A stretch of DNA of 64,000 nt from NCBI RefSeq assembly GCF_016907655.1, contig NZ_JAFBCL010000001.1, forward strand, positions 5,118,001-5,182,000. Reading direction: 5' to 3'. The notes under the pieces are model-generated. The model saw only the letters and a list, made by a program, of their open reading frames with translations, did not search any database and was not told the origin of the DNA. Positions 1-64,000 of this stretch are shown here, in pieces (position 1 is the first letter of the stretch; every line of letters starts with the position of its first letter). The position numbers and the translations under genes were made by a program. This DNA is from Saccharothrix algeriensis (GTDB lineage: Bacteria; Actinomycetota; Actinomycetes; Mycobacteriales; Pseudonocardiaceae).

Positions 1-1
1 G

Positions 2-343
2 TTCGACGAGGTGGACGCCGGCGTGGGTGGGCGCGCCGCGGTGGAGGTCGGCCGGCGGCTGGCCCGGCTCGCGCGCAGCCACCAGGTCATCGTGGTGACC
101 CACCTGCCGCAGGTCGCCGCGTTCGCCGACCGGCACCTGGTGGTGGACAAGACCGCCGACGGGGTGCTGACCCGCAGCGGCGTGCGGGTGCTGGACGACG
201 CGCAGCGCGTGGTGGAGCTCGCGCGGATGCTGGCGGGCATGGACTCCACCGACACCGGGCGCGCGCACGCCGAGGAGCTGCTGGCGGCGGCCAAGGCGGA
301 CAAGGCCGGCGCTCCGGTGGTGCGGCGGAAGAAGAAGCGGTGA
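2..343 (+). CDS. recN: DNA repair protein RecN, C-terminal end (partial)
   Basis: This is the C-terminal part of an SMC-like ATPase that acts in double-strand break repair. The open frame runs in from the left edge. The first visible residues, FDEVDAGVGG, match the RecN Walker B/D-loop region, and VVTHLPQVAAFAD follows, as in the ATPase head domain that completes the nucleotide site. Only about 113 residues of a protein usually near 580 are present. The lysine/arginine-rich tail RRKKKR ends at a stop that overlaps the GTG of the next gene. The position upstream of steA, mctB and pyrG matches the order in mycobacteria, which supports the name. Confidence 0.9.
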   Translation, partial: FDEVDAGVGGRAAVEVGRRLARLARSHQVIVVTHLPQVAAFADRHLVVDKTADGVLTRSGVRVLDDAQRVVELARMLAGMDSTDTGRAHAEELLAAAKADKAGAPVVRRKKKR

Positions 344-945
344 GCGGGCGGGCGGTCGGCGTGCTGCTGGTCGTGGCCGCCTCGGTCACGGCGGTCGTCG
401 CGACGTTCCAGCCGCTGAGCTGGGTCGGCACCCGGCTGGGCGCTCACCCGGTGGGCTTCACCACGACGGCCTGGGACACGGTCAGCGATCCCCCGGACCT
501 GGCCGCTCGCATCGAGACCGCGCAGCTGGGCGTGCCGATCGTGATAGCGGCCGTGCTGCTGGCGATCGCGGCGGCGTTGGTGTTCCTGCCCGCGCACCAG
601 CGACGGGTCGGCCGGTACCTGGCGGTGGCCGCGTCCGGCCTGCTCGGCGGGGCGGTGTGGGCGACGTCCGCGGTGGTCCGGGCGTCGCTGGCGGAGGACG
701 AGCGGACGCGCGGGACGATCGAGTACGAGTCCGGTCCGGGGCTGTGGCTGCTGCTGGCGGCGGTCGCGGTCGCCGCGGTGGGCACGGTGTTGCTGCACTC
801 CGACCCGGTCCCCGCGCCGGTGGGGGTGGTCGTGCACCGGCTCGACCCCGAGCCGGACGACGACGCGGACACGCCGCCGTTCGGCATCCCGGTCGCCGTG
901 CTGCCCGAGGAGCGGCCCGTGCCGCCCGAGGGGGAGGCGCGGTGA
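340..945 (+). CDS. tandem membrane protein paralog 1
   Basis: A 201-residue membrane protein I cannot name. About four hydrophobic segments are visible, near residues 5-23, 67-85, 94-115 and 134-152. The protein ends in an acidic tail (EPDDDADTPPFGIPV). The GTG start overlaps the recN stop by 4 bp, so the genes are translationally coupled. The next two genes share the size, the membrane layout and the acidic [DE]-rich TPPxGxP tail, so the three look like a local triplication. An envelope role is only a guess, based on position next to steA and mctB. Confidence 0.8.
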   Translation: MSGRAVGVLLVVAASVTAVVATFQPLSWVGTRLGAHPVGFTTTAWDTVSDPPDLAARIETAQLGVPIVIAAVLLAIAAALVFLPAHQRRVGRYLAVAASGLLGGAVWATSAVVRASLAEDERTRGTIEYESGPGLWLLLAAVAVAAVGTVLLHSDPVPAPVGVVVHRLDPEPDDDADTPPFGIPVAVLPEERPVPPEGEAR

Positions 946-1544
946 CCCGGCGCGTCGCCGGGGTCGTCGCCCTGCTGGTGGCGGCGCCGACGGTGGTGGT
1001 GGCGACGTTCCTGCCGCTGTACGCGCAGCAGTGGCTGTCCTCCGCGGACGACCGCATGACCGTCTGGCAGACGGCGTGGAAGGTGGACAGCGACCGGGAC
1101 GAGGTGGTGTTCACCCACGAGGAGCTGTTCGGGGTGCCGTTGGTCGCGGCGGCGGCGTTGCTGGTGCTGGGCGCGGCGCGGGTCGGGGCGATGTGGGGCC
1201 GGCTGGTGGCGTTCGGCGGCGCGGCGCTGCTGCTGGGCAGCGCGTGGACCGTCGCGCACCTCGCCGTCGCGGCTTACCTGCGGGGGCAGTCCGGTGAGGG
1301 CCTGACCGTCACCACGACCTTCGGGCCGGCGCTGCCGCTGCTCGGGCTGGCGTGCGCGGCGGCCCTGGGGGGCGCGCTGGCGGTGCAGGAGTGGCCGCGG
1401 CGCGCGCCCGCGCCGGCGGGGCCGGTCGTGTACCGGGTGGACGGGGACGACGACACCGACACGCCGCCGCTCGGCCTTCCGCTGGGGCCGGCCGCGGAGG
1501 GCCCGGGTCCTCCCGGGTCGCCCGGCGCCCGGGGCGACGCGTGA
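942..1544 (+). CDS. tandem membrane protein paralog 2
   Basis: A 200-residue membrane protein paralogous to its two neighbours. I chose the GTG at 942 because it overlaps the previous stop as GTGA, and it starts VTRRVAGVVALLV, a short basic stretch followed by a hydrophobic segment. Further hydrophobic stretches lie near residues 66-82, 87-112 and 123-150. The segment VQEWPRRAPAPAG and the tail YRVDGDDDTDTPPLGLP recur almost unchanged in the third copy. No known domain is recognised. The frame stays open upstream of 942, but that extension is out-of-frame reading of paralog 1. Confidence 0.8.
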   Translation: MTRRVAGVVALLVAAPTVVVATFLPLYAQQWLSSADDRMTVWQTAWKVDSDRDEVVFTHEELFGVPLVAAAALLVLGAARVGAMWGRLVAFGGAALLLGSAWTVAHLAVAAYLRGQSGEGLTVTTTFGPALPLLGLACAAALGGALAVQEWPRRAPAPAGPVVYRVDGDDDTDTPPLGLPLGPAAEGPGPPGSPGARGDA

Positions 1545-2164
1545 GCCGTCGGGTGCTCGGGGCGGTGCTGCTGGGCGCGGGCGGGGTGCTGGCGCTCGTC
1601 GGGACGCTGCTGGACCTGTACCGGCTCGAAGGGCCCGCCGGCGCGCCCCCCGGCACGAGCTTCACGTTGACCGCGTGGCGGATCGCCTTCGAGGCCGGCG
1701 CGGGCGGCGGTCCCGTGCCGCGGACGCCGCAGTGGGGGTACGCGCTGGTGCCGGCCGGTGGGCTGGCCGTCCTCGGCGCGGTGCTGCAGTTCCGGTCGCC
1801 GGTGCTCGCGGCGGTGGGGCGGTTCGCGGCGGTGGCGGGTTTCGGCGCGCTGGCGGCCACGACGTGGTCGGTCCACACGACGGTGACGACGCTGTTCGGC
1901 GGCGCCTTCCCGCCCGCCGGCTACGCCGACCGCCTGGGGCCCGGCCTGTGGGCGTTCGCCGCCGCGTGCCCCGTGCTGCTGGCCGGCGCGCTGCTGGTGC
2001 AGGAGTGGCCGCGGCGCGTGCCCGTGCCGGCCGGCGCGGCGGTCCACCGGGTCGACGGGGACGACGACACGCCGCCGTTCGGCATCCCGGTCCCGACCGA
2101 CCTGCCTTCCCGTCCGGGTGAAGGACGTCCCCCGTCCGAGGGTAATCCGTCCACTGTGGAATGA
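1541..2164 (+). CDS. tandem membrane protein paralog 3
   Basis: A 207-residue membrane protein, the third copy in the row. It starts at the GTG overlapping the preceding stop (VSRRVLGAVLLGAGG). It carries about four hydrophobic segments and the shared C-terminal block VQEWPRRVPVPAGAAVHRV followed by DGDDDTPPFGIPVP. After this gene there is a 75-bp gap before steA, so the triplet probably belongs to the recN transcript. The function is unknown. The conservation of the cytoplasmic-looking acidic tail in all three copies suggests a shared binding partner. Confidence 0.8.
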   Translation: MSRRVLGAVLLGAGGVLALVGTLLDLYRLEGPAGAPPGTSFTLTAWRIAFEAGAGGGPVPRTPQWGYALVPAGGLAVLGAVLQFRSPVLAAVGRFAAVAGFGALAATTWSVHTTVTTLFGGAFPPAGYADRLGPGLWAFAAACPVLLAGALLVQEWPRRVPVPAGAAVHRVDGDDDTPPFGIPVPTDLPSRPGEGRPPSEGNPSTVE

Positions 2165-2239
2165 CGCCGGGGCTGACCTGGCCGGACCTCTCGGCGTGTT
2201 AGCCCGGAACCGGCGGCGCGGTGGGCCACCATCGGTGGC

Positions 2240-3424
2240 ATGAAGTTCTCCGGGTTGCTCAGCCGCGCGAACCACGAACTGCCGGGCGTCACCGGCATCG
2301 CGCGGGTCGACCGCCGCACGGGTGACCTGCTGCGGCGGCTCAGCCCCGGCGACATCGCCGTCCTGGACCACCTCGACATCGACCGCCGCACCGCCGAGGC
2401 GCTGCTCGCCGCCGGGGTCGTGGGCGTGGTCAACGCGTCGCCGTCCATCTCCGGCCGGTACCCCAACCTCGGGCCCGAGCTGCTGGTCGAGGCCGGTGTC
2501 CCGCTGATCGACGGGGTCGGCACCGGTGTCCTGCGCGCCCTGAAGGACGGCGTGAAGCTGCGGCTGCACGACGGCGCGGTGCACGTCGGCGACCGCGAGG
2601 TGGCGCGGGGCGTCGAGCAGAGCGCCGAGTCCGTCGCCGACGCGATGATCGAGGCCAAGGCCGGCATGTCGGCGCAGCTGGAGGCGTTCTCCGCCAACAC
2701 CATCGAGTTCCTGCGCCGCGAGCGCGCGCTGATCCTCGACGGCGTGGGCGTGCCCGAGGTGTACGTGCCCATCCGCGACCGGCAGGTGCTCGTCGTCGCG
2801 GGCGGCCCCCGGCACGCCGAGGAGCTGCGCGGGCTGCGCAAGTACATCCGCGAGCACCGGCCGGTGCTGGTGGGCGTCGACGCGGGCGCGGACACCCTGC
2901 ACGACGCCGGGTACACACCGGACGTCATCGTCGGCGACCCGGACGGCATAGGCACGCGCACGCTCAAGGCGGCCGCGGAGGTCGTGGTGCCCGCGCACAC
3001 CGACGGCCACGCGCCCGGCCTGGAGCGCATCCAGGACCTGGGCATCGGCGCGGTGACGTTCCCGGCGTCGGGCAACGCCGAGGACCTGGCGCTGCTGCTG
3101 GCCGAGGCGCACGGCGCGTCGCTGATCGTGACCGTGGGCCTGCGGGCCGGGCTGCGCGAGTTCCTCGACCGGGGCCACTCGGGCTCCAACCCGTCGACCT
3201 TCCTGACCCGGCTCCGGCTCGGCGGCAAGCTCGTCGACGGCGAGGCGGTCGCCACCCTGCACCGCGGCCGGGTGTCGCTCGGGGCGATCTGCCTGCTGGT
3301 CGGCGCGGCCGTGGCGGCGATGGTGGCGGCGCTGGCGGTGTCCGGGGTGGGGCAGGTGCACGTCGACGCGGCGGTGGACGGGGTGCGGTCCGCCGTCGAC
3401 TGGCTCAAGGGGTTCTTCTCGTGA
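2240..3424 (+). CDS. steA: SteA-like putative cytokinetic ring protein
   Basis: A 394-residue protein of the Rv1697/SteA family, described in corynebacteria as a septal protein acting with SteB in cell separation. The fold resembles thiamine pyrophosphokinase: a glycine-rich DGVGTGVLRAL region near residue 90 and VDAGADTLHDAGYTPDVIVGDPDGI near residues 213-237 are visible. A single hydrophobic segment near residues 351-372 (AICLLVGAAVAAMVAALAVSG) predicts a C-terminal membrane anchor. The ATG follows a clear 75-bp gap. The stop overlaps the next gene by 4 bp, as in the mycobacterial Rv1697-Rv1698 pair. Confidence 0.85.
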   Translation: MKFSGLLSRANHELPGVTGIARVDRRTGDLLRRLSPGDIAVLDHLDIDRRTAEALLAAGVVGVVNASPSISGRYPNLGPELLVEAGVPLIDGVGTGVLRALKDGVKLRLHDGAVHVGDREVARGVEQSAESVADAMIEAKAGMSAQLEAFSANTIEFLRRERALILDGVGVPEVYVPIRDRQVLVVAGGPRHAEELRGLRKYIREHRPVLVGVDAGADTLHDAGYTPDVIVGDPDGIGTRTLKAAAEVVVPAHTDGHAPGLERIQDLGIGAVTFPASGNAEDLALLLAEAHGASLIVTVGLRAGLREFLDRGHSGSNPSTFLTRLRLGGKLVDGEAVATLHRGRVSLGAICLLVGAAVAAMVAALAVSGVGQVHVDAAVDGVRSAVDWLKGFFS

Positions 3425-4359
3425 TCACGATGCGCTACCACCTCATCTCCATCACCGCGGTGTTCCTGGCGCTGGCCGTCGGGGTGGTGCTGGGGTCGAC
3501 CGCGATCAGCAGCCGGTTGCTGTCCGGGGTGACCGACGACAACTCGCAGCTGGGCAGGCAGGTCGCCGAGCTGCAGGCCGAGCAGAACGGGCTGACCGCG
3601 AGGCTGGCCGAGAGCGATCGCTTCGCGAGCTCCATCGGGCCGCTGGCGGTGCGCGGGGCGCTGGCGGAGCGGACGGTGGTCGTGGTGACGACCGCGGACG
3701 CGAAGCCGAACGACCGGGACGCCCTGGTCGAGCTGCTGCGCGGCGCCGGCGCGACGGTGACCGGTGAGCTGCAGCTGACCGACTCCTTCACCGATCCGCG
3801 CAAGGCGGACCAGCTGCGCGACCTGGTGGCCCGCCTGCAGCCGGCGGGGACCAGGCTGCCGACCGGGGCGGACCCGGGCACGCGCGCCGGTGGTCTGCTG
3901 GGGGCGTTGCTGCTGCTGGGCGAGGAGGACAACCGGGAACAGGCGACACCGGACGAGATGGCGGCGGCGATGAGCGGCCTGGCGACGGCCGGGTTCGCCA
4001 AGCCGGGGGAGGGGTTGCGGCCGGCGCAGCTGGCGGTCGTGCTGACCGGTGGGGCGGTGGACGGCGACTCGGCGAGCGACCGGGCGGCGCTGGTGGCGCG
4101 CTTCGCGACGCAACTGGACCGGTCGGGGGCGGGTGCGGTGCTGGCCGGGAGCGAGGGGTCGGCGAACGGGACGGGGGCGGTCGGCGTGGTGCGGGCGGAC
4201 ACGGCGGCTGCTTCGGTGTTGTCGACGGTGGACAACGCGGGGATGGCGACGGGGCGGGTGGTGGTCGTGCTGGCGCTGCGCGAGCAGGCGGAGGGGCGGG
4301 CGGGGCGGTACGGGGTGGCGGGCAACGCGGAGTCGGTGGCGCCGGGCATCGTCGGGTGA
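3421..4359 (+). CDS. mctB: MctB/SteB-family envelope protein (copper transporter family)
   Basis: A 312-residue protein of the Rv1698 family. The mycobacterial member (MctB) was linked to copper export, and the corynebacterial one (SteB) to cell separation with SteA. The N-terminus MRYHLISITAVFLALAVGVV forms one membrane segment near residues 4-28, followed by a coiled coil near residues 38-65 (LGRQVAELQAEQNGLTARL). The rest is probably extracytoplasmic. The GTG start overlaps the steA stop as GTGA, so the two are translated together. Database products vary between 'copper transporter' and 'SteB'; the sequence alone does not decide the role. Confidence 0.8.
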   Translation: MITMRYHLISITAVFLALAVGVVLGSTAISSRLLSGVTDDNSQLGRQVAELQAEQNGLTARLAESDRFASSIGPLAVRGALAERTVVVVTTADAKPNDRDALVELLRGAGATVTGELQLTDSFTDPRKADQLRDLVARLQPAGTRLPTGADPGTRAGGLLGALLLLGEEDNREQATPDEMAAAMSGLATAGFAKPGEGLRPAQLAVVLTGGAVDGDSASDRAALVARFATQLDRSGAGAVLAGSEGSANGTGAVGVVRADTAAASVLSTVDNAGMATGRVVVVLALREQAEGRAGRYGVAGNAESVAPGIVG

Positions 4360-4740
4360 GGTCTTGTGGTTGGGGGGCGGGTCGTGTGGTCGGGGTTTGG
4401 GGTGGGGCGTGTCGGGGCCGGAGTGGGGTGGGAGCTTGGCGGGCGGTATCGGGTTCGGTGTTTTCGACGCCGAATCCGGTGCCGGGTTCCGCGTCGAATC
4501 AGAATGCGAAACCCAATTCGGTGACGTTTGAACCCGTGGTCGAACAACCATCGGAGAAGTGAACGCGAGCTGCCACTTTTCGAACCTCCCGTTCGTTGCC
4601 GTAAATAAACGGATCCGGCCCACGGCACCCCACGTCCCGCCCGCCCCGCCTCCGACCCTGAGGCCCGAGCGAGCCCGAGGCGACCAGGGTGACGAGGCGA
4701 GCGGTCGCCGGGCGAGCCGGCGGCGTCCGGGGGTGGGAGC

Positions 4741-5280
4741 CGGGGACGGGAGCTGAAGGTCGGGAGCTGAAGGTCGGGAGCCGAGGACCTGAAGACCGAG
4801 AACCAGAGCCGAGGCGCAGGGGTCAGGACCGGGGACGGAGCCTGATCCAGGACGAGCGGGGTCCAGGGCGAGTGGGGTCCAAGGCGAGTGGGACTCGGCG
4901 CCGGCGATCGGGGCAAGGGGGCAAGACCTGGGATCGGGACCTGGGATTGGGGCGAAGGATCAGGACTTAGGCATGAGGACCGGAATCAAGGACCGGGACC
5001 ACGGCCGGGATTGAGGGCCGGAGTCGGGGGCCGGAGTCGGGGGCCGGAGTCGGGGGTCGGAGTCGGGGTCGGGGATCGGGGTTGGGAATCGGGCCGGATG
5101 CCGGCGCCGACCACTTAACGGAACCGGGTCGAGGAGTGGGAGGCGAGAGCTTCCCGCGTCGGGGAGTGTCCCGCGTTGAGTGGGCTGCGTTCATCGGGGT
5201 GGGCCGTCCTGCGTTGGGACGGCGTGTCGGGTCGGGTCGGGCCGTGTCGGGTCGGGTCGGTGTGTCGGGGTGTGCCGCCT
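4741..5280 (+). repeat. degenerate G-rich tandem repeats in a 1.35 kb gene-free tract
   Basis: The stretch from 4360 to 5707 holds no gene I can support. Short open frames exist, but their codon pattern and composition look random. Within it are several low-complexity repeats: GGTCGGGAGCTGAA copies at 4745-4785, three to four copies of GGGGCCGGAGTCGG around 5010-5075, and GTGTCGGGTCGGGTCGG copies at 5220-5270. A small AT-richer island at 4585-4615 contains CCGTAAATAAACGG. The strong G bias of the plus strand over about 1 kb is unlike the flanking genes. No terminator or promoter stands out except close to pyrG. Confidence 0.5.
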
Positions 5281-5707
5281 GATCGCGTGCCGGGTCAGCG
5301 TGTCGGGAGCGGCTGAGCCGGAGACGGCGGGAGTGGGCGGGCTCAAGGTCGGTGGGTGGCGCTGGTTCCTGTTGTGGCGCAGGGGTGGTTCGTCGGGGGC
5401 GGCGGGGGCCGTGGTGGTGGGGGTGGGTCGTGGGTGGAGGCCGGCGGGTGGGGCCGGGGGTGGGACTGCGGATGGGACCGCGGATGGGGTGGCTGGTGGG
5501 GTGGGTGGTTGACCGGTGGAGGTACCGGTGGAGGTGGGGTGGTGGCCTGCTGGTGGGCCCGTGGTGGTGGGGTTGGTGGAGCTAGGCCATCTGAGTGATG
5601 CGGTACCGGACCACCAGCGCGCTCGGTGACTGGTGGCGTGTTAGCGTTAGGGCCCGTGGACAGGGCCGGTTGCCCTGCGGAACTTCAGACCACGGGGAGC
5701 CTCCTTG

Positions 5708-7392
<1,685 letters not shown>

Positions 7393-7396
<4 letters not shown>

Positions 7397-8007
7397 GGCA
7401 CGAGTTCGAGACCGTCTCCTCGCGGGACGTGCACGTGGGCCGGGTCGTGGCGCTGCGGGTGGACGAGGTCGCCATGCCCGGTGGCGGGACGGCGCGGCGC
7501 GAGGTCGTCGAGCACCTGGGCGCGGTGGCCGTGGCGGCGGTGGACCCGCAGGGCCGGGTGACCCTCATCCACCAGTACCGGCACCCGCTGGGCAAGCGGA
7601 TCTGGGAGCTGCCGGCGGGGCTGCTGGACTCGGCCTCGGAGCAGCCGCTGGAGGCGGCCCGGCGCGAGCTGGTGGAGGAGGTCGGGCTGGCGGCGCGGGA
7701 GTGGTCGACGCTGGTCGACGTGGCCGCCTCGCCCGGTTTCACCGACGAGGTGGTCCGCGTGTTCCTCGCCCGCGACCTGTCGGAGGTCGAGCGGCAGCAG
7801 ATGGGCGACGAGGAGGCCGACCTGGAGGCGCGCCGGTTCCCGCTGGACGAGGCGGTGGCCATGGCGCTGGCCGGGGAGATCGTGAACGGCGCGGCGGTGG
7901 CCGGGCTGCTCGCGGCCCAGGCGGTGCTCGCCGGGCGGGCTCAAGCGCGGCCCGCCGACGCGCCGTTCGCGGACCGGCCGACCCGGTTCGCGGCGCGCGG
8001 CGACTGA
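7393..8007 (+). CDS. Nudix hydrolase, ADP-ribose pyrophosphatase type
   Basis: A 204-residue Nudix enzyme, probably an ADP-ribose or similar nucleoside-diphosphate pyrophosphatase, equivalent to Rv1700 by position and family. The Nudix box is visible near residues 75-98: [12 protein letters not shown], then [13 protein letters not shown] with the REUxEExGU metal-binding core. The GTG start at 7393 overlaps the pyrG stop; the longer open frame upstream is out-of-frame pyrG. The N-terminal [18 protein letters not shown] segment is typical of the ADPRase subgroup. Confidence 0.9.
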
Positions 8008-8145
8008 GGTCCCGGGGTTCGCGCGGGAGGGCCGGGTCGGGCCCGGTCCTCCCCGTCACCGGCCCTGCCGGTCCCTCGAACGCGTGAACACCGGGCTGCC
8101 GAGGCCGTGCCCGGGACCGCCGCCGCCCCGGGCACAATGGCGGGC

Positions 8146-8517
8146 ATGAGCGTGCTCAAGCCGGTCGCCGTCGCGGTCGGGGCGGTGGTGGCGTCGGCCG
8201 GGTTGCTGGTGTTCGACCCGAACGGGCCGGGGTCGCTGTGGCCGCCGTGCCCGCTGTTCGTGCTGACCGGCATCCAGTGCCCGGCCTGCGGGTCCACCCG
8301 GATGGTGCACGCGCTGCTGCACGGCGACGTCGCCGCCGCGTTCCACTTCAACGCCGTCATGCTGGTCTTCGGGCTGCCGATGCTGGCGTGGCTGTGGCTG
8401 CGGTGGTTCCGGGCCGCGCGGCGCGGCGAGCGGACCGCGCCGCTGACCGCGCGGGTCGGCCGGCCGGTGGCGGTGCTCGCCGTCGTCTGGGCGGTGGTCC
8501 GCAACCTAGTCGCGTAG
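8146..8517 (+). CDS. DUF2752 membrane protein
   Basis: A 123-residue membrane protein of the DUF2752 family, whose function is unknown. The family signature is clear: CPLFVLTGIQCPACGSTRM, then HALLHGDVAAAFHFNAV, with three cysteines near residues 36-51 that could bind a metal or form a disulfide. Three hydrophobic segments flank it. The start is the ATG at 8146; another ATG at 8137 would add three residues. It overlaps the convergent TM2 gene by 12 bp at the 3' ends. Confidence 0.85.
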   Translation: MSVLKPVAVAVGAVVASAGLLVFDPNGPGSLWPPCPLFVLTGIQCPACGSTRMVHALLHGDVAAAFHFNAVMLVFGLPMLAWLWLRWFRAARRGERTAPLTARVGRPVAVLAVVWAVVRNLVA

Positions 8518-9153
8518 CCGGCGGCCCTGGCTGTCGGTGCCGCCGTTGACCAGCAGGACGATGCCGTCGACCAGCGACCAGATGCCGCAGCCGCCGCAGG
8601 TCAGCAGCTGGGCGATGCCGATGGCCGTGTCGCCGATGTAGAACCGGCCGATGCCGAACGGCAGCACCAGCTGCAGGACGCCGGCCGCGACGCGGGACTT
8701 GTCCGACAGCGGCCGGCCGGTCAGCGGGTCCACGCCGAAGGGCGCGTTCGGGTCGAAGCCCGGCGGCGGGTACCCGCCGGGGCCGGGTGGCGGGTACCCG
8801 CCGTAGCCGGGCGGGGGCGTGTAGCCCGGCGGCGGGGCGGTGTGGCCCGGCGGCGGGGCGTAGCCCGGCGGCGGCGTGTAGCCCGGTGGGGTGGTGTAGC
8901 CCGGCGGCGGGGTCGCGTGGTCGGTGGGCGGCACGTAGTGCGTCCGCGGCGGCGACGTGAACTGCGGGTGAGGCTGCGGCAGGTCCTGGAACAGGGCCGA
9001 CAGCTCCCCGGCGGTCTGGGCCGCCGTCGCGTAGCCGACCCGCTGCTCGTACTCCCCGATCTCCAGTCGACCCGCCGCGAAGTGGTCGTTGAGCGCGCTG
9101 ATCGCCTCTTCGCGCTGCTGGTTGCCGATGCGCACCTGGTGGGGTTCCGACAC
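8506..9153 (-). CDS. DUF1707 and TM2 domain protein
   Basis: A 215-residue protein with three parts. Residues ~7-58 form a DUF1707 domain (IGNQQREEAISALNDHF, then GRLEIGEYEQRVGYA). Residues ~65-140 are a low-complexity PPGY/PPG repeat region. The C-terminal ~65 residues are a TM2 domain, with two membrane helices around LVLPFGIGRFYIGDTAIGIAQ and GIWSLVDGIVLLVN. Such proteins are thought to sit in the cytoplasmic membrane; their function is unknown. I chose the GTG giving VSEPHQVRIGN. The 3' end overlaps the convergent DUF2752 gene by 12 bp. Confidence 0.85.
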   Translation of the reverse strand: MSEPHQVRIGNQQREEAISALNDHFAAGRLEIGEYEQRVGYATAAQTAGELSALFQDLPQPHPQFTSPPRTHYVPPTDHATPPPGYTTPPGYTPPPGYAPPPGHTAPPPGYTPPPGYGGYPPPGPGGYPPPGFDPNAPFGVDPLTGRPLSDKSRVAAGVLQLVLPFGIGRFYIGDTAIGIAQLLTCGGCGIWSLVDGIVLLVNGGTDSQGRRLRD

Positions 9154-9221
9154 GACCTGAACGCTAACAGCACGCGAGGTCCCGTCCGGCCGGAACGCGC
9201 CGGCCGACCTACGCTGACCTG

Positions 9222-10331
9222 GTGCTGGTCGGGATTCCACGTGAGGTGAAGAACCAGGAGCACCGGGTGGCGATCACGCCCGCCGGTGTGGTCGAGCTGG
9301 TGCGCCGCGGGCACGAGGTGCTGGTCGAGGCCGGTGCGGGGGAGGGCAGCGCGATCCCGGACGTCGAGTTCCTGGCCGCGGGCGCCCGGACCGCGCCGAC
9401 CGCGGACGACGTCTGGGGCGCGGCCGAGCTGGTGCTGAAGGTGAAGGAGCCGGTCGCCGAGGAGTACCACCGGATGCGGCCCGGCCAGGTCCTGTTCGCC
9501 TACCTGCACCTGGCCGCGGACGCCGCGTGCACGCGCGCGGTGGTGGCCGCCGGGATCGACGCCATCGCCTACGAGACGGTGCGGTCGGCGGACGGCTCGC
9601 TGCCGCTGCTCGCCCCGATGAGCGAGGTGGCCGGGCGGATGGCGACCCAGGTGGGCGCGCACTGCCTGGAGCGCAACCAGGGCGGGCGCGGGGTGCTGCT
9701 GGGCGGTGTGCCGGGCGTGCCGGCGGGCAAGGTCGTGGTGCTCGGCGCGGGCGTGGCGGGCGGGAACGCCGCCGCGGTCGCCGTCGGGTTCGGGGCGGAG
9801 GTCGTGGTGCTGGACACCGACGTCGACCGGCTGCGGCGGCTCGACCACGCCTACCGGGGCCGGCTCGGGACCGTCACGAGCAACGCCTACGAGGTGGAGA
9901 AGGCTTGCCGGTGGGCGGACCTGGTGATCGGCGCGGTGCTGGTGCCCGGCGCGAAGGCCCCGACGCTGGTGAGCAACCACCTGGTGTCGACCATGCGGTC
10001 GGGTTCGGTGCTGGTCGACGTCGCGATCGACCAGGGCGGCTGCTTCGCCGACTCGCGGCCCACCACGCACGACGACCCGACGTTCCGGGTGCACGACTCG
10101 GTGTTCTACTGCGTGGCGAACATGCCCGGCGCGGTGCCGCACACCTCGACGTGGGCGCTGGCGAACGTCACACTGCCCTACGTGGTCGCGCTGGCGGACA
10201 AGGGGTTCCGGCGGGCGGTGAGCGAGGACCCGGCGCTGGCCGGGGGCGTGACCGCGGTGCGCGGCACGATCGTCCAGCCCGAGGTGGCCAAGGCGCACGG
10301 GCTGCCCCACGCACCCCTGGCGCAGCTGTGA
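9222..10331 (+). CDS. ald: alanine dehydrogenase
   Basis: An NAD-dependent alanine dehydrogenase interconverting L-alanine and pyruvate plus ammonia. The 369 residues match the usual length. [20 protein letters not shown] is the family N-terminus. LKVKEP (substrate-binding lysine, residue ~74) and the histidine of YLHLAAD (~95) are present, as is the Rossmann motif [17 protein letters not shown] near residue 170. The GTG at 9222 follows a 68-bp divergent region shared with the TM2 gene. The stop overlaps xerD by 4 bp. Confidence 0.95.
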
Positions 10332-11209
10332 GGGACGTCGTGAAGGCTTTCCTGGACCACCTGGCCGTGGAGCGCGGCACCGCGCGCAACACCCTGGAGT
10401 CCTACGCCCGCGACCTGCGCCGCTACACCGAGCACCTGGCCGCGCGGGGGATCACCGCGCCGGCGCAGGTCACCGAGGCGGTGGTCGGCGACTTCCTGGC
10501 GGGCCTGCGCGAGGCGGGCCTGGCCGAGTCCTCCGCCGCCCGCGCCCTGGTCGCCGTGCGCGGCCTGCACCGGTTCGCCCACCTCGAAGGGCTCGCCGCG
10601 CACGACCCGGCGCGGGAGGTGCGCCCGCCGACCCCGCCGCGCCGGCTGCCCAAGGCCCTGCCGGTGGACGACGTGCTGCGGCTGCTCGACGTGCCCGCGA
10701 GCCCGCGCGACCGGGCGCTGCTGGAGCTGCTGTACTCCAGCGGCGCGCGGATCTCCGAGGTCGTGGGCCTGGACGTGGACGACGTGGACACCACCGAGCG
10801 GACCGTGCTGCTCGACGGCAAGGGCGGCCGGCAGCGGCTGGTGCCGGTGGGCCGCCCGGCGCTGGCCGCGCTGGAGGGCTACCTGGTGCGCGCCCGGCCC
10901 GCCCTGGTCAAGCGGGGGACGCCGGCGCTGTTCCTCAACGCCCGCGGCGGCCGGCTGTCGCGCCAGTCGGCGTGGCAGGTGCTCAAGACCGCCGCGGAGC
11001 GCGCGGGCATCGCCGCGCAGGTGTCCCCGCACACGCTGCGGCACTCGTTCGCCACGCACCTGTTGGAGGGCGGCGCGGACGTGCGGGTGGTGCAGGAGCT
11101 GCTCGGCCACGCCTCGGTGACCACCACCCAGGTCTACACGCTGGTGACGGTCAACACCCTGCGCGAGGTGTACGCGACGGCCCACCCCCGCGCGACCGGT
11201 GGAACATGA
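10328..11209 (+). CDS. xerD: tyrosine recombinase XerD
   Basis: A site-specific recombinase that resolves chromosome dimers at dif. The 293 residues include an N-terminal SAM-like core-binding domain (residues ~1-90) and the catalytic domain. The catalytic residues are visible: R in [12 protein letters not shown], the [11 protein letters not shown] box (H-x-x-R), H in [13 protein letters not shown] and the C-terminal tyrosine of that motif. The GTG at 10328 overlaps the ald stop; a second GTG at 10340 is a weaker alternative. The position near parA/scpAB matches mycobacterial Rv1701, and no mobile-element context is seen. Confidence 0.93.
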
Positions 11210-11340
11210 GCGCTCCACGGGTACTGTGAGCCAACTCGATCGGGTGCCAGCCTTTCGGGTGACACCCCACAGAAGTGATGACCTGCGTGCCGACGACAGG
11301 AAGAAAGCCCCCCGCCCGGACGCGACGAGCTGGAGGAGCC

Positions 11341-11667
11341 GTGCCGGTGTCCAACATCGACGAGCCGGAAGCCGCCGACATCGAACTCGGCGCGGTGCTG
11401 CACGCGCTGAGCGATCCCACCAGGCTGGCCGTCGTCCTCCAGATCGAGGCCGACGGGGAGCGCTGCTGCGGTTCCCTCGCCGTGGGCGTCGCCAAGTCGA
11501 CGCTGTCGCAGCACCTGCGCGTGCTGCGGGAGGCGGGGATCACCCGCACCAGGGCGTGCGGCAACCAGCGGTGGGTCTCGCTGCGCCGCGAGGACCTGGA
11601 CGCGCTGTTCCCGGGCCTGCTCGACGTGGTGCTCAAGGCCGCCGACCGGACCGCCGCGGTGCGGTGA
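11341..11667 (+). CDS. ArsR-family transcriptional regulator
   Basis: A 108-residue winged-helix repressor. The family core is visible: LHALSDPTRLAVVLQIE near residues 20-37, and a recognition helix region VAKSTLSQHLRVLREAGI near residues 53-70. ERCCGSLAVG contains two adjacent cysteines in the position where some ArsR proteins bind metal, but no full metal site can be assigned. The GTG at 11341 lies four bases after GGAGG, so I prefer it to upstream in-frame starts. The gene stands alone between xerD and parA. Its targets are unknown. Confidence 0.85.
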   Translation: MPVSNIDEPEAADIELGAVLHALSDPTRLAVVLQIEADGERCCGSLAVGVAKSTLSQHLRVLREAGITRTRACGNQRWVSLRREDLDALFPGLLDVVLKAADRTAAVR

Positions 11668-11761
11668 GAACCGCTCGCGCCGGCTGCGGCGGGGCACGTT
11701 GCCGGTGTGCCCCGCTGTGCCTAGGCTGCGCCCAGGCAGAGGACTAGGAATCGGGAAGGCG

Positions 11762-12736
11762 ATGTCGACACCGGAACACGCGGAACGGCCGTGGCTCCGC
11801 CCACCGCCGCCCGCGCAGGCGTCCGGTGTGCCGCGGGCCTCGGTCGAGCTGAGCCTCGCACCGCACGCCGCGCCGGCCGACGAGGACGCCTCCGAGCAGG
11901 TCGCCGGCGACATCGGGCCCACCGGGCGGCCCCTGCGCCACGTGCCCGACCCGCCGCTGGTGGCCCACCACGGCCCGGCCCGCATCCTGGCGATCTGCAA
12001 CCAGAAGGGCGGCGTGGGCAAGACCACGTCCACGATCAACCTGGGCGCGGCGCTGACCGAGTACGGGCGCCGCGTGCTGCTGGTGGACTTCGACCCGCAG
12101 GGGGCGCTGTCGGTCGGCCTCGGCGTGCACCCGCACCAGCTCGACCAGACGATCTACAACGTCATCATGGAGCGCGACGTCACCGTCCGCGACGTGATCA
12201 TGCGTACGCCGGTGGCCGGCATGGACCTGCTGCCCAGCAACATCGACCTGTCGGCGGCGGAGATCCAGCTGGTGTCCGAGGTGGGCCGCGAGCACACCCT
12301 CGTGCGCACCCTGCGCCCGGTGATCGAGCACTACGACTACGTGCTGGTCGACTGCCAGCCCTCGCTCGGCCTGCTCACGGTCAACGCGCTCGCCGCGGCC
12401 GACGGGGTCCTCATCCCGCTGGAGTGCGAGTTCTTCAGCCTGCGCGGGGTTGCGCTGCTGATAGACACCATCGAGAAGGTCAGGGAGCGGTTGAACCCGA
12501 AGCTGGAGATCACCGGGATACTCGCCACCATGTACGACCCGCGCACGCTGCACTCCCGCGAGGTCATGGCGCGGGTCGTGGAGGCGTTCGGCGACGTCGT
12601 GTTCGACACGGTGATCAACCGCACGGTCCGGTTCCCGGAGACGACCGTCGCGGGCGAGCCGATCACCCGGTGGGCGCCCCGCTCGGCGGGCGCGAAGGCT
12701 TACCGCGCGCTGGCGCGCGAGGTGATCGCCCGGTGA
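11762..12736 (+). CDS. parA: ParA/Soj-family chromosome partitioning ATPase
   Basis: A 324-residue ParA-type ATPase. An N-terminal disordered region of about 75 residues precedes the ATPase domain. The deviant Walker A motif CNQKGGVGKTTSTINLG lies near residue 80, and Walker B-like LLVDFDPQG and VDCQPSLG follow. Equivalent to Rv1708, which lies upstream of scpA/scpB in mycobacteria. This is not the oriC-linked parAB pair: no parB is beside it, and the coupled downstream gene encodes an unrelated basic protein. The ATG at 11762 follows GGGAAGGCG. The stop overlaps the next start. Confidence 0.88.
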   Translation: MSTPEHAERPWLRPPPPAQASGVPRASVELSLAPHAAPADEDASEQVAGDIGPTGRPLRHVPDPPLVAHHGPARILAICNQKGGVGKTTSTINLGAALTEYGRRVLLVDFDPQGALSVGLGVHPHQLDQTIYNVIMERDVTVRDVIMRTPVAGMDLLPSNIDLSAAEIQLVSEVGREHTLVRTLRPVIEHYDYVLVDCQPSLGLLTVNALAAADGVLIPLECEFFSLRGVALLIDTIEKVRERLNPKLEITGILATMYDPRTLHSREVMARVVEAFGDVVFDTVINRTVRFPETTVAGEPITRWAPRSAGAKAYRALAREVIAR

Positions 12737-13224
12737 CCCGACGCCCATCGCTGCCGGGCGCGTCCGAGCTGTTCCGCCTGACCGGTCCCGCGGTCCTCGA
12801 CGCCGCCGGGCCCGCGCCGCGGCCCGAGCGGCCCGCGGCGGGGCAGGCCGAGCCGGACGACGCCGCCGGTCGGGAGGCCGCCGCCCGGGAGGCCGCCGGT
12901 CGGGAAGCGGCCGGTCGGGAAGCGGCCGGCCGGGAAGCTGCCGGACAGGGCGCGCCGGGTCGGGCCGCGGCCGCGCGGCCGGCCGGCGAGGCGCACGGCC
13001 CGCGCCGGGGCACCGGCCGCCAGAAGCACTCCACCAAGATCACCGTGTACGTGTCCGACGAGGAGCTGCTCGCCCTGGAGCACGCCCGGCTGGAGCTGCG
13101 CGGCGAGCACGGCCTCGCGGTGGACCGCGGCCGGGTGGTGCGCGAGGCGATCGCGATAGTGCTGGACGACCTGGAGGAGCACGGCGGGGACTCCCCGCTC
13201 GTGCGCAGGTTGCGCGAGCGGTGA
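12733..13224 (+). CDS. repeat-containing ribbon-helix-helix-like protein between parA and scpA
   Basis: A 163-residue protein not recognised by name. The middle (residues ~45-75) is a low-complexity tract of five-residue units of the REAAG type. The C-terminal part is conserved-looking: HSTKITVYVSDEELLALEHA followed by ELRGEHGLAVDRGRVVREAI. This has the strand-helix-helix pattern of ribbon-helix-helix DNA-binding or ParG-like partner proteins. The start overlaps parA and the stop overlaps scpA, each by 4 bp, so it is embedded in a chromosome-segregation operon. A DNA-binding adaptor for ParA is inferred, not shown. Confidence 0.75.
   Translation: MTRRPSLPGASELFRLTGPAVLDAAGPAPRPERPAAGQAEPDDAAGREAAAREAAGREAAGREAAGREAAGQGAPGRAAAARPAGEAHGPRRGTGRQKHSTKITVYVSDEELLALEHARLELRGEHGLAVDRGRVVREAIAIVLDDLEEHGGDSPLVRRLRER
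12867..12945 (+). repeat. 15-bp in-frame tandem repeat (REAAG coding)
   Basis: About five imperfect copies of a 15-bp unit such as GCCGGTCGGGAAGCG encode REAAG-type pentapeptides inside the gene between parA and scpA. The period is a multiple of three, so copy-number change would keep the frame. Confidence 0.7.
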
Positions 13225-14060
13225 GCGGTGCCGCCCCCGCCGACGAGGTGCCCGCCGCAGAGGCGCCCGACGGCCGCTTCAAGGTCAAGCTGACCAACTT
13301 CGAGGGCCCCTTCGACCTGCTGCTCCAGTTGATCTCGCAGCACACCCTCGACGTGACCGAGGTGGCGCTGCACCAGGTCACCGACGACTTCATCGCGCAC
13401 ACCCGCGCGCTGGGCGACGGCTGGGACCTGGACGAGACCACCGAGTTCCTGGTCATCGCGGCGACCCTGCTCGACCTCAAGGCGGCCCGGCTGCTGCCCC
13501 AGGGCGACGTGGAGGACGAGGACGACCTGGCGCTGCTGGAGGCGCGCGACCTGCTGTTCGCGCGGCTGCTGCAGTACCGGGCGTACAAGCAGGTCGCGGC
13601 GCTGTTCGGCGAGCTGGAGCAGGGCGCGCACCGCCGCTACCCCCGCTCGGTGGCGCTGGAGGCGCGCTACGAGGGCCTGCTGCCCGAGGTGATGCTCGGC
13701 GTGGACGCCCGGCGCTTCGCCGACGTCGCCGCCGCGGTGTTCCGGCCCAGGCCGCCCCGGACGGTGTCCACCGAGCACGTCCACCAGCACCGGGTCTCGG
13801 TCCGCGAGCACGCCGGGCTGCTGCGGGAGCTGCTGGCGCGGCGGGGGACCACGACGTTCGCCGAGGTCGTCGCCGACTGCACCGGGACGATGGAGGTCGT
13901 CGCCCGGTTCCTGGCGCTGCTGGAGCTGTACCGGGAGCAGGTGCTGGCGTTCGAGCAGCCCGACCCGCTGGGCGAGCTGCGCATCACGTGGGTCGGCGGC
14001 CCGGTCGAGGAGGCCGGGGACCGCGACGAGGACCGCGACGAGGACGAGGAGTACGGGTGA
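13221..14060 (+). CDS. scpA: segregation and condensation protein A
   Basis: The kleisin subunit of the bacterial SMC-ScpAB condensin. The 279-residue protein begins with a short disordered segment, then the family core FEGPFDLLLQLISQHTLDV near residues 31-49, TEFLVIAATLLDLKAARLLP and a C-terminal winged-helix part. The N-terminal SMC-neck binding region and C-terminal cap-binding region are both complete. Start and stop each overlap neighbouring genes by 4 bp. The acidic tail (EDRDEDEEYG) is unremarkable in this phylum. Confidence 0.93.
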   Translation: MSGAAPADEVPAAEAPDGRFKVKLTNFEGPFDLLLQLISQHTLDVTEVALHQVTDDFIAHTRALGDGWDLDETTEFLVIAATLLDLKAARLLPQGDVEDEDDLALLEARDLLFARLLQYRAYKQVAALFGELEQGAHRRYPRSVALEARYEGLLPEVMLGVDARRFADVAAAVFRPRPPRTVSTEHVHQHRVSVREHAGLLRELLARRGTTTFAEVVADCTGTMEVVARFLALLELYREQVLAFEQPDPLGELRITWVGGPVEEAGDRDEDRDEDEEYG

Positions 14061-14845
14061 GCGAGCCGGAGACCACCGCCGAACCGCAGTCCGGGCTGTT
14101 CCCCGCCCCCGACGCCGGACCCGCGGCCGACCCCGCGGCCGGCGACGCGCCCGGGCCGGGCACCGCGCCCGGCCCGGCGACGGCGAGCGGTCCGGGCCCC
14201 CGAGGCGGCGCGGGGGCGCGCAACGGCGCCAAGGCCCGGCGCGGCGCGAAGGCCCGGGGCGCCGGCGACCCCGAGGACGCCGAGGACGCCGGGCTGCCCG
14301 ACCTCACCGACGACCGCGAGTTCGAGGGCGCGCTGGAGTCCGTCCTGCTCGTCGTGGACAGCCCGATCGACGAGAAGCAGCTCGCCGGCGTGCTGGAGCA
14401 GCCGGTGAGGCGCGTCACCCGGGCCCTGCGCGCGCTGGCCGCCCGCTACACCGAGAGCGGCAGCGGCGTCGACCTGCGTAGAATCGGGGACGGCTGGCGG
14501 TTCTACACGCGGGACCGCTTCGCGCCATTCGTGGAGAAGCTGCTGCTGGACGGGCAGCGGGCCAAGCTCACCAGGGCGGCCCTGGAGACCCTCGCCGTCA
14601 TCGCCTACCGGCAGCCCGTCACACGGGCCCGGGTCGCGGCGGTGCGCGGGGTGAACGTCGACGGGGTGATCCGCACGCTGGTCGCGCGCGGGCTCATCGC
14701 CGAGGCGGGCGCGGACCCCGACACGGGTGGCATCCTCTACCGCACGACCGAACTGTTCCTGGAGCGGTTGGGGCTGTCGTCGCTGGACGACCTGCCGCCG
14801 ATCGCCCCCCTCCTGCCCGAAGTGGATGCGATCGACGATGTCTGA
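14057..14845 (+). CDS. scpB: segregation and condensation protein B
   Basis: The dimeric winged-helix subunit of the SMC-ScpAB complex. The core starts near residue 85 (EGALESVLLVVDSPIDEKQL). It contains SGSGVDLRRIGDGWRFYTR and ALETLAVIAYRQPVTRA, typical of ScpB. The first ~80 residues are an Ala/Pro/Gly-rich disordered extension with basic ARNGAKARRGAKARG stretches. Bacterial ScpB is usually near 180-200 residues, so the 262-residue length reflects this extension. The GTG overlaps the scpA stop. The 3' end overlaps rluB by 8 bp. Confidence 0.92.
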   Translation: MSEPETTAEPQSGLFPAPDAGPAADPAAGDAPGPGTAPGPATASGPGPRGGAGARNGAKARRGAKARGAGDPEDAEDAGLPDLTDDREFEGALESVLLVVDSPIDEKQLAGVLEQPVRRVTRALRALAARYTESGSGVDLRRIGDGWRFYTRDRFAPFVEKLLLDGQRAKLTRAALETLAVIAYRQPVTRARVAAVRGVNVDGVIRTLVARGLIAEAGADPDTGGILYRTTELFLERLGLSSLDDLPPIAPLLPEVDAIDDV

Positions 14846-15578
14846 CCAGGGACCCGAAGGGATTCGGCTCCAGAAGGTGCTCGCCAAGGCGGGCATCGCC
14901 TCACGACGCGTGGCCGAGGAGCTGATCGAGCTCGGCCGCGTCCAGGTGGACGGCGAGGTCGTGCGCGAGCAGGGCCGCCGGATCGACCCCGAGACGGCCG
15001 TCGTGCACGTGGACGGCGTGCGGGTGGTGCTCAAGGACGACGTGATCACCCTCGTGCTGAACAAGCCGCGCGGCGTGCTGTCCACGATGCACGACGAGAC
15101 GCACCGCCCGTGCGTCGGCGACTACCTGGTCAACCGCAAGGAGCGCCTGTTCCACGTCGGCCGGCTGGACGCCGACACCGAGGGCCTGCTGCTGCTGACC
15201 AACGACGGCGACCTCGCGCACCGGCTGATGCACCCGTCCTACGCGGTGCCCAAGACCTACCTGGCCGAGGTGCCGGGCCCGGTGGCCAAGGACGTCGGCA
15301 AGCGGCTGCGCGCCGGCATCGAGCTGGAGGACGGCCCGGTCCGGGTCGACTCGTTCAAGCTGGTGTCCTCCGCGCCCGGCCGGGCGCTGGTGGAGGTCGT
15401 GATCCACGAGGGCCGCAAGCACATCGTGCGCCGGCTGCTGGACGCGGTCGGGCACCCGGTGCAGAGCCTGGTGCGCACCGCGGTCGGCGAGGTCCGGCTC
15501 GGCAACCAGCGCCCCGGTTCGATGCGGGTGCTCAACCGCCAGGAGGTCGGCTCCCTGTACAAGGCGGTCGGCCTGTAG
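14838..15578 (+). CDS. rluB: 23S rRNA pseudouridine synthase, RluB/RsuA family
   Basis: A 246-residue pseudouridine synthase that modifies large-subunit rRNA. It has an N-terminal S4 RNA-binding domain (IRLQKVLAKAGIASRR, residues ~9-24). The catalytic core holds the RLD motif in HVGRLDADTEGLLLLTND, where the Asp is the catalytic residue, and KTYLAEVPG follows. The ATG at 14838 overlaps the scpB end by 8 bp; the same order (Rv1711 after scpB) occurs in mycobacteria. A strong hairpin follows the stop, ending this operon. Confidence 0.92.
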   Translation: MSDQGPEGIRLQKVLAKAGIASRRVAEELIELGRVQVDGEVVREQGRRIDPETAVVHVDGVRVVLKDDVITLVLNKPRGVLSTMHDETHRPCVGDYLVNRKERLFHVGRLDADTEGLLLLTNDGDLAHRLMHPSYAVPKTYLAEVPGPVAKDVGKRLRAGIELEDGPVRVDSFKLVSSAPGRALVEVVIHEGRKHIVRRLLDAVGHPVQSLVRTAVGEVRLGNQRPGSMRVLNRQEVGSLYKAVGL

Positions 15579-15588
15579 CGGCGCGGCC

Positions 15589-15611
15589 GGGGCGCCCGCT
15601 CCGGGCGCCCC
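15589..15611 (+). terminator. hairpin terminator after rluB
   Basis: Perfect 10-bp inverted repeat GGGGCGCCCG / CGGGCGCCCC with a 3-nt loop, starting ten bases after the rluB stop. No U-tract follows, as is common in actinobacteria. Confidence 0.7.
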
Positions 15612-15619
15612 GCACGGCG

Positions 15620-15830
15620 CCACCCGTTCTCCCGGACCCGCTCCCCGACGCGACCCCGGCCGTTCTCCGACGCGGCCCGGCCGTTCTCCCGGTTCCGCCT
15701 CCCCACGTGGCCCCGGCCGTTCTCCCGGATCCGCCCCCCGACGCGGCCCGGGCCGCTCTCCCGGATCCGCCTTCCGACGCGGCGCCACCCGCTCTTCCGG
15801 ACCCGCCTCCCGTCGCGACCCCGGCCGCTC
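15620..15830 (+). repeat. degenerate ~42-bp tandem repeats in an intergenic region
   Basis: The 484-bp gap between rluB and the ABC permease has about five imperfect copies of a unit around TTCTCCCGGATCCGCCTCCC plus GACGCGGCCC. An uninterrupted reading frame of the type PDPPPDAAPAAL passes through the repeat from rluB's end, but it has no start with a ribosome site and looks like low-complexity sequence. From about 15960 to 16060 the sequence becomes AT-richer and probably holds the transporter promoter. Confidence 0.5.
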
Positions 15831-16068
15831 CCCGGTCCTGCTCCCTGGACCGGGGACCGGCATCCGCCGACTGGCGCGCGACCCCTGCTCCACCGCCGGT
15901 CGCAGCCGCCCGCGCCCGGCTCCCGCCGCCCGGCCCGGCCCGCGCGCCGCCCCTACCGGTGAAGATTCGTGACAGTGATTTCTCGTGTACGCATTGTCGC
16001 GACGGGGGATGACTCTCTAGATTGAGCCGGGTTGGCTGGGGTTGATCAACTGGAAGTAGGCGTTGCGC

Positions 16069-16836
16069 GTGCGTGCGCTCACCCGGGGGCTGCTCGGTGT
16101 GACCGGGTTCCTCGTCGTCTGGGAGCTGTTCGGCCGTTCCGGGCTGGTCCCGCCGGCGTACCTGCCACCACCGACCGTGGTGGGGGTCGAGTTGTTCGGG
16201 CTGCTGGGTGACGAGGCGTTCCTGCGCGACGTCGTCGCCACCGTGCTGGCGCTGCTGGTCGCGGTAGGACTGTCCACCGGCATCGCCGTCCCCTTGGGAC
16301 TGGTGCTGGGCAGCGTCCCGGCCGTGCGGCACGCCACCCGCGCGGTCGTGGAGTTCCTGCGGCCGATCCCGTCGGTGGCGCTGATCCCGCTGGCGATCCT
16401 GCTGCTCGGGGTCGGCCCGGAGATGAAGATCTCGCTGGCCGTGTACGCGGCGGTGTGGCCGATCCTGTTCAACACCATCTACGCGCTCGACGAGCTGGAC
16501 CCCCTGCTCGTCGAGACGGCCCGCGCGTTCGGCACCGGCCGGGTGCGCGTGCTGTTCTCCGTGGCGCTGCCCAGCGCCCTGCCGTTCGTCCTCACCGGCA
16601 TCCGGCTGGCCGCCACGACCTGCCTGGTCGTGCTGGTCAGCGTGGAGCTGCTCGCGGGCGGGTCCGGCGGGCTCGGGCAGTTCATCATGGAGGCGCGCAG
16701 CGGCGCCGGGCGCATGGACCTGGTCCTCGCCGGGACCGTGGTCGCGGGCGTCATCGGGTTCGCGGTCAACGAGGGCCTGGAACGCGCGCAACGCCGCTGG
16801 GTCGCGTGGAGCTCGGTCACCGGGGGGCGGTCGTGA
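16069..16836 (+). CDS. ABC transporter permease, NitT/TauT type (1)
   Basis: A 255-residue inner-membrane permease of the SsuC/TauC/NrtB-like family with about six membrane helices. The cytoplasmic EAA loop, which docks the ATPase, is visible as ETARAFGTGRVRVLFSVALP near residues 150-168. The GTG at 16069 follows GGAAGTAGG at good spacing; TTG at 16063 is the alternative. Its stop overlaps the second permease by 4 bp. With the next two genes and the binding protein at 19991 it should form one importer. The substrate class (nitrate, sulfonate, aromatic acid) cannot be read from the permease alone. Confidence 0.88.
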   Translation: MRALTRGLLGVTGFLVVWELFGRSGLVPPAYLPPPTVVGVELFGLLGDEAFLRDVVATVLALLVAVGLSTGIAVPLGLVLGSVPAVRHATRAVVEFLRPIPSVALIPLAILLLGVGPEMKISLAVYAAVWPILFNTIYALDELDPLLVETARAFGTGRVRVLFSVALPSALPFVLTGIRLAATTCLVVLVSVELLAGGSGGLGQFIMEARSGAGRMDLVLAGTVVAGVIGFAVNEGLERAQRRWVAWSSVTGGRS

Positions 16837-17630
16837 CGAGGTTCCTCCAGCGCTGGGCGGTGTTCGCGGGCCTCGTCGTGGTCTGGGAGCTGGCCACCCG
16901 GTTCGCCGACGACTCGTTCTTCCCGCGCCCCACGGTGATCGCCGAGGCGGCGTGGGCGCTGTGGCTGTCGGGTCCGGCCGACCGGCTGTTCCTGACCGAC
17001 GCGGTGTTCGAGCACGTGCTGCCGAGCATCGGCAGGCTGCTCGCCGGGTGGGGCATCGCCGCCCTGGTCGGCGTCTCGCTCGGCGTGGCGCTGGGCCGTT
17101 CCGCGACGGCCCTGGAGTTCGCCGGGCCCCTGCTGACGTTCCTGCGCTCCATCCCGCCGCCGGCGCTGGTGCCGGTGTTCCTGCTGGTGTTCAGCATCGG
17201 CACGCAGATGCAGCTGGCCACGATCGTGTTCGGCGTGCTGTGGCCGATCCTGCTCAACAGCGTCGACGGCGCGCGCAGCGTCGACGCGACGAAGTACGAG
17301 ACCTCGGCGGTGTTCCGCATCCCCAAGGCGCAGTGGGTCCTCGGTGTCGTCCTGCCGGCCGCGGCACCGAAGATCTTCGCCGGGCTCCGGGTCAGCTTGT
17401 CGCTGTCGCTGGTGCTCATGGTCGTCTCCGAACTGGTCGGCACCGACAACGGGATCGGGTCGCAACTCCTCGTCGCCCAGCGGGAGTTCGACTTCCCCGA
17501 CATGTGGGCCGGGATCGTCCTCCTGGGAGTCCTCGGCTACGCCCTCAACACCGTGCTCCTCGCGTTCGAGCGCCGGGCCCTCGCCTGGCAGCCCAAGCGG
17601 GAGCGCACCCCCGCGACGGTGGAGGATTGA
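16833..17630 (+). CDS. ABC transporter permease, NitT/TauT type (2)
   Basis: A second, 265-residue permease of the same family; the transporter is probably a heterodimer, unlike the homodimeric SsuC/TauC systems. The EAA-type loop is SVDATKYETSAVFRIPKAQW near residues 149-168. Membrane segments begin at residues ~8-25 and recur through the protein. The GTG start overlaps the first permease as GTGA, and the ATP-binding gene follows after one base. The tail is basic and cytoplasmic. Confidence 0.88.
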   Translation: MTRFLQRWAVFAGLVVVWELATRFADDSFFPRPTVIAEAAWALWLSGPADRLFLTDAVFEHVLPSIGRLLAGWGIAALVGVSLGVALGRSATALEFAGPLLTFLRSIPPPALVPVFLLVFSIGTQMQLATIVFGVLWPILLNSVDGARSVDATKYETSAVFRIPKAQWVLGVVLPAAAPKIFAGLRVSLSLSLVLMVVSELVGTDNGIGSQLLVAQREFDFPDMWAGIVLLGVLGYALNTVLLAFERRALAWQPKRERTPATVED

Positions 17631-17631
17631 C

Positions 17632-18516
17632 ATGACCGCGATGCTCTCCGTGGCCGACCTCGGCCACACCTACCAGGCGAAGGACGGCGAGCACACCGCC
17701 ATCTCCGACCTGTCGTTCACCGTCGGCGCAGGCGAGCTGGTCTGCGTCGTCGGGCCGTCGGGCTGCGGCAAGTCGACGCTGCTGCGCACCATCTCCGGCC
17801 TGATCCGCCCCACCAAGGGCGCGGTCTCCTTGCGCGGCAACGCCGTTCGCGGTGTCCCCGAGGACCTGGCCGTGGTGTTCCAGGACTACAGCCGCTCGCT
17901 GTTCCCGTGGCTGTCGGTGCAGAAGAACGTGGAGTTCCCGCTGCGCCGCTCGATGGGGCGCGCCGCGCGCCGCGCCCGCGCCGCGGAGGCCCTGGAGTGG
18001 GTGGGGCTGTCCGGCGCCGCCCGCAAGTACCCGTGGCAGCTCTCCGGCGGGATGCAGCAGCGCGTGGCGATCGCGCGGGCGCTGGCCTACCGGCCCGCCC
18101 TGCTGCTGATGGACGAGCCGTTCGCGTCGGTGGACGCGCAGACCCGGTTCGAGCTGGAGGACCTGCTGCTGAAGGTGAAGCGGGAGCACGACACCACGGT
18201 CCTGGTGGTCACCCACGACATCGACGAGAGCGTGTACCTGGGCGACCGGATCCTGGTGCTGTCCGGGTCCCCCGCGTCGGTCGTGGCCGACCTGCCGGTC
18301 GACCTGCCCGCGCAGCGCGACCAGATCACCACGCGCGAGTCGGACGCCTTCGTGGCGCTGCGCGGGGAGGTGGCGCGGCTGCTGAACGTCGGGAAGGCCG
18401 CCGAGCGCGCGCGGGCGCGCCGCAAGGTGGCCGACCACTCCGCCGCGAAGTGGGCGGAGGCGGAGCGCGCCGAGGTTTCCCGCGTCGAGGCGCAGGACCG
18501 GGCGGCCACTTCCTGA
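17632..18516 (+). CDS. ABC transporter ATP-binding protein, NitT/TauT type
   Basis: The 294-residue ATPase energises the two permeases. It has Walker A GPSGCGKST (residues ~41-49), Q-loop VVFQDYSRSLFPW, signature LSGGMQQRVAIARAL, Walker B LLLMDEPFASVD and the H-loop VVTHDIDE. The ATG follows GGAGGATTGAC. About 40 extra charged residues at the C-terminus (RARARRKVADHSAAKWAEAE) go beyond the usual SsuB length and are of unknown role. The gene ends convergently with pobA, with a shared terminator between. Confidence 0.93.
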   Translation: MTAMLSVADLGHTYQAKDGEHTAISDLSFTVGAGELVCVVGPSGCGKSTLLRTISGLIRPTKGAVSLRGNAVRGVPEDLAVVFQDYSRSLFPWLSVQKNVEFPLRRSMGRAARRARAAEALEWVGLSGAARKYPWQLSGGMQQRVAIARALAYRPALLLMDEPFASVDAQTRFELEDLLLKVKREHDTTVLVVTHDIDESVYLGDRILVLSGSPASVVADLPVDLPAQRDQITTRESDAFVALRGEVARLLNVGKAAERARARRKVADHSAAKWAEAERAEVSRVEAQDRAATS

Positions 18517-18534
18517 CCGCACCGCGGAATGCGC

Positions 18535-18597
18535 GCGGGCGGGTGATTCCCGACCGGCCGGGCCGGGCGCCCGGCGGGTCGGAAACCACTCGCCCGC
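18535..18597. terminator. bidirectional terminator between ABC ATPase and pobA
   Basis: A long imperfect stem pairs GCGGGCGGGTG with CACTCGCCCGC-like sequence, and an inner arm ATTCCCGACC pairs with GGTCGGAAA, between two convergent genes. Confidence 0.6.
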
Positions 18598-18600
18598 CTT

Positions 18601-19803
18601 TCAGGGACCCACGTAGTTCTGGGCGAAATACCCCGCGGACGAGCGGGACGCGATCAGGTGCTCCAGCCGCGCCTGCCCCAAACGGCTCAGGAACGGCTCC
18701 GGCGAGCGGTGGATCATGAACACCATCCACTGCGAGAACTCCTGCGCACGCCACACCCGCCGCAGGCACACGTCCGAATAGGACCGCAGGCCGCTGTCGT
18801 CGCCGGAGCGGTGGTGGGCGGTGAGGGCGGCGGCCAGGACTTCCGCGTCGTGCAGCGCGAGGTTCATGCCTTTCGCGCCCACCGGGGTGATGATGTGCGC
18901 GGCGTCGCCGAGCAGGTAGAGGCGGCCGTGGTTCATCGGTTCCACGACGTGGCTGCGCATGTCCAGGATGCGCTTCTCGACGATGCGGCCCTCGGTCAGG
19001 GACCAGTCGGAGTCGCGCAGCGCCAACCGCTTGCGCAGTTCGGCCCAGACCCGCTCGTCCGGCCAGGCGTCCACCGACTCGCCCACCGGCACCTGGAGGT
19101 AGTAGCGCGAGACCGTCGGGCTGCGGAGCATGTGCCCGGCGAAGCCGTCCGGGTGCAGCGCGTAGATCACCTTGTGCGTCGACGGCGGCGCCTCGGCCAG
19201 GATCGACAGCCACTCGATGCCGTGCTGGTGCGAGAACTCCTGGACCGCGCCGGCCGGGATGCTGCGCCGCGTCACGCCGTGGAAGCCGTCCGCGCCGGCG
19301 ATGAACGAGCACTCCAGCCGCTGCGCCCGGCCGTCGGCGGAGGTCCAGGTCAGGCTCGGGCAGGGGGTGTCGACGCCGTGCACCGCGACGTCGGTGACGC
19401 CGAACCGGATGTCGCCGCCCGCGGCGGTGTAGGCGCCGACGAGGTCCTTCACGACCTCCTGCTGCGGGTAGACGTAGTGGGTCTGCCCGTCGTAGAGCGA
19501 CGAGTAGTCGACCTCGTGCGCCCGCCCGTCGACCCGGAACTCGCAGGCGCCGTGGCGATCGGCCTCCCGGAGCAACCGGTCGGCCAACCCGTGCCGCGCC
19601 AGCATCTGCACGGCGCGGTGCTCGATGACGCCCGCGCGCGGGCGGTTCTCGATGTGCTCACGGGTGCCGCGTTCCAGCACCACACAAGGGATTCCGGCTT
19701 GCCCGAGCAGGTTTCCCAGCGTCAGCCCGGCCGGTCCCGCGCCGACGATCCCCACCGGCCGGCCGTTGCTCTGTCCGGCCCATTCCCCAACACGATCGCT
19801 CAC
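18601..19803 (-). CDS. pobA: 4-hydroxybenzoate 3-monooxygenase
   Basis: A flavin hydroxylase turning 4-hydroxybenzoate into protocatechuate, the entry to the beta-ketoadipate route. The FAD dinucleotide motif VGIVGAGPAGLTLGNLL is near residue 20. Family segments follow: RAGVIEHRAVQML, YVYPQQEVVKDL, and GRLYLLGDAAHIITPVGAKG (second FAD motif). I chose the GTG at 19803, giving 400 residues, close to the usual ~394; an in-frame GTG at 19845 would add 14. No protocatechuate dioxygenase genes are in the window. It lies divergently between the transporter ATPase and its binding protein, which ties the two functions together. Confidence 0.88.
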   Translation of the reverse strand: MSDRVGEWAGQSNGRPVGIVGAGPAGLTLGNLLGQAGIPCVVLERGTREHIENRPRAGVIEHRAVQMLARHGLADRLLREADRHGACEFRVDGRAHEVDYSSLYDGQTHYVYPQQEVVKDLVGAYTAAGGDIRFGVTDVAVHGVDTPCPSLTWTSADGRAQRLECSFIAGADGFHGVTRRSIPAGAVQEFSHQHGIEWLSILAEAPPSTHKVIYALHPDGFAGHMLRSPTVSRYYLQVPVGESVDAWPDERVWAELRKRLALRDSDWSLTEGRIVEKRILDMRSHVVEPMNHGRLYLLGDAAHIITPVGAKGMNLALHDAEVLAAALTAHHRSGDDSGLRSYSDVCLRRVWRAQEFSQWMVFMIHRSPEPFLSRLGQARLEHLIASRSSAGYFAQNYVGP

Positions 19804-19990
19804 CGAGTACCCCAACCTCTGGACAGCCTGTGCAAAGATGCTCACCGAAGGTAGTGGATCAGCCTTCGAGAGTCGGTCGACCGGGCTCTTGCCGAACCAC
19901 CCGGGTCACTTTGAGTGGTTCCGCAGCGGCTCCGCGTCGCCCGTGCATCCTGCCCCCGCAATGTCGCCACTCCAACAGGAGATGCCCCCC

Positions 19991-21013
19991 ATGACTCGTA
20001 GAGTCGGCCTCTCGGCAAGAAAGATCGTCGGCGGACTGTCCGCGCTCGCGATGCTCGCCGTGGTCTCCGGCTGTGGACTGCTCGGCGGTTCCGAGGAGCC
20101 GGCCGGCTCCGCCGCCGCGCCCGGCGCGGTCGAGAAGCCCAAGATCAAGCTCGGCCTCCTCCCGATCCTCGACGTCGCGTCGGTGCACGTCGCGATCGAG
20201 AAGGGCTACTTCAAGGAGGAGGGCCTGGAGGTCGAGCCGGTCTCGATCCAGGGTGGCGCCGCGGCCATCCCGGGCCTGATCAACGGCGAGATCGACATCA
20301 CCTTCGGCAACTGGGTCTCGTTCTTCGCCGCGCAGGCCAAGGACGCCGCCAAGGGCGTCGACGGCCTGAAGCTGATCAACGACGGCTACCAGGCCAAGCC
20401 CGAGATGTTCCTGATCCTCACCGCGCCCGGTTCGCCGATCAAGTCGCCCAAGGACCTGGCCGGCAAGACGATCGCGATCAACACCTTCAAGAACATCGCC
20501 GAGCTGACCGCGAAGGCCACCCTGGAGGCGAACGACGTCGACCCGAAGTCGGTGACGTTCAAGGAGTTCCCGTTCCCGGACATGGAAGCCGCCATCCAGA
20601 ACGGGACCGTCGACGCCGCGTTCATGGTGGAGCCGTTCATCAGCAAGGCGCAGCGCTCGATGGGCGCGGTCACGGTGCTCGACGCCGCCTCCGGCCCGAC
20701 CGACGGCATCCCGGTCGCCGGTTACGGCACGACCGGGAAGTTCGCCAACGCCAACCCGAACACGGTCGCCGCCTTCCAGCGGGCGATGGCCAAGGGCCAG
20801 CGCGACGCCGCCGACCGCCCCACGGTCGAGCCGCTGCTGGTGGAGTACGCCAAGGTGGACCGGGAAACCGCGAGCCTGGTCCACTTCGGAGAGTTCCCCA
20901 CCACCCTGGACGCCACCCGGCTGCAGCGGGTCGCGACCCTGATGAAGACCTACGGCCTGCTGGAGAACGACTTCGACGTCAAGCCGATGCTGTTCACCCC
21001 GGCCGGCAGCTGA
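19991..21013 (+). CDS. ABC transporter substrate-binding lipoprotein, NMT1/TauT type
   Basis: A 340-residue secreted binding protein. The N-terminus has a basic start (MTRRVGLSARK), a hydrophobic stretch and a lipobox ending VVSGC near residue 30, so it is anchored as a lipoprotein. The NMT1-like fold starts LGLLPILDVASVHVAIEKGY, with DITFGNWVSFFAAQ and AAFMVEPF as ligand-pocket segments. The ATG at 19991 lies nine bases after AGGAG; the ATG at 19982 touches that site and is unlikely. It should serve the permeases at 16069-17630, although pobA separates them on the other strand. Confidence 0.9.
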   Translation: MTRRVGLSARKIVGGLSALAMLAVVSGCGLLGGSEEPAGSAAAPGAVEKPKIKLGLLPILDVASVHVAIEKGYFKEEGLEVEPVSIQGGAAAIPGLINGEIDITFGNWVSFFAAQAKDAAKGVDGLKLINDGYQAKPEMFLILTAPGSPIKSPKDLAGKTIAINTFKNIAELTAKATLEANDVDPKSVTFKEFPFPDMEAAIQNGTVDAAFMVEPFISKAQRSMGAVTVLDAASGPTDGIPVAGYGTTGKFANANPNTVAAFQRAMAKGQRDAADRPTVEPLLVEYAKVDRETASLVHFGEFPTTLDATRLQRVATLMKTYGLLENDFDVKPMLFTPAGS

Positions 21014-21020
21014 CCGGACC

Positions 21021-21054
21021 GGGTCGGGGGAGCCGCGCCGGGCTCCCCCGACCC
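21021..21054 (+). terminator. terminator after the binding-protein gene
   Basis: Perfect 14-bp stem GGGTCGGGGGAGCC / GGCTCCCCCGACCC with a 6-nt loop, starting eight bases after the stop codon. Confidence 0.75.
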
Positions 21055-21153
21055 CCGGACCGGGCCGATCGCGTGAAAATAGCGTGAACTCGCGCGTTAG
21101 CGATCGTTTAGCCCAGGTGGACCGATCGTGCGGCAGAATGGTTGATTTGCAAA

Positions 21154-21183
21154 ATACCGCCTTCCTGGTCCGAACGGCGGTAT
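21154..21183. promoter_or_regulatory. inverted repeat upstream of the conservon kinase
   Basis: 8-bp arms ATACCGCC / GGCGGTAT are separated by 14 bases, in the otherwise AT-richer 250-bp space before the sensor kinase gene. It could be an operator. A CAGAAT hexamer at 21134 is a possible -10 box just upstream. No matching regulator is identified. Confidence 0.4.
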
Positions 21184-21268
21184 GAAGACCGGGGTTTTTC
21201 CACCAAGATCCACCCGGTTTGTAGGGATGTGTCTTCAACTGGCTGGGGGGCTGGGGAGTGTGCTGACG

Positions 21269-24200
21269 GTGCGCGGTCACGACGACCACGCCTCCGGTGA
21301 TGAACCGGAGCGGACTGAACCCGACGAGGTCGCGGAGGCCGCTCCGCCCGACCCGGGGCCGAGCACGGGCACCGCCGCGCCCGACGAGGGCGGCATCTCC
21401 CGGTGGCGCCTGCGCAACTGGCGGCTGCGCAGCAAGCTCGCCGTGGTGCTCCTGGTGCCGGCGCTGAGCACGCTGACCCTCGCCGGCCTGCGCCTGGACA
21501 CCCAGCTCGACGACGTCGAGCTGTTCGGCAAGGTCCAGCGCGAACTGGAGCTGTCCGCGCAGGCCGCCGCGGTCGCCGACGCGCTGCAGCGGGAACGCGA
21601 CGCCGCCGTGCTGTTCGTCGCCGGCGGTCGGGCCGACAACAGCGCCGAGCTGGTCGGGCGCTCGGCGAAGGTCGACCAGGAGGTCGGCAAGTACCGCGAG
21701 GTGGCCGACGCCGCCGCGGGCGTGGATGACAGCGTGCGCGACGCTTTCCAGAAGTCGTTGCAGTCGCTGGACGGCTTACCCTCGCTGCGCAACACCACGC
21801 TGACCACGAAGTACCCCGACATCTCGGTGTCCAGTGCGTACACCCAGGTCCTCAGCGCGCTGTCGCAGGTGCACCGCACCACGACGAGCAGCCTGAGCAA
21901 CGAGACCGTCACCCCGCTCACCGGAGCCAACCTCGCGCTCTACAGCGCGAAGGAGCAGCTGTTCCGGCAGAACGCGATCCTGCTGTCCACCGCCAAGCGC
22001 GGCGAGTTCGCGCCGGGCCAGGTCAACGCCCTGCGCGCCGCCCAGTCCCGGTTGGAAGCGGCGCTGACCGACTTCGCCGCCACCGCCGGCCAGGAGAACC
22101 GCCAGCGGTACTCCGACGTGGTCTCCGGCGCCGCGGTGGACGCCCGCAGCCGGCTGGTGCAGCTCGCCCTGGTGCAGCAGGAGGAATCCGGCCAGGTGTC
22201 CATCTCCGACGCCGAGGTGCTGCGCGTCGGCGAGGAGACCGCCGGCCTCATCCGCACCGTCGCGCTGGACATCGAGGGCCAGGCCGACCGCGCCGCGGTG
22301 GACCTCACCGACGCCGCCAGCGCCTCCGCGTGGCGCGACGCGGCCCTGGTCGCCGTCGCGCTGCTGATCGCCTTCGCCCTGATGGCGTTCGTGGCGCGGT
22401 CGATGCTCACGCCGCTGCGCGTGCTGCGCCGCTCCGCGATGGACGTGGCCCGCAACCACCTGCCGGACGCCATCAAGCGCATCCGCACCCACCGCGACCC
22501 CGCCCGCGCCGCGGAGGAGTCGCTGGTGCCGGTGCCGATCCACACCACCGAGGAGGTCGGCCAGGTCGCGCGGGCGTTCGACGCCGTGCAGCGCGAGGCC
22601 GTCCGCCTGGCCGTCGAGCAGGTGGCGCTGCGCGCCAACGTCAACGACATGTTCATCAACCTCTCGCGCCGCTCGCAGGCCCTGGTCGAGCGGCAGATCA
22701 CCGTCATCGACCGGCTGGAGCAGGACGAGCAGGACCCCGACCAGCTGGCCAGCCTGTTCGAGCTGGACCACCTGGCCACCCAGATGCGCCGCAACAGCGA
22801 GAACCTGCTGGTGCTCTCCGGCACGACGGTCAACCGCCGGGTCACCCGGCCGGTGCCGATCTCGGAGGTGCTCGGCGCGGCGGTGTCCGAGGTGGAGAAG
22901 TACGCGCGCGTGCAGGTGGCGCCCGCACCGGAGCTGAAGGTGCAGGGCCGCGTGGTCAACGACCTCGCCCACCTCATCGCCGAGCTGCTGGACAACGCGA
23001 CCGCGTTCTCCAAGCCCACCACCAAGGTCACGGTGCGCGCCATAGAGACCCGGCGCGGCGAGGTGTCCATCCGCATCCACGACCGCGGTGTCGGCATGCA
23101 GGAGCAGGACGTCGTCGAGGCCAACGCCAAGCTCGCCGACCCGCCCGAGGTCGACGTCTCGGTGGCCCGCGAGATGGGCCTGTACGTGGTCGGCCAGCTG
23201 GCCAAGCGGCACGAGATCCGGGTGACGCTGACCAACAACGACGACATCGAGGGCGGTGTGACCGCGCAGGTCGTGCTGCCGGTCTCGCTGCTGCACCGCG
23301 GCCCCGAGCCGCTGCCCACCCGGCCCGCGACGCCGCCGCAGGCGGACGCGCCGGTGCTGGTGGACAGCGGCGTCGGGGTGCTCGCCGGCGTGCCGAAATG
23401 GACGCCGGACCAGCTGCCCGCGTCGTTCGGCCGCCCGGACCCGGCGCCGGCCGAGCCCACGTCGTTCCCGCACGCCCTGCCCGCGCAGGCCGAGGAGGGC
23501 GCCGACTACTTCGCCGTCGAGCAGACCTCCGCGGCGGACCTGTTCACCGCCACGGTGGAGGAGACCGTGCCGCCCGTCGAGGGCGCGATCGACTACTCCT
23601 ACCCGGGCGCGGCCAGGCCGGCGCCCGCCCCGGTGGCGGAGGAGGACGACGCGTCCACCCAGCGGCTGCCGATCTACGAGGACGTGCTGTCGCGCTGGTT
23701 CCAGGGCGGCGAGGGAGCGGAGGCGGCGGTGCACGGACCACCCGGCGACGCGCCGTCCGGGACCGCCTCGGAGCGGACCGTGTACGCCGACCGCGCCGAG
23801 CTGGTCGGCACGGCCGGCGCGTCCGAGCAGACCGCCTACGCCGACCGCGCGGACCTGCTGGATGACGCCGACCAGCCGGCGGAGCGGGTGGAGCGGGTCG
23901 CGCCGGAGCCGACGGCCGCCGGGCTGCCCAAGCGGGCGCCCGCGCCGTCCCCGGTGCCCGCCAACCCGCCCGGCTGGGGGCCGGCCGACGGCGGCTGGGC
24001 CGCCGCCGGCAACGTGCTCAAGTCCGATGTGGACGACACGACGACCGCGGGCCTGCCCAAGCGGACCCCCAAGGCGCGCCTGATGCCCGGCTCGCTCGGC
24101 GGCCCGGCGCCCCGCGCCGCCGCACCGGCCGACCAGACCGCCGACGGCGCCTCGGCGACCTCCGCCGGCGTCGCCACCGCCGCGCCGCCGCGCCGCTCCG

Positions 24201-24346
24201 CCGACCGCCTGCGGCAGCGGTTCGCGACCTACCAGCGCGGCGTCCAACTGGGTCGTGAATCCGCCGATGACGACGGGATGCCCTGGGAGGGCCTGTCGTT
24301 CGGCGACTCGGACAACCCCGGCAACCAGACCAAGGAGCAGAAGTGA
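21269..24346 (+). CDS. nitrate/nitrite-sensor-type histidine kinase-like ATPase (conservon CvnA type)
   Basis: A membrane sensor of about 1025 residues. A TM helix near residues 55-76 and another near 353-378 enclose an extracytoplasmic region with the NIT-like segment [18 protein letters not shown]-like linker, a degenerate phosphoacceptor helix ([19 protein letters not shown]) and an HATPase domain follow, with N-box ELLDNATAF near residue 571, GVGMQ and [12 protein letters not shown]. The last ~330 residues are Pro/Ala-rich and disordered. The GTG at 21269 lies ten bases after GGGGAG; the frame is open back to 21182. The stop overlaps the roadblock gene, as in conservon operons of actinobacteria. 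Confidence 0.88.
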
Positions 24347-24765
24347 CCCCCGCAGCCGAAGAACTCGACAACTTCAGTTGGCTGGTCGACGACTTCGTGA
24401 GCCGGGTCGCGGGCGTGGCGCACGCGATCGTGGTGTCCGCGGACGGCTTGTTGCTCGCCTCCTCGGAACGCCTGCCGCTCGACCGCGCGGAGCAGCTCGC
24501 GGCGGTGGCCTCCGGGCTGGTGAGCCTGAACCTCGGCGCGGCGCGCTGCTTCGAGGCGGGCGACGTGAAGCAGACGGTGGTGGAGATGGAGCGGGGCTAC
24601 CTGTTCCTGATGTCCATCAGCGACGGCTCGTGCCTGGCCGTGCTGGCCGCGCCGAACTGCGACATCGGCCTCATCGGCTACGCCATGACCCGGCTGGTGG
24701 AGCGGGTGGGCGTGCAGCTCACCCCGGAGATCCGCTCGCAGCTGCACGTCGCGATGCGCGGTTGA
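24343..24765 (+). CDS. roadblock/LC7 domain protein (conservon CvnB type)
   Basis: A 140-residue roadblock/LC7 protein: [18 protein letters not shown] then [18 protein letters not shown]. These proteins act as partners or GAP-like regulators of the small GTPase in the same conservon. The GTG overlaps the kinase stop by 4 bp. The expected DUF742 gene, normally between the roadblock and GTPase genes, is absent: only 38 bp lie before the GTPase. Confidence 0.92.
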
Positions 24766-24803
24766 GTCGCTTGCGGGGCACTTCTAGGGAAAGCGGAAGC
24801 AAC

Positions 24804-25394
24804 ATGAGCGGTGGTGCTCCCGGGCGGCCGGGCACGCCGAGCCTGTCGGTGACCTCGACCAAGATCGTGGTGGCCGGCGGGTTCGGCGTCGGCAAGACCA
24901 CGTTCGTCGGCTCGGTGTCGGAGATCGTGCCGCTGACCACCGAGGCGGTGATGACCGAGGCCAGCGTCGGCGTGGACGACCTGTCCAGCACGCCGAACAA
25001 GATGACCACCACGGTGGCCATGGACTTCGGCCGGGTCTCGCTGGACAGCGACCTCATCCTGTACCTGTTCGGCACGCCCGGCCAGCACCGCTTCTGGTTC
25101 ATGTGGGACGACCTGGTGCGCGGCGCGATCGGCGCGGTGGTCCTGGTGGACACCCGGCGGCTGTCCGACGCGTTCGCCTCCATCGACTTCTTCGAGGACC
25201 GCGAACTGCCTTACGTGGTCGGGGTGAACTGCTTCGACGGCCTGCTGCACCACCGCATCGAGGACATCCGGGAAGCGCTGACCATCGACGAGGCGGTGCC
25301 GATCGTGCCGTGCGACGCGCGCAACCGGCAGTCGACCAAGCAGACGCTGATCACGTTGGTGCAGCACGCGATGCGGCTGCCGACGTTCGCCTGA
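24804..25394 (+). CDS. conservon-type small GTPase (CvnD family)
   Basis: A 196-residue Ras-like bacterial GTPase. G1 is VVAGGFGVGKTTFVGSV near residues 23-39, G3 is the LFGTPGQ motif near residue 84, and the G4 position reads VGVNCFDG rather than NKxD, as usual in this family. ATG at 24804 preceded by GGAAGC. The protein is expected to cycle at the membrane with the kinase-like sensor and roadblock partner. The open frame upstream is shadow. It converges on the GGDEF gene with a terminator between. Confidence 0.92.
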   Translation: MSGGAPGRPGTPSLSVTSTKIVVAGGFGVGKTTFVGSVSEIVPLTTEAVMTEASVGVDDLSSTPNKMTTTVAMDFGRVSLDSDLILYLFGTPGQHRFWFMWDDLVRGAIGAVVLVDTRRLSDAFASIDFFEDRELPYVVGVNCFDGLLHHRIEDIREALTIDEAVPIVPCDARNRQSTKQTLITLVQHAMRLPTFA

Positions 25395-25401
25395 GGACCG
25401 G

Positions 25402-25439
25402 CGTCCCGGCGGGCCGCGCGCCGCGGTCCCGCCGGGACG
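25402..25439. terminator. bidirectional terminator between GTPase and GGDEF genes
   Basis: Perfect 12-bp inverted repeat CGTCCCGGCGGG / CCCGCCGGGACG with a 14-nt GC-rich loop in the 54-bp convergent gap. Confidence 0.75.
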
Positions 25440-25448
25440 ACCGGGCCG

Positions 25449-27467
25449 TCACCACCGCACGGCCAGGTCCGCTCCCGGCGCCGCGCCGACCACCAGGACG
25501 CCGGCCGCCCGCAGCAGCGGGGCCACCAGCGCCAGCGCCTCCCGGGCCAGCGGCTCCTCCGGCGGCACGTCCGACTCGACGCCGTGCAGCCCGTGCCGCT
25601 GCACCAGCGACAGCTCCGGCAGGGCGCAGGTGAAGCCGTGCAGCAGCCGCCGCACACCCATGTCCGCCAACGTGGTCAGGTTGTCCTCCACCACGTCCAG
25701 CCCGTCCGGCAGGCTGCCCGCCGCCAGGCTCAGCCACAGCGCCGAGGGCGCCAGCCCGGAGGCCCGCAGCGCTTCGGCGACCACCGCCGCCAGGTCCGGG
25801 TCGCGCGACTGGTCGACCGACAGCCGCACCAGCACCGGCAGCCGCTCCAGCGCCGCGAACGAGCACGCCTCGTCCAGCAGCCAGTGGCCCAACTGCCCGC
25901 TCAGCCCCAGCACGTCGGCGAACGCGAGGCAGTCCTCGTGGCCGACGACGCCGAACTCCGCCTCGTCCCACCGCAACCGGGCCGCCACCGCCGCCCGCTC
26001 GCCGGCCGCCGGCCCGCCGACGCGCTCCACCGGCCGGTAGTCGATGGCGATCTCGCCGTTCTCCAGCGCGCCGGGCATCGTGGCCATCAGCGACAGCCTC
26101 GTGCGGTCGCGGGCGTCCTGGCCCGCGTCGTAGATCCCCCACTGGCCCTTGCCGCCGCTCTCCGCCCGCCGCAGCGTGCTGTGCGCCTGGCGCAGCAGCG
26201 ACATCGCGTCCGCGCCCTTGGCCGACGTGCGCACGAAACCCATGCCCGCCGACACCCCGACGCCGTGGCCCGCCAGGTAGACCGGTTCGGACAGCTCCGC
26301 GTCGATCGCCTCGGCCAGCGCGGAGATGCTCGGCGTGCCGGGGGAGTCCTCGATCAGCACCACGAACTCGTCGCCGCCGATGCGGGCGACCGTCGCGTCC
26401 TCGCCCTCCACCACGGCGGTCAACCGCTGCGCCACGACCCGGAGCAGTTCGTCCCCCGCCTCGTACCCGAGGCCGTCGTTGACGATCGCCACGCTGTCCA
26501 CGTCCAGGTAGCACAACGTGACCGAGCCCGGCCGGTTGAGCGCGCGCTCCAGCCGCGGCAGGAAGCTCTGCCGGTTGGGCAGCCCGGTCAGCACGTCGTG
26601 CAGCGCCTGGTGCCTCAGGTAGTCGCGCAGCACCCGCTGCTCGGTCACGTCCTCGACCACCGCCACCCGCGACCGCGGCTCACCGCTGCTGTCGCGCACC
26701 AGGGTCAGCGTCACGTTCGTCCACAGCGGATCGCCCTGCGGACCGGCGAAGCAGTGCTCGAACCGCGTGCTGTCACCGGGCATCGCCGTCCACGCGGCCC
26801 GTAACGCGGCCAGGTCGGCGGGCTCGAACAGCTCCTCCGGGGCCAGGCCGGGGTTCTCCGCGGCCTCCTCGCCGCGCCCGAGCATCCGCACCAGCGCGGA
26901 ATTCGCCTCGACCACCGCGACCGCCGGGTCGAAGATCGCGACACCCAGGGCCGACGAGGAGAACAACCGGCGGAACCGCGCCTGGCTGTCGTTCAGCTCC
27001 CGGCGCGTCCCGTCCAGCTCCTCGCGCACCGCTTCGAGCTCGTCGCGGACGTCCTCCAGCCCTCCCCGGACCTCCTCCTGCTCCGCCACGAGCCTGCGCT
27101 CCACGGCCTCCGCGAAGCCCTCGGCGACCGCGCCCAGCACCGCCGCCACCCGCTCGGCCGGCAGGCCGGCCAGCGCCGTCCCCAGCACCTCCACGGCACG
27201 CCCCAGGACCGCCGACCCGGTGAACCCCGCGGACACCAGCCACCGCCCCACCTCCGCCGCGTCCCGCACCGCGTCCTGCGGCGGCGTGGCCGGGTCGGTC
27301 AGGAGGCACAGGTGGTGGGCCAGCCGCGCGCGGACCGCGGAGCCGTCCACCGGCGCGCGCGAGCCGGCGAGCAGCTCGCCGGCCCAGCGCTCGGCGACCT
27401 CCGCACGCGCGACATCCGCCGCGGAAGCGTCTCCCGAAGCTCGCTCTGCTGGTGCCGAATCGGTCAT
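25449..27467 (-). CDS. PAS-GGDEF diguanylate cyclase with degenerate EAL domain
   Basis: A 672-residue cytosolic c-di-GMP protein. Order: an N-terminal helical region (~1-120), a coiled coil (~123-155, EEVRGGLEDVRDELEAVREE), a PAS domain (~160-285), GGDEF (~290-450, with intact ARIGGDEFVVLIED near residue 360) and an EAL-like domain to the end. In the EAL part the canonical E-A-L is replaced (AAVAARLRWDEAEFG), VNxS reads VRLSVDQSRD, and DDFGTG reads LLHGFTCALPE, so phosphodiesterase activity is unlikely. Start ATG 27467; ATG 27485 is possible. A perfect palindrome lies just upstream. Confidence 0.85.
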   Translation of the reverse strand: MTDSAPAERASGDASAADVARAEVAERWAGELLAGSRAPVDGSAVRARLAHHLCLLTDPATPPQDAVRDAAEVGRWLVSAGFTGSAVLGRAVEVLGTALAGLPAERVAAVLGAVAEGFAEAVERRLVAEQEEVRGGLEDVRDELEAVREELDGTRRELNDSQARFRRLFSSSALGVAIFDPAVAVVEANSALVRMLGRGEEAAENPGLAPEELFEPADLAALRAAWTAMPGDSTRFEHCFAGPQGDPLWTNVTLTLVRDSSGEPRSRVAVVEDVTEQRVLRDYLRHQALHDVLTGLPNRQSFLPRLERALNRPGSVTLCYLDVDSVAIVNDGLGYEAGDELLRVVAQRLTAVVEGEDATVARIGGDEFVVLIEDSPGTPSISALAEAIDAELSEPVYLAGHGVGVSAGMGFVRTSAKGADAMSLLRQAHSTLRRAESGGKGQWGIYDAGQDARDRTRLSLMATMPGALENGEIAIDYRPVERVGGPAAGERAAVAARLRWDEAEFGVVGHEDCLAFADVLGLSGQLGHWLLDEACSFAALERLPVLVRLSVDQSRDPDLAAVVAEALRASGLAPSALWLSLAAGSLPDGLDVVEDNLTTLADMGVRRLLHGFTCALPELSLVQRHGLHGVESDVPPEEPLAREALALVAPLLRAAGVLVVGAAPGADLAVRW

Positions 27468-27489
27468 CGAGGAAAGGGGGCGCATATGA

Positions 27490-27516
27490 TCGGGTCCGCA
27501 AATCTTGCGGACCCGA
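27490..27516 (-). promoter_or_regulatory. palindrome over the GGDEF gene promoter
   Basis: Perfect 12-bp arms TCGGGTCCGCAA / TTGCGGACCCGA with a 3-nt centre, ending 22 bp before the chosen start of the GGDEF gene. On the minus strand TTGACG (27531-27526) and CAAGAT (27507-27502), 18 bp apart, resemble -35/-10 boxes, so the palindrome would cover the -10. This suggests a repressor operator, or a 5' hairpin if transcription starts further upstream. Confidence 0.6.
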
Positions 27517-27738
27517 CCCACCCCGCGTCAAGGTTTTCTGCCGATTGCCGCGCACGAGTTGGCGCGCCCCTCGGGCGACGACCCCGCGGACGGGCGCGGA
27601 GCGGCCGAAGTCGAGCACTCGACACATCTCTCGCGCCCACACCACCACTTCGGCTCCACGAAGCCCCCGACGCCCCCGGCACTCCCGCGAAGACTCACCG
27701 ACACCACCCGAGCACCGCCCCCAGGTCGCTTGTGGCTC

Positions 27739-27948
27739 TCGGCACGCCCCGTGCAGCCCGGTGCCTTCGTGTTCTCCCCGTATGGCCTGCCCGGAGGGCT
27801 ACCATGCTTTCTCGGGGAGGGCAAGCACGCTTTTCGCTTGCCCTCCCCGAGAAAGCATGGTTGTCTTTGACAGGCCATACGGGGAGAACACGACCGCTGT
27901 TTCTTTTCCTTCTCCTTGGCGGCCTGCCTGTCCGGCGAGGACTCTTTT
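27739..27948 (+). repeat. nested-hairpin element A (left type, locus 1)
   Basis: A 210-bp element with an outer perfect 21-bp stem (27769-27789 with 27871-27891, starting GTGTTCTCCCCG). Short unpaired bulges follow, then an inner perfect 26-bp stem (27801-27826 with 27836-27861) closed by the 9-nt loop ACGCTTTTC. A pyrimidine-rich tail TTTCTTTTCCTTCTCC follows the outer stem. It is nearly identical to element C at 58157 except in the inner stem, and related in inverted orientation to B and D. Short open frames crossing it are artefacts of the repeat. I do not know a named family for it. Confidence 0.9.
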
Positions 27949-27993
27949 AAGCTCTTCAGCTTAGATCCGTACCGCACCAATTCTTACCCAGAT

Positions 27994-28223
27994 CGGTGCG
28001 CGACCCAAGTATGAAGAGCGGCCGAGAGGCCCCCAAGGAGGAGGAAAAGCAAGAGCGGTCGTGTTCTCCTCCCCGCACGGCCTGCCGAAGGCAATCAGAT
28101 TTGTCGAGGGCTGTCAAGCGAAGAGCGTGCTTGACAGCCCTCGACAAATCTGATTGGGCTGCGCCCAGGCCGTACGGGGAGGAGAACACGAAGGCACCGG
28201 TATGCGCACTGGGTGCGGCACTC
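27994..28223 (-). repeat. nested-hairpin element B (right type, locus 1)
   Basis: The inverted partner of element A, 45 bp away. On the plus strand the outer 23-bp arms are 28061-28083 and 28167-28189, with one non-canonical pair that is G-T when read on the minus strand. The perfect 28-bp inner arms are 28092-28119 and 28129-28156, around a loop GAAGAGCGT, i.e. ACGCTCTTC on the minus strand. Read on the minus strand it has the same order of parts as A, including a TTTTCCTCCTCC tail. It is closest to element D. Confidence 0.9.
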
Positions 28224-28419
28224 CTGTGTGGAAATCGCAGAGGTGCGCTGGTGGTGTGTGGAAAGCAGCGGGGGTGTGCCTCTGTGTCGGCCCGGGGGAA
28301 TGTGGCCCGGGGGAATGTGTAGAGCGTGAAAGTGCAAAGCCGGTGGAAGGAGCCGTCCGGCTGCCGAGCCCCGACCGGCTCGGCAAGCCGTCAGCCCCCT
28401 GGGCACGGACCCGCTGCCA

Positions 28420-28989
28420 CTAGACGCAGATCCACTCGGTCACCATCGTCGTCCCGTCGGCCTCGATGCGGAACCGCACGGGACCGGGCGGGGGCGGGCC
28501 GAGCAGGAAGCAGCCCAGCTCGTCCAGCTCCGCCTCCTCCACCGGTCCGCCCGCCGTGAACAGCGCGACCCGGCCCTGCCGCGCGGGCAGGACCTGGCCG
28601 GCCACGCCGGCTTCGGTGACCTCGACCTGCACCGAGATCCTCTCGGCGTTCCCCTCGGCGTTCCCCTCGGCAGACCTTTCGGAGAACCCTCCAGGGGCTC
28701 CTTCCACGGCCTTGTCCGGGGCGCCTCGTGCGCCTCCCTCGAAGGAGCCCCCGGCGTCGAACACCAGCTGCCGCGCGGTCAACGCCGCGCGGGCCCGGTT
28801 CGCCAGTTCGGGGTCCATGGTCGAGTCGTAGCTCGTCAGCAGCACCACCAGCTCGGCGTCGACGGTGCGCCACGCGAACGCCGCGCGGCCCGCCTCGACG
28901 AACTCCTCCGGCACGGTGCGCGCCTCGGCCAGTGCCTCGGCCAGCTCGCGCAGCAGCACCTCATCGCTTCCCCACTCGGGATCGTTCAC
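28420..28989 (-). CDS. unknown protein downstream of an ECF sigma factor
   Basis: A 189-residue protein without a family I can name. The N-terminal ~60 residues are helical and contain FVEAGRAAFAWRTVDAEL followed by VVLLTSYDST. The centre is a low-complexity Gly/Glu-rich linker with a short SAEGNAEGNAE repeat. The C-terminal ~65 residues look like a beta-rich domain (ISVQVEVTEAGVAGQVLP). GTG at 28989 follows GGAGGGGG. Its first 29 bp overlap the end of the sigma factor gene, so the two are co-translated. An anti-sigma or sensor role for the sigma factor is plausible by position only. Confidence 0.75.
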   Translation of the reverse strand: MNDPEWGSDEVLLRELAEALAEARTVPEEFVEAGRAAFAWRTVDAELVVLLTSYDSTMDPELANRARAALTARQLVFDAGGSFEGGARGAPDKAVEGAPGGFSERSAEGNAEGNAERISVQVEVTEAGVAGQVLPARQGRVALFTAGGPVEEAELDELGCFLLGPPPPGPVRFRIEADGTTMVTEWICV

Positions 28990-29587
28990 CGACCACACCC
29001 CCTCCACCGACCGACCGCGGGTCCAGGACCCCCGACACCGCGGGCGTCCTGCGCAACTTCTCCAAGCACCGGATGCGGGTCGGCCCGATGCTGCCGACCG
29101 GCATCGCCAGCTCCTCGCCGACCGCCGCGTAGCTGGGCGGCGGGTCGGCCATCAGCTTGGCCAGCAGCGCCCGGCACTGCTCGGACAGCATCCGGAACCC
29201 GTCGCGCAGCGCCTGCCGCCGCTGCGCCGACTCCATCTCCTCCGCCAGGTCCGCCACCGCGTCGACCGGGCTGGCCGGCTCGTCGTCGGACAGCGGGTCG
29301 TACGGCCGCGTGCGCTGCTGCGCCCGCAGCATCCGCAGGCACTCGTTGCGGGCGGTCGTGGCGATCCATCCGGGCAGCGCTTCGGGTTCGCGCAGCCGGC
29401 CGATCTGCTCGACCAGGCGCAGCCACACCGTCTGGTTGACGTCGGCGGCGTCCGCCGGGCGCAGCCGGTGCCGGTGGACCACGGAGAGCACCAGCGGCGT
29501 GTAGCGGTCGACGATCTCGTTCCAGGCCCGCTGGTCGCCCTGCGCCGCCGCGCCCACCAGCGCGGCGATGGGGGGTGCAGGGGTCAC
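28961..29587 (-). CDS. ECF-type RNA polymerase sigma factor
   Basis: A 208-residue sigma-70 family factor of ECF type. Region 2 is visible as RAWNEIVDRYTPLVLSVVHR and DAADVNQTVWLRLVEQI (residues ~18-63), with ALPGWIATTARNECLRMLRA after it. Region 4 is GFRMLSEQCRALLAKLMADP then SYAAVGEELAMPVGSIGPTR (residues ~130-170). The gene sits between the subtilase and the unknown overlapping gene on the same strand. It could direct transcription of this cassette, including the divergent CHAT gene. Confidence 0.92.
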   Translation of the reverse strand: MTPAPPIAALVGAAAQGDQRAWNEIVDRYTPLVLSVVHRHRLRPADAADVNQTVWLRLVEQIGRLREPEALPGWIATTARNECLRMLRAQQRTRPYDPLSDDEPASPVDAVADLAEEMESAQRRQALRDGFRMLSEQCRALLAKLMADPPPSYAAVGEELAMPVGSIGPTRIRCLEKLRRTPAVSGVLDPRSVGGGGVVGERSRVGKR

Positions 29588-29659
29588 GGCCTCTCCCGGG
29601 CTCGGGTCTCCTCGTCACTTCCACGTGCTGCGGAGGACGGACGTCGTCACCGAATACGT

Positions 29660-30865
29660 CTAGTCCACCAGGATCCCGTATCCCGGGAAGAACGGCGTCC
29701 CGGCGAGCAGCAGGTCCCGGGCGGCGAACGCGGACAGGCCGTGCGTCGTCATGGTCTCCGCGATCCGGCCGGACACGTGCGGCGCGGCGAACGACGTGCC
29801 CAGCCAGTACGCCCAGCGGTCGTAGGCGTCGACCACCGGGTCGCCCGGCAGGGCCCACCGGCCCCGCAGGTAGGTGCTGGTGCGGTTGCCCACCGCGCAC
29901 GCGTCCACCCAGTGCCCGGAGTTCGAGTAGCACGCCGGCGCCCGGCTGCCGTCCCGCTCCTGGGCGACCGCGGCGACGGCGACCACGCGCGGCAGCGCGG
30001 CGGGCCAGCTCGGGCGGTGGGTGCCCTGGTTGCCCGCCGACGCGACCACCACGGCCGTCTCGGCCAGCCGGTGCACCGCCCGGCGGACCGGCTCGGGGGC
30101 CACGTCGTCCTGGGTGAAGCAGCCCAGCGAGAGGTTGACCACCTGCACCCGCTCGTCGAACGACGACAGCGCCCGGACCAGGTCCTCCTCGGTGCCCAGC
30201 CCGGACGGGTCCAGCGCCTTCTCCGGGTCGAGCCGGGCGCCCGGCGCGGCCTGCCGGACCACGCCCGCGACGAACGTGCCGTGCCCGCCCTGCAACGCGA
30301 ACACGTCGTCGTGCGCGTAGGCGGCGTCGACCTCCTCGGACCGGGCCAGGAACGCGCCGCCGAGCCACTGCGGGTGGTCGGTCGCGGCGGTCCGCGAGAT
30401 GCCGGTGTCCACGACGCCGACGACCACGCCCTTGCCCCGGGCCTCGGAGCCCGGCGCCGGGTCCGGCAGCGGCGCGGCGACGTGCGGCGGCTGCCCCGGG
30501 TGGCCGTGCATGTTGCCGCCGTGGCCGACCACCGCGTGGTGCGGCTGGACGAACGGCACCCGTTCGCCCGGCCACTGCCGGGGGTCGCGCAGCAGGCGGA
30601 CGATGGCCGGCACGTCGTCGGGGTTGCGGGGCAGGACCAGCCGCGCCACGCCCCCGAAGTCCCGGCCGCGCTCGTTGGCGATGCCGCTGTGCGCCAGCTT
30701 CCGCGCCACCCGCTCGACGTCCTCGGGGATCGTCAGCAGCTCCCGCGCGACGAAGAGGAACTCCCGGCCGCGCTCGGGGTGCAGCCGGAGGTCCTTGTGC
30801 TCCCGGATCGACTGCTCGAACGCTCTCCGGTACAGCTCTGGGCGGTTCGACGATCCGGACACCAC
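29660..30865 (-). CDS. S8 family serine protease (subtilase), cytosolic
   Basis: A 401-residue subtilase. The catalytic triad is complete: Asp in VVGVVDTGIS (~152), His in GGHGTFVAGVV (~194) and Ser in GTSFAAPHVSG (~358), with the oxyanion Asn in SAGNQGTH. There is no signal peptide or membrane segment, so it should act inside the cell. The ~140-residue N-terminal region (FLFVARELLTIPEDVERVAR) is not a typical I9 propeptide. It heads a three-gene run with the sigma factor and unknown gene, and shares a 66-bp divergent promoter region with the CHAT gene. Confidence 0.92.
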   Translation of the reverse strand: MVSGSSNRPELYRRAFEQSIREHKDLRLHPERGREFLFVARELLTIPEDVERVARKLAHSGIANERGRDFGGVARLVLPRNPDDVPAIVRLLRDPRQWPGERVPFVQPHHAVVGHGGNMHGHPGQPPHVAAPLPDPAPGSEARGKGVVVGVVDTGISRTAATDHPQWLGGAFLARSEEVDAAYAHDDVFALQGGHGTFVAGVVRQAAPGARLDPEKALDPSGLGTEEDLVRALSSFDERVQVVNLSLGCFTQDDVAPEPVRRAVHRLAETAVVVASAGNQGTHRPSWPAALPRVVAVAAVAQERDGSRAPACYSNSGHWVDACAVGNRTSTYLRGRWALPGDPVVDAYDRWAYWLGTSFAAPHVSGRIAETMTTHGLSAFAARDLLLAGTPFFPGYGILVD

Positions 30866-30892
30866 GGCCTCACCACGACGTCGAGGGTGCGA

Positions 30893-30906
30893 AGCTTGAT
30901 CAAGCT
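30893..30906. promoter_or_regulatory. 14-bp palindrome between subtilase and CHAT genes
   Basis: AGCTTGATCAAGCT is a perfect 14-bp palindrome in the middle of the 66-bp divergent region. A TAATAT hexamer at 30923-30928, just ahead of the CHAT start, resembles a -10 box. The symmetry suggests an operator able to control both directions. Confidence 0.5.
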
Positions 30907-30931
30907 ACCACAGCGTTCCCGGTAATATGGT

Positions 30932-33550
30932 GTGTCCGTGGCCGGGGTTTCCGCCGCCGCTGCACTGGAAGCCCGGCAACGGGACCCGCACGCGGCACTG
31001 GTGATGGGCCGTTCGGCGCTGCGGGCCGCGCGGGCGGCCGGTGACGCCCCGGAGGCGTCGGTCGCCGAGCGCGCGATCGGGCTGTCGCTGCGGGAGCTGC
31101 ACGACTTCGACGGCGCGCTGCGCCACCTGCGCCGCGCGGTGCGGATCGCCGAGCGGGCCGGTTCGGGCCGGCTCGCGGCGCTGGCCCGGGTGAGCCTCGC
31201 GTTCGTGCTGTCCAACACCGGGCGGCACGCGCAGGCGCTGCGCGCGATCAACGCGGCGCTGCCGGCGCTGCGCGGCGTGGACGCCGACTACGCGCGGATG
31301 CAGCGCGGCCTGGTGCTGCACTACCTGTGCCGCTACGACGAGGCGCGGCGGGAGTACAACTGGGCGATCGAGGCCGCCCGCCGCGACGGCGACAGGTTGG
31401 GCGAGGCCCGCGCCCGCAACAACCGCGGCCTGCTCAGCGCCTACACCGGTGGCCTGCGCGCGGCCGACGAGGACTTCGACCGGGCCGCCGCGCTGTACCG
31501 GGAGCTGGACCAGGAGCTGGCCGTCGCGGACGTGCGGTGGAACGCGGGCATCTCGGCGTCGCGCGCCGGCGACGTGCCGCGCGCGCTGACCATGTTCGCC
31601 GAGGCCGAGCGCGAGTACCGGCGGCTGGAGGTGCCGCGGCCGGCGCTGCTGATCAACCGGCTGGAGCTGCTGGTGTCCGTGCCGCTGCTGGAGGAGGCGC
31701 GCGCGGCGGCCGACCGGGCGCTGGCGGAACTGGGCAAGAGCCTGGTCCTGGCGCGGTCGGAGGCGTTGTTCTACCGCGCCCGCATCGCCCTCGCGGAGGG
31801 CGACCTGGAGCTGGCCGTGCGCACGGCAGTGTTGGCGCGCAAGGGTTTTCGCCGCGAGAAGCGCGAGGTGTGGGAGGTCGGCGCGCGGCACCTGGAGCTG
31901 CGCGCGGCCTACCTCGGCGGCGACCGGTCGCGGTCGCTGTGCGCGGCGATGGCGCGGGTGGCCTCGCGGTTGGCCGAGCTGGGGTCGCGGATGGCGGCGC
32001 TGGAGGCGCGGGTGGACGCCGCGCTGATCGCCCGCGAGCTGGGCGACCGGCGGCGCGCGCTGGCCGAGCTGGCGGCGGCCGGCGCGGCGCGGCGGCGCGG
32101 CCCGGCGGCGCACCGCGTGCAGGGCTGGTACGCCGAGGCGCTGCGGCGCGACCTGGAAGGCAACCCGCGGGGCGCGCAGAGCGCGCTGCGGCGCGGGCTG
32201 GCGCTGCTGGACGAGTACCGGGTGTCGCTGGGCGCGGCGGAGCTGCGGGCGCTGAGCGGGGCGCAGGGCGAGGCGCTGGCGCTGGAGGGCCTGCGGTCGG
32301 CCGTCGCGAGCGGGCACGCGGGCCGGGTGCTGGGCTGGGTGGAGAGCTGGCGGGCCGGCGCGCTGCGGATGCGGCCCGCGCGCCCGCCGGAGGACTCGGG
32401 CCTGGCCGACGCGCTGGCCGAGCTGCGGGCGGTGACCGCGGACCTCGACTCGGCCCTGCTGGCGGGCGGGCCGACGGCGGCGCTGCGCCAGCGGCAGCTG
32501 CGCGGCGAGCAGCGGGTGCGCGAGCTGGCCAGGCGGACCAGCGGCGGGGGAGCGGTCGACCGGGTGCCCGCGGTGCGCGACCTGGCGTGGGCGCTGGCGG
32601 ACGCGGCGCTGGTGGAGTACCTGGACTTCGAGGGCGCGCTGCTGGCCGTGGTGGTGGCGGGCGGGCGCGCCTCGCTGCACCGGCTGGGCCCGGTGGCGGG
32701 CGCGGTGCGGGAGATCCGCCTGCTGCGCTTCGCCCTGCACCGCCTGGTGACGCTGCCCGCGCACGTGGCGAAGGCGGCCGTGCGGGCGGGCGCGGAGCAC
32801 GCGGCGGCCCTGCTGGACCGCCGGCTGCTGGCCCCGCTGCGCCGCCGGCTCGACGGCCGCCCGCTGGTGCTCGCCCCGACCGGCGCGCTGGGCGGCCTGC
32901 CGTGGTCGGCGCTGCCGGGCTGCCGCTGCCGCCCGGTGACGGTCGTGCCGTCGGCGACGGTGTGGCTGCGCGCGTTCTCCTCGTCCCCGGTGCCGCACGA
33001 CCGCGCCGTGCTGGCCGCCGGGCCGCGGCTGCCCGCCGCGCCCACCGAGATCACCGCCATCGCGCCGCTCGCCGGCGCCGCCTCGGTGCTGGTGGGCGCC
33101 GCGGCGACGGTGGACGCGGTGGCGTCGGCGATGGACGGCGCGCCGCTGGCCCACGTGGCGGCGCACGGCTCGTTCCGGGCGGACAACCCGCTGTTCTCGG
33201 CCCTGGAGCTGGCCGACGGGCCGCTGACGGTCTACGACCTGGAGCGCCTGCGCAGGCCGCCCGCGCGGGTCGTGCTGTCGGCGTGCGACTCGGGGCGGTC
33301 GGCGGTGCGGCCGGGCGACGAGCTGATGGGCTTCACGGCGGCGCTGCTGGGCCTGGGCACGCGGACGCTGGTCGCGCCCGTGGTGCCCGTGCCGGCGGAC
33401 GTGACCACACCGCTGATGGTCGACCTGCACCGGCGGCTGGGCCGCGGCGAGCCGCCCGCCGAGGCGTTGGCCGCCGCGCGGGAGGCGCACGTGGACGGTG
33501 GGGACGCGGCGTTCGCCGCCAGCGTCGGGTTCCTGTGCTTCGGGGCTTGA
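30932..33550 (+). CDS. TPR and CHAT domain caspase-like protease
   Basis: An 872-residue protein. Residues ~1-480 are a helical repeat array of TPR type (ALRHLRRAVRIAERAGS; ALRAINAALPALRG; YDEARREYNWAIEAAR). The C-terminal ~320 residues are a CHAT domain with the His of AHVAAHGSFRADNPLFS (~745) and Cys of VVLSACDSG (~785), so the catalytic dyad is intact. No signal peptide. GTG at 30932, or the GTG at 30938; little leader is left after the TAATAT box. CHAT proteins paired with other proteases and TPR sensors are often parts of regulated-death or conflict systems; that role is inferred. Confidence 0.9.
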   Translation: MSVAGVSAAAALEARQRDPHAALVMGRSALRAARAAGDAPEASVAERAIGLSLRELHDFDGALRHLRRAVRIAERAGSGRLAALARVSLAFVLSNTGRHAQALRAINAALPALRGVDADYARMQRGLVLHYLCRYDEARREYNWAIEAARRDGDRLGEARARNNRGLLSAYTGGLRAADEDFDRAAALYRELDQELAVADVRWNAGISASRAGDVPRALTMFAEAEREYRRLEVPRPALLINRLELLVSVPLLEEARAAADRALAELGKSLVLARSEALFYRARIALAEGDLELAVRTAVLARKGFRREKREVWEVGARHLELRAAYLGGDRSRSLCAAMARVASRLAELGSRMAALEARVDAALIARELGDRRRALAELAAAGAARRRGPAAHRVQGWYAEALRRDLEGNPRGAQSALRRGLALLDEYRVSLGAAELRALSGAQGEALALEGLRSAVASGHAGRVLGWVESWRAGALRMRPARPPEDSGLADALAELRAVTADLDSALLAGGPTAALRQRQLRGEQRVRELARRTSGGGAVDRVPAVRDLAWALADAALVEYLDFEGALLAVVVAGGRASLHRLGPVAGAVREIRLLRFALHRLVTLPAHVAKAAVRAGAEHAAALLDRRLLAPLRRRLDGRPLVLAPTGALGGLPWSALPGCRCRPVTVVPSATVWLRAFSSSPVPHDRAVLAAGPRLPAAPTEITAIAPLAGAASVLVGAAATVDAVASAMDGAPLAHVAAHGSFRADNPLFSALELADGPLTVYDLERLRRPPARVVLSACDSGRSAVRPGDELMGFTAALLGLGTRTLVAPVVPVPADVTTPLMVDLHRRLGRGEPPAEALAAAREAHVDGGDAAFAASVGFLCFGA

Positions 33551-33772
33551 GGCCCGCCGCGGGAGCCGGGGGGATCCCGCCGGCCGGTGCGCACACCGCG
33601 GTCGCGGGTCGTGCTGCCGGGCGACCGGGCGGATGCCGAGCCGACGACCGGGTTCACCGCGGCCCGGCCCGCGGGCCGGTGACGTCGGCCGGGGCTGACG
33701 GGCCGGCACGCGGAGGGGCGCACTGCCCCCGGGGGGCGGTGCGCTGCGCCTGCCGCGTGGCCGGCCGAACCG

Positions 33773-34150
33773 CTACACCTTCGTCAGGGCCTCGTCCACG
33801 GACTCGACGATGGTGAACACCGTCGCGAGGCCGGTCGCCTGGATCGGGCGCAGGACCGCCCGCCCGGCCGCGACCAGCAGCAGCGGGACACCCAGCTCGT
33901 CCGCCCGCTTGCTGCCGGTGACCAGGGCCTCCAGGCCCGCCGAACCGAGGAACCGGACCTGGAGCAGGTCGACCACCACGGCCCGCACACCCTCCGCGAG
34001 GGTGCTCTTCAGCGGTTTGGCCAGCTCGTCCGCACTGCTCGTGTCCAGTTCGCCCGACACGTGCAGCACCACCACACCGTCCGCGGGCTGGTCGACCCGG
34101 ACGGACGCGAGCGTTGCCGCGGGTTCTGGCACGCCGGTCTCCTCTCTCAT
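33773..34150 (-). CDS. STAS-domain anti-sigma factor antagonist
   Basis: A 125-residue protein of the SpoIIAA/RsbV type. The STAS core is VVVLHVSGELDTSSADEL and VVVDLLQVRFLGSAGLEAL, with the phosphorylatable Ser near residue 70 present. When unphosphorylated such proteins bind an RsbW-type kinase and free its sigma factor. Candidate kinases are at 38519, 47577 and 48132. ATG at 34150 overlaps the end of the upstream carboxylate-amine ligase by 4 bp with no separate ribosome site, so its translation depends on that gene. Confidence 0.9.
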   Translation of the reverse strand: MREETGVPEPAATLASVRVDQPADGVVVLHVSGELDTSSADELAKPLKSTLAEGVRAVVVDLLQVRFLGSAGLEALVTGSKRADELGVPLLLVAAGRAVLRPIQATGLATVFTIVESVDEALTKV

Positions 34151-35280
34151 CGCGCACCGCCCGTGCGGTGCGAGGTCCACGGTAGTCCGGGGTGGCCTTC
34201 GGCGGTGGTCGCGGCCAGCACCCGGTCGACCAGTTCCCGCGGGTCGCCCGAGTCGCCCAGCGCCCGCCGCTGCCGCGCCGCGCCGGTCCCGTGGGCGCGC
34301 AGCCACTCCAGGTGCTCCTCCACGGTCGCCAGCGCCCCGGCGTCGCGCAGCGCGTCCGCGCACCGGGCCACCAGCTCGGCGGCCACCTCCCGCGCGGGCG
34401 CCAGCCGCCCGGAGCGCGGGTCGACCGCCAGGCCGTCCAGCCCGTCCCGCGCGGCGCGCCAGTAGGCGGCGCGCAGCAGCACGTCGTCCACCCGCTCGGG
34501 CTCTTCGGCCGAGGTGGCCGCGGTGCGGGCGAAGGCCCTGACCAGCTCGGCGATGACCACGGCCTCGTGCGCGGTCTGCGGGGTGTCGGCGACCCGGACC
34601 TCGACGGTCGGCACGTGCGAGGAGGGCCGCGCGTCCCAGTAGACCATCTTGGCGTCGAGCACGACCTCGGTCTGCACCAGCGTGCCCACCAGGCGGTCGT
34701 ACTGCTCGGCGGACCCCAGGTGCGGCGGAGGCCCGCCGACCGGCCAGCGCGACCAGACGATCGAGCGCCAGCTCGCGTACCCGGTGTCCTCGCCGTCCTC
34801 GATCGGCGAGTTCGCGCTCAGCGCGAGCAGCGTCGGCAGCCACGGCCGCAGCGCGGTGGAGATCCGGACGGCCGTGTCCCGGTCGGGCACGCCGACGTGG
34901 ACGTGCATCCCGCACACGCCCTGCCCGCCGAGCATCTTGCGGTGGGTGAACTCCATCAGCCGGTAGCGGCGCTCGTCGGTCAGCGGCGACGGCCCGGCGT
35001 CGCCCAGCGGCGGGACGCCCGCCGCGAGCAGCCGGCAGCCCGCCTCCTGCGCGGCCTTGGCCAGGTGGGTGCGGCCGAGGAGGACCTGCTCGGCCAGCTC
35101 GGCGGAGGTCCGGCAGACCGGCGTGGCGAACTCGATCTGGAACGGCGTCAGCTCGCGCTGCACGTCGAACTCGGCGCCGGAGTGCCGCGCGACCTGCTCG
35201 GCCTCGGGCACCGGGCGGCGCGTCTCCGGGTCGACCAGGAAGAACTCCTGTTCCACGCCGACTGTCCACGGCTGTGTCAT
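34147..35280 (-). CDS. carboxylate-amine ligase, glutamate-cysteine ligase GCS2 (YbdK) family
   Basis: A 377-residue ATP-grasp-like ligase that joins a glutamate gamma-carboxyl (or similar) to an amine. The family start VGVEQEFFLVDPETRR, the metal/substrate segment FQIEFATPVCRTSAEL, GVCGMHVHVGVPDRD and VPTVEVRVADTP are visible. YbdK proteins have weak glutamate-cysteine ligase activity; actinobacteria make mycothiol instead of glutathione, so the true substrate is open. The ATG at 35280 starts MTQPWTVGVEQ. It is transcribed with the STAS gene and diverges from topoisomerase IB. Confidence 0.88.
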   Translation of the reverse strand: MTQPWTVGVEQEFFLVDPETRRPVPEAEQVARHSGAEFDVQRELTPFQIEFATPVCRTSAELAEQVLLGRTHLAKAAQEAGCRLLAAGVPPLGDAGPSPLTDERRYRLMEFTHRKMLGGQGVCGMHVHVGVPDRDTAVRISTALRPWLPTLLALSANSPIEDGEDTGYASWRSIVWSRWPVGGPPPHLGSAEQYDRLVGTLVQTEVVLDAKMVYWDARPSSHVPTVEVRVADTPQTAHEAVVIAELVRAFARTAATSAEEPERVDDVLLRAAYWRAARDGLDGLAVDPRSGRLAPAREVAAELVARCADALRDAGALATVEEHLEWLRAHGTGAARQRRALGDSGDPRELVDRVLAATTAEGHPGLPWTSHRTGGAR

Positions 35281-35356
35281 GGGCGTCCCATACCCGGATC
35301 GGGCGGGTTTCAACCCAGGAAGTTTCGGCCCGTGCCCACGCGGGCACCACGCGGGG

Positions 35357-36319
35357 GTGAGACTGCGGCGCAGCGACCCGAGCGGCCCCGGCTGGCGGCG
35401 TCGCCGCCGCGGGCGGGGCTTCAGCTACACCGACGCCGACGGCGCCGTGCCCGACGCCGAGGAGTTGGCGCGGATCAAGTCACTGGTCATCCCGCCCGCG
35501 TGGCGGGACGTGTGGGTGTGCCCGCACGCGAACGGCCACCTGCAGGCGGTGGGCACCGACTCGGCCGGCCGCCGCCAGTACCTCTACCACGACCGCTGGC
35601 GGCAGGAGCGCGACGAGGAGAAGCACGACCGGGTGCTCGGCCTGGCGCCGGCGCTGCCCGGGTTCCGGGCGGAGGTCGCGCGGGCGCTGCGCGGGCGCGG
35701 GCGCGGGCACGACCGGGTGGTGGCGGTGGCGCTGGCCATGCTGGACCGGGGCGTGTTCCGGGTCGGCGGGGAGTCCTACGCGGAGGACAACGGCACGCAC
35801 GGCGTCGCGACCCTGCTGTGCTCGCACGTCTCCGTGCGCGGGTCGACGGTGCACTTCTGCTACCCGGCCAAGGGCGGCATCCAGTTCACCACCAGCGTGT
35901 CCGACGCCGATCTCGCGCGTGCGGTGAAGTCGTTGCTGCGCAACCGCTCCGATGAGGACCGGCTGCTGGTGGACGACTCCAGCCGGGGCGTGACCGCGGA
36001 GGACGTCAACGAGCGCTTCAAGCAGCTCGTCGGCGAGGAGCACTCGGTGAAGGACCTGCGGACCTGGCACGCGACCGTGCTGGCCGCCGTGGCGTTCGCC
36101 GAGAGCGACCGGCCGGCGTCCAAGCGCGGGCGCAAGGGCGTGGAGGCGGCGGTGATGCGCGAGGTGTCGGAGAACCTGGGCAACACGCCAGCCGTCGCGC
36201 GCAAGTCCTATGTGGACCCTCGGGTCGTGGCCCTGTACAACAAGGGCAAGGTCCTGTCCGACACCAAGGGCGATCGGCAGACCGTCGAGAAAGCGGTGGT
36301 GGAACTGCTGGGCGGCTGA
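35357..36319 (+). CDS. DNA topoisomerase IB
   Basis: A 320-residue type IB topoisomerase of the poxvirus-like bacterial group. It relaxes supercoils through a 3'-phosphotyrosyl link. The N-terminal domain contains RIKSLVIPPAWRDVWVCP and GRRQYLYHDRWR. Catalytic-core segments include YAEDNGTHGVATLL and FHxYPAKGG-like residues, and the active tyrosine is in ARKSYVDPRV, at residue 285. The GTG at 35357 is the first reasonable start after the divergent gap to the ligase gene; the longer open frame upstream is its shadow. Only a subset of bacteria carry this enzyme. Confidence 0.92.
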   Translation: MRLRRSDPSGPGWRRRRRGRGFSYTDADGAVPDAEELARIKSLVIPPAWRDVWVCPHANGHLQAVGTDSAGRRQYLYHDRWRQERDEEKHDRVLGLAPALPGFRAEVARALRGRGRGHDRVVAVALAMLDRGVFRVGGESYAEDNGTHGVATLLCSHVSVRGSTVHFCYPAKGGIQFTTSVSDADLARAVKSLLRNRSDEDRLLVDDSSRGVTAEDVNERFKQLVGEEHSVKDLRTWHATVLAAVAFAESDRPASKRGRKGVEAAVMREVSENLGNTPAVARKSYVDPRVVALYNKGKVLSDTKGDRQTVEKAVVELLGG

Positions 36320-36403
36320 AGACCCCGTCCGTCCACTGTGGACCAACCAGTAATCTGTGCGTCCGTCCACTGCGCACAGACTAGGGTTCCGCGCCGGTCG
36401 GCC

Positions 36404-37336
36404 TCACGCGGCGAGCAGGGCTCCGACGTCCTCGCGCAGCTGCACCGCACCGCCGACGAGGGCGATGTCCGCCCCGCACGCCGCGGCCAGCAGCGGCAGC
36501 ACCTCGTCGGCCCGGCCGCCGTCGACCGACCGCGCGCCCACCAGGGCGTCGGTCAGCAGCAGCGTCTCGACCGCCTCGTTCGCCAGGGCCTCCCGCACCG
36601 CCGCCAGGCCGTGCACCGCGCGGCCGGTCAGCCCCGCCGACTCGTCCCGGAACCGCTGCGCCACCGCCCGCCGCCGGTCCTGGTTGGCCCGGCCCGCCAG
36701 GTGCAGCACCGCGCGGTCCGGCGAGCCCTCCACCTCCACGACGAGGTGGTGGTAGCGGTCGGGCAGCGCCACCCGCAGCGAGCGGCGCGTCGGCAGCGGC
36801 CCCGCGAGCACCAGCAGCGGCGCGGACAGGCGGTCCACCAGGGTGGTGGCCTCCTGCGCCACGTCGGCCAGCTCGGCGGCGCCCCACGGCCGGCCAGGCC
36901 GGCGCGCGCCCACCGAGGCGACGGCCACCGGCCGGCCGCTCGGGTCGACGCCGCGCAGCTCCGCGCCGTGCTCGTCCACCTGCACGACCACGTGCGGCAG
37001 CAGGGGCTCGGACAGGTCCACCAGCGGCAGCAGGTAGGGCAGCGGGCCGAAGCGGGCGGTGTACCCGGGCGGCGGCACGGGCAGGTAGCGGTCGACCAGC
37101 ACCCGGTCACCGGCCGCGACGAGGCCGCGCCCGGCGCGGGGCGACCGGCCGGGCGCGGGGAGGGTGGCGCGGACCGCCGACTCGACCACCGCCAGCAGCG
37201 CCGGGTCGGCGCCCGCCCCGTCGAGCTGGTCGCGGACCGCTCGCCAGCGCAGGTCCAGGTGATCGCTCACGTCGAGGTAGACCGACACGAACGGCCCATC
37301 GACCCCCACGACCTCGTGCCAGCCAGTGGTGTGCAT
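36404..37336 (-). CDS. baeRF-like (Rv2629-type) release-factor-fold protein
   Basis: A 310-residue protein resembling the bacterial archaeo-eukaryotic release factor families (Rv2629/baeRF2 type). Typical parts: the N-terminus GPFVSVYLDVSDHLDLRWRA, the middle VVVQVDEHGAELRGVDPSGR, RYHHLVVEVEG, and a C-terminal L7Ae-like segment VETLLLTDALVGARSV. Members are thought to act on stalled ribosomes or during dormancy stress. It lies at the end of a minus-strand run with a small membrane protein, a sigma factor and an anti-sigma factor, which fits a stress context. Confidence 0.8.
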   Translation of the reverse strand: MHTTGWHEVVGVDGPFVSVYLDVSDHLDLRWRAVRDQLDGAGADPALLAVVESAVRATLPAPGRSPRAGRGLVAAGDRVLVDRYLPVPPPGYTARFGPLPYLLPLVDLSEPLLPHVVVQVDEHGAELRGVDPSGRPVAVASVGARRPGRPWGAAELADVAQEATTLVDRLSAPLLVLAGPLPTRRSLRVALPDRYHHLVVEVEGSPDRAVLHLAGRANQDRRRAVAQRFRDESAGLTGRAVHGLAAVREALANEAVETLLLTDALVGARSVDGGRADEVLPLLAAACGADIALVGGAVQLREDVGALLAA

Positions 37337-37382
37337 CCCGCTCCTCCCGTCGCCCTCACCGACGGATGTACCCGGTGGCGCA

Positions 37383-37754
37383 CTAGGGCAACCGTCGCGC
37401 GCGCCGCCGGTGGGAAGCCCTCGCGCGCTGCTCGCACCACACGCAGCTCAACGCGATCGCCACGGACGTGAAGCCGATCAGCAGGTGCACCCCGTTGCCG
37501 AGCGCGCCCGCGTCCAGCGGACCGCCCGGGTCACCCCCCGCGTACGCGAACACCACGAGGAACACCACGCCCAGCAGCGTGCCGACGAAGCGGGCCGTCC
37601 GCACCCGGGACACGGCGGCCAGCACCGCCAGACCGGTGATCGAGTGCAGCAGCGCCAACGGCTCGCGGTCGGCGGCCACGTCGGCCAGCGACCACAGCAG
37701 CAGCAGCGCGCCGAGCGCCAACGTCGTGCGCTGGGGCCAGGAAAGGTTCGTCAT
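37383..37754 (-). CDS. small membrane protein, DUF4383-like
   Basis: A 123-residue protein with four hydrophobic segments: near residues 10-26 (TTLALGALLLLWSLADV), 33-48, 57-75 and 87-105. The layout LLHSITGLAVLAAVSR plus GTLLGVVFLVVFAYAGG and NGVHLLIGFTSVAIALS resembles the DUF4383 family, also seen at 43405. The C-terminus is arginine-rich. Function unknown; co-directional with the sigma factor gene 21 bp away. Confidence 0.75.
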   Translation of the reverse strand: MTNLSWPQRTTLALGALLLLWSLADVAADREPLALLHSITGLAVLAAVSRVRTARFVGTLLGVVFLVVFAYAGGDPGGPLDAGALGNGVHLLIGFTSVAIALSCVWCEQRARASHRRRARRLP

Positions 37755-37775
37755 GGCCGACTCTCCTCAAGGTCG

Positions 37776-38522
37776 TCACCCGTCGTCGAGCAGGCTCCGC
37801 AGCCGGGCCAGCGAACGGCTCAGCAGCCGCGACACGTGCATCTGGGACACGCCCACCGAGTCGGCGATCTGGCTCTGGGTCATGTTGCGGAAGAACCGCA
37901 GGACGACGATCCGCCGCTCGCGCCGGGGCAGCCCGCGCAGCATCGGGTCCAGCGCGTGCTGCAGCTCGACCACCTCCAGCGCCGGGTCGTCGCACACCAG
38001 CTCGTCGGTGCTGTCCAGCTCGCCGCCGACGACCAGCTCGTCCAGCGACAGCAGGTGGTGCGCGGAGGTGGCGTGCAGCCCCTCGTAGACCTCGTCCAGC
38101 CCGATGCCCAGGTGCCGGGCCACCTCGCTGGGCTTGGGCGAGCGGCCGGTGCGGCGGGCCAGCTCCACCCGCGCCGAGTCGATGGCGACGCACAGCTCCT
38201 TGAGCCGCCGGGGGACCCGCACCGCCCAGCCCTGGTCCCGCAGGTAGCGGCGGACCTCGCCGGTGATGGTGGGCACCGCGAACGCCAGGAAGTCGATGCC
38301 GCGCGCCGCGTCGAACCGGTCGACGGCGTGGATCAGGCCCAGCGCCGCCACCTGCCGCAGGTCCTCCGCGCTCTCGCCGCGCTCGGCGAACCGGTCGGCG
38401 ATGTGCCTGGCCAGCGGCAGGTGCTCGGTCACCAGGTGGTCGCGCAGCTGCGCGTACCGGGAGCCGTCGCGCTGGGTCGCCGCCAGTTCCACGAACAGCG
38501 GTTGGTAGTCGACGGCGTTCAT
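37776..38522 (-). CDS. SigF/SigB-family stress sigma factor (1)
   Basis: A 248-residue sigma factor of the SigB/SigF/SpoIIAC group. Region 2 is LVTEHLPLARHIADRFAERG with GLIHAVDRFDAARGIDFLAFAVPTI split over residues ~30-85. Region 3 contains RVPRRLKELCVAIDSAR, and region 4 the helix-turn-helix SQIADSVGVSQMHVSRLL (residues ~215-232). The ATG at 38522 overlaps the stop of the anti-sigma gene by 4 bp. This sigma/anti-sigma order equals the pair at 46792-48011, so they are paralogous modules. Confidence 0.92.
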   Translation of the reverse strand: MNAVDYQPLFVELAATQRDGSRYAQLRDHLVTEHLPLARHIADRFAERGESAEDLRQVAALGLIHAVDRFDAARGIDFLAFAVPTITGEVRRYLRDQGWAVRVPRRLKELCVAIDSARVELARRTGRSPKPSEVARHLGIGLDEVYEGLHATSAHHLLSLDELVVGGELDSTDELVCDDPALEVVELQHALDPMLRGLPRRERRIVVLRFFRNMTQSQIADSVGVSQMHVSRLLSRSLARLRSLLDDG

Positions 38523-38878
38523 GCCCGGCACCTCAGCTCGACGTGCAGCAGGCCGTCCCCGTCCACCCAGGTGGCCACGGTGTCGGTCACCGAGCGGACG
38601 ACCCGCCAGTACAACGAGCGGTGGTCGGGGACGGTCACGGCCGCGGACGGCACCTGTGCGCGAAACCGAACCGAGTCGCCGTCCAGCACGAACCGGCAGG
38701 CCAGCTCGGCGTGCCGGCGGGCCCTGGTGATCAGCGCCGTGCACGCCTCGTCCACCGCGATGACCAGGTCGACGGCGAGTTCGGGGGTGGACCGGGCGAG
38801 TGCGCCCGCGACGGCGCGGACCGTGGACAGGTGCGCGGGCCGGGCCTCCAGCCTGAGTTCCACCTCCGTGCTGTCCAT
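38519..38878 (-). CDS. RsbW-type anti-sigma factor (1)
   Basis: A 119-residue protein of the RsbW/SpoIIAB-like ATPase group. The N-box region reads ELAVDLVIAVDEACTALITRA, but the later glycine-rich ATP-lid motifs of GHKL kinases (DxGxG) are not seen, so it looks shortened. It probably binds the sigma factor encoded directly downstream, with which it overlaps by 4 bp. The same shortened form occurs at 47577. Confidence 0.8.
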   Translation of the reverse strand: MDSTEVELRLEARPAHLSTVRAVAGALARSTPELAVDLVIAVDEACTALITRARRHAELACRFVLDGDSVRFRAQVPSAAVTVPDHRSLYWRVVRSVTDTVATWVDGDGLLHVELRCRA

Positions 38879-39073
38879 GGCAAGCGCATACCCGAGCGGG
38901 GGGTCGGCTACACCCGGTCCACACTGGACGGACGGTCGGAATCGTGAAAGCGCGACCCCGGTCGGCCACCGGCGGGTGACCGCCGGTGGTCACCGGTCAC
39001 GGAACCGGCGCCACGCCGGTCGCCGCCCGGTTCGCGTGTGGACCCTCCCGCCGGGGCGCGCCCCGGCGGCCGG

Positions 39074-39886
39074 TCACCCCGCCCGGGTCAGCAACGGGTC
39101 GGCGAACACCCCGACGCGTTCCGGGCCGGGGCACGTGCTGGTGTCGCCGGCGGGCGGCTGCACGCCGATCACGAGCCGGGTGACGCCGGCGACCGGCACG
39201 TCCACCGGCTGCGGCGCCCTGCCCACCTCCGGCAGGTCGACGGCCCGGTGGCCGTCGGTCAGCACGTAGAAGCGCAGCGGCCTGGTCTCGGCGGACCGGT
39301 CGGAGATCCCGGTCAGCGCCGAGAACCGGGCGTACTCCCCGTCGAGGGCGAATTCGAGCCGGGTGGTCCCGCACCACGCGCCGGTGGCGGCCAGCGCGCG
39401 TCCGCGCGGAACGCCCGCCAGGTGCTCCTCGCCGCTCGTCCACAGGTTCCCGTCCGGGTCGTCCCGCACCGGTCGCAGGTCCGTCAGCGCGACGGTGCCC
39501 GGGGGCTGCGCCGTGCGCGCGCCGCCGAGCGGGTCCGTCCCGGTCGCGGTGGTGCTCGCCGGGGGCGGCGGCGCGGCGTCGGCGGGCTCGCGCGCGCCCC
39601 GGCCGCCGAGCGCCACGACCAGCGCCAGCGCCAGCGCCGACGCCACGGCCGGCCAGGCCGCGGACCCGCCCGGCGACCGCCCGCGGGCGGTCGCGAGGAC
39701 GGCCGCGCCGATCGCCAGGCAGGCCACCGCGCCGGCGGCGCCGAGCAGGGCCGTGGGCAGGGTCAGGGCGGCGAGGAGGGCGGCGGAAAGGCTCGTCGCG
39801 ACACCGGCCCAGTGGAGCAGGAAAACCATTCTTCCCGGACTTCTGCCGCTGGCGTCGGAATTCGGTCGTGAAGGCCGACCATTCAT
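39074..39886 (-). CDS. membrane protein with NPCBM/NEW2-like C-terminal domain
   Basis: A 270-residue protein. After a basic N-terminus there are three hydrophobic segments (starting MVFLLHWAGVATSLSAALLA near residue 20, then near 45-65 and 78-97). A Pro/Thr linker and a C-terminal domain of ~140 residues follow; its pattern TVALTDLRPV, then LEFALDGEYARFSALTGISD and RPLRFYVLTDG matches the carbohydrate-binding-like NPCBM/NEW2 fold. The domain is probably outside the cell. The ATG at 39886 follows GGAAGGA at ten bases. Role unknown. Confidence 0.72.
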   Translation of the reverse strand: MNGRPSRPNSDASGRSPGRMVFLLHWAGVATSLSAALLAALTLPTALLGAAGAVACLAIGAAVLATARGRSPGGSAAWPAVASALALALVVALGGRGAREPADAAPPPPASTTATGTDPLGGARTAQPPGTVALTDLRPVRDDPDGNLWTSGEEHLAGVPRGRALAATGAWCGTTRLEFALDGEYARFSALTGISDRSAETRPLRFYVLTDGHRAVDLPEVGRAPQPVDVPVAGVTRLVIGVQPPAGDTSTCPGPERVGVFADPLLTRAG

Positions 39887-39966
39887 TGACCGCGAATCCT
39901 TCCGGCTCGGTTGGCGCCGCACCGTAGCACCGTTGCGGCAGCGGTCGGCCCGCACAAATCGGTTCG

Positions 39967-40010
39967 ACCGGAAATCGGTGCCACGCCCGCCGGCGTGGAA
40001 TATTTCCGGT
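39967..40010. promoter_or_regulatory. nested inverted repeat upstream of the radical SAM gene
   Basis: Outer 9-bp arms ACCGGAAAT / ATTTCCGGT enclose inner arms CCACGCC / GGCGTGG, in the 295-bp gene-free space between two divergent genes. It could be an operator or an RNA hairpin. The rest of this gap shows no other clear feature. Confidence 0.4.
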
Positions 40011-40181
40011 GTTGCCGCCATTGTGGGAGCGTGTTCCGCGAACCGGTCGGGCGCCGTGCGCGGACCTGGCCGGGGCACCGCGCCGGGTGCGCGGCCGGCC
40101 GGCGGCGGACCGCGGCGCGCCGACGTATCACCGGGCCGCTCGCGCCCTCCATACCGGTATCGGGCTCGCGGGAGGGTGGAG

Positions 40182-41186
40182 ATGGTGCGCACGGACGGGG
40201 GAGCGGTGCTGCAGGTCCACCCGACGAGGCTGTGCAACCTCAGGTGCCTGCACTGCTACTCCAGCTCGGGACCCGACGTCGCGGAGTCGGTGCCGGTCGG
40301 GGTGCTGTCCCGGGTGGTCGCCGACGCCGCCGCGCTCGGCTACGACGTGCTCGACGTCTCCGGCGGCGAGCCGTTCCTCTACCCGGAACTGCCCGCGCTG
40401 CTGAGGGCCGCGCGGGCGGCCGGGATGCGGACGACCGTCACCACCAACGCCGTGGCGCTGACCCAGCGCCGCATCGGCCTGGTGCGCGGCCTGGTCGACC
40501 TGGCGGCGGTGTCGCTGGACGGCGACGAGGGCGCCCACGACCGCATCCGCGACCGGCCGGGGTGCTTCGGCAAGGCGCTGGCCGGCATCCGGCGGCTGAC
40601 CGAGGCGGGCATCCCGGTCGGCGTGACCACCACCCTGACCCAGGGCAACGCGACCCGGCTCGGCGACGTGGCGGTGGCGGCGGCCCGGTCCGGCGCGCTG
40701 CTGCTGCGGGTGCGCCCGCTGGAGCCGGAGGGCGCGGCGAACCGGCTGATGGCGGGGGAGCGGCCGGACGCCGTCGAGCTGGCGTACGCGGCCGTCGAGC
40801 TGGGGCGGGTCGCCGAGGAGCACGGCCTGGCGGTGCGGCTGGACGCCGTGCCGCGCACCGCGCTGGTCCGCGCGCCGGCGGCGTTCATGGCCGCCCCGGT
40901 GCCCGCGGGCCGGCCGCTGGGCGGCTGGTTGACCCCGCTGGTGGTCGAGGCGAACGGCGCGGCCGTGCCGGTCTCCTACGGCTTCGACCGCCGCTACGGG
41001 CTCGGCAACGTCCACGACCGGCCGTTGCGCGAGCTGGCCCGGGACTGGGACGCGGGGCCGTTCCAGGAGCTGTGCCGCACCACCTGGCGGCGGCTCGTGG
41101 ACAACCGCACCGGTCCGCTGATCCCGTGGCACGGCCACCTGGTGCGCGCGTCGCGGACCGCCCGCACCGCCACCGCGGACCGCTGA
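40182..41186 (+). CDS. radical SAM protein, orphan
   Basis: A 334-residue radical SAM enzyme. The [4Fe-4S] motif CNLRCLHC is at residues 18-25, with the SAM-binding glycines in VSGGEPFLYPEL near residue 62. The C-terminal part has no cysteine-rich SPASM or twitch motif that I can see. The start is very clear: GGAGGGTGGAG ends one base before the ATG. It stands alone on the plus strand, convergent with a quinone reductase. The substrate is unknown; peptide and coenzyme maturases share this architecture. Confidence 0.88.
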   Translation: MVRTDGGAVLQVHPTRLCNLRCLHCYSSSGPDVAESVPVGVLSRVVADAAALGYDVLDVSGGEPFLYPELPALLRAARAAGMRTTVTTNAVALTQRRIGLVRGLVDLAAVSLDGDEGAHDRIRDRPGCFGKALAGIRRLTEAGIPVGVTTTLTQGNATRLGDVAVAAARSGALLLRVRPLEPEGAANRLMAGERPDAVELAYAAVELGRVAEEHGLAVRLDAVPRTALVRAPAAFMAAPVPAGRPLGGWLTPLVVEANGAAVPVSYGFDRRYGLGNVHDRPLRELARDWDAGPFQELCRTTWRRLVDNRTGPLIPWHGHLVRASRTARTATADR

Positions 41187-41222
41187 GGCCGCCCGCCGCG
41201 GCGCCCGCCCGCCGGGCCGCCG

Positions 41223-41256
41223 CGGGCGGTGCGCCCCCCTCGCGGCGCACCGCCCG
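41223..41256. terminator. bidirectional terminator between radical SAM and quinone reductase genes
   Basis: Perfect 13-bp stem CGGGCGGTGCGCC / GGCGCACCGCCCG with an 8-nt loop in the 80-bp convergent gap. Confidence 0.75.
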
Positions 41257-41266
41257 CTCCCGCCGG

Positions 41267-42235
41267 TCAGGGCTTGAGCACGACCTTGCCGGTGGTCGCG
41301 CGGTTCTCCAGCGCGGTGTGCGCCTCGGCGGCGTCGACCAGGGGGAACACCGTGGTCACCGGCGTGAGCCGACCGGTCGAGAGCGCCAGCAGCGCCTCCT
41401 CCTCCAACTCGCGCAGGCTCATCGTCCTGAGCATCCGGGGCCCCAGCGCCACCGACGCGGTCAGCCCCCGCGCGTACAGGTCGGCGGTCCCGATCCGGGT
41501 CGGCTCGCCCGACGACCAGCCGAACAGCACGATCCGCCCGCCGACCCCCAGCAGCTCCAGGGCCTGCCGACCCCGCGCGCCGCCCACGCCGTCGAGCACG
41601 GCGGTCACCTCGCCGACCGCGGCCCGCACCTCGTCCGCCCAGCCGTCGTCGGTGTAGTCCACGACGAGGTCCGCGCCGAGGCCGCGCACCAGGTCCACCT
41701 TCGCCGTGCTCGCCGCGCCGACCACCCGCGCGCCGACGGCCTTGGCCCCCTGCACGAACAGCGCGCCCAGCCCGCCCGCCGCGGCCGGCACGAGCACCAC
41801 GTCGTCCGCGGTCGGCGCGGCGACGCGCAGCACGCCGATCGCCGTGCGCCCGGTGCCGACCATGGCGACCGCCGCGTCGTCGGAGACGTGGTCGGGCAGC
41901 TCGTGCAACGAGGCGGCGTCCGCGACGGCCAGCTCGGCGTACCCGCCGTGCGCGGCCCCCAGGTGCGCGACGACCCGCTTGCCCGCCCACCGCCCGTCGA
42001 CGCCGTCGCCGAGCCCGACGACCACCCCGGCCACCTCCCGGCCGGGCGTCATGGGCAGCTCCGGCAGCCTGAACGGCCCGCCGTCCTCGCCCCGGCGCAG
42101 CGACGTGTCGAGCAGGTGCACCCCGGCGGCCCGCACCTCGACCGCCACCTGGCCGCCCGCCGGCCGGGGGTCCGGCACCTCCTCCCAGCGCAGCACCCCG
42201 GCCGGTCCGAACTCGTGTTGACGGATGGCCCGCAT
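41267..42235 (-). CDS. NADPH:quinone reductase-like, zinc-independent MDR family
   Basis: A 322-residue medium-chain reductase of the quinone oxidoreductase branch. The N-terminal GroES-like domain has VEVRAAGVHLLDTSLRRG and PGREVAGVVVGLGDGV. The Rossmann part has VLVPAAAGGLGALFVQGAKA near residue 140 (AAxGGxG instead of GxGxxG) and LVVDYTDDGWADEV. The catalytic zinc ligands of alcohol dehydrogenases are absent. ATG at 42235 follows GAGGGGG. It diverges from the small methyltransferase gene. The physiological substrate is not known. Confidence 0.88.
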   Translation of the reverse strand: MRAIRQHEFGPAGVLRWEEVPDPRPAGGQVAVEVRAAGVHLLDTSLRRGEDGGPFRLPELPMTPGREVAGVVVGLGDGVDGRWAGKRVVAHLGAAHGGYAELAVADAASLHELPDHVSDDAAVAMVGTGRTAIGVLRVAAPTADDVVLVPAAAGGLGALFVQGAKAVGARVVGAASTAKVDLVRGLGADLVVDYTDDGWADEVRAAVGEVTAVLDGVGGARGRQALELLGVGGRIVLFGWSSGEPTRIGTADLYARGLTASVALGPRMLRTMSLRELEEEALLALSTGRLTPVTTVFPLVDAAEAHTALENRATTGKVVLKP

Positions 42236-42368
42236 CCCGTTTCCCCCTCGGATCGTGGTGGTCGCGAACCTAGGACCTCGACCTTGCTGGAGGTCAAGCG
42301 CCGCCGGCGCGGCCACCGCCCGCCGGGGCGCGGCCAACCCCGGACCGGTCCTACGCGTCCTCCCCGGC

Positions 42369-42929
42369 GTGAAGCACTTCGACCACAACGCGCACTACCA
42401 CCCGCTGTTGCTGGACCAGGTGCCGCCGGGAGCGCGGACGGCCCTGGACGTCGGGTGCGGCAACGGGGAGTTCGCGCGCAAGCTGGCCGCGCGCGGGCTG
42501 GCCGTCACGGCCGTGGACCGGGCCGTCGAGGTCTCCGCGCCGGGCGTGGACTTCCGGCGGGCCGACGTCCTGGTCGACGACCTGGGCGGGCCGTACGACT
42601 TCGTGTCGTGCATCGCCGCGCTGCACCACATGCCCTTCACCACCGCCGTCGGGCGGCTCCGGGACCTGGTCGCGCCGGGCGGGGTGCTGGCCGTGCTGGG
42701 GCTGGCCAAGGAGAAGACCCCGTGGGACTGGGTGGTCAGCGCCGCCTCGCTGCCGCCGAACCTCGTCATGCGGCTGGTGCGCGACGACCCGGTGGACAGC
42801 GCCCCGGTCCGGGACTGGTCGATGTCGGTCGACGAGGTCAAGGCCGGCGCCGAGCGGCTGATCCCCGGCGCGCGGGTCCGCCGCCACCTGTACTGGCGCT
42901 ACTCGCTGGTGTGGTCCGCGCCGGCGTGA
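42369..42929 (+). CDS. class I SAM-dependent methyltransferase
   Basis: A 186-residue methyltransferase. Motif I is TALDVGCGNGEFARKLAARG near residues 23-42, followed by VTAVDRAVEV and FVSCIAALHHMP. The GTG at 42369 gives the natural start VKHFDHNAHYHPLL. The family acts on small molecules; the specific acceptor cannot be told. It is followed by 475 bp without a conventional gene. Confidence 0.85.
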   Translation: MKHFDHNAHYHPLLLDQVPPGARTALDVGCGNGEFARKLAARGLAVTAVDRAVEVSAPGVDFRRADVLVDDLGGPYDFVSCIAALHHMPFTTAVGRLRDLVAPGGVLAVLGLAKEKTPWDWVVSAASLPPNLVMRLVRDDPVDSAPVRDWSMSVDEVKAGAERLIPGARVRRHLYWRYSLVWSAPA

Positions 42930-43017
42930 CCACCCGCTCCCCGGCGGGATTAATGCTTTGACGGCAACCCGTTGCGCGCGCAATAGTGCTTTTCGACGAC
43001 GGCGAAGGAGGCGCGAC

Positions 43018-43071
43018 GTGAAAGCCGACGGGTTCGCGTGGTCCGGTGTGGCGGAACGGGCCCTCCGCTAG
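43018..43071 (+). CDS. 17-codon ORF with strong ribosome site
   Basis: A very short open frame (V/MKADGFAWSGVAERALR) begins at a GTG seven bases after AAGGAGG, the best ribosome site in this area. Upstream, TTGACG (42958-42963) and AATAGT (42982-42987), 18 bp apart, look like a promoter. GC-rich inverted repeats around 43081-43115 (GCGCGGGCCCGCGC and a CCCGCG/CGCGGG pair) follow the stop. It may be a leader peptide, a small protein or a chance ORF. The remaining sequence to 43404 shows no other gene. Confidence 0.35.
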   Translation: MKADGFAWSGVAERALR

Positions 43072-43404
43072 TCGTCGCCGCCGGCGCGGGCCCGCGCGGG
43101 GAGTTCTCCGCGGGCCGGCCGGAAAGCGCGAGGCGATTCCCGCGATCGTTCTCACGGCCCTCCGCGGAACGCGTCGCCGCATTCCGTCGTGAAGCTGCGC
43201 GCGCGACACCGCGCGCCGTGACGCCCCGACCTTCATGGGGTGGGTCGGGACGGTGCCCCGGCACGGCGGGGCAGTGGCTCCTGTCGACCGGGACGCGGGT
43301 CCGTGCACCCGCTCCCACCCGAGTTTGCCCTCTGTGACGGTCGGGTAGCCGAGGGGCGTCCGGAGCCCGGTCGGCGGGCTCCCCGGTCCTCGTGGGAGGG
43401 CGTG

Positions 43405-44082
43405 ATGACCCACTCGACCACCGGTCGTGTCAAGGTCGCGGGACTCCAGCCCGCCCAAGTGCTGGCAGGTCTGCTCGGCCTGGCGTTCCTCGTCGCCGGC
43501 GTCGCCGGCTTCGTGCGCACCGGCTTCGGAGACTTCGCGGGCGAGCACCACGCGCTGCTGCTGGGCTTCGCGGTCAACCCGCTGCACAACGTGATCCACC
43601 TGGCGTTCGGCGTGCTGGGCCTGCTGATGGCCACCGGCTCGGGGCTGGCCCGGCTCTACGGCTGGATCGTCTTCCTGGCCTACGGCGCCGTGCTGGTGTG
43701 GGGCCTGATGCTGGCCGGCGTGGTGTCGAGCAACCCGGTGTCGGGCCTGGGCAACCCGCTGGCGCTCAACACCAACGACAACTGGCTGCACCTGGGCCTG
43801 GCGGCGGTCGGCCTGCTGATCGCCGTGCTGCCCGCGCGGCGCAAGGTCGTCGTGCCGGAGCAGGAGGTCGAGCCGGTCGCCGAACCGGTCCGCGACGACG
43901 GCGTCCGCGACCACGGGATGCCGGTCCAGCGCGACCGGGAGGACCTGAACGGGCGGCACGAGCGCGAGCCGGACGTCCGCGACCGGCGCGTCGAGTCGGC
44001 CGAACCGACGATCACCACCCGCCCGGTCCAGCCGATCGACCCCGCGGTCGCCGAGCAGCACAAGGCGCGGCACTACCGCTGA
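43405..44082 (+). CDS. DUF4383 membrane protein
   Basis: A 225-residue protein. The first ~145 residues form the four-helix DUF4383 region: LAGLLGLAFLVAGVAGFVRTG, NPLHNVIHLAFGVLGLLM, RLYGWIVFLAYGAVLVWGL, NDNWLHLGLAAVGLLIA. A charged cytoplasmic tail of ~75 residues (acidic, then Arg/Asp/Glu-rich) follows. ATG at 43405 is preceded by GGGAGGGCG. The family function is unknown. A terminator hairpin follows the stop. Confidence 0.85.
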   Translation: MTHSTTGRVKVAGLQPAQVLAGLLGLAFLVAGVAGFVRTGFGDFAGEHHALLLGFAVNPLHNVIHLAFGVLGLLMATGSGLARLYGWIVFLAYGAVLVWGLMLAGVVSSNPVSGLGNPLALNTNDNWLHLGLAAVGLLIAVLPARRKVVVPEQEVEPVAEPVRDDGVRDHGMPVQRDREDLNGRHEREPDVRDRRVESAEPTITTRPVQPIDPAVAEQHKARHYR

Positions 44083-44098
44083 CCGCGCGGCGCCACCG

Positions 44099-44131
44099 AC
44101 CGGCCACCGTCCACATCGGACGGTGGCCGGT
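44099..44131 (+). terminator. terminator after the DUF4383 gene
   Basis: Perfect 14-bp stem ACCGGCCACCGTCC / GGACGGTGGCCGGT with a 5-nt loop, starting 16 bases after the stop. Confidence 0.75.
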
Positions 44132-44186
44132 CCGCGCTCCGCCGGTCGGAGCGCGTCGCGGGCCGGGCCTGGCATGCTGGACGGCG

Positions 44187-44843
44187 ATGTCGACACTCGC
44201 GCAGTGGGCCCCCGCCGTGCTCGCCCTGGTCGTGGTGGCCGGTCCCGGGACCTGGCGGCTGAGCCGCAACACCATCACCATCGCGCACGAGGGCGGGCAC
44301 GCCCTCGTGGCGCTGCTCACCGGGCGCCGGCTGGAGGGCGTCAAGCTGAACCCGGACACCTCCGGCGTGACGGTGTCGCGCGGCCGGCCGACCGGTCCCG
44401 CCGTGGTGCTGATGTACCTCGCGGGGTACGTGGCGCCGTCGCTGCTGGGGCTGGGCGCGGCGGCGCTGGTCGCCGCCGACCGGGTCCGCCCGCTGCTGTG
44501 GGCCACCGCGGTGCTGCTGGCCGGGATGCTGCTGATGATCCGCAACCTGTTCGGCGTGCTGTCGGTGGTGCTGACCGGCGCGGTGGTGCTCGCCGTGTCC
44601 TGGTACGCCACGGCCGAGTGGCAGGCGGCGTTCGCGCTGTTCGTGGCGTGGTTCCTGCTGCTGGGCGGGGTGCGGCCGGTGGGGGAGCTGCAGCGCCGCC
44701 GGCTGCGCGGGCGCGCGCCGAACTCCGACGCCGACCAGCTGGCCCGCATCACCCGCGTGCCGGGCCTGCTGTGGGTGCTGCTGTTCGCCGCGGTCACCAT
44801 CGGGGCGCTGCTGCTGGGCGGGCGGATGCTGCTGCCGCTGTGA
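44187..44843 (+). CDS. M50B-like membrane metalloprotease
   Basis: A 218-residue multi-spanning protein of the M50-like family. The zinc-site motif HEGGH (in TITIAHEGGHALVALLTGRR, near residues 33-37) fits HExxH. LMYLAGYVAPSLLGLGAAAL and five further hydrophobic segments follow. The second metal-ligand motif of true site-2 proteases is not obvious, so activity is uncertain. The ATG at 44187 is in frame with the core; upstream frame is shadow. It stands alone. Confidence 0.8.
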   Translation: MSTLAQWAPAVLALVVVAGPGTWRLSRNTITIAHEGGHALVALLTGRRLEGVKLNPDTSGVTVSRGRPTGPAVVLMYLAGYVAPSLLGLGAAALVAADRVRPLLWATAVLLAGMLLMIRNLFGVLSVVLTGAVVLAVSWYATAEWQAAFALFVAWFLLLGGVRPVGELQRRRLRGRAPNSDADQLARITRVPGLLWVLLFAAVTIGALLLGGRMLLPL

Positions 44844-44995
44844 CGGCCCCGGGCCGGGCGGCCGTCGCCGCGTCGTCCGATGAGGTGAAGCCGGCGGCCG
44901 GGGCCGTGCGCGGGCGCGACCCGGACGCGGGGGACCCGGCCGCCGGGTGCGGACCGAGCGTGGTTCGGGCGTCGCCGCGCGGGTAACCCCCGCCC

Positions 44996-45961
44996 ATGGT
45001 CAGCATCGGTTACTTCCTCTCCAGCGAGGAGTACGGGCCGCGCGAGCTGGTCCGGCAGGCCCGCCTGGCGCAGGACGCCGGGTTCGAGCGGTTGTGGATC
45101 TCCGACCACTACCACCCGTGGAACGACGAGCAGGGGCAGAGCCCGTTCGTCTGGTCGGTCATCGGCGCGCTGTCCGAGGTGACGACCCTGCCGATCACCA
45201 CCGCGGTCACCTGCCCCACGGTGCGCCTGCACCCGGCCGTCGTCGCGCAGGCCGCCGCCACCGCCGCCGTGCAGTGCGAGGGCGGGTTCGTGCTCGGCGT
45301 CGGCTCCGGCGAAGCGCTCAACGAGCACATCTTCGGCGACCCGTGGCCCTCCGCGCCGCGCCGGCTGTCGATGCTGGAGGAAGCGGTCGAGGTGATCCGC
45401 AAGCTGCACACCGGCGAGGTGGTCGAGCACCGCGGCGAGCACTACACCGTGGAGAACGCCCGCGTCTACACCCTGCCCGAGCAGCCGGTGCCGATCTACG
45501 TGTCCGCGTTCGGCCCCAAGGCCGCGACGCTGGCCGGGCGCATCGGCGACGGCCTGTGCAGCACGATCCCCGACGCGTCGCTGGTCCGGAAGTTCCACGA
45601 GACCGGCGGCCACGGCAAGCCCGCGCAGGCCGGGTTCAAGGTCTGCCACGCGCCGACGGTCGAGCAGGCCGTCCGCACGGCCCACCGCGTCTGGCCCAAC
45701 GACCAGCTGCCCGGCGAGCTGTCCCAGGTGCTGCCCACGCCGCGCCACTTCGAGCAGGCCGCGACGCTGGTGACGGAGGACATGGTGGCGCAGGCGCTGC
45801 CCGTCGGCCCTGACCCGGAGCCTTACGCGCGGGCCGTCCAGGAGTACGCCGACGCCGGCTACGACGAGGTGTACGTGCAGCAGATCGGGTCCGGGCACGA
45901 GGAGTTCTTCGAGTTCTGGGCGCGAGAGGTGGCCCCGCAGGTCCGCGGAGGCGGGCGGTGA
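44996..45961 (+). CDS. F420-dependent LLM-class oxidoreductase
   Basis: A 321-residue luciferase-like TIM-barrel enzyme, close to the F420-dependent glucose-6-phosphate dehydrogenase-like subgroup: MVSIGYFLSSEEYGPREL, FERLWISDHYHPWNDEQG, LGVGSGEALNEHIFG and VPIYVSAFGPKAATLAGRIG. The bend EGGFVLGVGSGE near residue 100 forms the F420-binding region in this family. The substrate is not determined. F420 enzymes are expected in this phylum. It is a single gene without operon partners. Confidence 0.87.
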   Translation: MVSIGYFLSSEEYGPRELVRQARLAQDAGFERLWISDHYHPWNDEQGQSPFVWSVIGALSEVTTLPITTAVTCPTVRLHPAVVAQAAATAAVQCEGGFVLGVGSGEALNEHIFGDPWPSAPRRLSMLEEAVEVIRKLHTGEVVEHRGEHYTVENARVYTLPEQPVPIYVSAFGPKAATLAGRIGDGLCSTIPDASLVRKFHETGGHGKPAQAGFKVCHAPTVEQAVRTAHRVWPNDQLPGELSQVLPTPRHFEQAATLVTEDMVAQALPVGPDPEPYARAVQEYADAGYDEVYVQQIGSGHEEFFEFWAREVAPQVRGGGR

Positions 45962-46130
45962 CCCCCGCCGGGGGCGCCGCCGACCCCGGCCGGCGACCAC
46001 CGGGCGGGCCGGCGGGACGACCGGAGTGCGAGCCGTAACCCGATAGGGGTCCGAAACGTTTGTGCTCCCCACCCGCCGGGGTACGCCGTGATCAGCACCT
46101 GAAACGACTCCAACAGGGGGTATTCCCGAG

Positions 46131-46424
46131 ATGACCAGCACCGCGCGCCTGCCCAAGCCCGTCACCGACGTGTGGGACTGGCAGAAGGACGGCCTGTGCC
46201 GCGGCCGGGACAGCGCCGTCTTCTTCCACCCCGACAACGAGCGCGGCTCCGCCCGCGCGGCACGGGAGGAGCGGGCCAAGCAGCTGTGCGGTCAGTGCCC
46301 CGTCCTCCTCCAGTGCCGGCAGCACGCCCTCGCCGTCCAGGAGCCCTACGGCGTCTGGGGCGGCATGGGCGAGGACGAACGCCGCCGCATCATCGCCGCC
46401 GCCCGCCGCCGCGTGGCCGCCTGA
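46131..46424 (+). CDS. WhiB-family iron-sulfur regulator
   Basis: A 97-residue Wbl protein. The four cluster-binding cysteines are C23, C53, C56 and C62 (CxxC then C six residues on), followed by the turn GVWGGMGEDERRRII and a basic tail RRRVAA. Such proteins bind a [4Fe-4S] cluster and region 4 of the primary sigma factor. Which Wbl class this is cannot be fixed by eye. ATG follows GGGGGTATTCCCGAG. The ~110-bp AT-richer leader likely holds the promoter. Confidence 0.93.
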   Translation: MTSTARLPKPVTDVWDWQKDGLCRGRDSAVFFHPDNERGSARAAREERAKQLCGQCPVLLQCRQHALAVQEPYGVWGGMGEDERRRIIAAARRRVAA

Positions 46425-46467
46425 TCCGTGGCGGCGACCACGGCACGGCCACCGACCCACCCCCTGC

Positions 46468-46509
46468 GGCAGGTCCGGACAGCGAGTTCCTCGCCACTCC
46501 GGACCTGCC
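46468..46509 (+). terminator. hairpin after the whiB-type gene
   Basis: 12-bp arms GGCAGGTCCGGA / TCCGGACCTGCC with an 18-nt loop, 43 bases after the stop. The rest of the 367-bp gap to the sigma gene is gene-free. Confidence 0.55.
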
Positions 46510-46740
46510 GTTCACGGAGCGCGTGCCCCGCCCCGGGGCACGCACGACCCGGTCGCACCACGCGCCCGCGGCACCACGCCGTCGCGGCGTGGCGGGCCGG
46601 GGAGCGGCACCCCGGGCAGCGGACCGCGCGCGAGCCCGGAGGCGTCGCGCGCGGTGTGGCAGCCGGGTGCGCGGGCACGGCCCGGACCGGCGCCGCTCCC
46701 GGCGGCACCGCCCGCGGCGCTGCCGCCCAGACCGGTCCAG

Positions 46741-46791
46741 CCCGGACCGATCCCGCTCGGACCGATCCTGCTCGGACCGATCCCGCCCGGA
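46741..46791 (+). repeat. 15-bp tandem repeat beside a sigma factor gene
   Basis: Three near-perfect copies plus a partial copy of CTCGGACCGATCCCG abut the 3' end of the minus-strand sigma factor gene at 46792. No function is apparent. Confidence 0.65.
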
Positions 46792-47580
46792 CTACTCGGT
46801 GAGCCCGTCGCGGAGCTGGCGCAGCGTCTTGGCCAGCAACCGCGACACGTGCATCTGCGAGATGCCGACCTTCTGCGCGATCTGCGTCTGCGTCATGTTG
46901 CCGAAGAACCGCATGACCACGATCTTCCGCTCCCGCTCGGGGAGCTTCTCCAGCAGCGGGTGCAACGCCTCCCGCTGCTCGATCGCCTCCAGCTCCGGGT
47001 CCTCCTCGCCGAGCGTGCTGCCCAGCGAGATGGAGCTGTCGTCGGCCACCAGCAGGTCGTCCAGCGACGCGCTGTGGTAGGCGTTGCCGGCCGCCAGGCC
47101 CTCGTGGACCTCCTCGCGGCTCAGGCCCAGGTGCTCGGCCAGCTCGGACGGGGTGGGCGCGCGCCCCAGCTGCTGGGACAGTCGCGCCGAACCCGCGTTG
47201 ATCGCCAGGTGCAGCTCCTTGAGCCGCCGGGGCATCCGCACCGACCAGCTGGAGTCGCGGAAGTACTTCCGCACCTCGCCCATGATCGTCGGCACGGCGA
47301 AGGACAGGAAGTCGCTGCCCCGCTCCGGGTCGAACCGGTCCACCGCGTTGATCAACCCGACCGTGGCCACCTGCACCAGGTCGTCGTAGGGCTCGCCGCG
47401 GTGGCCGAACCGCCGGGCGATGTGCCTGGCCACCGGCAGGTGCTCGGTCACCAGCTCGTCGCGCAGCCGCTCCCGCGCGGGATCGCCCTGGGGCGTCGCG
47501 GCCAGCCGGACGAACAGCGGCGCCAGGTGGTCGTAGTCCCCCTGCGAACGCGTCGTGCCCCCGTTGTCGGATGCCGTCAC
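46792..47580 (-). CDS. SigF/SigB-family stress sigma factor (2)
   Basis: A 262-residue paralog of the factor at 37776. Region 2: LVTEHLPVARHIARRFGHRG and VGLINAVDRFDPERGSDFLS; region 3: RMPRRLKELHLAINAGSAR; region 4 helix-turn-helix TQIAQKVGISQMHVSRLLAK near residues 225-244. GTG at 47580 overlaps the anti-sigma stop as GTGA and follows AGGGGAC. The longer open frame upstream lies inside the anti-sigma gene and is shadow. Confidence 0.92.
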   Translation of the reverse strand: MTASDNGGTTRSQGDYDHLAPLFVRLAATPQGDPARERLRDELVTEHLPVARHIARRFGHRGEPYDDLVQVATVGLINAVDRFDPERGSDFLSFAVPTIMGEVRKYFRDSSWSVRMPRRLKELHLAINAGSARLSQQLGRAPTPSELAEHLGLSREEVHEGLAAGNAYHSASLDDLLVADDSSISLGSTLGEEDPELEAIEQREALHPLLEKLPERERKIVVMRFFGNMTQTQIAQKVGISQMHVSRLLAKTLRQLRDGLTE

Positions 47581-48011
47581 GCCGTCCCCTGTGACGACCG
47601 CTTCACGAGGTCGATGTGCACCTCGTACGCGTCGGACCGGGGCGCCACCCACGTGGTCACCGAGTCCACCAGGGCGCTGAGCACCCGCCAGCCGAAGCTG
47701 TCCCGGTCCGGCGGCGCCGACCGCTTCGAGCCCACCGCCGTGAACACCTGCACCGAACCGCTCACCACGAGGAACCGCGCGCTGAGCACGGCGCTCGGCG
47801 CGGCCAGCGAGATGAGCGTCGAGCAAGCCTCGTCCACCGCCAGCTTCAGGTCCTCGATCGCGTCCAGGTCGAAGTCCTGGCGCATGGCGATGTCGGCCGC
47901 CACCGCCCGGACGATCGACAGCTGGGTCGGATCGGCGGCCATCCGCAGCTCCACCCCGGCCAAGGGGTCATCCGAATCGCCGCTCAGCGGCTCCGTGTGC
48001 GACACGCTCAC
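47577..48011 (-). CDS. RsbW-type anti-sigma factor (2)
   Basis: A 144-residue protein. It has the N-box-like LDAIEDLKLAVDEACSTLISL near residues 49-69 and, as in the copy at 38519, lacks an obvious DxGxG ATP motif, so kinase activity may be lost. C-terminal TTWVAPRSDAYEVHI matches the first copy's VATWVDGDGLLHVEL. It overlaps the sigma factor it presumably inhibits. It diverges from the ATPase-STAS gene at 48132 with a 120-bp shared upstream region. Confidence 0.82.
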   Translation of the reverse strand: MSVSHTEPLSGDSDDPLAGVELRMAADPTQLSIVRAVAADIAMRQDFDLDAIEDLKLAVDEACSTLISLAAPSAVLSARFLVVSGSVQVFTAVGSKRSAPPDRDSFGWRVLSALVDSVTTWVAPRSDAYEVHIDLVKRSSQGTA

Positions 48012-48131
48012 CTCATCGTCCGTTTCTGTCTCGCCGGTGCTGAAGCTATCGGTACCCGAACTGATCGAACCTCACACGTGTAAGCGCCGCCCGTCCAGGG
48101 AAGACTGGTTGTTGCGCCATGGGGAGGCCCT

Positions 48132-48938
48132 TTGACCGATCGACTCGCGGACTACCACTGGCGGGCGGAGTTCCCGGCCGAGGCCGGTCGGCTCGCGGTG
48201 GTCCGTGCACGACTCGACAGGTGGCTGAGCGCCTCGGGACTGTCCGAGGACGACCGGTACGACCTGGTCATCGCGGTGAACGAAGCCGTGAGCAACGCCG
48301 TGGAGCACGCCTACCCGGACGGGGAGCCGGGTGTGGTGCGCGTCGAGGCCGAAGCGCGGCCCGACGGCTCCATCCGCGTCGTGGTGGCCGACGACGGCCG
48401 CTGGCGGGTCCCGCCCGTCGAGCTGTCCGACCGCGGGCGCGGCCTGCTGCTGATGCGGGAGAACGTGGACGAGGTGCAGGTCGAGCGGGCCGCCGACGGC
48501 ACCCGCGTGACCCTCGTCCTCGGCGCCCGGCACACCACCCGGGGCACCTACCGCGACCCGTCGTTCGACCAGGTCCTGGTGTCGGTGCGGCGGGGCTGGG
48601 TGGAGGTCGTGGTGGTCGGCGACGTGCCGGCCCGCGCCGGGCCCGCCGTGCGGCGGCGCATCCTCACCGCGGCCCGGGGCGGCTCGGTGCCGATCGTGGT
48701 CGACCTGCGCCGCCTCGGCGCCCGCAACGACGGGCTGGTGCGCAGCCTGCACGCGATCGCCGAGGCCGCCGCGGCGGCGGGCAACCGGGTGGTGGTGCGC
48801 GCGCCGGCCGACGGCGCGGCCCACGCCGCGCTCGTGGCGGCCGGCGTGGACCAGGTCGTCGACCTGGTCGCGCACGCCAGCCCGCCTACGCTGCGCCGTC
48901 CGCCGCCAGTGCCTCCGCCACCGAGCCGTACACGCTGA
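48132..48938 (+). CDS. RsbW-like ATPase fused to a STAS-like domain
   Basis: A 268-residue fusion. Residues ~1-130 form a GHKL ATPase of RsbW type: N-box YDLVIAVNEAVSNAVEHAYP, ADDGRWRVPPVELSDRGRGL with G1 and G2 glycines. Residues ~140-245 look like a STAS or related alpha/beta domain (VEVVVVGDVPARAGPAVRRR; VPIVVDLRRLGARNDGLVRS). Kinase and antagonist-like parts in one chain imply self-contained switching. The start is TTG 48132, four bases after GGGGAGG. Its 3' end overlaps the convergent STAS gene by 53 bp. Confidence 0.82.
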   Translation: MTDRLADYHWRAEFPAEAGRLAVVRARLDRWLSASGLSEDDRYDLVIAVNEAVSNAVEHAYPDGEPGVVRVEAEARPDGSIRVVVADDGRWRVPPVELSDRGRGLLLMRENVDEVQVERAADGTRVTLVLGARHTTRGTYRDPSFDQVLVSVRRGWVEVVVVGDVPARAGPAVRRRILTAARGGSVPIVVDLRRLGARNDGLVRSLHAIAEAAAAAGNRVVVRAPADGAAHAALVAAGVDQVVDLVAHASPPTLRRPPPVPPPPSRTR

Positions 48939-49302
48939 ACACCTCGCCGAGGCCGGTCGCGACCAGCGGCCGGGTGACCGCCCGCGCGACGGCGACCACG
49001 CGGAACGCCGTGCCCCGGCGCTTCGCGTGCTGGGCCGCCTCGACCAGCACCGCGAGACCCGCCGAACCCAGGAAGCTCACGCCCGACAGGTCCAGCACGA
49101 GGGTGTCGCCGTCGTCGAGCCTGCCCAGGACGTCCGCCCGCAGCTCGGGCGCGGTGAGCATGTCGATCTCACCGCCGGCGGCGACGACCACCACGCCGTC
49201 GGCCGGGCGGTCCACCGAGCGCACGACCTGCCCGGTCCGCGCGCTCTCCGCGGCGGACCCGGCTCCGCTCGTCGCCAGGACGTTCGGATCCTGAACCGTC
49301 AC
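48886..49302 (-). CDS. STAS-domain anti-sigma factor antagonist (2)
   Basis: A 138-residue SpoIIAA/RsbV-like protein: VVVVAAGGEIDMLTAPELRA and LVLDLSGVSFLGSAGLAVL with the phospho-acceptor Ser near residue 80. GTG at 49302 follows AAGGAG. It overlaps the ATPase-STAS gene tail to tail by 53 bp, so simultaneous high transcription of both would produce antisense pairing. Probably the antagonist for a nearby RsbW-type protein. Confidence 0.9.
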   Translation of the reverse strand: MTVQDPNVLATSGAGSAAESARTGQVVRSVDRPADGVVVVAAGGEIDMLTAPELRADVLGRLDDGDTLVLDLSGVSFLGSAGLAVLVEAAQHAKRRGTAFRVVAVARAVTRPLVATGLGEVFSVYGSVAEALAADGAA

Positions 49303-49727
49303 GTGGGTCTCCTTCTTCGCCTGTCTTGCGCTAGGGGAGGGAAGCCCAGGCGTGCGGACGCGCCGAGCACGTGAATGCAGCGTGGCGGCACCGTGGCCCG
49401 TGAGCCGGAGCTTCCCCGGCGCGGCTGTTGGCTCAACCGCTGCGCCACCCACCGTACGGAGCCCGGCAGGGCCCCACAAGCGGTCGGATGGCGTCTTGAT
49501 CAGTTCCAGTGTAGTCGGGTGAGCGCCGTGCGGCCGATGACGGGCGGTGAGCGGTTTGCGGCGGGCGCCGCCGGTTACACCTCAGGGGAAGGAACATGCG
49601 CGCTCGGCGATGGATCCGCCCGATAAACGCCGTCGGCGGGTGGCGGAGACCACAGTTCGCGCAGAATCCTTGTGTCGGGGATAACGCCGTGACCGTCGCG
49701 AGCGACACCCCGGGTGGAGGGATCGAG

Positions 49728-49976
49728 ATGAGCACCAGAACGGAAACCGAGTCCGAGCCCGCGAAGCGCCGGGCGGCGCGCCCCGCCCCCGTCGGCGCGG
49801 GTCCGCTGCCCACCGCACCGTGCAGCGTGGTCTGGAGCAAGGGCCACGCCTACGTGCTCGAAGGTTTCCGCGCCCGCTGGGTCGGGGTGGACGACCGCGG
49901 TCGCCCGCAGGCACTCAGCGGTGAGCAGTTGCAGCGGAGGGGTTGGAGCCGCACCAGGGTTCACCAGGGCGGCTGA
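49728..49976 (+). CDS. small hypothetical protein
   Basis: An 82-residue protein with no recognised family. After a charged, Pro/Ala-rich N-terminus comes a short ordered-looking part: APCSVVWSKGHAYVLEGFRA then RWVGVDDRGRPQALSGEQL. The ATG follows GGTGGAGGGATCGAG, a good ribosome site. The 425-bp region before it, downstream of the STAS gene start, shows no other gene; it is AT-richer near 49490-49720 and likely holds promoters for both directions. Confidence 0.6.
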   Translation: MSTRTETESEPAKRRAARPAPVGAGPLPTAPCSVVWSKGHAYVLEGFRARWVGVDDRGRPQALSGEQLQRRGWSRTRVHQGG

Positions 49977-50179
49977 CCCGGCCCTCGGCGCCCGTCCCCG
50001 GCGCCCCGCCCGGTCAGCGGCGGGATCGGCGGAGACGGGACCGGTGGAGTCGGACGCCGGACTCCCCGCGCCCCCGCGGCGTCGGGTTCCCCCGAGTCCG
50101 GGTCCGCCGACGGCGTCCCACCCCGGCGCCCGCCCGGGTCTCCGCCCCGGTCGCCGGTTCCGGGCTCTCCGCCCCGGTT

Positions 50180-50462
50180 CCCACGCCGAGCCCCGGCTCG
50201 GGGTTCCCGCGCACGGTTCCCCGCCGGGTTCCCGCGCCCGGTTCTTGCGCCCGGTTCTTGCGCCCGGTTCCTGCGCCGGGTCCTCGCTCCGGGTTCCTGC
50301 GCCGCGTCCGACGCGGTTTCCTGCGTCACGTTCGACGCGGGTTCTCCCTCGGGTCCAACGCAGGGGCCCACGCCGGGTCCCACGCGACTCCCACGCCGGG
50401 ACCCACACGCCGGGACCCACACGCCGGGACCCACACGCCGGGACCCACACGCCGGGACCCAC
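50180..50462 (+). repeat. degenerate CGGGTTCC repeats and a 14-bp tandem repeat
   Basis: The 530-bp space before the phosphatidyltransferase gene starts with degenerate units of the type GCGCCCGGTTCTT and ends with 4.8 exact copies of the 14-bp unit CCGGGACCCACACG (50396-50462). The period is not a multiple of three, so it is not coding. Spacing and uniformity are unlike CRISPR. Confidence 0.75.
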
Positions 50463-50506
50463 TCTGGGGCAGCCCGCCGCACCCGGCTCCAATACAGTTC
50501 CCGGTT

Positions 50507-51094
50507 GTGCCGCACGATCCAGCCGACCGGCTGCTGACCATCCCCAACGCGCTCAGCGTGCTGCGCCTGCTCGGCGTGCCGCTGTTCCTCTACCTGCTGC
50601 TCGTCCCGCAGGCCGACGGGTGGGCGCTCGTGGTGCTGGTCGCGGCCGGGCTCTCCGACTGGCTCGACGGCAAGGTGGCGCGCTGGCTGAACCAGATGAG
50701 CCGGCTCGGCGCGCTGCTCGACCCGGCGGCCGACCGGCTCTACATCTTCGCCACGCTCGTGGCGTTCGTGGCGCGCGACATCGTCCCGCTGTGGGTGGCG
50801 GCGGTGCTGGTGGGCCGCGAGGTCGTGGTCGGCGCCTGCCTGCCGGTGCTGCGGGCCCGCGGCTACGGCCCGTTCGAGGTCAGCTACCTGGGCAAGGGCG
50901 CGACGTTCAACCTGCTGTACGCGTTCCCCATGCTGCTGCTCGCGCAGGGCACGTCCACCGCCGCGCAGGTCGCGCGGCCGATCGCCTACGCGTTCATGGT
51001 GTGGGGCGGCGCGCTGTACCTGTGGTCCGGGGCGCTGTACGTCTACCAGTTCTTCCTGGCGCTGCGCAGACCGCCGGGGGTCGCACCCGCCTGA
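50507..51094 (+). CDS. pgsA2: CDP-alcohol phosphatidyltransferase
   Basis: A 195-residue membrane enzyme that transfers a phosphatidyl group from CDP-diacylglycerol to an alcohol. The family motif D-x2-D-G-x2-A-R-x8-G-x3-D-x3-D is complete in LSDWLDGKVARW plus LGALLDPAADR (residues ~50-75). Several hydrophobic helices are present. The acceptor alcohol is uncertain; the mycobacterial gene in this position (Rv1822) is named pgsA2. GTG at 50507; a TACAGT hexamer at 50493 suggests a nearly leaderless transcript. Confidence 0.88.
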   Translation: MPHDPADRLLTIPNALSVLRLLGVPLFLYLLLVPQADGWALVVLVAAGLSDWLDGKVARWLNQMSRLGALLDPAADRLYIFATLVAFVARDIVPLWVAAVLVGREVVVGACLPVLRARGYGPFEVSYLGKGATFNLLYAFPMLLLAQGTSTAAQVARPIAYAFMVWGGALYLWSGALYVYQFFLALRRPPGVAPA

Positions 51095-51151
51095 ACCGGT
51101 CGTGGGAAGATCCGGCAGCGAAGATCCACCGTCATGAAGGAGCACACCGCG

Positions 51152-51535
51152 GTGATTCCCGAGGAGCTCAAGTACACCGAGGAACATGAGTGGGTGCTGC
51201 GCACAGGTGAGGACACCGTGCGCGTCGGCATCACCGACTACGCCCAGGAGCAGCTCGGCGACGTCGTGTTCGTGCAGCTCCCCGAGCTGGGCGAGCAGGT
51301 GGGCGCGGGCCAGACGCTCGGTGAGGTGGAGTCCACCAAGAGCGTGTCGGACATCTACGCCCCCCTCGCGGGCGAGGTGGTGGCCCGCAACGACTCCCTC
51401 GACCAGCAGCCCGACCTGGTCAACACCGACCCGTACGGTGAGGGGTGGATGGTGGAGCTGCGGTTGGACGACCCCACCGCGGTCGACGACCTGCTCGACG
51501 CCGCCGCGTACCAGGAGCTGGCGGCTGCCGAGTGA
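51152..51535 (+). CDS. gcvH: glycine cleavage system H protein
   Basis: The lipoylated carrier of the glycine cleavage complex, shuttling the aminomethyl group between P and T proteins. The lipoyl-lysine is K63 in GEVESTKSVSDIYAP. I chose GTG 51152, nine bases after AAGGAG, giving 127 residues and the usual start (M)IPEELKYTEEHEW; an ATG at 51134 would add six. Downstream garA, ftsR, DUF151 and merR follow the mycobacterial order. gcvP is 3.6 kb downstream, and no gcvT is in the window. Confidence 0.94.
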   Translation: MIPEELKYTEEHEWVLRTGEDTVRVGITDYAQEQLGDVVFVQLPELGEQVGAGQTLGEVESTKSVSDIYAPLAGEVVARNDSLDQQPDLVNTDPYGEGWMVELRLDDPTAVDDLLDAAAYQELAAAE

Positions 51536-51648
51536 CGTCGATCTTCCGGCGGCTCTTCGGTCGGTGGGGGAGCCGCTCCTCAGACCAGGGTTCGGGCACG
51601 ATAGGTTCTAGCGGTCTCGACGCTTCCAGCAGCAGGAGGAGAGCTCAG

Positions 51649-52113
51649 GTGAGCACGAACGACGGGCCAGGCGTTCCGCCCGAGCAGTCCCCGGAGCGGA
51701 CCTCCGTTTTCCGGGCCGACTTCCTCGCCGAAGTAGAGGGCGCCGAAGCGCCCGCCCAGGAGCCGGCCGTCGCCGGCGTCGACGCGCTGCCCGCCGGGTC
51801 CGCCCTGCTCGTGGTCAAGCGCGGTCCGAACGCGGGATCGAGGTTCCTGCTGGACCGGGACACCACCAGCGCGGGTCGGCACCCCGACAGCGACATCTTC
51901 CTCGACGACGTGACGGTCTCCCGCCGGCACGCCGAGTTCCGCCGCGAGGGCGGCGAGTTCGTGGTCATCGACGTGGGCAGCCTCAACGGCACCTACGTCA
52001 ACCGCGAGCCCGTCGACCAGGCGGTCCTCGCCAACGGCGACGAGGTGCAGATCGGCAAGTTCCGCCTCGTGTTCCTGACCGGTCCGGGCGCCGGGGGTCA
52101 GGGGGCGCAGTGA
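51649..52113 (+). CDS. garA: GarA/OdhI-type FHA-domain metabolic regulator
   Basis: A 154-residue phospho-switch that binds 2-oxoglutarate dehydrogenase and glutamate dehydrogenase/synthase when unphosphorylated. The FHA domain (~residues 60-145) is nearly identical to mycobacterial GarA: LLVVKRGPNAGSRFLLD, TSAGRHPDSDIFLDDVTVS, SLNGTYVN. In the N-terminal motif the usual ETTSVFR reads ERTSVFR (R17-T18), so the first of two kinase-target Thr is missing. GTG at 51649 follows AGGAGGAG by seven bases; an in-frame GTG at 51532 overlapping gcvH is less likely. Confidence 0.93.
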   Translation: MSTNDGPGVPPEQSPERTSVFRADFLAEVEGAEAPAQEPAVAGVDALPAGSALLVVKRGPNAGSRFLLDRDTTSAGRHPDSDIFLDDVTVSRRHAEFRREGGEFVVIDVGSLNGTYVNREPVDQAVLANGDEVQIGKFRLVFLTGPGAGGQGAQ

Positions 52114-52838
52114 CGGCGGCCGGGCGGCCACAGCGCGGGGGGTTGAGCATCGGCGCGGTGCTCGCGCAGCTGAGAGCGGAATTCCCCGACGTCACGATCT
52201 CCAAGATCCGCTTCCTGGAGTCGGAAGGTCTGGTCCGCCCGGCGCGCACCGCCTCGGGGTACCGCCAGTTCACCGCGGCCGACGTCGAGCGGCTGCGGTA
52301 CGTGCTGGCGGCCCAGCGCGACCGCTACCTGCCGTTGAAGGTGATCAAGGAGCAGCTGGACGCCGCGGACGCCGGCGGCGGCGCGCCCCGCGCGCTGCGC
52401 GCGGTCGACGGCGCGGCGCCGGCCGACCAGCCCGCGGGGCAGCTCGGCGGGTCGCCCGGCGGCCGGGTGAGCCGCGAGGAGCTGCTGGCCCGCTCGGGCC
52501 TGGACCCCACCGCGCTGGCCGAGCTGGAGCAGCACGGGCTGATCCGGCCCGGCGCCTACGACCAGGACGCGGTCCGGATCGCGGCGACCGCGCGCGCCCT
52601 GGCCGACCACGGCCTCGAACCCCGCCACCTGCGCGCGTTCCGCTCGGCGGCCGACCGCGAGGTGGGCCTGGTGGAGCAGGCCGTGCTGCACCGGCAGCGG
52701 GAGGGCCGGGCGCGCGGCGCGGCCGGGAAGGCCGACGAGGCGGTGCGCGAGCTCGCCGCGCTGTCCGTAACGCTGCACACACTCCTGGTGAAGGTGGGCT
52801 TGCGCGACATCGCAGGTAGCCGCATTTCCCCCTGGTGA
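52110..52838 (+). CDS. ftsR: MerR-family regulator FtsR-type
   Basis: A 242-residue MerR-family protein equivalent to Rv1828/FtsR, which in corynebacteria activates ftsZ. The winged helix-turn-helix is LSIGAVLAQLRAEFPDVTIS and KIRFLESEGLVRPARTASGYRQF split over residues ~12-55. A middle Gly/Ala-rich linker precedes a second helical domain (SREELLARSGLDPTALAELE near residue 120). GTG overlaps the garA stop. No cysteine or drug-binding domain typical of other MerR proteins. Confidence 0.88.
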   Translation: MTAAGRPQRGGLSIGAVLAQLRAEFPDVTISKIRFLESEGLVRPARTASGYRQFTAADVERLRYVLAAQRDRYLPLKVIKEQLDAADAGGGAPRALRAVDGAAPADQPAGQLGGSPGGRVSREELLARSGLDPTALAELEQHGLIRPGAYDQDAVRIAATARALADHGLEPRHLRAFRSAADREVGLVEQAVLHRQREGRARGAAGKADEAVRELAALSVTLHTLLVKVGLRDIAGSRISPW

Positions 52839-52981
52839 ACCCGTGTCCGCATTGTGATCCGGTGGTACCCGGTGGTTGCGCACAGAGCCCGCTTGGCGGG
52901 TAGCGTCGAAAGAGTAGGTGGGGGATCCTCGTTGCTAGCGGGGACGCCAGAATTTCAGCGCGCTGAGGGAGGCGAGACCCG

Positions 52982-53455
52982 ATGAGCGAGATGCGCGTCG
53001 TGGGCGTGCGGGTGGAACTGCCCGCCAACCAGCCGATCCTGCTGCTGCGCGAGACCGACGGTGAGCGCTACCTGCCCATCTGGATCGGGTCGGTCGAGGC
53101 GACCGCGATCGCCCTGGAGCAACAGGGCGTCCGACCCGCCCGGCCGCTGACCCACGACCTGCTCAAGGACGTGATCGGGGCGCTGGGGCGGCAGCTCGAA
53201 CAGGTGCGGATCACCGACCTCCAGGAGGGCACGTACTTCGCCGAGCTGGTGTTCGACGGCGACGTGCGGGTCTCCGCCCGGCCCAGCGACTCGGTGGCGC
53301 TCGCCCTGCGGATCGGGGTGCCGATCCACGCGGAGGAGTCCGTGCTCGCCGAGGCGGGCCTGATCATCCCGGACGAGCAGGAGGACGAGGTGGAGAAGTT
53401 CCGCGAGTTCCTCGACTCCGTCTCGCCGGAGGACTTCCGGGGCGCGGACACGTAG
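52982..53455 (+). CDS. DUF151 bifunctional nuclease-family protein
   Basis: A 157-residue protein of the DUF151/bifunctional nuclease family (Rv1829-like). Family segments: VVGVRVELPANQPILLLRE, YLPIWIGSVEATAIALEQQG, RPLTHDLLKDVIGAL and SARPSDSVALALRIGVPI. The role in bacteria is not settled. ATG at 52982 follows GGGAGG by nine bases; the 140-bp leader has its own promoter-like sequence, so it may be transcribed apart from ftsR. Confidence 0.9.
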   Translation: MSEMRVVGVRVELPANQPILLLRETDGERYLPIWIGSVEATAIALEQQGVRPARPLTHDLLKDVIGALGRQLEQVRITDLQEGTYFAELVFDGDVRVSARPSDSVALALRIGVPIHAEESVLAEAGLIIPDEQEDEVEKFREFLDSVSPEDFRGADT

Positions 53456-53545
53456 CCCCCGGTCCGCCGCCTGCCGGGCGGCGGTCGCGCGGCCGGGTCG
53501 GACCCGGCCCTCCGCCGGAGCGGACCGCTCGGCGCGGGCGCCGGC

Positions 53546-53700
53546 GATCGCGCGGGGCGTTCCGCCCTGGCACGGCCTCGCCGGTGAGCGCGTGGGTGTT
53601 CAGCCCTGAGACGGCCCTGCCGACGAGCACGTGGGGCGTTTTGTCCCCTGACACGGCCTCGCCGGTGAGCGCGTGGCGTGTTCAGCCCTGACAGGGCCTC
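53546..53700 (+). repeat. degenerate ~40-bp tandem repeat in the DUF151-merR gap
   Basis: About three and a half copies of a unit around ACGGCCTCGCCGGTGAGCGC plus GTGTTCAGCCCTG lie in the 821-bp gene-free space 53456-54276. The sequence to ~54000 is purine-rich on the plus strand, with no gene I can support; from 54000 on it becomes AT-richer and holds regulatory signals. Confidence 0.65.
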
Positions 53701-54106
53701 GCCGCACGCCCGCAGGATTTCGGGGGAGTGCTCGCGCGCGAGCGGGGGGCGACCCTGTGCGGGACTTGGCGCGAGGAAGAGCCGCGCGAGAAAGGGCCGG
53801 TACGTGCTCGGAGAACGCGCGCGTCGTGCGTGGGCGCGGGCCGCGCGGTTGGGCTGAGCGGGTGGTCCCGGGGCGCGAAGGGACGCGAGGTCGGCCCTGA
53901 GTGGGTGGTTTTCCCTCGCGGGAGCGGGGGACCACGAGGGACCGGCGTCCGGCCGCGAGTCGGAGCGGCCCCCCGTGGTGTGTGCGGTGCGTGTGGATCA
54001 GCTCCGCGTGCCACCCCCCTGGTGTCACACTTCCGGATTACACAACGTCAGAGTTGATCGGCTAAACGATCACTAAACGTCACCCGAATGGCTTACAACG
54101 GGCGGC

Positions 54107-54186
54107 TGTCTCAACCTCAAGTTGAGGTTGAGACACGACACGCTCAGCGCGTCGCGTTGACCTGCTCCCTAGCCGGTCTTACCGTC
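54107..54186 (+). promoter_or_regulatory. 29-bp palindrome and promoter before merR
   Basis: Perfect 14-bp arms TGTCTCAACCTCAA / TTGAGGTTGAGACA around one central base (54107-54135). Downstream, TTGACC (54157-54162) and TACCGT (54181-54186), 18 bp apart, fit a promoter. The CCTCAA/TTGAGG halves recall dyads bound by MerR-family regulators such as SoxR, so autoregulation by the following MerR gene, or control by FtsR, is plausible. Confidence 0.6.
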
Positions 54187-54276
54187 GGACTCAGGTGAAT
54201 TGCCACGGTGTGATTCGGCACCTTGGCGGCTTCACGTTGGTCGCCGGCTGCGCAGCCGGACCGAGGGGAGGCAGGC

Positions 54277-54843
54277 GTGGTCGAGGAAGCGCTCATCCGG
54301 GCCGGAACCGGCGAACAGGGCGAGCTGTTCCCGGACTCCTCGCTGCCGGACGAACTCGTCGGCTACCGCGGGCCCGCCGCCTGCCAGATCGCCGGCATCA
54401 CCTACCGCCAGCTCGACTACTGGGCCCGCACCGGGCTGGTCAACCCGACCATAAGGAGTGCCCACGGGTCCGGCAGCCAGCGGCTGTACTCGTTCAAGGA
54501 CATCCTGGTCCTCAAGGTCGTCAAGCGGCTGCTCGACACCGGTGTGTCGCTGCAGAACATCCGGGTCGCGGTGGACCACCTGCGCCGGCGCGGCGTGCAG
54601 GACCTGGCCCGGATCACGCTGTTCAGCGACGGCACAACGGTCTACGAGTGCACCTCGCCGGAGGAGGTCGTCGACCTGCTCCAAGGCGGCCAGGGCGTGT
54701 TCGGCATCGCGGTCAGCGGCGCCATGCGGGAGATCAGCGGCACCATCCACGAGTTCCCCGCCGAGCGGGCCGACGGGCAGGCGGTCGAGCAGGCCCCCGA
54801 CGACGAGCTGTCCAAGCGGCGGCGCACCAGGGCGACCGGCTGA
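54277..54843 (+). CDS. MerR-family regulator, Rv1830 type
   Basis: A 188-residue MerR-like regulator matching the Rv1830 position and type. The HTH region reads GPAACQIAGITYRQLDYWAR with TGLVNPTIRSAHGSGSQRLY following (residues ~27-65). Then come dimerisation helices (DILVLKVVKRLLDTGVSLQN) and a C-terminal beta part. GTG 54277 follows GAGGGGAGG. The palindrome 140 bp upstream is a candidate self-operator. gcvP follows behind a riboswitch. Confidence 0.87.
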   Translation: MVEEALIRAGTGEQGELFPDSSLPDELVGYRGPAACQIAGITYRQLDYWARTGLVNPTIRSAHGSGSQRLYSFKDILVLKVVKRLLDTGVSLQNIRVAVDHLRRRGVQDLARITLFSDGTTVYECTSPEEVVDLLQGGQGVFGIAVSGAMREISGTIHEFPAERADGQAVEQAPDDELSKRRRTRATG

Positions 54844-54920
54844 TCCGACCGCTGAGATCCCCGTCGCGCGGGTGAATCGCCCGGTCGGCGGCCGGGTACC
54901 ATTCGCGGGTAGTCGCTTTA

Positions 54921-55112
54921 TCCCGTGCGGGAGAGTCCGAGACCTGCTCTCGGCGCCGAAGGAGCAAATCCTCCCCGGAACCTCTCAGGCGCAAGGACCG
55001 CGCGGGTGAGACGCCTCTGGAAAGCGGGTCGGGCAGCCGGCCCCGCCGACGGTGCAAGCCCGCGCGCGGGTGAAGCTCTCAGGCGCCCGGTCCGGGCGGA
55101 AGACAGAGGGGG
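54921..55112 (+). ncRNA. tandem glycine riboswitch
   Basis: Two glycine aptamers in series in the gcvP leader. The first (about 54924-55004) has GCGGGAGAGTCC, GCCGAAGGAGCAA and CCTCTCAGGCGCAAGGACCG. The second (about 55009-55112) has CCTCTGGAAAGCGGG, GACGGTGCAAG, GTGAAGCTCTCAGGC and GGAAGACAGAGGGG. This matches the known glycine riboswitch, normally an ON switch for glycine cleavage genes. gcvP starts 60 bases after it. Confidence 0.95.
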
Positions 55113-55171
55113 AGGGCAACGGCAGACGTGTTTCCCCACCAGGGAAACGGCCCGGCCCCGGAGGCGCATCT

Positions 55172-58060
<2,889 letters not shown>

Positions 58061-58156
58061 CCCACCGCTTGCCGCGCCGGTGACCGACCGGTGACCGGCG
58101 CGGCAAGCACCAGCACCACCCGCCCCCCGACACGGCCCTGTTGCGCTTGCAGGCAT

Positions 58157-58366
58157 TCGGCACGCCCCGTGCAGACCGGTGTCTTCGTGTTCTCCCCGTA
58201 TGGCCTGCCCGGAGGGCTACCATGCTTTCTTGGGGGGTGCAAGCACGCTTTTCGCTTGCACCCCCCAAGAAAGCATGGTCGTCTTTGACAGGCCATGCGG
58301 GGAGAACACGACCGCTGTTTCTTTTCCTTCTCCTTGGCGGCCTGCCTGTCCGGCGAGGACTCTTTT
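58157..58366 (+). repeat. nested-hairpin element C (left type, locus 2)
   Basis: 210 bp, the same length as element A. The outer 21-bp arms are 58187-58207 and 58289-58309, with one T-G pair where A has T-A. The inner perfect 26-bp arms are 58219-58244 and 58254-58279 around loop ACGCTTTTC. Outside the inner stem only about four bases differ from A in ~150; inside it, three base pairs differ and all remain paired. It begins 96 bp after the gcvP stop. Confidence 0.9.
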
Positions 58367-58466
58367 GGAGTACTTCTCACCTGGCGTGATCCAGTGCCGT
58401 GATGGATCATTCGGCGTTGCGGTAGGCGCCGGACGGGTCGTGATCCTGCGGTTCACCACCCCGGCG

Positions 58467-58549
58467 CCGGTGTCGGATCGGGCGGTGTCCACCGCGACCG
58501 CCTACGCGCTGACCAGCGGCTGCGCCTGGCGGGACCTGCCGTCTTCCAG
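58467..58549 (+). pseudogene. transposase remnant, IS5/DUF4096-like
   Basis: The frame reads VSDRAVSTATAYALTSGCAWRDLP, which resembles the N-terminal DUF4096 region of IS5-family transposases (xALTSGCAWRxLP). Sequence before and after does not continue the family, so only about 25 residues survive. It lies between element C and the orphan gene. Recognition is by eye from a short match. Confidence 0.5.
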
Positions 58550-58574
58550 CACGACTACAGGCCGTGGAGTTGAT

Positions 58575-59006
58575 ATGTCCGGATGGACTCCGGTGGTGTA
58601 TCGCGGGGACGGGGCATGGATCGGGGTCATGTCCGGAGGGCGGATCGGCGTAGGGGTGGAACCGGAAGGTCGGGCTACCCTTGTGGGTTCCGGGTTCGTT
58701 CCCATGTGGCCCTTCATGGAGGGAAAGCTCTCTGCTTGTCTCGACGCGTTTTCTCGCGTGTGGGAATCCTTCGACGGATGTGATGTGTCGACTCCCGAGG
58801 AGTTGATCGAGTCGACCGTCGCGTCGGCATGGGCCTCGGGTCGCTCTTATTGGATGGAACTGGCTGTTCCCTGGGTGATCGAGATGGCGCAGGCGCGGGA
58901 GGGCGGATTCGATCGAAAGCTCGTCCACGAGCTTCTTGACGGGATGGCGGAGTCGAAGACCTTGGCTCCGGATTTGCGCGCTCGAGTTCGGCGAGTCAGG
59001 GCTTAG
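58575..59006 (+). CDS. orphan protein inside the locus 2 hairpin pair
   Basis: A 143-residue protein with no family I recognise. GC content and codon use are visibly lower and less biased than in the neighbours (many third-position A/T), a sign of acquisition. N-terminus MSGWTPVVYRGDGAWIGVM suggests beta strands; the second half is helical (GRSYWMELAVPWVIEMAQAR) and ends with DLRARVRRVRA. ATG preceded by GGAG at five bases. The open frame upstream of 58575 runs through the transposase remnant and is not part of it. Cargo or immunity-type roles are guesses. Confidence 0.6.
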   Translation: MSGWTPVVYRGDGAWIGVMSGGRIGVGVEPEGRATLVGSGFVPMWPFMEGKLSACLDAFSRVWESFDGCDVSTPEELIESTVASAWASGRSYWMELAVPWVIEMAQAREGGFDRKLVHELLDGMAESKTLAPDLRARVRRVRA

Positions 59007-59136
59007 CCCGATGTCGCAGGCTTGGGCTGTGTTCGCGACTCGGGGGCGTCTCTGTTCGGCGATCGAATGTGGCTCTGGTCGGCGGGAAGCTTTGCCTTTC
59101 AGCTCCGGGCTCTACCGCGCCTGATCTCACCTGGGT

Positions 59137-59366
59137 CGGTGCGCGATCTTGGTATGAAGAGCGGCCGAGAGGCCCCCAAGGAGGAGGAAAAGAAAGGGCG
59201 GTCGTGTTCTCCTCCCCGCACGGCCTGCCGGAGGCAATCATGGTTGTCGGGGGGTGTCAAGCGAAGAGCGTGCTTGACACCCCCCGACAACCATGATTGG
59301 GCTGCGCCCAGGCCGTACGGGGAGGAGAACACGAAGGCACCGGTGTGCGCACCAGGTGCGGCGCTC
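59137..59366 (-). repeat. nested-hairpin element D (right type, locus 2)
   Basis: 230 bp, the same length as element B. The outer 23-bp arms are 59204-59226 and 59310-59332; the inner perfect 28-bp arms are 59235-59262 and 59272-59299 around loop GAAGAGCGT (plus strand). It differs from B at five inner base pairs, all still complementary. Read on the minus strand it has the same order of parts as A and C. It ends five bases before the DUF3224 stop codon, so it may also serve as that gene's terminator. Confidence 0.9.
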
Positions 59367-59371
59367 GGCGG

Positions 59372-59776
59372 TCAGGGCAGCTCGAACACAGCCGAGTACC
59401 GACCGGTCTCACCCGGAGGCCACTCGATCGTGCCGTTCCCGGTCAGGCCGGTCAGGTCGGCCGTGGCCGAGACGACGGTGAAAGCGCTGCGCGCCATCCC
59501 GTCCCCGAACCCGCCGACGTGTTCCAGCACGAACGTCCCGGCCCGGCCGGAAAGAACGCCGGTCACGACCTCGTACCCGGTGAAGCGGCACGAGGCGTCG
59601 TCGGCGTACGACATCACGAACCGCATCTCACCGGAGCCCTCCAGCGCACCCCGGTACGCGCAAGCCATGCCGCCCGCGGTCTGCTTCGGTCCGGTGACCT
59701 CGTCGTACCTCCTGCCGTCCCACGTGTGCTCGTCCCAGCTCTTCATCTCGGCCGTGCCGGTCGCTCGGTTCTCCAT
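59372..59776 (-). CDS. DUF3224 protein
   Basis: A 134-residue small beta-barrel-like protein of the DUF3224 family: MKSWDEHTWDGRRYDEV, YRGALEGSGEMRFVMSYADD, TGVLSGRAGTFVLEHVGGF and LTGLTGNGTIEWPPGETG. Function unknown. It is divergent from the WYL-domain regulator, with a perfect palindrome between, so it is probably that regulator's target. The ATG at 59776 is the first start in frame with the core. Confidence 0.9.
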   Translation of the reverse strand: MENRATGTAEMKSWDEHTWDGRRYDEVTGPKQTAGGMACAYRGALEGSGEMRFVMSYADDASCRFTGYEVVTGVLSGRAGTFVLEHVGGFGDGMARSAFTVVSATADLTGLTGNGTIEWPPGETGRYSAVFELP

Positions 59777-59795
59777 GGCGCGGGATCCTGCACGC

Positions 59796-59822
59796 GGTAC
59801 CTGACAACTCGTGTCAGGTACC
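59796..59822. promoter_or_regulatory. operator palindrome between DUF3224 and WYL genes
   Basis: Perfect 11-bp arms GGTACCTGACA / TGTCAGGTACC separated by ACTCG, in the 62-bp divergent region. It lies 16 bp before the WYL regulator ATG and 19 bp before the DUF3224 ATG, so a bound protein would block both. Confidence 0.75.
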
Positions 59823-59838
59823 GGAGGAGACTGGGGAC

Positions 59839-60813
59839 ATGCGCGCCGGCCGCCTGCTCTCGCTCCTCCTGCTGCTGCAGTCCCGCGGCCGGCTGACCGC
59901 CCACGAGCTGGCCCGCGAGCTGGAGGTGTCCGTCCGCACGATCTACCGGGACGTGGAGGCGCTGGGCGCGGCCGGCGTGCCGGTCTACGCGGACCGGGGC
60001 CCGGCGGGCGGCTACCGGCTGCTGGACGGCTACCGCACGCGGCTGACCGGGCTGACCGGGCCGGAGGCGGACTCGCTGCTGTTCGCGGGGATGCCGGGGC
60101 CGGCGGCCGACCTCGGGCTGGGCGCGGTGGTGGCCGCCGCGCAGCTCAAGCTGCTGGCCGCGTTGCCGCCCGAGCTGCGCTCCCGCGCCGGGCGCATCCG
60201 CGAGCGGTTCCACCTGGACACCTCCGGCTGGTTCCGGCAGCCCGAGGAGATGCCGTTCCTGTCCACCGTCGCGGACGCCGTGTGGGAGCAGCGCCGGCTG
60301 CGCGTCCGGTACCGGCGGTGGGGCAGCCGGGGCGGCGAGGTGGAGCGGGTGCTCGGGCCGGTCGGGCTCGTGCTCAAGGCCGGCCTCTGGTACCTGGTGG
60401 CCGAGGCGGACGGCGAGCCGCGCACCTACCGCGTGTCGCGCGTGCTGGAGGCGCACCGGACCGACGAGCCGTTCGAGCGGCCGGCCGGGTTCGACCTCGC
60501 CGCCTTCTGGGCGGACTGGTCGGCGCGGTTCGAGGAGCGCATGTACCCCATGGCGGTGACCGTGCGGCTGAGCCCCGCAGGGCTGGAGCGCGCGCGGGCG
60601 CTGCTCGGGCAGGTCGCGTCGCGGGCCTTGGCGGAGGTCGAGCCGGAGGAGGGCTGGACCACCGCCCGCGTGCCCGTCGAATCGCTGGAGCACGCCCTGG
60701 GCGACCTCCTGCGCCTGGGTCCCGGCGTGGAGGTCGTCGAGCCCGTCGAGCTGCGGGACCGGATCAGGGCGGCGCTGCGGGAGATGGCCGCCGTGTACGC
60801 CGACCGCCCCTGA
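59839..60813 (+). CDS. YafY-type HTH/WYL-domain regulator
   Basis: A 324-residue regulator. The N-terminal winged HTH (DeoR-like) is RLLSLLLLLQSRGRLTAHEL and LEVSVRTIYRDVEALGAAGV (residues ~5-48). The WYL domain spans residues ~140-225 (RLRVRYRRWGSRGGEVERVL, with GLWYLVAEADG as the WYL strand), and a WCX-like C-terminal extension follows. ATG follows GGAGGAGACTGGGG. It probably represses or activates the divergent DUF3224 gene through the palindrome. It converges on the LysR gene with a 9-bp gap. Confidence 0.9.
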   Translation: MRAGRLLSLLLLLQSRGRLTAHELARELEVSVRTIYRDVEALGAAGVPVYADRGPAGGYRLLDGYRTRLTGLTGPEADSLLFAGMPGPAADLGLGAVVAAAQLKLLAALPPELRSRAGRIRERFHLDTSGWFRQPEEMPFLSTVADAVWEQRRLRVRYRRWGSRGGEVERVLGPVGLVLKAGLWYLVAEADGEPRTYRVSRVLEAHRTDEPFERPAGFDLAAFWADWSARFEERMYPMAVTVRLSPAGLERARALLGQVASRALAEVEPEEGWTTARVPVESLEHALGDLLRLGPGVEVVEPVELRDRIRAALREMAAVYADRP

Positions 60814-60822
60814 GGCCCGCGC

Positions 60823-61800
60823 TCAGCCCGGCCCGTCGCCCCCACCCGCCGAGGTCCCGTCCGCCGGGGTCCCGTCCGCCGGGGTCCCGTCCGCCGGGGT
60901 CCCGCCCGCCGGGGCCCCGCACACCGCGACCACGCGGTCGCGCAGCCACCGGTGGGCCGGGTCCGCGTCGTGCCGGGCGTGCCATAGCAGCGACACCACC
61001 ACCTCCGGCGCGGGGAAGGGCAGCTCGAAGGAGCGCATCCCCCGCCGCAGGGTCGCGGTGTGCCGCTCGGGGACCGTGGCGACCAGGTCCGACGCGTTCG
61101 CCAGCGCCAGCGCGGCGCCGAAGCCGTCGACCACCGCCACGACCCGCCGCCGGTGGCCGGTCGGGTCGAGCGCCGCGTCCACCAGCCCCTCGGTCGCACC
61201 GCGACGCGAGACGTGCACGTGCCGCGCGGCGGCGTACCGGGCCGCCGTCACGGTCCCGGAGGCCAGCGGGTGCTCCTCGCGCACCACCCCGACGAACCGG
61301 TCGGTGAACAGGGGCCTGCTCAGCACGTCGGGGGCCGGGGGCCGCCCGATCACGCCCGTCTCCAGGTCGACGGCGCCCGCCCGCAGGGCCCCGGCCCCCT
61401 CCCCGGTCTTCCGGAGGAACCGCAGGCGCACGCCGGGCGCCTCCGCGCCGATCCCGGCCACCAGCTCGGGCCCGAACCGCTCCACGAACCCGTCACCGCC
61501 GCGCAGCGCGAAGGTCCTCTCCACCGTCGCCAGGTCGAGCCGCGGCGCCGGCCGCAGCACCTCCTCGGCCTCCTGGACCAGGCCGCGCACGCGGTCGCGC
61601 AGCTCCACGGCGCGGGGCGTCGGCACCAGGCCCCGGCCGGCCCGCACCAGCAGCGGGTCGCCCGTGGCCCGCCGCAACCGCGCCAGCGCGCGGCTCATCG
61701 CGGACGGGCTGAGCGCGAGCCGTTCGCCGGCGCGCGTCACGCTGCCCTCCTGGAGCAGGACGTCCAGGGTGACCAGCAGGTTCAGATCGGGTCGGGCCAT
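60823..61800 (-). CDS. LysR-family transcriptional regulator
   Basis: A 325-residue LysR protein. The N-terminal HTH is LNLLVTLDVLLQEGSVTRAG with LALSPSAMSRALARLRRATG (residues ~5-48); the periplasmic-binding-like effector domain follows. The C-terminus ends in a four-fold pentapeptide run of GTPAD type encoded by 15-bp tandem repeats (60851-60910), which looks like recent slippage. ATG 61800 gives MARPDLNLL. It is divergent from the MFS exporter at 61927, its likely target. Confidence 0.9.
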   Translation of the reverse strand: MARPDLNLLVTLDVLLQEGSVTRAGERLALSPSAMSRALARLRRATGDPLLVRAGRGLVPTPRAVELRDRVRGLVQEAEEVLRPAPRLDLATVERTFALRGGDGFVERFGPELVAGIGAEAPGVRLRFLRKTGEGAGALRAGAVDLETGVIGRPPAPDVLSRPLFTDRFVGVVREEHPLASGTVTAARYAAARHVHVSRRGATEGLVDAALDPTGHRRRVVAVVDGFGAALALANASDLVATVPERHTATLRRGMRSFELPFPAPEVVVSLLWHARHDADPAHRWLRDRVVAVCGAPAGGTPADGTPADGTPADGTSAGGGDGPG

Positions 61801-61926
61801 GCCCGCAGCGTGCCCGACATGGCGTCTGGTGCACAGCTCGGTTGCCATCTGTGCGTCTTCCGCCAGGTCAGGGCGCTACTTACGGTCGTCGTGACGACCC
61901 CGCCGACTCCAGGGAGCAACCACCCC

Positions 61927-63348
61927 GTGCGACCCGCAGAACCCGACCAGGCCCCGCCCGCCCCGCGTCGGGCGCTCACCGCGCTGTCGTTGTCGGTGCT
62001 CCTGCCGGCGATGAGCGTCAGCATCGCCAACATCGGCCTGCCCACCGTGGCCGTGGCCTTCGACGCCGCGTTCAACGAGGTGCAGTGGGTGGTGATCGCC
62101 TACCTCCTGGCCACCACGACGCTGGTGGTGGGGGTCGGCCGGCTCGGCGACCTCCTGGGCCGGCGACGGCTCCTGGTGGGCGGCATCGCCGTGTTCACCC
62201 TCGCGACGCTGCTGTGCGGGCTCGCCCCGGACCTCCCCCTGCTGATCGCCGCCCGAGCGCTCCAGGGCGTCGGCGCGGCGTGCATGGCGGCGCTGGCCAT
62301 GGCCCTCGTCGGCGACGTGGCGCCCGGCGACCGCACCGGCGGCGCCATGGGGCTGCTCGGGACCGCGTCGGCGGTCGGCACGGCGCTGGGCCCGTCCCTG
62401 GGCGGGGCGCTGGTCGAGGTCCTCGGCTGGCGCGCGACCTTCTTCGCCTGCGTGCCGCCGGCCCTGGCCGCGCTCGTGCTCGCGGTCCGGGCGCTGCCCG
62501 CCGCCCGGCCGGCCGCTCCCCCCTCCGGCCGCCGGTTCGACACCACCGGCATGGTGCTGCTGGCGGCCACCCTGGGCGCCGGCACGCTGGCCGTGACGGT
62601 CGAGGGCGCCCCGTCCGGGCCGCTCACCGCCGGCCTGCTCGGCGCGGCGGCGGTGGGCCTCGCGCTGTTCGCCGCCGCCGAGCGCCGGGCGCCGTCCCCG
62701 CTGGTCGCCCCGCGGCTGCCGGGCGACCCGGTCCTGGCCGCCGGCCTGGTCACCAGCGCCCTGGTGTCGACCGTCGTGATGACCGCGCTCGTCGTCGGGC
62801 CGTTCCACCTGACCCGGGCGCTCGGCCTGGACCCGGCCCTGGTCGGGCTGGCGGTGTCGGCGGGCCCGGTGGTGTCGGCCCTGGTCGGCGTCCCGGCGGG
62901 CCGCGCCGTCGACCGCTTCGGGTCCGGGACCGCGGTGGTCGTCGGGCTGGGCGCGGTCCTCGCGGCGGCCGGGGCGCTCGCGGTGGCGCCCGCGGCGGCC
63001 GGCGTCGTCGGCTACGTCCTGCCCCTGACCGTCCTCACGGCCGGGTACGCCCTGTTCCAGGCGGCCAACAACACCGCGGTCGTGAAGGGCGCGCCCCCGG
63101 CGGAGCGCGGCGTGGTGTCGGGGCTGCTCAACCTGGCCCGTAACCTGGGCCTCACGGCCGGCGCGTCGGTCATGGGCGCGGTCTTCGCCTCCGCGGCGGG
63201 CGGCGTCACCACCGCCACCCCGGCGGAGGTCGCCCGCGGCACCCGCTGGACCTTCGCGGTGGCGGCGCTGCTGGTGGCCGTCGGTCTGGGCGTGGCGCCG
63301 GCGCTGCGGCTGCGCGCCCGCCGCGCCGTCCGCGCCGCCCGCGCCTAG
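61927..63348 (+). CDS. MFS drug-exporter-like transporter (DHA2/EmrB type)
   Basis: A 473-residue multi-spanning exporter. MFS signature segments: SIANIGLPTVAVAF (motif D1-like), GRLGDLLGRRRLLVGG between helices 2 and 3 (motif A) and LGPSLGGALVEVLGWRATFF (motif C, antiporter type). The length and the number of hydrophobic stretches fit 14 helices. GTG 61927 lies ten bases after AGGGAG. The divergent LysR gene 126 bp away probably controls it. The 3' end shares a CTAG with the convergent VWA gene, an overlap of four bases. Confidence 0.88.
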   Translation: MRPAEPDQAPPAPRRALTALSLSVLLPAMSVSIANIGLPTVAVAFDAAFNEVQWVVIAYLLATTTLVVGVGRLGDLLGRRRLLVGGIAVFTLATLLCGLAPDLPLLIAARALQGVGAACMAALAMALVGDVAPGDRTGGAMGLLGTASAVGTALGPSLGGALVEVLGWRATFFACVPPALAALVLAVRALPAARPAAPPSGRRFDTTGMVLLAATLGAGTLAVTVEGAPSGPLTAGLLGAAAVGLALFAAAERRAPSPLVAPRLPGDPVLAAGLVTSALVSTVVMTALVVGPFHLTRALGLDPALVGLAVSAGPVVSALVGVPAGRAVDRFGSGTAVVVGLGAVLAAAGALAVAPAAAGVVGYVLPLTVLTAGYALFQAANNTAVVKGAPPAERGVVSGLLNLARNLGLTAGASVMGAVFASAAGGVTTATPAEVARGTRWTFAVAALLVAVGLGVAPALRLRARRAVRAARA

Positions 63349-64000
63349 GAGGACAGGAGTTGGGCCAGCGCCGCGTCGACCCCGCGCCCGTCGTCCACCA
63401 CCGACAGCGTTCCGCCGGTCGACCGGGCCAGCTCGCCCAGCGGCTGCCGCTCCGGGTCCGGGCCGATGGCCAGCACGCTGATCGGGATGTCCTTGCCGTC
63501 CTGCCGCAGCTCGGCCAGCCGGGTCTTCAGCTCCGCGAACGTCAGCCCGCCGTCGTTGGCCCCGTCGGTCAGCACGATGATCCGGTTGCGCTTGCCCGGC
63601 TGGTGCTCCTCCAGGGTCTTGGCGTACAGCGCCACCAGGCTGGTGTAGAGCTGGGTCGCGCTCTGCGGGCGCAGGGTCGCCACGCCGTCGAGCAGCCGCT
63701 GCTTCTGCCCGGCGACCGGCGCGGTGGGCACCACCTGCCGGTAGGGCTTCTCGCCGTCCAGGCCGCGGGAGAACTCCCACAGGCCCAGCGAACCCGACAC
63801 CGAGCGGTGGACCTGCCCGGCCAGCGCCTCCTTCACCCACGCCATCCGGGACTTGCCGTCGCCGCCGGGCTCCTCCATCGACTTGGACGAGTCCACCAGC
63901 ACGGTGACCACCTGGCCGTCGCCGGCGGTCGCCCACGCGGCCGAGATCTGCTGGGCGGTGGTGGCGTCGGCGGGCACCAGCTTGTCGGTCATGGTCGCCC
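63345..64000 (-). CDS. VWA-domain protein (partial at window edge)
   Basis: At least 215 residues of a von Willebrand factor A domain. The MIDAS motif is VVTVLVDSSKSM (DxSxS), with the Thr in QSATQLYTSL and the Asp in IIVLTDGAND. An ATG at 63992 exists, but the frame stays open to the window edge, and KLVPADATTAQQISAAW resembles the linker found in longer proteins joining a solute-binding domain to VWA. I therefore treat it as the C-terminal part of a larger envelope protein. Confidence 0.8.
   Translation of the reverse strand, partial: ATMTDKLVPADATTAQQISAAWATAGDGQVVTVLVDSSKSMEEPGGDGKSRMAWVKEALAGQVHRSVSGSLGLWEFSRGLDGEKPYRQVVPTAPVAGQKQRLLDGVATLRPQSATQLYTSLVALYAKTLEEHQPGKRNRIIVLTDGANDGGLTFAELKTRLAELRQDGKDIPISVLAIGPDPERQPLGELARSTGGTLSVVDDGRGVDAALAQLLSS

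Follow-up and report, generated by a model that had tools for sequence, protein, structure and literature searches.

The question raised by positions 27,739 to 28,223 of the window, the whole stretch of 64,000 nucleotides of Saccharothrix algeriensis that was analysed (contig NZ_JAFBCL010000001.1, positions 5,118,001 to 5,182,000), is what kind of element fills this gap between genes. A first-pass annotation had described two facing nested-hairpin elements of an apparently undescribed repeat family, and had left structured mobile DNA, an RNA pair and a protein-binding cruciform side by side. These possibilities can only be weighted: an RNA-level role is weakly favoured over one of single-stranded DNA, and unproven, and no RAYT was found in the S. 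algeriensis genome. The reading that we tentatively place first is a BIME-like mosaic repeat that works mainly via a folded transcript at gene ends. The family would be formed by non-autonomous mosaic repeats that work as a single strand folded back on itself.

Architecture of the composite element

Positions 27742-28216 form one composite element of about 475-480 bp, in which two nested-hairpin units, A on the forward and B on the reverse strand, stand head to head, share a middle stem and are flanked by tails; an outer inverted repeat (27742-27777 and 28181-28216) bounds the whole. Unit A starts with a tail mini-hairpin read as GCACG-CCC-CGTGC (27742-27754, forward strand), and tails related to it were also found in other copies. 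Its nested hairpin (27767-27893, forward strand) consists of a 23-nt outer stem with 100% complementarity (27767-27789 and 27871-27893), a junction and a perfect 26-bp inner stem (27801-27826 and 27836-27861) closed by the 9-nt loop ACGCTTTTC at 27827-27835. This unit gave 143.5 bits, among the top matches of a covariance model whose alignment contains the unit itself (L117). A third, imperfect copy of its 5' outer arm, TTCTCC-TTGGC-GGCCTGCC (27910-27928, forward strand), comes next, and after it the conserved end motif GTCCGGCGAGGAC with a T-rich run (27930-27948, forward strand), which stays below the consensus of a terminator scan.

Unit B (28059-28191, reverse strand) has an outer stem of 26 nt at 96% (28059-28084 and 28166-28191) and a perfect inner stem of 28 bp (28092-28119 and 28129-28156) around a 9-nt loop that reads ACGCTCTTC in sense. 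The third copy of its outer arm was located by eye at 28025-28044 (reverse strand), and its tail (28192-28265, reverse strand) holds two degenerate tandem units of about 30 bp (28212-28234 and 28242-28264, spacing 30, 74%). The arms were recovered where they had first been noted, as were the two perfect inner stems and the 9-nt loops, and the outer stems of 21-23 bp hold for unit A but not for unit B, where the stem is slightly longer and imperfect. The spacer of 45 bp described between two elements is not free: the left arm of the middle stem (27883-27925, forward strand) is 91% complementary to its right arm (28027-28069, forward strand), so that both units belong to a single composite element. 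Between these arms lies a variable middle loop (27949-28010), which is reshuffled among copies and is the site of some inserts. The predicted fold of 561 nt around the pair reached -382 kcal/mol, against -226 (sd 5.9) in 100 shuffles (z = -26.5). Read in sense from 5' to 3', a unit opens with the mini-hairpin tail and the 5' outer arm; the junction and the perfect inner hairpin follow, then the 3' outer arm, and beyond a spacer come the third, imperfect arm copy and an end motif CGGCGAG with its T-rich run.

A second element of the window has its unit A at 58185-58311 (forward strand) and its unit B at 59202-59334 (reverse strand). Its middle loop is longer by about 780 bp (58370-59130), and the insert contains what by eye is a transposase remnant (GCAWRDLP); an ORF of 275 aa running from 58179 to 59006 includes element sequence. 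The window also holds a glycine riboswitch at 54918-55010 (70.6 bits).

Copies, paired changes and the third arm copy

The S. algeriensis genome (a single contig of 6.88 Mb, rated 90% complete) was searched with a pattern for the inner-hairpin loop, CAAGCACGCTN{2,5}CGCTTG. This gave 90 forward and 91 reverse matches, 181 in all, and none with the reversed pattern as control, which bears out the idea of a repeat family. In a DNA search of the same genome the best 40 of 139 candidates span all or most of 27742-28216 at 87-100% identity. We read 78 loci (61 clusters from the first 100 listed pattern places and 17 further DNA-search matches), which hold 134 inner hairpins; in 128 of them the stem is unbroken over 25-28 bp, and 42 distinct stem strings occur over all 134. 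About 95 elements of some 480 bp would make up, by estimate, roughly 0.7% of the genome, in which case genome annotation would gain from recognising them. The copies are mosaics, and at some loci (five seen) the usual loop type is paired with a unit of another subtype that has TCATCC arms and another apex. As a separate observation, the tails of some units are tandem arrays of mini-hairpins with repeats of about 31 or 39 bp (L054:2422-2536, L051:2969-3124; none found in L195), and at L202 of genome G020 an array of different sequence was seen by eye upstream of the unit.

For the analysis of paired change 58 units were aligned: from 77 units distinct by inner stem 64 were taken, and 6 of these were dropped as IS-interrupted, misoriented, incomplete or of no added use. 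In the proposed structure standard pairs fill 99.2% of 3146 cells, and 32 of the 55 pairs show changes on both sides. Double-changed cells numbered 522 against 150 in shuffles, and the covariation score was 0.465 against 0.150 in shuffles and at most 0.105 when slid. All four Watson-Crick pairs occur at several inner-stem positions, a number of units tolerate a mismatch of one base between the arms (GTT with CAC), and the loop, the junction and the arm core are conserved while the stem letters vary. Selection or correction acts on the single-stranded fold. Within the junction, three pairs of its two side mini-hairpins have changed on both sides; the energy fold instead pairs this region across, and a four-way junction with two side mini-hairpins is for that reason put forward as a proposal only.

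The same behaviour was seen between two sister species (G001 and G010, relA 99.2% identical), in which the element was present in both at all nine syntenic sites compared, with its modules changed. The outer-arm block had changed on both arms at six of the nine sites, and at four of these six the inner-stem block had changed likewise; this share is biased upward, since the four sites with inner-block change were picked because the model scored one partner only. At the other three sites the differences concern the apex, the spacer or single bases. One further candidate comparison (L240 against L241 and L242) was not syntenic and was left out.

Concerted changes of blocks of several bases on both arms, as seen between orthologous sites, could also arise in selfish palindromes without a present role, which would survive where they are least harmful while template-switch correction and gene conversion keep their arms identical. 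Perfect stems would then need no function. Passages of PMC8604942 and PMC7202029 describe template switching as homogenising the arms of quasipalindromes, and a position away from divergent gaps (see below) would fit purifying selection. We nevertheless consider this explanation unlikely: it does not account for a loop, junction and arm core that stay conserved while the stem letters change, nor for a third copy that tracks the arm from outside the palindrome, and correction should remove G.T and A.C mismatches alike, but G.T persists in sense.

This last point comes from a strand test in which 399 distinct core strings from both strands were reduced to 147 in sense, 145 of them with a readable loop. 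Counted by cells, which related copies inflate, the outer stems in sense showed 78 G.T against 3 A.C in S. algeriensis and 46 against 2 in relatives, with 6 and 15 other mismatches, respectively. The inner stems of relatives gave 38 G.T, 1 A.C and 33 others, and those of S. algeriensis 7, 3 and 1; inner stems wholly Watson-Crick over 24 bp were found in 80 of 86 S. algeriensis units and 27 of 59 units of relatives. As distinct events of position, pair and genome, 24 G.T stood against 12 A.C (p = 0.065), beside 35 other mismatch events. On this count the sense-strand excess of G.T over A.C is suggestive.

Downstream of each unit the third copy is an imperfect direct repeat of the 5' outer arm with an altered centre; in unit A, for example, the arm reads TTCTCC-CCGTAT-GGCCTGCCCG, to be compared with the third copy given above. 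The mean local score between arm and downstream sequence was 10.3 for 52 units of Saccharothrix tamanrassetensis (7.2 with shuffled and 8.2 with reverse-complement arms), 9.1 for 87 units of S. algeriensis (7.2 and 7.6) and 10.0 for 8 other units (7.4 and 7.1). A permutation test was made with 11 subfamily representatives that have distinct arms (37 were found), not all of them independent. The arms scored 6.5 with their own third copies and 4.4 with those of other units, and none of 20000 permutations reached 6.5, while two of the 11 representatives scored no better with their own third copy than with those of others. Outer arm and third copy coevolve. Since the third copy is an imperfect direct copy of the 5' arm, the 3' arm would be able to pair with either of them, and two mutually exclusive folds may be available to each unit.

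A broader formulation, possible but doubtful in our estimation, would make of these elements a class of structured nucleic-acid modules in several genera of one family, in which arm, complement and displaced third copy coevolve three-way around an exchangeable apical domain. Through copying and recombination such a module would have formed mosaics at some hundred places in each genome. Its working form would be an RNA at 3' ends that can switch between two exclusive folds, or else folded single-stranded DNA on which a putative mobilising enzyme acts. The second half of this formulation can be taken alone, as a substrate of recombination or transposition: the nested hairpin would be extruded and handled by a putative enzyme acting in trans, as are REP and IS200-type hairpins or attC, and the arm, the inverted arm and the third copy would be its binding sites. 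Three coevolving copies of a recognition-like sequence and the mosaicism agree with this, and the strand asymmetry is equally expected for a single strand of DNA. GNA triloops are very stable in DNA, and the side mini-hairpins, backed by paired changes, carry them (GGGC-GCA-GCCC and GCCC-GGA-GGGC). We judge this explanation rather unlikely on account of the enzymes and junctions considered below, where the avoidance of divergent gaps would also call for additional selection.

Sites in the genome and among relatives

Gene context was assigned with a simple codon-usage gene caller, which classed 76 of the 78 loci: 32 lie in convergent, 40 in co-directional and 4 in divergent gaps. Seven of them have an IS as neighbour, and without these the figures are 31, 35 and 3 (n = 69). 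The reference was the 37 gaps of at least 50 bp in the window (7 convergent, 20 co-directional and 10 divergent), against which the elements are underrepresented in divergent gaps (p = 0.001) and overrepresented in convergent ones (p = 0.01). The elements lie near gene 3' ends, at a median distance of 108 bp as against 294 bp to the 5' end. Both ends could be typed at 23 of the 32 convergent loci, and all 23 combine A with B; one end was untyped at the other nine. Because A and B face each other, transcripts from either gene of a convergent pair would enter a unit in its sense direction.

Starting from 148 units, we compared those whose tail faces a gene 3' end with those facing a 5' end, after dropping seven IS-interrupted units, six without the standard loop and one without a gene to face, and correcting the sense of three. 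A non-standard pair occurred in 1 of 93 units in the first group and in 4 of 41 in the second (p = 0.03), a contrast that rests on five units and that is inflated (3 of 92 against 9 of 46) when IS-interrupted units are kept. The position, this contrast and the sense-strand G.T pairs lean towards RNA, whereas copy number, turnover of sites and the repeated recognition-like arm lean towards a mobile DNA substrate. Two negative results count against a role in RNA 3' ends: neither A nor B was preferred at the 3' end of the upstream gene (22 against 16, p = 0.42; 20 against 14 without IS loci), and the units not recognised in pairs followed no clear orientation rule (10 against 6). Directional insertion of A or B was likewise dismissed for want of an orientation bias.

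An insertion sequence of 1.17 kb, IS630-like by reading of its sequence, was found in 11 identical copies among the best 40 of 537 candidates (L249-L259 in the S. algeriensis genome; for example L059:2959-4130). Ten of the 11 copies lie inside nested-hairpin elements, one of them in a middle loop and nine at the TA within the conserved arm core CCATACGG/CCGTATGG or its variant CCGTACGG; the eleventh is outside the elements, at a CCATA...TACGG site. From these nine insertions it follows that the arm core is a preferred, near-exclusive target of this IS. Some ISs use REPs as targets, and in being the target of a particular IS the present elements resemble REPs and BIMEs. Cargo in the middle arm was discarded as an interpretation: loop spacing allowed 39 pairs to be recognised, of which one was enlarged, its insert (L074) being the IS630-like IS, and the second window element has the insert described above. 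None of the 39 carried an intact transposase of its own.

The family extends beyond S. algeriensis. Within the genus, BLAST matched 16 of 25 genomes and the covariance model (E <= 1e-6) at least 22 of 25, S. algeriensis included in both counts; the contigs listed with the element include those of S. tamanrassetensis, S. obliqua and Saccharothrix sp. RH59_bin.028. Within the family the model matched 49 of 200 genomes (S. algeriensis included) and 19 of 46 genera, a result less sure than that for the genus, given that the model carries little information per position and that many genera have a single match, possibly an ordinary long hairpin. Of 150 genomes sampled across the family, two contain the exact 24-base arm motif, and both belong to the same genus as S. 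algeriensis. Five loci were read from five genomes of two other genera: L227, L228 and L229 (the last on the other strand) have the arm core, junction, third copy and end motif, and in L224 and L225 the loop is the same and the arms are different. At L228 and L229, from two genomes of another genus, the element adjoins apparently the same pair of tRNA genes.

The sites differ between species. The gene beside the window element was matched in all 24 relatives, and in the eight in which the adjoining gap was read only S. tamanrassetensis (G021) had a unit there, of another subtype. The strict motif was found in the ppi-relA gap of 3 genomes out of 20 and in the relA-apt gap of 3 out of 22 (names from reading of translations); S. 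tamanrassetensis has units at both relA-flanking sites, where S. algeriensis lacks the element, and G013, G015 and G017 have a diverged unit type at the ppi-relA site. In the relA-apt gap of G002 (L197) a plain hairpin without a nested one is followed by the end motif GGCGAGGACGCTT, perhaps as a minimal form. Of 31 S. tamanrassetensis loci 8 overlap S. algeriensis loci, with three sites shared by reading, one clear syntenic site filled in S. algeriensis only (L085 against the empty L163) and four that are rearranged or undecidable. In one syntenic block of the two species (L158 against L118) the orientation flips near an element, as if elements were recombination breakpoints.

Presence and absence between species, together with high copy number, would be expected of a DNA substrate that is mobilised in trans. 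However, no target-site duplication could be read at filled against empty sites, the comparison resting on the one empty site above with the relA and ppi sites too diverged for junctions, and none of the copies seen carried its own intact enzyme gene, either among the 39 pairs or in the second window element with its remnant. In addition, neither a Y1 transposase (PF01797) nor a reverse transcriptase (PF00078) was detected in the S. algeriensis assembly. Elsewhere in the genus PF00078 does occur, in 10 of the 25 genomes, S. tamanrassetensis included; retro-mobility by a retroelement, retron or group II intron was rejected for the same lack of a reverse transcriptase in S. algeriensis. Plasmid or phage origin was also set aside, since a distant blastn search against plasmids and phages gave no match and the exact 24-base pattern was absent from viral contigs.

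Comparison with known elements

Returning to the folded transcript, the fold would most likely act in RNA at 3' ends, where it would stop read-through, hold off exonucleases or be processed. With intrinsic terminators the elements share the proximity to stop codons, the convergent gaps and, at the unit end, a hairpin-like motif that leads into a T-rich run. They differ from them in being far larger, in a negative consensus scan (none found at 27400-28450, against 0.7 in shuffles) and in lying, at the ppi 3' end of S. tamanrassetensis, downstream of what by eye is the gene's own strong hairpin terminator, so that little transcript may reach the unit. The scan and this native terminator argue against a plain terminator, which was rejected.

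No Rfam model matched the window element at gathering score, and 14 related loci gave only tRNAs; at a permissive E-value 9 of 11 matches were long-hairpin miRNA models, and all 11 fell below the gathering score. A known RNA was rejected on this Rfam result. The first annotation had known no named element of this design, and none was found in the open-licence PMC literature surveyed. Compared with these two sources, the element looks like an undescribed structured repeat. An HDV-like or bridge-RNA reading, prompted by the end motif and variable apex, had no supporting result.

MITEs are short, have terminal inverted repeats and reach high copy numbers. The elements share these traits and the presence or absence between species, but no same-ended partner transposon was found among the 39 pairs, no target duplication was read, and they have an internal nested structure under paired change. 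The ends of IS200/IS605-type elements and integron attC sites work as a folded single strand, with structure conserved more than sequence. In this the present elements are alike; they differ from the former in the lack of a Y1 gene in the S. algeriensis genome and from the latter in that neither an att core nor an organisation in cassettes was noticed.

The closest likeness is with REPs, BIMEs and REPINs, described in sections of PMC2817692 as abundant extragenic palindromes, over a hundred units per genome, in oppositely oriented pairs and mosaics with complementary mutations preserved. A REPIN or BIME family moved by a RAYT (Y1) transposase would have these same features, and one high-copy relative (G011) does have a Y1 gene; we regard it all the same as very improbable, and for S. 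algeriensis it was not supported. Apart from S. algeriensis, PF01797 is lacking in the high-copy relatives G002, G006, G018, G021 and G023, and four of the five genomes of 25 that have it (G004, G005, G011, G016 and G024) show at most four model matches. Moreover, the units exceed the REPs in the tables of PMC2817692 several-fold in size, and no GTAG-like tetranucleotide at the foot of a palindrome of about 20-40 nt, as in the definition given there, was seen by eye. Each unit here is a nested hairpin of about 130 bp with some 60 bp more that hold a third arm copy, joined into A-B heterodimers of about 480 bp with mini-hairpin tails, in tandem in several copies.

To our knowledge, most palindromes dispersed in bacterial genomes are small and linked with RAYTs or with IS ends. 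Here a far larger module, with very strong paired change, occurs across a soil-actinobacterial genus and beyond. What is new in it is the third arm copy that coevolves with the arm, sites that are kept between sister species while modules change, the position near gene 3' ends with avoidance of divergent gaps, the insertion of ten of 11 IS630-like copies within the elements, and the differences in sites between species. Its hundreds of natural variants offer a way to ask whether the perfection of a palindrome comes from selection on RNA, from selection on single-stranded DNA or from template switching in replication, and through them a new 3'-end RNA or mobilising enzyme may come to light.
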